A stretch of 32,100 bases of DNA from Acidobacteriota bacterium (GTDB taxonomy: Bacteria; Acidobacteriota; Terriglobia; 20CM-2-55-15), in contig JAJEDW010000267.1 of assembly GCA_022821265.1 (NCBI GenBank), positions 1 to 32,100 on the forward strand. Reading direction: 5' to 3'. Under the pieces are notes generated by a model. The model was not told where the DNA came from. It worked only from the letters and a program-made list of their open reading frames with translations, and did not search any database. How positions within the stretch are numbered: the stretch's first letter is position 1; the number at the start of each line of letters is the position of its first letter. Below, one piece after another: positions 1-32,100 of the stretch. Position numbers and translations under genes: made by a program.

Positions 1-2
1 AT

Positions 3-1259
3 GCCGCCGCGGGACGATTCGTGGAAGCCGCGGCGCTATACGACGCGGCCGTCGTCCGGCTCGATGCCGCGCTCGGCGTGGATCACCCAGCGGTCGCGGC
101 CGCTCGCGGGCGGCGGGCCGCGCTCGGTGAACGCCTGGTCCCGGCTCTGCTGGATCGATTCTCGGCCATCGTCGGCTTGGCCGAGTTCAAGGACGCCGGG
201 TTTCGGGAGGCGGCTGCCGAACTCGAACGGCTGCTGCCGCTGGCGCCGCTGACCGAGCGCTCCTACGTCCAGATGAAGGACATGCTGCTGGAGGCGGCGC
301 TGGGCGAGGAGACCGAGACCGTTCTGCGTCTCGGCCTGGAGAAGTTTCCCGACTCCCGAATCCTTCGCATCTACCTGGCGGACCTGCTGGCGAACACCGG
401 GCGGACCGCCGACTCCCTGGACGTTCTCCGCGAGGCCGCCGCGCTGCCGACTCCAGCGGGCCTGGACGCGGCGACGGACCGGGTGCAACAGGGCGTCATC
501 TTCCAGAGGATCGGCGACATCCAGTCGGCCCTGACCGACTTCGACGCGGCGGCCGCGGCGTACGAGCGCGCCCTGCGAATCGACCCCGCGGCCCCGGACG
601 GGCGCATCAAGCTCGGCCGGGCACACTTCAGCAACAACCGGGTCGGCGAGGCCCTGGCCGAATACGAGCGCGCGGCCCGGGAGAACCCGGACGACCACGA
701 GGCCCATCTCAACCGGGCGGAAGTCCACCTCGCGCGCGGCGAGTGGGAACCGGCCGCCGCGGCGGCCCGGCAGGCGATCGACCGGGGAACGACCGACTCC
801 CGCGCGTTGTACATCCTGGGGACGGCGCTGGTCCGCCTGGATCGCATCGCCGAAGGCCGGGAACGACTCCGCGAGTTCGGGGAAGCCGAAACGGCCATCC
901 GCGCCATCGAGCACCGGAACCGGGAGGTCGACGCGACGAGCCTCGCCGCGATCACGGCGCTTCGGGCGGGCGACGGCGCCGCGGCCGTCGACTACCTGGA
1001 AGAAGCCATCGCCGAGTTCCCGGACGCGGGCCGCCTGTACATGAACCTCGCCATGGTCCACAGCCGGCTGGGGCAGCGCCCGCAGGCCATCGAAACCTAT
1101 GAACGCATGCTGGAGCTCGGCGTCGGCCGCCGGTTCCTCGTCCACATGAACCTGGCCGAGGAGTACGCGGCCCTGGGCGATTCCGAAGCCAGCGAGCGCC
1201 ATCGCGCCGTCTACTTGGAGACACGCGAAGACGAATTGATCGTCTATGCGCCGGAGTAG
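3..1259 (+). CDS. TPR-repeat protein, 5' end truncated by the window edge
   Basis: Frame 3 is open from the first base (AAAGRFVEAAALYDAAVVRLDAALGVDHPAVAAAR...), so the GTG at 21 is probably not the true start. Multiple TPR-like units (e.g. AAAYERALRIDPAAPDGRIKLGRAHFSNNRVGEALAEYERA). Ends TAG at 1257-1259. Confidence 0.85.
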   Translation, partial: AAAGRFVEAAALYDAAVVRLDAALGVDHPAVAAARGRRAALGERLVPALLDRFSAIVGLAEFKDAGFREAAAELERLLPLAPLTERSYVQMKDMLLEAALGEETETVLRLGLEKFPDSRILRIYLADLLANTGRTADSLDVLREAAALPTPAGLDAATDRVQQGVIFQRIGDIQSALTDFDAAAAAYERALRIDPAAPDGRIKLGRAHFSNNRVGEALAEYERAARENPDDHEAHLNRAEVHLARGEWEPAAAAARQAIDRGTTDSRALYILGTALVRLDRIAEGRERLREFGEAETAIRAIEHRNREVDATSLAAITALRAGDGAAAVDYLEEAIAEFPDAGRLYMNLAMVHSRLGQRPQAIETYERMLELGVGRRFLVHMNLAEEYAALGDSEASERHRAVYLETREDELIVYAPE

Positions 1260-1336
1260 AATGATGGGCGGGAACGAGACGCTTGCCGGTTTCGCTTTCT
1301 CTTTCCGGCGCTGGCGATTCGAGTTAGCATGACCCC

Positions 1337-1579
1337 ATGGCAACCCCGGCCATCGACACGCTGCGTTACGCGCGCAAGCTCAGAGACGCGGGAGTACCTC
1401 CGGATCAGGCCGAGGCGATGGCGGATGCGATCGGGTCCGAACTGGTCGCTCAACTGGCGACCAAGGACGATCTGAACATCGCCACCGCACGTCTCAGCGG
1501 CTCGATACGCGTGCTCCAGTGGATGATCGGATTCACGCTGGCGTTCGTGGTGGCCCTGGTTTGGCGCACTTTCGGATAG
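1337..1579 (+). CDS. Small membrane-anchored DUF1640/CCDC90-like protein
   Basis: 80 aa: DTLRYARKLRDAGVPPDQAEAMADAIGSELVAQLATKDDL... followed by one C-terminal TM helix (WMIGFTLAFVVALVW). This is the typical DUF1640-like layout. Confidence 0.7.
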   Translation: MATPAIDTLRYARKLRDAGVPPDQAEAMADAIGSELVAQLATKDDLNIATARLSGSIRVLQWMIGFTLAFVVALVWRTFG

Positions 1580-1637
1580 CAACCCCGCGCCTTCCCGGAC
1601 CCCGCGGGCGCGGCTGCCGCGCATCCTGTACAGCGCA

Positions 1638-3332
1638 ATGAAAAGCTCCGCAGCGCGCGCGACACTCGCCGTTTCCAAGTGGCGGCTCTTGCTGGCGTTG
1701 CTGCTGTTTCCGAGGCCCGGCCCCGCGCAGTCCATCGACTTCCCCGCCTTTCCCGACGTCGCCGCCGAGGCGGGGCTGACGCTGATGAACCTCAGCGGCG
1801 AGGGCGCCAACGATTACATCGTCGAGGCCAACGGGAACGGCGCCGCGTTCCTCGACTACGACGGCGACGGCGACCAGGACCTGCTGATCACCAACGGGTC
1901 CACGATCGCCCGGTACCGCGAAGGCGGCGATCCGGTCGCGGCGCTCTTTAGCAACACGGACGGGGTCTTCGAAGACGTGACCGGACCGGCCGGGCTCGGC
2001 GCGCGCGGCTGGGCGTTCGGCGTCTGCGCCGCCGACTACGACAACGACGGGGACGTCGACGTCTACCTGACGGCCAACGGGCCCAACCTCCTCTATCGGA
2101 ACAACGGCGACGGGACGTTCGAGGAGCGCGGGGCGGAGGCCGGGGTCGCCGATCGGGGCTGGGGCACGAACTGCGCGTTCGGCGACTACGACCGCGACGG
2201 CGACGTCGACCTCTACGTCGCCAACTACCTGACGTTCGACGATACCGTGATCGCGCGCCGGGGCAGCGACGTGTGCCTGTACATGGCCGCGCTCAACGTG
2301 TTCTGCGGACCGAAGGGCCTCGCCGGCGAAGCGGACGTGCTCTTCCGGAACGACGGCGACGGCGCGTTCTCCGACGTCACCGCCGCGGCCGGCATCGCCG
2401 ATCCCGGAAACTACGGGTTCGGCGCCGTGTTCACCGACTTCGACAACGACGGCTGGCCGGACATCTACGTCGCGAACGACTCGGTGGAGAACCTGATGTT
2501 CCGCAACACGGGCGGCGGCGCGTTCGAGGAGCTGGGCATGATCTCCGGCACGGCGCTCAACCTGTTCGGAAAGGCCCAGGCCGGCATGGGGCTGGCCGTC
2601 GGAGACTACGACAACGACGGACAATTCGACATCTACGTGACCCATTTCGCCGAGGACACCAACACGCTCTACCGGAACCTGGGGGACATGTTCTTCGCCG
2701 ACGTGACCGCGGCGTCGGGCGCGGCGCGGGCCTCGCGCCCGCACGTGGGCTGGGGCACGGAGTTCGTGGACCTGGACAACGACGGCTGGCTCGACCTGTT
2801 CGTGGCGAACGGCCACGTGTATCCGGGCATCGACACGCTGAACGAGGCCAGCCGGTACCTCCAGCCCAAGGAGGTGTACCGCAACCGGCGAGACGGCACG
2901 TTCGAGGAGATCAGCCGGGAGCTGGGCGGCGACCTGACGGTGCCGCATCCGGCCCGGGGCGCGGCCTTCGGCGATTACGACGACGACGGCGACATCGACG
3001 TCGTCGTCGTCAACACGAACGCGCCCCCCAGCCTCTACCGGAACGACGGCGGCAACGCCCGCCACTGGATCGGTTTCCGGCTGCGGGCCGCCTCCGGCAA
3101 CCCCGACGCCATCGGCGCGCGGGTGGAGGTCGACGCCGGGGGCCGGACCCAGGTGCGCGAGGTGCGAAGCGGCGGCAGCTACCTGTCGCACAACGACATG
3201 CGCCTGCACTTCGGCCTGGGGGACGCCGAGCGCGTCGACGCGGTCCGCATCCGTTGGCCCGGCGGCCGCACGGAGACGCGTGAGGGCATGGACGCGGGCC
3301 GGTACGTGACCATCCGCGAAGAGGGACCGTGA
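1638..3332 (+). CDS. CRTAC1-family protein (FG-GAP/VCBS repeats plus ASPIC/UnbV C-terminal domain), secreted
   Basis: Hydrophobic N-terminus (LLLALLLFPRPGPAQ). Seven Ca-binding-like DxDxDG repeats (DYDGDGDQDLL, DYDNDGDVDVYL, DYDRDGDVDLYV, ...). C-terminus IGARVEVDAGGRTQVREVRSGGSYLSHNDMRLHFGLG...VRIRWPGGRTETREG matches the ASPIC/UnbV pattern. Confidence 0.92.
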   Translation: MKSSAARATLAVSKWRLLLALLLFPRPGPAQSIDFPAFPDVAAEAGLTLMNLSGEGANDYIVEANGNGAAFLDYDGDGDQDLLITNGSTIARYREGGDPVAALFSNTDGVFEDVTGPAGLGARGWAFGVCAADYDNDGDVDVYLTANGPNLLYRNNGDGTFEERGAEAGVADRGWGTNCAFGDYDRDGDVDLYVANYLTFDDTVIARRGSDVCLYMAALNVFCGPKGLAGEADVLFRNDGDGAFSDVTAAAGIADPGNYGFGAVFTDFDNDGWPDIYVANDSVENLMFRNTGGGAFEELGMISGTALNLFGKAQAGMGLAVGDYDNDGQFDIYVTHFAEDTNTLYRNLGDMFFADVTAASGAARASRPHVGWGTEFVDLDNDGWLDLFVANGHVYPGIDTLNEASRYLQPKEVYRNRRDGTFEEISRELGGDLTVPHPARGAAFGDYDDDGDIDVVVVNTNAPPSLYRNDGGNARHWIGFRLRAASGNPDAIGARVEVDAGGRTQVREVRSGGSYLSHNDMRLHFGLGDAERVDAVRIRWPGGRTETREGMDAGRYVTIREEGP

Positions 3333-4906
3333 TCAGCCGCGGCATCGTGCTCGCGGGTCTCCTGTGCGCGGCGGTTCCCGGCTCGGCCCGCACCCAGTGG
3401 TTCGTCGAAGCGGCGGAGGAAGCCGGCATCGACTTCCGGCACGAAAACGGGGCGACGCCCGAGAAGTACATGCCCGAGACCATGTCCGGGGGCGGGCTGT
3501 TCTTCGACTACGACGGCGACGGCTGGCTGGACGTCTTCCTGGTCAACGGCGGCTCGTTCGTCGACGCCGGCGCGGCCGCCGCCGCGGCCCACCGCCTGTA
3601 CCGCAACGACGGCGACGGCACGTTAACGGACCACTCCGCGGGATCCGGGATCGGCGTCTCGGGATACGGCATGGGGGCCTGCGCGGCCGACTACGACAAC
3701 AACGGCGACGTCGACCTCTACGTCACCAGCATGGGCCCGAACCGGCTGTACCGCAACGAGGGTGACGGTAGGTTCGCCGACGTCACCGAAGCGGCCGGCG
3801 CCGGCTACGACCTCTGGAGCTCGAGCTGCGCGTTCGGCGACGTCGACAACGACGGCGACGGCGACCTCTACGTCGTGAACTACGTCGACTTCGCCGTGGA
3901 CAACAACAAGCCGTGCGTGCACACCGGCGACGTCCCGGTCTACTGCCATCCCAACGTCTACAACGGCCGCTCCGACGTGCTGTTCCGCAACGACGGCGAC
4001 GGCGCCTTCACCGACGTCAGCCGCGCGTCCGGCGTCCACCACGCCGGCGGCAAGGGACTGGGCGTCGTCTTCGCCGACTACGACCGGGACGGCTGGACGG
4101 ACATCTACGTGGCCAACGACTCGGTCCCCAACTTCCTGTTCCACAACCGCGGGGACGGCGCGTTCGAGGAGGTCGCGCTGTTCGCGGGCGTGGCCGTCGA
4201 CCGCGCCGGCGAGCCCCTGGCCGGAATGGGCACGGACATGGGCGACGTGGACGGGGACGGGCTCCCCGACGCGTTCGTCACCAACCTGGCCACGCAGACG
4301 CACAACCTGTACACGAACCTGGGGGCGGGACTCTTCATGGACTCGACCTACGAGAGCGGCGCCGGCCGCGCCACGCTGCCCTTCGTTGGGTTCGGCACGG
4401 TGTTCGCCGACTTCGACAACGACGGCGACCTGGACATCGCCGTCGCGAACGGCGAGGTCATCGACAACGTGGCCCTGTTCCAGGACAACCGGACCTATCC
4501 GCAGCGCAACCTGCTGCTCGACAATGACGGGACCGGGCGCTTCACCGACGTGGGCCCGGAATCCGGTCCCGGCTTCGCGCTCGAGAAGGTCGGCCGCGCG
4601 CTGGCGGCCGGGGACATCGACAACGACGGCGACCAAGACCTGCTCGTCGTCAACGTCGGCCAGACGGCCGACCTGCTGCGGAACGACGGGGAGAACGCCG
4701 GCGGCTCGATCCTGGTCCGCACCGTGGGGACCGGGAGCAACCGCGACGGCGTCGGCGCCGAGCTGACGCTCCGGGTCGGCGATCGGCGGCTCGTCCGCCA
4801 CGTCAAGGCCGGCTCCAGCTATCTCGCCCAAAGCGATCTGCGGGTCCACTTCGGACTCGGCGCGGCGGAGCGGGCCGAGCGCCTCGAGATCCGGTGGCCG
4901 GGCTGA
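3329..4906 (+). CDS. CRTAC1-family protein (FG-GAP plus ASPIC/UnbV), tandem paralog, apparently truncated at the C-terminus by TGA
   Basis: GTG start overlaps the upstream stop (GTGA, 3329-3332). Seven DxDxDG repeats, conserved DVLFRNDGDGAFTDV and SSYLAQSDLRVHFGLGAAERAERLEIRWPG. The frame reopens after TGA 4904-4906 with an ASPIC/UnbV-like tail to 5002. Confidence 0.9.
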   Translation: MISRGIVLAGLLCAAVPGSARTQWFVEAAEEAGIDFRHENGATPEKYMPETMSGGGLFFDYDGDGWLDVFLVNGGSFVDAGAAAAAAHRLYRNDGDGTLTDHSAGSGIGVSGYGMGACAADYDNNGDVDLYVTSMGPNRLYRNEGDGRFADVTEAAGAGYDLWSSSCAFGDVDNDGDGDLYVVNYVDFAVDNNKPCVHTGDVPVYCHPNVYNGRSDVLFRNDGDGAFTDVSRASGVHHAGGKGLGVVFADYDRDGWTDIYVANDSVPNFLFHNRGDGAFEEVALFAGVAVDRAGEPLAGMGTDMGDVDGDGLPDAFVTNLATQTHNLYTNLGAGLFMDSTYESGAGRATLPFVGFGTVFADFDNDGDLDIAVANGEVIDNVALFQDNRTYPQRNLLLDNDGTGRFTDVGPESGPGFALEKVGRALAAGDIDNDGDQDLLVVNVGQTADLLRNDGENAGGSILVRTVGTGSNRDGVGAELTLRVGDRRLVRHVKAGSSYLAQSDLRVHFGLGAAERAERLEIRWPG

Positions 4907-5048
4907 AACGTCGACGTGATCGAGGACATCGCGGCGGGCCGGATCGTGACCGTACTCGAAGGCGACGGCGTCGTCGGCGAAACGCCGTATCCCGTTCGGT
5001 GATCCGGGTGGTTTCGTCGCGGTGATTCTCCTCCAGAGGCACGAAAGC

Positions 5049-5077
5049 TTGACCAAAGACATAACGAGACGTCTAAT
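5049..5077 (+). promoter_or_regulatory. Candidate sigma70-type promoter (TTGACC-17-TCTAAT)
   Basis: -35 TTGACC (5049-5054), 17-nt spacer, -10 TCTAAT (5072-5077). Each hexamer is 5/6 to consensus in a GC-rich background. About 100 nt upstream of the ATG at 5177. Confidence 0.55.
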
Positions 5078-5176
5078 GAGTCGGGCCGCCGCGGCGCCGT
5101 TCCGCCCCGGGCCGACGACGTGGCGACGGTTGCGGTGGTTCGCAACGCCCAAGTCGAGTTCCCGGCGGAGGATCCG

Positions 5177-6163
5177 ATGCTTCGACGCTTACGCTTGGCA
5201 ACGATCATCGCCACGCTCACCACCGTGATTGGATCATCGGCGACGGCTCAACGCCCGGATGAGTTCACGGACTCGTCTTCCGCATCGCCAGGCATCTCAG
5301 AACAGTTCGTAGAGGTCGGGATCTTGTCATGGAAGCCGCCGGGCTCAGACAATTTCTATCCGAGGTGGCGCCACGGATTTCAGGCCTATTTCTCGGATGG
5401 ATTTCCGCCGTTCGTCCGAGTGTTCGACAGTCAGGGACGGCTCCTGACGGATGCGACGATCGCCGTTCCATCCACTCCGTGGGTCCGGATCACGAACGTT
5501 GCCGTGTCTCCGGCGCGTCGCGCCGCGTTTTCGTTTATCGGTCGGGACGATGAAGGACGCACTGCGGACGGGATCGGATGGTTGTCAACGGCCGGGGAGG
5601 TCGAGTTCGTTTCGCGCACGGACGAATTCGCACCGGAGCAACTCAGTTTCGCTCCCGACGGTTCGCTTTGGGTCCAGGGGCGAAAAAGTCGTTCGGACGT
5701 GCTTGCGCACTACGACGCCATGGGAACGCTGAATGCGGAGTGGGAGATCTCCCGCAAGGAAGGGGCGAACTTCGGCTTCTTGATCCCTACGGCGCTGTTC
5801 GCTATCGAGGACAGGGTCGGAATCATCATGGATCAGAAGCGCCTCTGGGTGGAGATCGCGCCGGACGGCGCTCTCTTGGGCCAGTGGCCGACTCCGGGTG
5901 GTCACGAGGTGACCGGCGCGGCCATGACGGCGGACGGAGACGTGTACGTCTCGGTGTGGGTTCCCGATCAGACGGTTGATGACGCACCTGGCGACCACCT
6001 GATACTCCACCTCGATCGTTCGAATGGCGAGTGGGCCAACGTCGCCTACGATCACTTGAAGATGAGCGGAGACCTTGGAGTCGACCTGCACGGCGTTTAT
6101 GGCGACAGCCTGATCATACGGGTGGACGATCGCGGTTTTCTCCGAGTGCGGCCGACCGACTAG
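5177..6163 (+). CDS. Exported hypothetical protein, possible beta-propeller
   Basis: ATG 5177 is preceded by GGAGG (5167-5171) with 5-nt spacing. Signal peptide MLRRLRLATIIATLTTVIGSSATAQ. Propeller-like strands (LSFAPDGSLWVQGR, AMTADGDVYVSVWV). The listed ORF start at 5120 is less likely. Confidence 0.75.
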   Translation: MLRRLRLATIIATLTTVIGSSATAQRPDEFTDSSSASPGISEQFVEVGILSWKPPGSDNFYPRWRHGFQAYFSDGFPPFVRVFDSQGRLLTDATIAVPSTPWVRITNVAVSPARRAAFSFIGRDDEGRTADGIGWLSTAGEVEFVSRTDEFAPEQLSFAPDGSLWVQGRKSRSDVLAHYDAMGTLNAEWEISRKEGANFGFLIPTALFAIEDRVGIIMDQKRLWVEIAPDGALLGQWPTPGGHEVTGAAMTADGDVYVSVWVPDQTVDDAPGDHLILHLDRSNGEWANVAYDHLKMSGDLGVDLHGVYGDSLIIRVDDRGFLRVRPTD

Positions 6164-6394
6164 CCTGGAACCACGGAACGGTCGACAAGGCGACTCTCCC
6201 GGAGTCGCGCGATCGGGACGGCAACCACGAGCACGCGCTCAGGGCTGTCCGTCGCCGTGACGTGGATGGGAACCGCCCACAACTCGATGGTTCGACTTTT
6301 CGGGCGGCCCGACGGCCGCTTCCCGCTTGACCTCCGGCCCGTTTGGTGGATGATAGGCAGGAGCTTCCGAACCACGGACAAGGAGACATCGAGC

Positions 6395-7201
6395 GTGCGC
6401 AAGAGACTGGCCGCCGCCATGTTCACGATACTGCTTGCGGGAGCGGCGTCCGCCGCCGCGGCGCAGGTCAACCCCGATCCCGAACTCGGGCCCCGGCCCT
6501 ATCCACCGACGCCGCGCCTGGCCGACGGAACCCCGAACCTGGGCCCCATCGAGCCCAACAAGGGCTACTGGTCGCTCCGGCAGCACCGCGACTACGCGGC
6601 GGTGCTGACATCGCACGACGAGATTCCCTACCAGCCCTGGGCGCGGGCCATCGCGATGCAGCGGCGCGAGGAGCTGTCCAAGTACGATCCGCAGGGCTAT
6701 TGCCTGCCGCCGTCGGGGCCCCGCCTGATGACGACGCCGTTCCCGATGGAGATCCTCCAGTTGCCCGAGCAGGAACGCATCGTGATGATCTACGAGGGCG
6801 GCGCGCACATCTGGCGCATCATCTACATGGACGGCCGCGAGCACCCCACGGGCGACGCCTTGAACCCGACATGGCTCGGCCACGCGGTCGGACGCTGGAA
6901 GTGCGAAACGCTCGTCGTCGACGTCGTGGGATACAACGAGGGCAACTGGATCGACATGGTCGGGGACCCCCACACCGACCAGCTTCACGTCATCGAGCGG
7001 TTCTCCCGGCCCGACCTCTACACGCTCCACTACGAGGCGACGATCGACGACCCCGGCGCCTACACCGAGCCGTGGACGATCGCGTTCGACATCATGTGGG
7101 ACCCGGACGGCGAGATCCAGGAGTACATCTGCCAGGAGAACAACATCTGGCTGGGCGGTCTGCGCGACGACTTCGGCGATGCGGTCGTGCAACCCCGGTA
7201 G
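6395..7201 (+). CDS. Exported hypothetical protein, paralogous to the CDS at 26772-27614
   Basis: GTG 6395 with AAGGAG (6380-6385). Signal peptide RKRLAAAMFTILLAGAASAAAAQ. Signature TPNLGPIEPNKGYW...IIYMDGREHP...IDDPGAYTEPW...EYICQENN. Confidence 0.8.
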   Translation: MRKRLAAAMFTILLAGAASAAAAQVNPDPELGPRPYPPTPRLADGTPNLGPIEPNKGYWSLRQHRDYAAVLTSHDEIPYQPWARAIAMQRREELSKYDPQGYCLPPSGPRLMTTPFPMEILQLPEQERIVMIYEGGAHIWRIIYMDGREHPTGDALNPTWLGHAVGRWKCETLVVDVVGYNEGNWIDMVGDPHTDQLHVIERFSRPDLYTLHYEATIDDPGAYTEPWTIAFDIMWDPDGEIQEYICQENNIWLGGLRDDFGDAVVQPR

Positions 7202-7258
7202 CGCCGGCCAATTGCGACATGACGGCGCCCGTTTCCGAGAACTGAAGAGGAGTCTGGA

Positions 7259-7753
7259 ATGGCCAACATCGAGTTCACCCTCAACGGACAACCCCGGACC
7301 GTCGACGTCCCCGAGGAGATGCCGCTGCTCTGGGTCCTGCGCGACATCGTCGGGCTGACCGGCACCAAGTTCGGATGCGGCATGGGGCTCTGCGGCGCGT
7401 GCACCGTGCACGTCGACGGCGCCGGCGCCCGGTCGTGCCAGACGGCGGCGGTCAACGTCGCCGGCCGTGACGTCACGACGATCGAGGGACTCTCCGACGC
7501 GGGCGATCACCCGGTCCAGCAGGCGTGGATCGCGCTCGACGTCCCGCAGTGCGGCTACTGCCAGTCGGGGCAGATCATGACGGCGGCCGTTCTGGTCCGC
7601 AACAACGCGGACCCGTCGGACGCGGACATCGACCGCGCCATGCGCGGCAACATCTGCCGCTGCGGCACCTACCAGGCGATCCGGGAGGCCGTTCACCGTG
7701 CGGCCGAGCTGTCGGGTTCCGGCGGCGGACCCGCGCCGGGGAGCGCGGCATGA
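7259..7753 (+). CDS. (2Fe-2S)-binding subunit of a molybdenum hydroxylase (IorA/xanthine dehydrogenase small-subunit type)
   Basis: Plant-type ferredoxin motif [21 protein letters not shown] and second cluster motif CGYCQSGQ...[21 protein letters not shown] upstream. Confidence 0.95.
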
Positions 7754-9855
7754 GCGCCATCCGACACGTCCACCGCAGGGATTTCCTGAAGACCGGCGCG
7801 CTGGGGGCCGGCGGCCTGCTCCTGGGCTTCCGCATGCCCGGCGCCGCGGCGGCCGCCGCGCAGGCCGCGGGGCCGGCCGAGCTCAACGCGTTCGTCCACA
7901 TCGGCGCCGACGACTGGGTCACGCTGATCATCGACAAGGCCGAGATGGGCCAGGGCACGGTGACGTCCCTGTCCATGCTGCTGGCCGAGGAGCTCGAGGC
8001 CGACTGGACCCGCGTGCGGACCCGGTTCGCGCCCGTCGATCCGGCCTACGGCCCGAATCAAGGCGTTTTCGGCAGCCTCAGCGTCCGCACAAGCTGGAAC
8101 CGCCTGCGCGAGGCGGGCGCGACGGCCGCCGAGCTGCTGGTCCGCGCCGGCGCGGATCGCTGGGGCGTCGCCCCGTCCGAGGTCCGCGCCGAGAACGGCG
8201 CGATCGTCCACACGCGGACCGGAGAACGCTTCCGCTTCGGCGAGCTGGCGTCCGAGGCCGCGCGGATACCGATTCCGCCCAACGTCGCCCAGAAGGACCC
8301 GACCCAGTTCAAGCTGCTGGGCACGTCTCCGACGAAGCTGGACACGCCGGCCAAGGTCACGGGCCGGGCCCGCTACGGCATCGACGTCCGGTTGCCGGGA
8401 ATGCTCCATGCCGTCGTGGCCCAACCGCCCGTCTTCGGCGGCGCGGTGGCCGGATTCGACGACGCCGCGGCGCGCCGGACTCCCGGCGTGCGCGACGTCC
8501 TGGAAGTCACCGGCGGCGTGGCCGTCGTGGCCGACAACACCTGGGCGGCCATGGAGGGCCGGCGCGCCCTGTCGATCGACTGGAACGACGGGCCGTTCGC
8601 TTCCGAGTCCAGCGCCACGATCCGCGACTACTTCGAACGGCTGGCGTCGGAGCCGGGCGCGGAGGCGCGGAGGGAAGGCGACGCCGAGGCGGCCATCGCC
8701 GGCGCATCCGATTCCCTCGACGCCGTCTACGAGGCGGCCTACCAGCCGCACGCCTCGATGGAGCCGTACAACACGGTCGCCGACGTCCGCGACGGCGCGT
8801 GCGACGTCTATGTCGGCACGCAGGTCCAGACTCAGTCGCGCAACACGGCGGCCGAAACGGCCGGCCTGGCGCCCGAGCAGGTGAACCTGCACTCGCAGAC
8901 CATGGGCGGCGGGTTCGGCGGCAAGAGCCGGGACGGTTACGTGGTCCACGCCGTCGAGCTCTCCCGGGCGCTCGGACGGCCCGTGCAGGTGACATGGACC
9001 CGCGAGGACGACACGCGGCACGACGCGTTCCGCCCGGCCGCCTACGTCCGGATGACGGGCGCCGTCGACGCCGGGGGCTGGCCCACGGCGTGGGGCGCCC
9101 GCATCGTCTGCCCGTCCTTCGCCGGACTGCGCAACGGGATCGACCGGACCGCGGTCGAGGGCATCGCCGACATCGAGTACGCGATCCCGAACATCCACGT
9201 AAGGTACGCGCCGCCGGAGCTGCCGATTCCGACCTGGTACTGGCGCTCGGTAGGCTACTCGCAGAACACGTTCTTCGCCGAGAGCTTCCTGGACGAGCTG
9301 GCGGCGGCCGGCGGCCGCGATCCCGTCGAGGTCCGGCGGCGGCTGCTGGCCGAATCGCCCCGCATGCTCAACGTCGTAAACGCGGCGGCCGAGCGCGCGG
9401 GCTGGGGCGAGCCGCTCGAGGAGGGCCGGGGGCGCGGCATCGCCGCGGTCAACAACATCGGCAGCTTCACGGCGATCGTCGCCGAGGCCTCGGTCCAGGA
9501 CGGGCGCATCCGCGTCCATCGCATGACATGCGCCATCGACTGCGGACACATCGCCCACCCGGGCGTCATCCGCCAGCAGATCGAGAGCGGCATCGTCTAC
9601 GGCCTGAGCCAGATGAAAGGCGGCCTCACGATCGACGACGGGGGCGTCGTCGAGAGCAACTTCCACGACTTCGAGGTGCTCCGCTTCGACGAGATGCCCC
9701 GCGTGGAGACGCACATCGTGGAGAGCCGCGAGATGCCGGGAGGGGTCGGGGAGGCGTCGACGCCGCCCACGGCGCCGGCCGTCGGCAACGCGGTATTCGC
9801 CGCAACCGGCAAGCGGATCCGGAAGCTGCCGGTCCGACCCGAGGACCTGGCATAG
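7750..9855 (+). CDS. Molybdopterin-binding xanthine dehydrogenase family large subunit (isoquinoline 1-oxidoreductase beta-like), Tat exported
   Basis: ATG 7750 overlaps the upstream TGA (ATGA). Tat motif [20 protein letters not shown]. Family motifs [63 protein letters not shown]. Confidence 0.95.
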
Positions 9856-9884
9856 GGGCGCGTCCGCCGATCGGGCCGCCGGCG

Positions 9885-11108
9885 CTACCTGCGGACGACG
9901 TAGCTCGGATCGATCCCGTCGACGGACGTGACGCCCGCCTGCCGCATGGTCCGGCGAAACTCCGCGTCCATGATCTCGAGGACGCGCTCGACGCCCGCCT
10001 GGCCGAACGCGCCCATGCCCCAGACGTAGGGCCGGCCGATGCTGACGGCCGCGGCGCCCAGCGCCAGCGCCTTGAACATGTCGGTCCCGCGCCGGAATCC
10101 GCCGTCGACCAGGACCGGCGCGCGCCCGCCGACGGCTTCGACCACCTCGGGAAGCGCCTCGATCGTCCCCCGCCCCGTCTGCGCCGCGCGCCCGCCGTGG
10201 TTGGACACGATCACCCCGTCCAGGCCCGCGTCGCCGACGGCCATCGCCGCGTCCTCGCCGGATTCGACGCCCTTGATCAGCAGACGACCGCGGACGCTGT
10301 CGCGCAGCCGACGGACGAAGTCCCAGTCCACGGCCGTGTTCGGCCCCATCGTGGCGGCCACGTCCGGATCCAGGCCCGCGATCATCGGCTTCATCCCGAA
10401 CGGGTTCTCCGGATCGTGGCAGCTTTCGCAATTGCGCGTGTCCATCCGGGCGAAGCGCGCGCTGGTCTGCATGTTGCGCCCGGCCAGCAGGTCGATCGTC
10501 AGGACGATGACGGAGCTGCCGGCGGCTTCCGCGCGGGCGACGAGAGCGCGCGCGACCTCCAGGCTGCCCTGCGGATAGAGCTGGTACCAGACGGGGCCGC
10601 CGCGGGCCTCGGTCACGTCTTCCACCGAGTGCCCGCTCATCGTCGACAGGATCTGCAGGTGGCCGTCGACGCGCGCCGCCCGGGCCGCGGCCAGCTCGCC
10701 GTCGGGGTGGAACATCCGCTGGCCGCCCACGGGCGCGAGCGTGATGGGGCTGGGCCAGCGCCGGCCGAAGAGCGTAACCGACGTGTCCACCTGACGAACG
10801 TCGACCAGGCGCCTCGGGCGGATCGCATACCGTGCGAATCCTTCCCGGTTGAGCGCCAGGGACGCGTCGTCGTCCGACCCGGACGCCATGTACCCGTAAT
10901 GCGCGGGGGGCATCGTCTCGCGGACGACGGCCTCGAAGTCGAAGACGTCGAGCGCGTCGCCGGGGTTTCCGATCGGCGGCGCTGCCTGATAGGCGCCGAA
11001 TGTACGTCCGCCTGCGCCGAGGGCCGCGCCGGCCAGGACCGGACTGCCCGCCAGGAACTGCAGGAACCGGCGCCGGCACAGGGCGCGAAACACCGCGTTA
11101 TCGGGCAT
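9885..11108 (-). CDS. FMN-dependent alpha-hydroxy-acid oxidizing protein (lactate oxidase/monooxygenase family) with Tat-like signal and CxxCH
   Basis: Tat-like CRRRFLQFLAGSPVLAGAALGAGG. FMN-oxidase motifs GLDGVIVSNHGGRAAQ, PVLVDGGFRRGTDMFKALALGAAAVSIGRPYVWGM. Ends ...DPSYVVRR. Confidence 0.93.
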   Translation of the reverse strand: MPDNAVFRALCRRRFLQFLAGSPVLAGAALGAGGRTFGAYQAAPPIGNPGDALDVFDFEAVVRETMPPAHYGYMASGSDDDASLALNREGFARYAIRPRRLVDVRQVDTSVTLFGRRWPSPITLAPVGGQRMFHPDGELAAARAARVDGHLQILSTMSGHSVEDVTEARGGPVWYQLYPQGSLEVARALVARAEAAGSSVIVLTIDLLAGRNMQTSARFARMDTRNCESCHDPENPFGMKPMIAGLDPDVAATMGPNTAVDWDFVRRLRDSVRGRLLIKGVESGEDAAMAVGDAGLDGVIVSNHGGRAAQTGRGTIEALPEVVEAVGGRAPVLVDGGFRRGTDMFKALALGAAAVSIGRPYVWGMGAFGQAGVERVLEIMDAEFRRTMRQAGVTSVDGIDPSYVVRR

Positions 11109-11119
11109 CGATCACCTCC
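11109..11119 (-). promoter_or_regulatory. Extended Shine-Dalgarno GGAGGTGATC
   Basis: Minus strand reads GGAGGTGATC-G-ATG, complementary over 10 nt to the canonical 16S rRNA 3' tail (GATCACCTCC). Confidence 0.6.
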
Positions 11120-11205
11120 GGGACGGTAGTGTAACGGATCGACGGCGGAGCGTCTTCCGATACGGTCCCGATGATGTACCATCGTCCATCGAGAAGGAGG
11201 CTGCC

Positions 11206-12189
11206 ATGTGGAAACCGGCAACGGGCCTGGCGATCGCACTTCTGGCCGGGGCCCTGACGCTCCCGGCGTCGACGCCGCAGGCGGGAGCGGACGAGCGCCG
11301 GGTCACCGAGGCCCAGTACGAACGGTGGACCCGCGAGCTGTCGAACTGGGGCCGCTGGGGCGCGGACGACGAGATCGGGGCGCTCAACCTGATCACGCCG
11401 GCCAAGCGGCTGGAGGCGGTGGCGCTGGTCGAAGACGGCGTGACCGTGTCGCTGGCCGGCGACGCGGACACGGTCGAGGCCGTCGACAACGCCAACCCGT
11501 ACGAGCACACGATGCTGGGGATCAGCTCGGACCGGATCGCGGTCAGCTACCACGGCATCGCCCACACGCACCTGGACGCGCTGGCCCACGTCAACGACGA
11601 CGGCGTCTTCTACAACGGCTACGAGCCCGACGCGGACGACGTCGTCGCGAACGGCCATCCGCGCAACTCGATCCACAACGTGAAGAACGGCATCGTGACG
11701 CGCGGCGTCCTGATCGACATCCCGCGGATGCGCGGGGTCCCCTACCTGGAGCCCGGCACGCCGATCTTCGTCGAGGACCTGGAAGAATGGGAGCGGCAGA
11801 CCGGCGTCCGCGTGTCGGCCGGCGACGCGCTCTTCGTGCGCACCGGCGTCTGGGCCCGCCGAGACGCCGAGGGGCCGTGGCTCCGGGGGCGCCGGCCCGG
11901 GGGCCGGTCCGCCGGGCTGCACCCGTCGGTGATCCCGTGGCTGAGGGAACGCGACGTGGCGCTGCTGGGAAGCGACCACCCGCTCTACGTGGCGCCCTCG
12001 GAGCTGCCGGGCGCCGTCCACGACTTCGCCCTGCTCTACCTGGGCGTCCACATCTTCGACAACTGCGACCTTGAGGCGCTGTCCGAAACGGCGGCGGAGC
12101 GCAACCGGTGGGAGTTCCTCCTGATGGCCGCGCCGCTCCCGATCCGGGGCGGGACGGGCTCGCCGCTGAACCCGATCGCCGTCTTCTGA
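11206..12189 (+). CDS. Cyclase family protein (kynurenine-formamidase-like metal-dependent hydrolase), exported
   Basis: RBS AAGGAGG upstream. Signal peptide. Motif HGIAHTHLDALAHV (HxGTHxDxxxH-like) and LGSDHPLYV...VHDFALLYLGVHIFDNCDLEAL. Confidence 0.9.
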   Translation: MWKPATGLAIALLAGALTLPASTPQAGADERRVTEAQYERWTRELSNWGRWGADDEIGALNLITPAKRLEAVALVEDGVTVSLAGDADTVEAVDNANPYEHTMLGISSDRIAVSYHGIAHTHLDALAHVNDDGVFYNGYEPDADDVVANGHPRNSIHNVKNGIVTRGVLIDIPRMRGVPYLEPGTPIFVEDLEEWERQTGVRVSAGDALFVRTGVWARRDAEGPWLRGRRPGGRSAGLHPSVIPWLRERDVALLGSDHPLYVAPSELPGAVHDFALLYLGVHIFDNCDLEALSETAAERNRWEFLLMAAPLPIRGGTGSPLNPIAVF

Positions 12190-12191
12190 GG

Positions 12192-12488
12192 ATGCGCTGG
12201 GGGTTCACCTTCCTCGTCGGAACGTCGCGCCTGGACGACGATCAGAAGCTGCGCCTCGTCGCCCGGGCCACGCTGCTCTACCTGGAGGGAGGGGAACGCG
12301 TCGAGATATCGGAGGACGCTTTCGAGGGCGTCCTCTACACCAATCACGAGTGGCGCGTGATGGGCTCGTTCAGCGGCCAGCAGTTCGACGCGTTCCTCGA
12401 CAGCGACGCCGACGAGGACCGGATCCACCTGCGCTTCCTCGTCAACGAGCAGACGCTGAACGCCGGCCCGGCCTTCAGTCCGAATTAG
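12192..12488 (+). CDS. Hypothetical protein, 98 aa
   Basis: ATG 12192, 2 nt after the upstream TGA. Plausible translational coupling; no family recognised. Confidence 0.55.
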   Translation: MRWGFTFLVGTSRLDDDQKLRLVARATLLYLEGGERVEISEDAFEGVLYTNHEWRVMGSFSGQQFDAFLDSDADEDRIHLRFLVNEQTLNAGPAFSPN

Positions 12489-12507
12489 AGGCGCCGGCGC
12501 GGCCGAC

Positions 12508-13752
12508 TCAGTCGATCGTCCACAGCGACAGCGTCGTGACGTCCTTGACGAACACGCGGTTGCCCGCGACGGCCGGCTGCGCCCACGTCGCGCTGCCGGC
12601 CACGACGTAGCGCGCCGCCTCATCGAACCCGCCGTCCGACACGCGGCCGACGACCAGCTCGCCGTCGTCCTCGAGAACCAGCAACGTGTCGCCGGCCCGC
12701 AGGATGGCGGCGTTCTCGGCCTGGCGAGGGGCGCTCGTCCAGAGCGTCTCGCCCGCCGCCAGGTCCAGCAGGAAATACTGCCCGCTGTTCCGCGACGTCA
12801 TGCCGAACAGACGGCCGTCGCCGAGGAGGACGCCGTTGGTCATGTACTGGGACGTCTCGGCGCTGGCCCACGCGTCCTCGATCGTCCAGCCGTCGCCGGC
12901 ACGCGCCAGGCGGAACGCCTGGGTCGGTTCCTGGAAGCCCGAGATGACGACCGTGCCGCCGTCGACGACGATCGGATCGATGATGTTCTGCGTGAAGTTC
13001 GTGCTGAACGCACGCTCCCACAGCAGCGCCCCGGTCGCTGCCTGAACGCCGACGACCTTTCCCTGGGTCAGAGTGACGATCTGCCGGACGCCGTCCACCT
13101 CGACGAGTCGCGGCGACGCGTACGACGGCCCGTCCCCGTCCCAGGCCCAACGGACCTCGCCCGTTTCGGAGTCGAACGCGGTCAGCGCGCCCTGGTCGTG
13201 CCCGCCGACGTGGACGACGACCATGCCGCCATCGACCAGCGGCGATGCGGCCGTGCCGTACCACGGCGCAATCTCGGGTTCGGGCACGCGCCAGACCGTG
13301 TCCCCGGTCTCCGCGTCGAAGGCCGTCACCACGCCCCCGAGTCCGAGCGTGTACAAGCGTCCGCCGGCGTGGGTCGGCGTGGCCTTGGGGCCCGGACCGT
13401 GCGGCTCGGCCGCGGGCAGGAACGAGAACGGCGCCGGATAGGCCGCGCGCCACAGCTCGGCGCCCGTGTCCGCGTCGAGCGCCCGCATCACCTCGTCGCC
13501 GCCCTCCCGCGTGAACGCGAACACGCGCTCGCCGACCAGGACCGGCCCGGCGTAACCCTCGCCGACGTCGACGCGCCACCGCAGGGTCAGGCTCTCCGGC
13601 CAGGCCTCCGGCGCCTCGAACGCCGGGACCGCGCCGTCGCGGGACGGACCGCGCCACTGCGGCCAGTCCTGGGCTTGGGCCGCAACAGGCGCGGCGATCA
13701 GCAGCGCACACAGCCATGGAAACGGGCCGTGGGTGCGACAACGCAAGGTCAT
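12508..13752 (-). CDS. PQQ-binding-like beta-propeller repeat protein (BamB-like), exported
   Basis: Signal peptide FPWLCALLIAAPVAAQAQ, then DWPQWRGPSRDG. Repeats such as ALDADTGAELWR, AFDAETGDTVWR, AFDSETGEVRWAWDG, VQAATGALLWER. Confidence 0.9.
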   Translation of the reverse strand: MTLRCRTHGPFPWLCALLIAAPVAAQAQDWPQWRGPSRDGAVPAFEAPEAWPESLTLRWRVDVGEGYAGPVLVGERVFAFTREGGDEVMRALDADTGAELWRAAYPAPFSFLPAAEPHGPGPKATPTHAGGRLYTLGLGGVVTAFDAETGDTVWRVPEPEIAPWYGTAASPLVDGGMVVVHVGGHDQGALTAFDSETGEVRWAWDGDGPSYASPRLVEVDGVRQIVTLTQGKVVGVQAATGALLWERAFSTNFTQNIIDPIVVDGGTVVISGFQEPTQAFRLARAGDGWTIEDAWASAETSQYMTNGVLLGDGRLFGMTSRNSGQYFLLDLAAGETLWTSAPRQAENAAILRAGDTLLVLEDDGELVVGRVSDGGFDEAARYVVAGSATWAQPAVAGNRVFVKDVTTLSLWTID

Positions 13753-13941
13753 GGCCCAAGGATTCTTCCACACATCCGGAGATAAGGCCAACCGCGTCCC
13801 CGGCGACATTGCCCCGGAGCCGGCGAACGCACGGCCTGGCGGCCGTCGCCGAACAACAGGCGCGCCACGACGACCGCGACGTGACGATCGAAGACCGGAT
13901 CATACGCGGGGACGCAGACAAGCGCTGGGTCGTCAGCATGC

Positions 13942-13970
13942 TTGACTCCGGCCGGCGAACGCGATTAAGT
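13942..13970 (+). promoter_or_regulatory. Weak candidate promoter for the TonB-dependent receptor gene
   Basis: TTGACT (13942-13947), 17 nt, TTAAGT (13965-13970). The -10 is poor (3/6), but the AT-rich GATTAAGTAAAC stands out in this GC-rich sequence. About 65 nt before ATG 14036. Confidence 0.3.
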
Positions 13971-14035
13971 AAACACCTCAGGCCCGAACGGCGCCCTGCC
14001 CGGCGCCGTCGAGGCGGATGGAGGAGATTCCAGTC

Positions 14036-17000
14036 ATGAAACGATTACTCGCAACAGCCGCCGTCGTGGCGGTCTGCGCATCGACGCAGGCCTTCGCCCA
14101 GTTCGGCAACGGCCGCATCAGCGGCAACGTGGCCGACGCCACAGGCGCCGTGATTCCCGGCGTGGAAGTCACCGCGACCCACGACGACACCGGCGTCGCC
14201 AACACGGTCCTGTCGAACTCGGCCGGCGCCTACAACTTCGCCAGCCTGCTGCCGGGCGCCTACACGGTCGAGGCGACGCTGCCCGGCTTCCAGACCTTCC
14301 GCGCGACCGGCGTCGAGCTGCTCAACCAGGGCAACGTCCGGCTGAACGTCGAGCTCCAGGTCGGCCAGGTCGAGACCGCCATCGAGGTCAGCGTGGAAGG
14401 CGACACGCTGCTCCTGGAATCCAGCTCGACGGTCGGCGACGTCCTGGAGGAGGAGGAAGTCACGGCCCTGCCGCTGGTGGAGAACAACGTCCTCGACCTG
14501 GTCCGGGTGATGTCGGGCGTCACGCTGAGCACCAACCCGATCTTCGGCGCCGAGGAGACGACGTTCGCCGGCGTCAGCGCGCGGGACGTCAACGTCCAGC
14601 GCGACGGCATCAGCGTCAACAACCAGCGCTGGCCCAACGGCGTGATGGACTCGGGCCCCCGGCTCCATCCCGACCTGGTCGGCGAGGTCAAGCTGATCCT
14701 GGCGCCCGTGGACGCCGAGATGGGCCGCGGGAACGGCCAGTTCGTCGTCTCCACCCGCGCCGGCACCAACGAGTACCACGGCGCCCTGGAATACGCGGTG
14801 CAGAACTCCTGGCTCGACGCGAACACGTGGGGTTCGAACCGGTCCGGCTCGACGCCGCCCTGGCGCAACATCCCCCAGGCCGTCGCCTCCATCGGCGGCC
14901 CGATCGTCCGGAACCAGACGCACTTCTTCGTCCTTTACGACCAGGGGTGGGCGCGCACGCGCTCGGACAAGAACATCCTGACGCTGACGCCGTGCGCTCG
15001 GAACGGGATCTTCCGCTACTTCGACAACTGGAACAACGGGAACGCCCGCCAGCAGACGGTGATGGGACGCACGCCGACGATCGCGGTCGTCAACGAGGAC
15101 GGCTCGCCTCGTCCGCCGGCGACCAATCCGGACGGCACGCCGCACAACGGGATCCTCCGTTACGCGTCGGTGTTCGGTCCGCTCCCGGCCGGCGCCACGT
15201 CCAGCTCCGCCGACTGCTCGGACCTGGCGGCCATGGTCGACACCGCCAATCCGTGGGATCCGCTCCGATCCACGTTCGACCGCAGCGGCATCGTCCAGAA
15301 CGTGTTCCTCGCGGAAATGCCGGAGCCGAACGCCTACAACACGCCCGGCGGGCCCGGCGGTGACGCCGGCGACGGGTTGAACTTCGCCTCGCACCGATGG
15401 CTGCGTACGCTCCACGGACAGGACAACCGCTTCGGAATCGGCGAGGACACCGACGTCAAGCAGATCAACGTCCGCATCGACCACCAGTTCAACCCGAACC
15501 ACAAGTTCAACGGCTCCTGGAGCTTCGAGCAGACGCGCGCCTGGAACGGCGGCCCGACGTGGCCGAACTCGGTCGAGCCCGTGAACTGGAGCCAGCCGCA
15601 GGTCCTGACCACGGTGTTCACCTCGACGCTGGCTGCGAACATGGTCAACGAAGCGCGTTTCGGGATGTCCCGGAACGGGTCGAACGGTTACATGCCGTTC
15701 GACCATCCGGAAAAGGGCGAGGCGCTCAAGGAGAAATTCCCCGTCGTCAACGGCCTGACGATCGAACCGACGCTGGGTTGCACGGCGCCCGGTTTCTTCG
15801 TGGCGGGCTCGGTGGGCTGCGGCGGCAGCATCAACTCCCTGTTCTATTCCAGCCCGATCGGCAGCCGCGGCGGAACATTCCGGCACATTACCTTGCGCGA
15901 CAACAGCCCGCGGTACACGTTCGCCGACACGGTCAGCCTGACCACGGGCAACCACGCCCACAAGCTCGGCGGCGTGTTCCGCGTCGCCAGCTCGAAGAGC
16001 ATGAACAGCGGCTCGAACCCCACGTCGAGCCTGTATCCCAACGCCAAGGGCGGCGAGATGAACGCGTTCCGCGTCACCGGGATCAACTCGACGAACATGC
16101 CGGGCCTGGCCGGCACCGAGAACAGCGGCAACCGGGGACGGATGGAGGACATGCTCGTCTACCTGGCCGGGTCGCTCAGCGAGGTGAACCTCTACCGCTT
16201 CCTGGCCAATCCGGAAGACGCCGGGGTCCGGTGGAACGATCCCTCGGTGGACAGCATCGAGATTCGCGACGTGCGTCAATACGAGTTCGCGTTCTTCTAC
16301 AAGGACGACTGGAAGGTGCTCGACAACCTGACGCTGAACCTCGGAATACGGTGGGACTACTACGGCGTCCCGTTCGAGACGTCGGGTCTGACCGGCTCCT
16401 TCGCCGGTGGGCCGGGGGCGATCTTCGGGATTTCCGGACGCGACATCAACGGCTGGGCACAGCCGGGCGCACGCGCCGACGTCACCCAGATCGAGTTCGT
16501 CGGTCCCAACTCGCCGAACCCGAACCGGGCGATTTACAACCGGGACCTTAACAACTTCGGGCCGGCCCTGGGATTCGCGTGGAACGCCACGGACGCGACG
16601 GTCGTTCGCGGCGGATACCAGATCCAGTACATCGGCGGCGGCAACATGAGCGGCGTGTCCAGCACGATCGCGCGACAGCCCGGAACGTTCTACAACGCGT
16701 TCACCGGAGGCGACAACGGCACCCGTTACCTGGACCTGACCAACCTGGCCGAGGTGATTCCGCCGGATCCGCCCATCCTGCCGGCGCGCGTCCTTCCGAT
16801 CGGCGACCGGTCGCTGAGCATCACGGCGTACGACGAGAACCGCGTCAACCCCTATGTTCAGAACCTGACGCTGTCGATCACACACCAGGTGGCCAACAAC
16901 TTCTCGGTCGACCTCCGCTACATCGGCACGATGACCCGCAACAACTTCAGCAGCCTGCAGCTCAACTCGCCGAACTTCCTGACAAACGGCCTCAAGGAAG

Positions 17001-18205
17001 CCTTCGACGCCGCTCGAAGCGGTGGCGAGTCCGCGCTCCTGGACGACATGCTGGAAGGCGTCAACGTCGCCGGCTTCGGATGGGGTCCGGTCGGGTCGAG
17101 TCCACGCGACACGGGGGCCGCGCACATGCGCGCGTCGCGGACGTTCCGGACGAACCTGGCCAACGGCAACTACTCCGGCGTAGCCAACTCGCTGGCGAGA
17201 CTGGACTACTTCAACTTCTTCCCCGGCAACCGCGGGCTCCCGCCGAACGACCCGAATGTCGTCGGCGAGGTCCTGCGGCTGAACGGCTACCCGGACAACT
17301 TCATCATCACGAACCCGCAGTACAACGGCGCCACGTTGAGCACCAACGCCGGGTATTCCAACTACCACTCGTTCCAGATCCAGGGGACGCTGCGGCCGAC
17401 CTACGGGCTGAACCTGCAGAACACCTATACGTGGAGCCGAAATCTGGGCGTGCCGTTGTCCGGATACACCGATCCCTTCAACCAGGCGGCGGACTACTCG
17501 CTCCTGGCCTCGCACCGGCTGCACTCGTTCCAGTCCTACGGGACGTTCCGCCTGCCGATCGGGCCCAATCAGTTGATCGCCGGCAACGCCTCCGGCCTGC
17601 TGGCCCGCCTGATCGAGGACTGGGAAGCCAGCTTCATCGTGAACCTGGAGTCGGGACGGCCCATGACGGTCGGGGCGCAGAACACGCTCTACGGCAACGG
17701 GGTTCCCGATCTGGTCGGCGACTTCGACACGTCCACCATGGGCAACCACTGGGAAGGCGGCGCCGACTTCGGCAACATCTTCCCGGTCGCGTACTCCAAG
17801 GTCCGCGACCCGCAGTGCGCGACGATCGCCGCGAGCCTGCAGGGGTTCTGCACGCTGAACGCGATCGCCGACCCGTCGGGCAACATCATCCTGCAGAACG
17901 CGCGTCCCGGCACCCGGGGCAGCCTGGGGCGGAACACGCTCTACGGACTGGGTTACTGGGGCGTCGACATGGCCATCTCCAAGGGGTTCCAGATCAGCGA
18001 GACCTGGAGAGGCGAGCTGCGGATCGACGCCAACAACATCTTCAACCATCCGACGCCGGGTCCCGGCAGCGGGAACAACCGCGGCACGGCATCGGTGAAC
18101 CTGGCGGGCGGCACGCCGTTCGGCCAGTTGGGCGGCAAGGGCGCGGCCACGTCGCAGTTCCCCGAGTCGCGGCAGTTCCAGTTCAAGATCCGCCTGGAGT
18201 TCTAG
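14036..18205 (+). CDS. TonB-dependent receptor with N-terminal carboxypeptidase-regulatory-like domain (Oar-like)
   Basis: Signal peptide MKRLLATAAVVAVCASTQAFAQ. CarboxypepD_reg-like GRISGNVADATGAVIPGVEVTATHDDTG...NSAGAYNFASLLPGAYTVEATLPGFQ. Long barrel region. C-terminal RQFQFKIRLEF ending in Phe. Confidence 0.94.
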   Translation: MKRLLATAAVVAVCASTQAFAQFGNGRISGNVADATGAVIPGVEVTATHDDTGVANTVLSNSAGAYNFASLLPGAYTVEATLPGFQTFRATGVELLNQGNVRLNVELQVGQVETAIEVSVEGDTLLLESSSTVGDVLEEEEVTALPLVENNVLDLVRVMSGVTLSTNPIFGAEETTFAGVSARDVNVQRDGISVNNQRWPNGVMDSGPRLHPDLVGEVKLILAPVDAEMGRGNGQFVVSTRAGTNEYHGALEYAVQNSWLDANTWGSNRSGSTPPWRNIPQAVASIGGPIVRNQTHFFVLYDQGWARTRSDKNILTLTPCARNGIFRYFDNWNNGNARQQTVMGRTPTIAVVNEDGSPRPPATNPDGTPHNGILRYASVFGPLPAGATSSSADCSDLAAMVDTANPWDPLRSTFDRSGIVQNVFLAEMPEPNAYNTPGGPGGDAGDGLNFASHRWLRTLHGQDNRFGIGEDTDVKQINVRIDHQFNPNHKFNGSWSFEQTRAWNGGPTWPNSVEPVNWSQPQVLTTVFTSTLAANMVNEARFGMSRNGSNGYMPFDHPEKGEALKEKFPVVNGLTIEPTLGCTAPGFFVAGSVGCGGSINSLFYSSPIGSRGGTFRHITLRDNSPRYTFADTVSLTTGNHAHKLGGVFRVASSKSMNSGSNPTSSLYPNAKGGEMNAFRVTGINSTNMPGLAGTENSGNRGRMEDMLVYLAGSLSEVNLYRFLANPEDAGVRWNDPSVDSIEIRDVRQYEFAFFYKDDWKVLDNLTLNLGIRWDYYGVPFETSGLTGSFAGGPGAIFGISGRDINGWAQPGARADVTQIEFVGPNSPNPNRAIYNRDLNNFGPALGFAWNATDATVVRGGYQIQYIGGGNMSGVSSTIARQPGTFYNAFTGGDNGTRYLDLTNLAEVIPPDPPILPARVLPIGDRSLSITAYDENRVNPYVQNLTLSITHQVANNFSVDLRYIGTMTRNNFSSLQLNSPNFLTNGLKEAFDAARSGGESALLDDMLEGVNVAGFGWGPVGSSPRDTGAAHMRASRTFRTNLANGNYSGVANSLARLDYFNFFPGNRGLPPNDPNVVGEVLRLNGYPDNFIITNPQYNGATLSTNAGYSNYHSFQIQGTLRPTYGLNLQNTYTWSRNLGVPLSGYTDPFNQAADYSLLASHRLHSFQSYGTFRLPIGPNQLIAGNASGLLARLIEDWEASFIVNLESGRPMTVGAQNTLYGNGVPDLVGDFDTSTMGNHWEGGADFGNIFPVAYSKVRDPQCATIAASLQGFCTLNAIADPSGNIILQNARPGTRGSLGRNTLYGLGYWGVDMAISKGFQISETWRGELRIDANNIFNHPTPGPGSGNNRGTASVNLAGGTPFGQLGGKGAATSQFPESRQFQFKIRLEF

Positions 18206-18232
18206 GCCCACTTTGGACTGCATGCCAGTGGA

Positions 18233-18264
18233 GGCTCCCCCTCTTCGGCGGGGGAGCCTTTTTT
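18233..18264 (+). terminator. Rho-independent terminator downstream of the TonB-dependent receptor
   Basis: Perfect 9-bp stem GGCTCCCCC (18233-18241)/GGGGGAGCC (18250-18258), loop containing cUUCGg, then TTTTTT (18259-18264). Confidence 0.95.
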
Positions 18265-18280
18265 GTGTAAGATTCATCCG

Positions 18281-19792
18281 ATGCGCGTTTTCGTCGGTCT
18301 GACGACGCTCCTCGGCCTGTTCTTCGCGGGCCAGTCCCCCGAGGACCGCGAAACCTACGAGAACGCCGTCCGCGTGCTCACCGCCGACGTCGAGACCGAC
18401 CCCTCGAACGCCGAAGCGTGGTTCGGCCTGAGCATCGCGCACATGCATCTCGGCCAGCCGGAGGCCGCCCTGGAGGCGACATCCCGCGCCGCCGCGCTCG
18501 ACGCGGCCGATGCGCGCTTCGTCGACCAGCTCGGCGAGGTCTACATGGCGCTGGGGCGGACCGAGGACGCGATCGGTGCATTCGAGCGCGCGGTGGCCAT
18601 CGATCCGCGCATGTTCTTTCCCAGGCTGCGGCTGGGCGAGCTCCGTATCGGAACCGGGCGCCCGGTGCACGCCATCGATCAACTGCAAGAGGCCGTCGTC
18701 CTGAATGGCCGCGACGCCTCGGCCCGGCGATTCCTGGGCATGGCCTACTCGATGGACGGCCAGTACGAGCGCGCGATCGACGAGTACGAGCGCGCGATCC
18801 TCCTTTCGCCGGGCGACGAACTCCTGTACCTCGAGGCGGCGGACGTCTTCTTCGCGGCCGGCATGGGAAGCGACGCCGAGTCCCTCCTGAACCGCGCCGT
18901 CGAGCTGTTTCCCGCGTCGGGGCAGGCGCACCTGGGACTGGCCCGTCTGCACGTGGAGGCGGGAAGTCTGCGCGAAGCCCTCATCGAGTTCCAGCGCGGC
19001 CTGGACTCGGGTCAGGAACTTCCGTTCGAGGTGGTCTACAAGACCATGGGCGACATCCACTACGACCTGATCGAGTTCGAGCCGGCGTTGGAATACTACG
19101 ACCGGGCCCTGGCGGTCGATCCCGAAAACGTCGACACGTTCCTGGCGAAAGGGGATCTGTACCTGAGCCGGAACGATGCCGAAGCGGCGGCGGCGGCCTA
19201 CGCCCGGGCGGCCGCGCTGGATCCGGCGCGCCCCGACGCCCACCACGGACTGGCCGAGACGGCGCTTCGACGGGGCGACGTGGAAGGGGCGCTCGCCGCC
19301 TCGGAGCGCGTTCTCGAACTCGATCCTGAATTCCTGCCCGCGGCTTATATCCGCGGACAAGCGCTGGTCCGCCTGGGACGGACCGAGGAAGGACGGCGCC
19401 AGATCGAGGCCTACCAGGAAGCGCAGGAGGCGGCCATCGCCGAGGAACAGCGCGTACGCGACGTCATGGCCCGCAACCAGAACGCCTTGGCGCAGTTGGA
19501 CGCGGGCGAGAACGCCGAAGCGATCGCCGGGCTTCGGGAGGCCATTGCGCTTCATCCGAACGAGGCGCTTCTCTACGGCAACCTGGCCGCCATCCAGAGC
19601 CGTACGGGCCTCCACCAGGACGCCGCCCAGACCTACCTGGAAATCATCGCGCTGGGACTCGGCGACGCGCTCACGCACCTGCGTCTGGCCCGGGAATACG
19701 ATCGGATCGGAAACGCCGACGCGAGCGGACGGCACCGGGCGATCTACAGGGAGCAGCGGGAGGCGGAGGCGCCCGGGCCGGGGAGCGACTGA
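18281..19792 (+). CDS. TPR-repeat protein
   Basis: ATG 18281 (MRVFVGLTTLLGLFFAGQ). Many TPR units (e.g. ALGRTEDAIGAFERAVAIDP). The C-terminal module is shared with two other TPR proteins in the window. Confidence 0.9.
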   Translation: MRVFVGLTTLLGLFFAGQSPEDRETYENAVRVLTADVETDPSNAEAWFGLSIAHMHLGQPEAALEATSRAAALDAADARFVDQLGEVYMALGRTEDAIGAFERAVAIDPRMFFPRLRLGELRIGTGRPVHAIDQLQEAVVLNGRDASARRFLGMAYSMDGQYERAIDEYERAILLSPGDELLYLEAADVFFAAGMGSDAESLLNRAVELFPASGQAHLGLARLHVEAGSLREALIEFQRGLDSGQELPFEVVYKTMGDIHYDLIEFEPALEYYDRALAVDPENVDTFLAKGDLYLSRNDAEAAAAAYARAAALDPARPDAHHGLAETALRRGDVEGALAASERVLELDPEFLPAAYIRGQALVRLGRTEEGRRQIEAYQEAQEAAIAEEQRVRDVMARNQNALAQLDAGENAEAIAGLREAIALHPNEALLYGNLAAIQSRTGLHQDAAQTYLEIIALGLGDALTHLRLAREYDRIGNADASGRHRAIYREQREAEAPGPGSD

Positions 19793-19794
19793 CC

Positions 19795-21531
19795 ATGCAC
19801 GAACATCCGCGGCCCGCGTGGCTCCCCCTGACGGTCGCGCTGCTCGCGGCGTGGACGACCGGCGCGGCCTACCAGGACGCCGCCGTCGGCGTGCGCCTCA
19901 TCCAGACCGATTCTCCGTCCACGGCCGAAACGCTCCGGGCGCGGGTCGCGGCGGGCGACTCGTTCAGCGAGCTGGCCCGCACGCATTCCCTGGATCCGAC
20001 CGCGGCGTCCGGCGGCTACCTGGGAACCGTACGTATCGGCGACCTGCGGCCGGAATTCCGGGAAGCGCTGTCCGGCGTGGAGCGAGGCGAAACGAGCCCC
20101 GCGATCCAAGTCGACGGCCGCTGGGTGATTCTCAGGTTGGCGACCGAAGCCGAGGACGCCTGGTTGTCGGTGACCGACGCCGGACGGCAAGCGCTGATCG
20201 GAGGCCGCGGCGCGGACGCCGAAGCACTCTTCCGGCAGGCCGTGGCCCAGGCGGAGGCGCTCGGAGGCGCCGGCCGTCCCCTGCTCGTCGAAAGCCTGCG
20301 AAACCTGTCGGCTCTGGTCCAGATCGAGGGCGACGCGGTCCAGGCCGAGCGGTTGTACGTGCGGTCGATGGAAGTCGCCTGGGGACGGCCCACGGCGGAC
20401 CGCGACGCGGGCGTTGCCGAGGCCCTGGACGCGTTCACGGACGTGATTCTGCTCAGCCCGTTCCCCGACGCGGACCTGGACGCCGCCCGGGAACGTCACA
20501 CCGCGGCCCTCCGGCGCGCGCCGCTCGCGGAACGGTCCTTCTGGGCCATGGCCGGCATCCTCGATTCGGCCGGGATGGCCGACGAGGCGGAACGCACGCT
20601 GACCGTGGCCGTGGAGGCCTTTCCCGATTCCACGGCGTCGCTCCGGGAGCTGGCCGACCACCGGCTGGACTCCGGCGGCGTCCGCGAGGCCATCGACGAC
20701 TTCCAACGCGCGATCGGCATGTCGGGCGACGCGCGCGTCGATCCGAGCCTTGGGGTGATCCCGGCCAGCTACTTCCATCAGCGGATCGGCGACGCCTACG
20801 GCAGCCTGGTCCAGTACGAGGACGCGGTCGCGGCCTATGGACGCGCGCTGGAGATCGATCCCGGCAACCCGGGTGCTCGGTTCGAGCTGGGGGGGCTTCA
20901 CTACGTCAACAACCGGTTCGACGACGCGCTGGCCGAATACGACGCCATGGTGGAAAGCAACCCCGGCAACGTCGACCTGCTTCACCGGATCGCCGAGGCC
21001 GAGCTGGGCGCGGGCCGGTTCGAGGACGCGGTCTCGACGTCGCGGCGCGTTCTCGAAATCCGGCCCGATCTCCGACGGGCCCGCTACGTGCTGGGGACCG
21101 CCCTGGTCCGGATGGGGCGCGTCGAGGAGGGGCGCGCCGAGCTGATGCGCTACGGCGAGCAGGAAGCCGAGGCCGGCGCCGCCGATCGCCTCGGTCAGGA
21201 ACTCTCCACTCTCGACAACCAGGCCCGGACCGCATTCGCCGGCGGCCGACGCGAAGAGGGCTTCCAGCTCTACCGGGAGGCGATCGACGCGCATCCCGAC
21301 GTGGCGTTGTTCCGTCTGAACCTGGCCGTGGCCGAGTCCCGGCTCGCCCGTCACGATGACGCCGCGGCGCGCCTGGAAACCGTCATCGAGCTCGGGCTGA
21401 GCGACAACGCGCTCGTCCATCGGGCCCTCGCCGACGCCTACGCCGCACTGGGCGACGCCGAGGCGAGCCGGAGACACCGGATCGCCGGGTTGCAACGCCT
21501 GGACGCCTGGCTCCGCTCCGAGCTGGAATAG
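19795..21531 (+). CDS. Parvulin-type peptidyl-prolyl isomerase domain fused to TPR repeats, exported
   Basis: Signal-like N-terminus. Rotamase pattern LRARVAAGDSFSELARTHSLDPTAASGGYLGTVRIGDLRPEFREALSGVERGETSPAIQVDGRWVILRL. TPR units follow. Starts 2 nt after the upstream TGA. Confidence 0.88.
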   Translation: MHEHPRPAWLPLTVALLAAWTTGAAYQDAAVGVRLIQTDSPSTAETLRARVAAGDSFSELARTHSLDPTAASGGYLGTVRIGDLRPEFREALSGVERGETSPAIQVDGRWVILRLATEAEDAWLSVTDAGRQALIGGRGADAEALFRQAVAQAEALGGAGRPLLVESLRNLSALVQIEGDAVQAERLYVRSMEVAWGRPTADRDAGVAEALDAFTDVILLSPFPDADLDAARERHTAALRRAPLAERSFWAMAGILDSAGMADEAERTLTVAVEAFPDSTASLRELADHRLDSGGVREAIDDFQRAIGMSGDARVDPSLGVIPASYFHQRIGDAYGSLVQYEDAVAAYGRALEIDPGNPGARFELGGLHYVNNRFDDALAEYDAMVESNPGNVDLLHRIAEAELGAGRFEDAVSTSRRVLEIRPDLRRARYVLGTALVRMGRVEEGRAELMRYGEQEAEAGAADRLGQELSTLDNQARTAFAGGRREEGFQLYREAIDAHPDVALFRLNLAVAESRLARHDDAAARLETVIELGLSDNALVHRALADAYAALGDAEASRRHRIAGLQRLDAWLRSELE

Positions 21532-21546
21532 GGGCGCGTCGAGCCG

Positions 21547-22602
21547 TCAGTCCGTATCCGGTTTTCCGAGCGGCCACATCCGGAAGAAGTCGGCCGAGAA
21601 GGCGAGAAACGGGAACGTCACGCCCAGCAGCGCGGACGCCAGCCAGATTTCGAACTCGTATTCCGGCGGGCCCGAGCCCAACTCGCCCGCGAGCAGGGGC
21701 GCCGACACACCGTACAGCCAGGCCAGGATCGCCCCGCCGACGGCCGCCGCGCCCGCGCTCAGGAGACCCCGGAGCGGCTGCTTCACGTTTCGGAACACCG
21801 AGGCCTGGAGCATCTTCAACATGACGATCGAACCGAAGATGAACGGGACGGGCACGGCCACCATGAAAAGCACCGAGTCCATCGCCATGACGCCGACGCC
21901 CAGGTGGAAGACCAGACCGCCCAGGACCAGCGCGGTCGCCGTCCAGACGACGCCCAGCACCGGCTGTCTCAGCAGCCTCGGGGCGATGGCGAACGGCCAC
22001 AGGTCGAAGTGCAGGAACAGGAACATGATGGACAACGACGTGACGGCGAAGGTGACCGCGCTCCATGCGTTGAACATGCCGCCGGGGTCGATCGACGCGG
22101 CGTAGACGGGCGCGTCGGCCATGAAGCCGTAATCGTAGAAGATCTGGAACAGCGCGTAGTTGAGCGCGTAGGCGGCGGCCAGCAACACGCAACCGGCCGC
22201 CAGGGGATTCCGGATCCGGACGAACGGCCACCCCCCGAACATGATCGTGAAGCAGAAGGTCACCGGGACCGACACGATCGCCGCATGCACCAGCATCGGG
22301 GCGGGAGGATCGATGCCGCCACCGATGGTGAAGAAGTAGACCGCGCCGACGGCGCCGCCGGCGGCCGCGGTGACCCCGAGCAGCAGGATCCCCCGCGACG
22401 GCTGGGACCGCGATGCGGCGGAACGCGGATGACGGCCGCCCCAGGTGACGTCGATCACGATGGACGTCGGAATGAGGCAGATCAACCCGAAGGTCACCCA
22501 TCCGGCGAACGTCGCATAGTCGAACAATGAGACGAAACCGAGCGAGATCACCATGACGAGGACCGTCGCCGAGACGCCCAGGATGGGTTGCTTGAGGTTC
22601 AT
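21547..22602 (-). CDS. Polytopic membrane protein with internal repeats, function unknown
   Basis: 351 aa, about 10 hydrophobic segments. ATG at 22602 (MNLKQPILGVSATVLV). Repeating QPxxG...WPF units. Confidence 0.85.
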   Translation of the reverse strand: MNLKQPILGVSATVLVMVISLGFVSLFDYATFAGWVTFGLICLIPTSIVIDVTWGGRHPRSAASRSQPSRGILLLGVTAAAGGAVGAVYFFTIGGGIDPPAPMLVHAAIVSVPVTFCFTIMFGGWPFVRIRNPLAAGCVLLAAAYALNYALFQIFYDYGFMADAPVYAASIDPGGMFNAWSAVTFAVTSLSIMFLFLHFDLWPFAIAPRLLRQPVLGVVWTATALVLGGLVFHLGVGVMAMDSVLFMVAVPVPFIFGSIVMLKMLQASVFRNVKQPLRGLLSAGAAAVGGAILAWLYGVSAPLLAGELGSGPPEYEFEIWLASALLGVTFPFLAFSADFFRMWPLGKPDTD

Positions 22603-22778
22603 GTCGTCTGCCGATCGTCGATGACTCGCCACGAAGCCGGCCGGCCGTTCGGCGCATCTTATCAACCGCGAGTTCCGTCCCGCCACGGATTTTCGCGCCG
22701 TCCAGTCGTTCGTCCGGCGCCCCGGTGCGGTGTATGATTCCGTAAACCCACGATCCCGCCGGATGGCGTGGAGGACGC

Positions 22779-23861
22779 ATGACTACTGCAACGAATCGCC
22801 TGTGCGCAATCGCGGCCGGCCTGGGCCTGTTCACGGCGCCCGTCGACGCGCAGGACGAGACGATCGTCCGGATCATCCAGACCAACTCCGCCGGCACCGA
22901 CGCGCACGTCATCGATCCGGCGACCCACGAGGTCGTCGCCGTCATCGAGGACGTGCCGCGCGCTCACGCCGCCGTGGACCATCCCGAGGGCCACTACTAC
23001 TACTTCGCGAACGAGCGCGACGACACGGTGGACGTCGTCGACACGCGCACGCTGCGGACGATCATGCACATCCCGCTCATAGACCAGCCCAACAAGCTGG
23101 TCATCAACGAATCCCTCGGGAAGATGTACGTGGGCATCCGCGGGGCGCCCTACACCCAGGTCATCGACCTGGAGACTCACGCCGTCGTGAAGACCATCGA
23201 GATGATCCATGGCGTCCACAACGTCTACGTGACCGCGGACGACCGGTTCATCGTGGCGGGTCTGGGCGCGACGCCGTCGAACGTGGACGAGCACACGATC
23301 CAGGTGATCGACGCACGCACCGACGAAATCGTCTGGGGGGTGGCTCTGGACGGCCACCGCGTGCGGCCGATGGCGCTGGAATACAACCCCGACGGCTCGA
23401 CCCGGCGCGTGTTCGCCCAAGCCACCCGGCTGAACGGGTTCTACGTCGTCGACTGGGACCGGCGGGAGGCCGTCGACTTCATCAGCCCGCCGCCGCTGCC
23501 GGTGTCGCGGCAGAACTTCGACGGCATTCAGGACGGAACGGGCCACGGCCTGCTCGTCCTCCCCGACCAGTCTGCGCTGTGGTACGCAAGCCTGCTCGAC
23601 AGCCGCATCTACGGCTGGTCCCTTCCGGAGCTGGAGTTCATCGGCGGCGTGGAGGTGGGCGCTTCCCCGCAGTGGCTGACGGCCACGCCCGACAGCCGCA
23701 TTCTCTACGTCAGCGTCGTCGGCACGATGGAATCGGTCGCCGTCGACCTGGAGTCGATGGAGATCGTCGCCCGGATCCCGGTGGGCCACGCACCCAAACG
23801 CAACTCGACGCACGTCCTCCCGGCCGGCCGCATCGAGATCCCGGGAGTCGGCGATGAATAG
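22779..23861 (+). CDS. YVTN/YncE-type beta-propeller protein, exported
   Basis: VIDPATHEVVAVIEDVPRAHA, VVDTRTLRTIMHIPL, VIDLETHAVVKTIEMIHG, VIDARTDEIVW repeats. N-terminal signal peptide. Confidence 0.88.
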   Translation: MTTATNRLCAIAAGLGLFTAPVDAQDETIVRIIQTNSAGTDAHVIDPATHEVVAVIEDVPRAHAAVDHPEGHYYYFANERDDTVDVVDTRTLRTIMHIPLIDQPNKLVINESLGKMYVGIRGAPYTQVIDLETHAVVKTIEMIHGVHNVYVTADDRFIVAGLGATPSNVDEHTIQVIDARTDEIVWGVALDGHRVRPMALEYNPDGSTRRVFAQATRLNGFYVVDWDRREAVDFISPPPLPVSRQNFDGIQDGTGHGLLVLPDQSALWYASLLDSRIYGWSLPELEFIGGVEVGASPQWLTATPDSRILYVSVVGTMESVAVDLESMEIVARIPVGHAPKRNSTHVLPAGRIEIPGVGDE

Positions 23862-24687
23862 CCCGATGGCGGCCGCCCTCGCCGGCGTTCTGGCGCTGTC
23901 CGCGGCCCCGGCCGCGGTGGCCCGTCAGGGCCTGGACTTCGACGTCTACCGCGAAACCGTCGAACCGATCTTCATCCGTTCCCGCGGCGACTTTCGGCCC
24001 CCCGACCCGGGCAACCCGGCCTGCGTCATGTGTCACACGTGGCAGACGAACACGCGGCTCGCGCTGGAAACGCTCGAGGAGGACGCCGACGGCGGCGTCT
24101 TCTGGACCGAGGACCAGTCCCGCCGCAACTTCGAAGCCGTCTCCCGCCTCGTGGCGCCGGGCGATCCCGACAACAGCCGCCTGCTCCGCAAGCCGCTGGC
24201 GGCGCCGGCCGGCGGAACGCCGTCGCACACGGGCGGCAAGTTCTGGACGTCGCGCGACGATCCGGAGTGGCAAGCCATCGCGGCGTGGGTTCGCGCCGCT
24301 TCGGGCCCGGCGCCCGCCGAGGGCGAGGTCGACTACGCGTTCTTCCGGGCCTGCGTCCAGCCGATCTTCATCAACGCCGTCCCGGGAAGCCTTCCTTGCA
24401 CCGAGTGCCACACCGAGGGCGGCTCGGCCTTCCTGCAGGGGATCCCGGACGGCCGCGGCGTCTGGACCGAGGAAGAATCACGGCGGAACTTCGAGATCGT
24501 GACGCGGCTGATCGCGCCGGGTTTCCCGGCCCAGAGCCGCCTGTTGATGCATCCGCTCCATCCGGACGGCGGCGGCGACTACGCGCACAACGGGGTCCGG
24601 CGATGGATGTCCCGGGACGATCCGGAATGGCAGATGCTGGCCGCGTGGGTCCGGGGCGAGCGCGCCGGCGCCGACTGTCGACGTTGA
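23854..24687 (+). CDS. Diheme c-type cytochrome-like protein with two tandem homologous domains
   Basis: Two CxxCH motifs (CVMCH at 24022-24036; CTECH at 24397-24411). Signal peptide. Overlaps the upstream gene by 8 nt. Confidence 0.9.
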   Translation: MNSPMAAALAGVLALSAAPAAVARQGLDFDVYRETVEPIFIRSRGDFRPPDPGNPACVMCHTWQTNTRLALETLEEDADGGVFWTEDQSRRNFEAVSRLVAPGDPDNSRLLRKPLAAPAGGTPSHTGGKFWTSRDDPEWQAIAAWVRAASGPAPAEGEVDYAFFRACVQPIFINAVPGSLPCTECHTEGGSAFLQGIPDGRGVWTEEESRRNFEIVTRLIAPGFPAQSRLLMHPLHPDGGGDYAHNGVRRWMSRDDPEWQMLAAWVRGERAGADCRR

Positions 24688-24709
24688 CCGCGGAATCGAG
24701 AATCCGAAC

Positions 24710-26755
24710 ATGATCCTGCCCAACCGACGCCGCGTTCCGAGGCCGTGGATGCTTCCGATCTGTCTTCTGGCCGTCACGCCGCCGGCGCCCGCGCAGGAAG
24801 CGGGCGTCCCGGCCGGCGAATGGCGCTATATCGGCGGCGACGCCGGCCACACGCGCTACTCGGCGCTGGATGAGATCGACGGCGGCAACTTCGAGGACCT
24901 GGAAGTCGCCTGGGTCTGGCGCGGCGACAACTACGGCCCGACCGTCGATTACGTCTCCCGCTCGACGCCGCTCTACGTCGACGGGCTGCTGTACACCGTC
25001 GCCGGCTCGCGCCGGACCGTCTCGGCGATCGACCCGGGCACCGGAGAGACCGTCTGGACGTTTCGCGAGCCGCACACGACGCGATACGAACGCGGCATGC
25101 GCAACAGCTACGGAAAGGGTGTCGCCTGGGCCGAGGTCAACGGCCGCGGCGTGATCTTCATGAGCAGTCCGGGGTTCTTCCTCCACGCGCTGGACGCGAA
25201 GACCGGGCGGCCGATCGATGGCTGGGGCGCGACCGTGCCGCTGGACGGTTTCGCGGCCACGGGCGTCGTCGACATGCTGCCGGACCTGGTCGGCGACTGG
25301 GAGCCCTGGCTGCAGTCCGGCTACGCCTACGACCCGGATCACGGGATCCCGCGCGACCTGGGCAACCTCAGCACGTCGTCCCCGCCGATCGTCGTGAACG
25401 GGGTCGTCATCGTCGGCAACGTCCACGAGCAGGGGTACTACCAGACCCGCACGGAGAACATCCCGGGCGACATCCTGGCCTACGACGCCTCCACCGGAGA
25501 ATTCCTCTGGAAGTTCCACGTCATTCCCCGTCCGGGCGAGTTCGGGCACGACACGTGGGAGAACGACGCCTGGATGACCACGGGAGACGTGTCGTCCTGG
25601 GCGCCGATGTCGGCCGATCCCGAGCGCGGGATCGTCTACATCCCGACCAACCCTCCGACGATCGACTTCTACGGAGGTTTCCGGCCGGGGGACAACCTGT
25701 TCGGCACCAGCATCATCGCCCTCGACGTGCGGACCGGCGAACGGGTGTGGCACTTCCAGATGGTCCACCACGACATCTGGAACTTCGACAACCCCACCGC
25801 CCCGGTGCTCCTGGACGTGACGGTCGACGGGCGTCCGAGGGCCGTCGCGATCCAGACGACGAAGCAGGGGTTCGCCTTCACGTTCGACCGTGCGACCGGC
25901 GAACCCGTGTGGCCCATCGAGGAACGCGAAGTGCCGCCCTCCGAGATTCCCGGAGAACGGCTCTCGCCCACGCAACCGTTCCCGACCCGCCCGGCGCCCT
26001 ACGAGATGCAGGCGCTCACCGAGGACATGCTGATCGACTTCACCCCGGAGTTGCGCGCCGAAGCTCTCGAGATCGTCCGGAACTACCGGCTGGGACCGCT
26101 CTACAATCCCCCGATCCAGGTGGGGCATCCCTCGGGGCTGCGCTCGTTCGTGAGCTGTCCCTCCGGCGCCACCAACATCTACGGGCCGACGTCGGCCGAT
26201 CCCGAGACGGGGATCCTCTACGTGTCGACTCTTCGCGGATGCCGTTCCGAGAACATCGTCCCCGGCCACGAAATGGATGAACCGGACGATCCGCTGACGA
26301 CCGGACGCACCATCGCCGATTGGGTCGTCGCCGACCGGGGCGATTTCGGCGGGCCCCGGGGCCTGCCGATATTCAAGCCGCCGTACAGCCGGATCGTCGC
26401 CATCGACATGAACACGGGGGAGCACCTGTGGGAGATCCCGAACGGGGATACGCCCGAACGCATCCGGGATCACCCGGCGCTGGCCGGCGTGGACCTTCCC
26501 GTCACCGGAAAGACATCGCACCCGGTCACCCTCGCCACCCGGACGCTGCTGATCACGGCCGAAGGGACCCAGGGCGATCCCCTGCTCCACGCCGTGGACA
26601 AGCGCACGGGCGAACGCGTCGGCACCGTACCCATTCCGGCTTCCGGGCAGTACGGCATGATGACCTACCTGCACCAGGGCCGGCAGTACGTCGTCGTGCA
26701 GATCGCCGGCCCCGGCCACCCCGGTTCCCTGGCGGCCCTTCGACTGGGCGAATAG
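24710..26755 (+). CDS. PQQ-dependent dehydrogenase (quinoprotein glucose/alcohol dehydrogenase family), exported
   Basis: EWRYIGGDAGHTRYSALDEIDGGNFEDLEVAWVWRGDN, AIDPGTGETVWTFREP, ALDVRTGERVWHFQMVHHDIWNFDNPTAPVLLDV, TFDRATGEPVWPIEEREVP, AIDMNTGEHLWEIPNGDTPE. Confidence 0.95.
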   Translation: MILPNRRRVPRPWMLPICLLAVTPPAPAQEAGVPAGEWRYIGGDAGHTRYSALDEIDGGNFEDLEVAWVWRGDNYGPTVDYVSRSTPLYVDGLLYTVAGSRRTVSAIDPGTGETVWTFREPHTTRYERGMRNSYGKGVAWAEVNGRGVIFMSSPGFFLHALDAKTGRPIDGWGATVPLDGFAATGVVDMLPDLVGDWEPWLQSGYAYDPDHGIPRDLGNLSTSSPPIVVNGVVIVGNVHEQGYYQTRTENIPGDILAYDASTGEFLWKFHVIPRPGEFGHDTWENDAWMTTGDVSSWAPMSADPERGIVYIPTNPPTIDFYGGFRPGDNLFGTSIIALDVRTGERVWHFQMVHHDIWNFDNPTAPVLLDVTVDGRPRAVAIQTTKQGFAFTFDRATGEPVWPIEEREVPPSEIPGERLSPTQPFPTRPAPYEMQALTEDMLIDFTPELRAEALEIVRNYRLGPLYNPPIQVGHPSGLRSFVSCPSGATNIYGPTSADPETGILYVSTLRGCRSENIVPGHEMDEPDDPLTTGRTIADWVVADRGDFGGPRGLPIFKPPYSRIVAIDMNTGEHLWEIPNGDTPERIRDHPALAGVDLPVTGKTSHPVTLATRTLLITAEGTQGDPLLHAVDKRTGERVGTVPIPASGQYGMMTYLHQGRQYVVVQIAGPGHPGSLAALRLGE

Positions 26756-26771
26756 ACCCGGCGGCGACTCG

Positions 26772-27614
26772 CTACGGAACGACCCGGCTGGGCGTCTCGG
26801 CCTCGCCGTAAGCGTTGATGATGTTCGACGGGAACGTGTTGTTGTCCTGGCAGATGTATTCGAAGATCTCCCGGTCGGGCGTCCACTGGATCGAGAACCC
26901 GCTCTCCCACGGCGCGTCGTAGGCGCCGGGGTCGTCGATCGTGACGTCGTACTGCAGCGTGTCGAAGTCGGTCCGGGTGATCCGTTCGATCAGGCGCATC
27001 CGGTCGGTATGGGGCAACCCGTCGCGATTCATCCAGAACCGCTCGTTGAAACCCACGGTGTCGACGATGAGCGTGTCGCCGTCCCATCGCCCGATGGAGT
27101 GCCCATAGTAGCTGGGCGTCGGGTTCTCAGGGTGGCTCCGTCCGTCCATGTAGACGATCCGGTAGGTGTGGGGGCCGCCGATGTCGAAGATATAGATCCG
27201 CTCCAGCTCGGGCAGGTCCACGATCTCGAGCCCATAGGGCGTGACGAACTCGCGCGGGCCGCCCGACGGCTTGCACCGGGCGTGAGGTTCGTAGCTGAGA
27301 AACGTGACGTGCCGCTCGTCCACGATCGCGCGCGCCCAGGGCTTCAGCGGCACGTCGTCGATGTGGATCGGAGCGTTCAGAGTCCTTCGATACTCGTAGT
27401 TGTTGGGATTGACGGCCAACCGGCCGCCGTTGCCGACCCACAATCCGGTCTCGCCGGGAAGCGGACCCAGGTTGGGACGGCCGTCGGGGTGGCGCGGCGC
27501 GGGACGGGCGGCCGGGGCGTCCCCCCCGCCCCGCTGCGAGGACGCGGGTATCACGGAACCCGCGGCCAGGATCAGGAACGCGGCAAAAACGATCTGAAGA
27601 CGATGCATGTCCAT
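26772..27614 (-). CDS. Exported hypothetical protein, paralogous to the CDS at 6395-7201
   Basis: ATG 27614 with GGGAG SD (minus strand GGGAGTCGTATG). Signal peptide. RPNLGPLPGETGLW...IVYMDGRSHP...IDDPGAYDAPW...EYICQDNN. Confidence 0.82.
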   Translation of the reverse strand: MDMHRLQIVFAAFLILAAGSVIPASSQRGGGDAPAARPAPRHPDGRPNLGPLPGETGLWVGNGGRLAVNPNNYEYRRTLNAPIHIDDVPLKPWARAIVDERHVTFLSYEPHARCKPSGGPREFVTPYGLEIVDLPELERIYIFDIGGPHTYRIVYMDGRSHPENPTPSYYGHSIGRWDGDTLIVDTVGFNERFWMNRDGLPHTDRMRLIERITRTDFDTLQYDVTIDDPGAYDAPWESGFSIQWTPDREIFEYICQDNNTFPSNIINAYGEAETPSRVVP

Positions 27615-27739
27615 ACGACTCCCGAGCCGGCGGTTCGGACCGGCGCCGAGCACCCGGCGCCGAAACCGTTCGCGCCCGGCCCGTTTGATTTTCCGTCCCT
27701 TGAAATGATATCCACTGAAGCTCGTATCCGGAGGCCGAA

Positions 27740-28906
27740 ATGAGCGATTCCATGCGTTTCGACGTGATGCACTTCATGCCGTACGTGTATCTGCCCGACA
27801 ACCACAAGGAGTTCGCGTCCACCTGGGTGAACTTCCCGAACAGGTACTACGACCCGGAGAAGGCGCACGGACTCTACCAGCAGTACTTCGAGCAACTGGT
27901 GCTGGCCGACCGGCTCGGCTTCGACGCCATCGTGCTGAACGAGCACCACAACACGGTGTACAGCATGATGGCCACGCCCAACGTCGTGGCCGCCGCGCTT
28001 CTGCCCCGGCTCCGGCGCGCGCGCATCTGCGTCTGGGGCGTGCCGCCCAACTTCATGCAGCCGAACCGGCTGGCCGAGGAGTACGCCATCCTCGACGTGC
28101 TGTCCGAAGGCCGCCTGGAGATCGCGCTGCCCCTCGGCACCGGAATGGAGTACTGGGCCAACTCGGTGAGCCCGGTGACGGCGCGGGAGCGGTTCCGCGA
28201 GAGCCTGAAGATCATGCTGCAGGCATGGTCCGAGGACGGGCCGACGACGCACTACGGCAAGCACTTCACGTACCGCTACCTGAACCCCTGGCCCCGGCCC
28301 TACCAGAAGCCGCATCCCCCGTGCTACATCGTCGGCACCGGCAGCCCCGAGACCATTGAGCTGGCGGCCGAACTGGGATTCGGATACTCCTCGGTCTTCG
28401 CGACCCAGGCCCGGGCCAAGGAGCTGAACGACACGCTGCGGGAGCGCGCCTCGCATCACGGTTTCACGCTGCGGCCCGACCAGTTGCCGCTGCTGACGTT
28501 CGTCTACGTGGCCGAAACCGACGACGAGGCCGAGCAGGAATACAAGGGACACCTGAGGCGGTTCTACGAGGACTTCGCGCGCAGCACGCCCCAGTGGCTG
28601 GCGCCGCCGGGCTACATCTCGGTCGAGCAGCTCAAGATACGCGCCGCGGGCTCGGACAGGCTGCACGGCGGTTTCGACTTCGACCATATCCGCGAGTCCA
28701 CGTTCGTCGCCGTCGGATCCCCCGAGACGGTCGCGAACCTGCTGGGCGAGTGGGCCGAGCGCATGGGCACGAACCACCTGAACAACGTCATGCACGTCGC
28801 GGACATGCCGCACTGGAAGACGACCAAGAACCTGACGCTGTTCGCAGAGGAAGTCATGCCGCGCTTGCGGACCGGGTCGCCGAAACCCGCCGCAGTCGCC
28901 GGATGA
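27740..28906 (+). CDS. LLM-class (luciferase-like) flavin-dependent oxidoreductase
   Basis: YEQLVLADRLGFDAIVLNEHHNTVYSMMATPNVVAAAL; EEYAILDVLSEGRLEIALPLGTGMEY; YIVGTGSPETIELAAELGFGYSS. RBS GGAGG. Confidence 0.93.
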   Translation: MSDSMRFDVMHFMPYVYLPDNHKEFASTWVNFPNRYYDPEKAHGLYQQYFEQLVLADRLGFDAIVLNEHHNTVYSMMATPNVVAAALLPRLRRARICVWGVPPNFMQPNRLAEEYAILDVLSEGRLEIALPLGTGMEYWANSVSPVTARERFRESLKIMLQAWSEDGPTTHYGKHFTYRYLNPWPRPYQKPHPPCYIVGTGSPETIELAAELGFGYSSVFATQARAKELNDTLRERASHHGFTLRPDQLPLLTFVYVAETDDEAEQEYKGHLRRFYEDFARSTPQWLAPPGYISVEQLKIRAAGSDRLHGGFDFDHIRESTFVAVGSPETVANLLGEWAERMGTNHLNNVMHVADMPHWKTTKNLTLFAEEVMPRLRTGSPKPAAVAG

Positions 28907-28922
28907 GGAAAGGACACGACAC

Positions 28923-29690
28923 ATGAGCACCTTTGCGAAGCAGACGCTGAACGTCAACGGCGTCGACACCGTCGTCCACACGGCCGGCCGCGGAGAGCCG
29001 CTCGTTCTGTTCCACGGCGCGGGAACCGTCGACGGCTTCGACTTCACCGAACCGTGGACCGAGAAGTTCCGGGTCATCGTCCCGTACCATCCGGGTTTCG
29101 GCGAGTCCGCGGACGACCCCTCCGTGGACGAGATGCACGACTACGTCATGCATTACCTGGAGCTGTTCGACGCGCTCGAGCTCGACACGTTCCACCTGGT
29201 GGGGTTGTCGATGGGCGGTTACCTGGCCGCCAAGTTCGGCGTCGAGCATTGCCACCGCATCCGGAAGCTGGCGATGATCGCTCCCGCGCTGATGCTCGAT
29301 GCGGAGCATCCGATGCTGGACATCCTGGCGCTGCCCGGCGAGAAGGTGATCGGCGCGCTGGTCAAGAACTTCGACGTCCTGAAGCCGCGTCTGCCCGAGA
29401 ACCCCGACATCGACTTCATCGCCGACCGGTACCGCGAAACGACCTCGCTGGCGCGCCTGCAGTGGGAGCATCCCAACGACCTGAAGCTGCCGCGTTACCT
29501 GCACCGGCTGAAGACGCCCACGCTGATCGTCTGGGGAGCGGAGGACGCGATCGTCCCCGCGGCCCAGGCGGCGGCCTGGCAGCGGGCGCTGCCGGACGTC
29601 ACCATCGACGTGGTCGAAGACGCCGGGCACCTGGTCCACCTCGAGAAGCCCGAGGTGGTGGGAAGAATCGGAGATTTCCTGAGCGCCTGA
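28923..29690 (+). CDS. Alpha/beta-fold hydrolase
   Basis: LVLFHGAG, nucleophile elbow GLSMGG, acid VWGAEDAIVP, catalytic His DAGHLVHLEKP. 16 nt downstream of the LLM gene. Confidence 0.93.
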   Translation: MSTFAKQTLNVNGVDTVVHTAGRGEPLVLFHGAGTVDGFDFTEPWTEKFRVIVPYHPGFGESADDPSVDEMHDYVMHYLELFDALELDTFHLVGLSMGGYLAAKFGVEHCHRIRKLAMIAPALMLDAEHPMLDILALPGEKVIGALVKNFDVLKPRLPENPDIDFIADRYRETTSLARLQWEHPNDLKLPRYLHRLKTPTLIVWGAEDAIVPAAQAAAWQRALPDVTIDVVEDAGHLVHLEKPEVVGRIGDFLSA

Positions 29691-29730
29691 GCGGCACGCG
29701 GACGGGCTCCCCTCAGGCCGGGCTCAGCGC
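29683..29730. terminator. Possible long-loop inverted repeat between convergent genes
   Basis: GCGCCTGAGC (29683-29692) and GCTCAGCGC (29722-29730) pair over 9 bp with one bulged C. A TTTT tract lies about 14 nt downstream. Confidence 0.25.
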
Positions 29731-29749
29731 TGGACCGTACCCGGTTTTG

Positions 29750-30070
29750 TCAGGGAATAAGGGGGCCGCCCCGATTCCGGATCAAGCGATCGACGATCTC
29801 GATCAAGGCGTTCAGTTTCGCCTCGGTCCCGGCCTGCGCTTCGGTCAGCTTGGTCTGCTTGTCGGCCAGCCGTCTATGGCTTTCGGCGAATCGAAGCTGG
29901 TGTTCGGCCATCGCCCGCTGGTGCTCGGCCAACTTCAACAACACGGCGTCGGTCTTCTTCTGGTTCTCGCGGATCTCACGCATATCCGCCTCGTGCAGCG
30001 CATGACCTTCCATCAGCGTGGACACGAGATTCTCCATCCTCGTGAACCGTTCCTCGGGTGTCATCGACAT
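29750..30070 (-). CDS. Small coiled-coil protein, 106 aa
   Basis: Regular heptads LAEHQRA MAEHQLR FAESHRR LADKQTK LTEAQAG TEAKLNA LIEIVDR. Start ATG at 30070. Confidence 0.75.
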   Translation of the reverse strand: MSMTPEERFTRMENLVSTLMEGHALHEADMREIRENQKKTDAVLLKLAEHQRAMAEHQLRFAESHRRLADKQTKLTEAQAGTEAKLNALIEIVDRLIRNRGGPLIP

Positions 30071-30099
30071 GTTTCCATTCCCATGGAAGGGGCCGAGTC

Positions 30100-30108
30100 A
30101 TTATAGCA
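30100..30108 (-). promoter_or_regulatory. Extended -10 promoter element TGCTATAAT for the coiled-coil gene
   Basis: Minus strand reads GATGCTATAATGACTCGG: consensus TATAAT at 30105-30100 with upstream TGn. No good -35, consistent with an extended -10 promoter. About 30 nt upstream of the start codon. Confidence 0.6.
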
Positions 30109-30156
30109 TCGCATCGGGACCGTGACGGAGCGCGCGACACGAGGCGGAACGCGGCC

Positions 30157-31044
30157 TCAGCGCGTCGCCCGCGACGTGGTCCCCAGGCAGATCGCTCCCA
30201 GCGCCAGCAGGGCCCCGGCAATGTCGGTCCAACCGGTCGGCCGGGCGAACAGCACCACGTCCCACACGAACGCCAGCGTGGGTTGAACCAGCAGCATCAG
30301 CCCCACCCGGGAGGCTTCGACCAGCGCCAGCCCGCGACTGATGAGGATCCACGCGACGGCCTGGCACAGGATCCCGTAGCCGAGCATCGCGGTCCAACTT
30401 CGGGCGTCGCGAATGCGGAACGACTCGCCCTGCAGCAGCCCCTCCACGGCCATGATCGCCCCGACGGCCAGGCACACGATCATCAGGTTGGCGGCGGGCG
30501 ATCCGCGCGCGCTCCCCGACTGCAGCCGTCTGAGCGTCAGCATGTACCCGGAATACGCCACGGCGGTGACGATGCCGAAGACGACGCCGACGCGATAGTC
30601 GGGCTCCAGCGCACCCCAGTCGATCCCGACCAGAAGGAACAACCCGCCCAGGGCCAGGGGCGCCGACACCAGGAAACGCCAGTCCAGGTGCTCGCGAAAG
30701 ATCAGGACGCCGGCCGCGGCGAGGAAGAAGACCTGGAAGTTGGCCAGGATCGTCGCCAGTCCGGGTCCCACGTAGAGGATCGAACGGTGCCAGAAACTCA
30801 GGTCCGCGGCGAACATGACCGCGGCGGCGCCGGCCCACAACAGGGGACCCGCTCCCTGGAAGACCCGTTCCCGGCGCACGCGCACCACCACGGCCAGCGC
30901 CAGGGCGCCGAACAGGCAGCGGTACGCGCCGGCCATCGTCGGCCCGACGTCGGCGACGCGGACGAACACCGGCGAGAAGCTGATCAGGGCGGCACCGGCG
31001 AGGACGTAGACCCTTCCCTTCCACGACTTGGGAGGCCCTGCCAC
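30157..31044 (-). CDS. EamA/DMT-superfamily transporter
   Basis: 10-TM-like hydrophobic pattern. FVRVADVGPTMAGAYRCLFGALAL..., ATILANFQVFFLAAAGVLIFREHLDWRFLVSAPLALGGLFLLVG typical of EamA. GTG start with GAGG upstream. Confidence 0.92.
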   Translation of the reverse strand: MAGPPKSWKGRVYVLAGAALISFSPVFVRVADVGPTMAGAYRCLFGALALAVVVRVRRERVFQGAGPLLWAGAAAVMFAADLSFWHRSILYVGPGLATILANFQVFFLAAAGVLIFREHLDWRFLVSAPLALGGLFLLVGIDWGALEPDYRVGVVFGIVTAVAYSGYMLTLRRLQSGSARGSPAANLMIVCLAVGAIMAVEGLLQGESFRIRDARSWTAMLGYGILCQAVAWILISRGLALVEASRVGLMLLVQPTLAFVWDVVLFARPTGWTDIAGALLALGAICLGTTSRATR

Positions 31045-31176
31045 GACGCCTCACTCTACACCATGGGAGGCGGCGGCGAGTCCCGGGCAAGGACGCCGAC
31101 GCCGGATCATGCCGATTGCGTCCGTCGCGATTGCGCGTAGTATGTCGGACATGCGCATTCGATCCTGGAGCGGCCG

Positions 31177-32088
31177 TTGGGACTGATCGCGCGCTGGATC
31201 GAGCAGCCCAGGTCCGTCTGGCTCCGCCGCGTCCTGTTCCAGGTCCATCTCTGGACCGGACTCGGTCTGGGCGTCTACATCGCCGCGATCAGCCTGACCG
31301 GGAGCATCCTCGTGTTCCGCGTGGAGCTGCTCAACCACTTCGACCGCGGACCGGTGCAGGTCGCGGCGGTGGGCGAACGGCTGGACGAGACGGAAATCGA
31401 AGCGGCCGCGCGCCGCGCTTATCCCGGCTACGACGTGACCCGGACCTTCGAAGGCCGCGAACCGGACGTGGCTGTCGAGGTGTGGCTGGAGCGCGACGGC
31501 CGGCGGCTGCAGAAGCTCTTCGACCCGTTCACGGGCCGCGATCTCGGCAACGCCGTTCCGGCCGGCATCCGTTTCACGTCCTGGACCCTGGAGCTCCACG
31601 ACAGCCTGCTGCTCGGCGAGACGGGCCAAGTCGTGAACGGCGCCGCCGGCGTCCTGTTCACGCTGCTGAGCCTGACCGGGATCGTCGTCTGGTGGCCGGG
31701 ACGGCGCGCCTGGCGCCGGAGCCTCTATGTCCAGATCCGCGCTTCCTGGAAGCGCGTGAACTGGAGCCTCCACAGCACGGCCGGATTCTGGACCGCGGCG
31801 CTGCTGTTCGTCTGGGGTTTGAGCGGCGTGTACCTGGTCTTCCCCGGGCCGTTCATGACGGCGGCCGACCTCATCGAGCCGTTCGATCCCGAGAACTTCG
31901 AGCCCCGGATCGTCGACGAGGCCATGGCGTGGCTCGCGCGGCTCCACTTCGGCCGCTTCGCCGGGCTGGGCGGGAAGATCGTCTGGGCCGCCGCGGGCCT
32001 CGTGCCGCCGCTGCTGCTCGGCACGGGCGCCGTCATGTGGTGGAATCGGGTCGTGCGCCGCGGCGCATCCGGCGCGGACGACGCCTAG
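31177..32088 (+). CDS. PepSY-associated TM helix (PepSY_TM) family protein
   Basis: QVHLWTGLGLGVYIAAISLTGSILVFRVEL; LELHDSLLLGETGQVVNGAAGVLFTLLSLTGIVVWWPG; NWSLHSTAGFWTAALLFVWGLSGVYLVFP. Start uncertain (TTG 31177 with GGAG). Confidence 0.88.
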   Translation: MGLIARWIEQPRSVWLRRVLFQVHLWTGLGLGVYIAAISLTGSILVFRVELLNHFDRGPVQVAAVGERLDETEIEAAARRAYPGYDVTRTFEGREPDVAVEVWLERDGRRLQKLFDPFTGRDLGNAVPAGIRFTSWTLELHDSLLLGETGQVVNGAAGVLFTLLSLTGIVVWWPGRRAWRRSLYVQIRASWKRVNWSLHSTAGFWTAALLFVWGLSGVYLVFPGPFMTAADLIEPFDPENFEPRIVDEAMAWLARLHFGRFAGLGGKIVWAAAGLVPPLLLGTGAVMWWNRVVRRGASGADDA

Positions 32089-32100
32089 CGCGGCGAGACC

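Follow-up and report, generated by a model that had tools for sequence, protein, structure and literature searches.

The stretch of DNA analysed here (the window), 32,100 nucleotides from an Acidobacteriota bacterium, encodes on its minus strand a flavoprotein that contains CESCH, a match to the c-type haem attachment signature CxxCH, and so raises the question of whether a 2-hydroxy acid dehydrogenase can carry a covalent haem of its own. An earlier note, made from the letters alone, had drawn attention to the motif and to a Tat-like signal on the same protein. The open reading frame reads as quoted there, with C227-E-S-C230-H231 running from 10430 to 10416, and the N terminus contains R12-R13-x-F15-L16 followed by a hydrophobic stretch, as expected of a twin-arginine signal (Table 1).

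We found that residues 63–405 of the protein match Pfam FMN_dh (PF01070; E = 7.2e-109) and that alignment with glycolate oxidase (1gox) recovers the whole catalytic set, Y73, Y178, D206, K279, H304 and R307. There are only three cysteines and six histidines in the protein. No match to the cytochrome b5 domain (PF00173) was found, the region upstream of FMN_dh consisting of just the signal and a short linker, and the 407 residues gave no match to the cytochrome c domains PF00034 and PF13442 or to an Fe-S Pfam domain. The NCBIfam models for L-lactate dehydrogenase, L-lactate oxidase and MftD all fell under their cut-offs (best score 207.8 bits versus 376, the rest missing theirs by a wide margin). 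The substrate would be some 2-hydroxy acid; lactate specifically is unsupported.

Table 1. Positions of the features discussed, in window coordinates unless a locus is named
Feature	Position	Strand	Basis
CDS, FMN-dependent 2-hydroxy acid dehydrogenase family protein, predicted Tat-exported	9885..11108	-	ORF, 407 aa, ATG start
Twin-arginine signal core, residues 12-24 (RRRFLQFLAGSPV)	11037..11075	-	R12 and R13 in 113/115 rows
H70, proposed distal axial ligand of haem	10899..10901	-	His in 115/115 CxxCH+ versus 3/57 CxxCH- rows
Y73	10890-10892	-	Glycolate oxidase Y24
Y178	10575-10577	-	Glycolate oxidase Y129
D206	10491-10493	-	Glycolate oxidase D157
Loop 4 of the (beta/alpha)8 barrel, D206-W262, holding CxxCH	10323..10493	-	Alignment and AF2 secondary structure
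CESCH (C227-C230-H231), c-type haem attachment signature	10416..10430	-	Invariant, 115/115 rows
M242 in 'KPM(F/I)' segment, alternative distal ligand or packing residue	10383..10385	-	Met in 98/115 rows
K279, H304, R307, predicted catalytic residues	10188..10274	-	Glycolate oxidase K230, H254, R257 (1gox alignment)
Degenerate subfamily member and Tat-type FAD_binding_2 gene	L178:4942-6450 and 6491-8188
Degenerate subfamily member and Tat-type FAD_binding_2 gene	L213:5003-6259 and 6272-7969
Degenerate subfamily member L185	L214:1-1236
PQQ dehydrogenase (PF01011) and mono-haem cytochrome c (PF13442/PF00034)	L042:1-2605, L047:2946-5954, L078:7118-9726	Same as FMN_dh gene

The motif is invariant across phyla

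When the residues of the protein are shuffled, a CxxCH motif arises by chance with a probability of about 2-3e-4, but conservation across relatives is stronger evidence than such odds. To assess it, we collected relatives from the same family of genomes, from the same phylum and from named species genomes (80 loci), and added others from a Gammaproteobacteria survey, from the phylum of an Opitutae metagenome-assembled genome and from a permissive phylum search. The resulting alignment holds 115 rows with CxxCH (110 distinct) and 57 FMN_dh homologues without it. C227, C230 and H231 are kept in all 115 rows, which fall into 48 groups at less than 66% identity, and their invariance is at the level of that of the catalytic histidine and lysine. 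D206, K279 and H304 are universal in rows with and without the motif, and Y73, Y178 and R307 are nearly so. The two middle residues of the motif vary freely, with about 45 different pairs among the 115 rows, and loop 4, which holds it, ranges from 44 to 75 residues within the clade, so CxxCH has been retained while its surroundings drift. By the titles of their records, the rows belong to Acidobacteria, to Alpha-, Beta-, Gamma- and Deltaproteobacteria, to Opitutae and Gemmatimonadetes and to other groups. Sixteen homologues found later all have both CxxCH and a histidine at position 70, and none of the 29 FMN_dh homologues outside the family in the Gammaproteobacteria survey has the motif. That CxxCH is incidental is ruled out by this conservation across phyla.

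The earlier note had named joint conservation of CxxCH and the Tat signal as a test, and the two were indeed found together, at the level of sequence, in every complete member from many phyla. The two rows lacking the arginine pair are L065, which has the Tat motif in a different frame further upstream, and L027, which is truncated by a contig end. The scan of the 80 species-genome loci used Tat-signal and GGPVWYQLY patterns and is therefore biased towards exported members, but surveys of other genome sets with protein-only queries agree with it. Several homologues without CxxCH also have Tat-like signals (for example L012, L030, L036 and L159), so export is independent of the motif. No complete member has the motif without an export signal, as c-type haem attachment requires.

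A second histidine arose with the motif

Besides the three motif residues, H70 is the sole residue that every row of the clade has and that few other homologues share; the homologues with histidine there but no CxxCH are L036, L037 and L160. In a tree computed without the columns of the Tat signal, CxxCH and H70, the CxxCH proteins formed one clade with one change of state (SH-aLRT 99), so on this tree the motif is a single gain. The nearest sister without the motif is L030, which has a Tat signal and an alanine at position 70. L030 shares R100, N212, D223 and F368 with the clade but lacks CxxCH and H70, from which it follows that H70 tracks CxxCH and not the older features of the clade. The same comparison rules out R100, F368, N212 and D223 as haem-specific residues. 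A scan of the family of G182 found no more L030-like sisters. Because H70 and CxxCH arose on one branch in a single event, their association is a strong hint and not statistical proof; we place no weight on a Fisher test for H70, whose rows are related by phylogeny and so not independent.

An AF2 model of the protein (mean pLDDT 89.8, loop 4 about 78–89) places H70 on a short helix, residues 68–75, three residues ahead of Y73, which we take to be the counterpart of Tyr143 of flavocytochrome b2. The invariant histidine could offer an axial ligand to a haem held by the motif, and on the pattern of conservation H70 is probably the distal one. M242 is another candidate, as methionine at this position is absent from all 57 rows outside the clade, but its case is weakened by its absence from 17 of the 115 rows, some of which have no methionine anywhere in the segment.

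A haem on loop 4 would lie on the way out of the flavin

Members of the hydroxy-acid family differ mainly in their electron acceptor, which is defined by loop 4 or by an added domain: O2 in some, cytochrome c by way of the added haem domain of flavocytochrome b2, and quinone by way of the long loop 4 of mandelate dehydrogenase (PMC8491902). In lactate oxidase, loop 4 is a mobile lid above the active site (PMC4908395). The position of CxxCH in loop 4 fits an exit for electrons from FMN, and a haem on this loop with H70 as a ligand would adjoin the flavin, near the site of the flavocytochrome b2 haem.

We consider it likely that the protein works as a periplasmic flavocytochrome complete in itself, in which electrons would pass from FMN to a haem c, bound by H231 and probably H70, and on to a cytochrome c. 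The individual parts of this proposal differ in strength: that haem c is bound at all appears highly likely, and a cytochrome c as the electron acceptor is a likely, if slightly less secure, part of it. In this scheme FMN would be loaded in the cytoplasm and the folded protein passed through Tat. After export, one haem c would be attached covalently to C227 and C230 of the mobile loop 4, with H231 as the proximal iron ligand and probably H70, on the helix bearing the active-site Tyr73, as the distal one. A 2-hydroxy acid would then be oxidized at FMN, and the FMN hydroquinone would reduce the adjacent haem one electron at a time, the electrons leaving to a soluble or membrane-bound periplasmic cytochrome c. 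The earlier note's reading of a haem-bearing periplasmic alpha-hydroxy-acid flavoprotein gains support from the joint conservation of CxxCH and Tat signal, from the site in loop 4 and from H70.

The closest functional parallel is flavocytochrome b2, the yeast L-lactate:cytochrome c oxidoreductase (EC 1.1.2.3), which has the same FMN_dh barrel and catalytic residues, a flow from FMN through haem to cytochrome c like that proposed here, and a haem beside Tyr143, where we would expect it beside Y73. Unlike flavocytochrome b2, the CxxCH protein is bacterial, carries a Tat export signal and has no cytochrome b5 domain; its haem would be covalent, of the c type and held by loop 4 together with a helix of the barrel. 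Spinach glycolate oxidase and human HAO1 (EC 1.1.3.15) also share the catalytic residues, and 1gox is the closest solved full-length fold to the model (TM 0.90 by target, 40% identity), but these enzymes are cytosolic or peroxisomal, lack CxxCH, have valine at the position of H70 and use O2 as acceptor. (S)-Mandelate dehydrogenase of Pseudomonas (EC 1.1.99.31), also among the structural matches of the model, and L-lactate dehydrogenase LldD are dehydrogenases of the same family. The likeness to mandelate dehydrogenase lies in loop 4 as an adaptation on the acceptor side; there the loop binds the membrane and gives access to quinone, whereas here it bears CxxCH and the protein is predicted to be exported. 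A periplasmic division of labour between flavin and haem c is likewise found in flavocytochrome c of the fumarate reductase type, FCSD and p-cresol methylhydroxylase, but these have other, FAD-binding flavoprotein folds, and their haem sits in a cytochrome domain or subunit of its own.

In the open-access literature searched (subscription literature being outside the scope), we found no described 2-hydroxy acid oxidoreductase with CxxCH. If correct, a haem c borne by a loop would add a fourth and domain-free solution to the choice of acceptor, besides those for O2, quinone and cytochrome c. The protein would also represent a compact natural flavocytochrome, useful for biosensors based on direct electron transfer, and would point to a widespread periplasmic respiration of hydroxy acids whose enzyme annotation pipelines would label simply as an oxidase or dehydrogenase. 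How Ccm could attach haem to a protein that has folded before Tat export would then need an explanation.

A subfamily keeps the site after losing catalytic residues

Orthologues from three genera, L161/L183, L184 and L185 (the latter two 75 and 63% identical to the first), have a degenerate active site in which Tyr73 is replaced by glutamate, Tyr178 is lost and Arg307 is replaced by histidine. They keep the Tat signal, CxxCH, H70, M242, K279 and H304. Directly after the subfamily gene, two of the three loci (L178 and L213) have a gene for a Tat-type FAD_binding_2 protein, separated from it by 12 bases in L213; the L213 FAD protein, the one tested, had flavocytochrome c as its best NCBIfam match, below the cut-off. 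The L185 locus has a different next gene. Retention of CxxCH, H70 and the Tat signal despite the loss of catalytic residues, together with the FAD neighbour, speaks for electron transfer as the reason why the site persists, and the subfamily fits a haem unit that serves another flavoprotein. Tentatively, and with somewhat more doubt than confidence, we suggest that a domain-free barrel haem c, formed by the loop CxxCH and the helix H70, later became modular as the haem subunit of an adjacent FAD enzyme of the flavocytochrome c type.

Other occupants of the site

The main rival to haem c, and one that the earlier note had raised in the form of a bound metal, is a zinc or other metal site, structural or regulatory, in which C227, C230, H231 and H70 would pin loop 4 to the N-terminal helix of an exported enzyme without haem. 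The four invariant residues are a plausible tetrahedral C2H2 set, and no cytochrome domain or cytochrome c fold was recognized in the protein. However, CxxCH with a freely varying middle pair is the signature of c-type haem, and it is unusual for two adjacent residues, here C230 and H231, to bind one zinc. Such a site would not need export, yet the Tat motif is present in every complete member, and the catalysis-poor subfamily retains the site, next to a flavocytochrome-c-like FAD gene in the loci noted above. We therefore regard zinc as unlikely.

A structural or redox-active disulfide between C227 and C230 of an exported hydroxy-acid oxidase is very unlikely: periplasmic CxxC pairs often form disulfides, but this would leave the invariance of both H231 and H70 (115/115 each) unexplained. 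Slightly more improbable still is an iron-sulfur centre, [2Fe-2S] or other, that has C2H2 ligands and is inserted in the cytoplasm ahead of Tat export. Cytoplasmic cofactor insertion is common among Tat substrates, and Rieske clusters do have C2H2 ligation, but the H...CxxCH spacing differs from both the Rieske pattern (CxH...CxxH) and that of mitoNEET, and the search for Fe-S Pfam domains was negative. An ordinary secreted alpha-hydroxy acid oxidase that makes H2O2 and has the motif by accident is hardly credible, since the full set of oxidase catalytic residues is offset by the cross-phylum conservation and the second invariant histidine; an oxidase side-reaction may nonetheless occur.

Cytochrome c assembly genes and gene neighbourhoods

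Of 80 distinct host genomes, 79 contain the cytochrome c assembly protein PF01578 (CcmC/CcmF/CcsA type; 20/20 and 60/61), that of the window among them. The host without a match is G947, a draft genome that contains L082. As this family is common in these phyla, its presence is a refutation test survived more than positive proof of haem attachment.

No conserved partner or acceptor gene adjoins the CxxCH FMN_dh gene in general, and associations are local only. In three loci (L042, L047 and L078), genes for a cytochrome c and a PQQ dehydrogenase adjoin it (Table 1). In the window, the plus-strand genes at 7259-9855, convergent with the flavoenzyme gene, encode a 2Fe-2S small subunit (Fer2/Fer2_2) and a molybdopterin large subunit with a weak Tat match, a pair that resembles a periplasmic-type aldehyde or isoquinoline oxidoreductase. 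The neighbour on the other side (11206-12189, plus strand) is a putative cyclase. A putative secreted protein of 314 amino acids with no Pfam match is encoded at 6257-7201 (plus strand); homologues of it are encoded close to FMN_dh in a dozen further loci, which may reflect no more than membership of an abundant paralogous family. Further away on the plus strand are a PQQ-dependent dehydrogenase (24710-26755; PF01011, E 2.6e-163), likely another periplasmic electron donor, and two FG-GAP/ASPIC-UnbV proteins in tandem (1638-4906), which are adjacent paralogues.

Within the family, an acidobacterial subgroup (L028, L031-L035 and L203-L212) has an extra 50–70 residues that separate the Tat signal from FMN_dh. 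These hold a CxxCG pair (for example CPDCGAEM, CEICGQHF), possibly a further metal or disulfide site.
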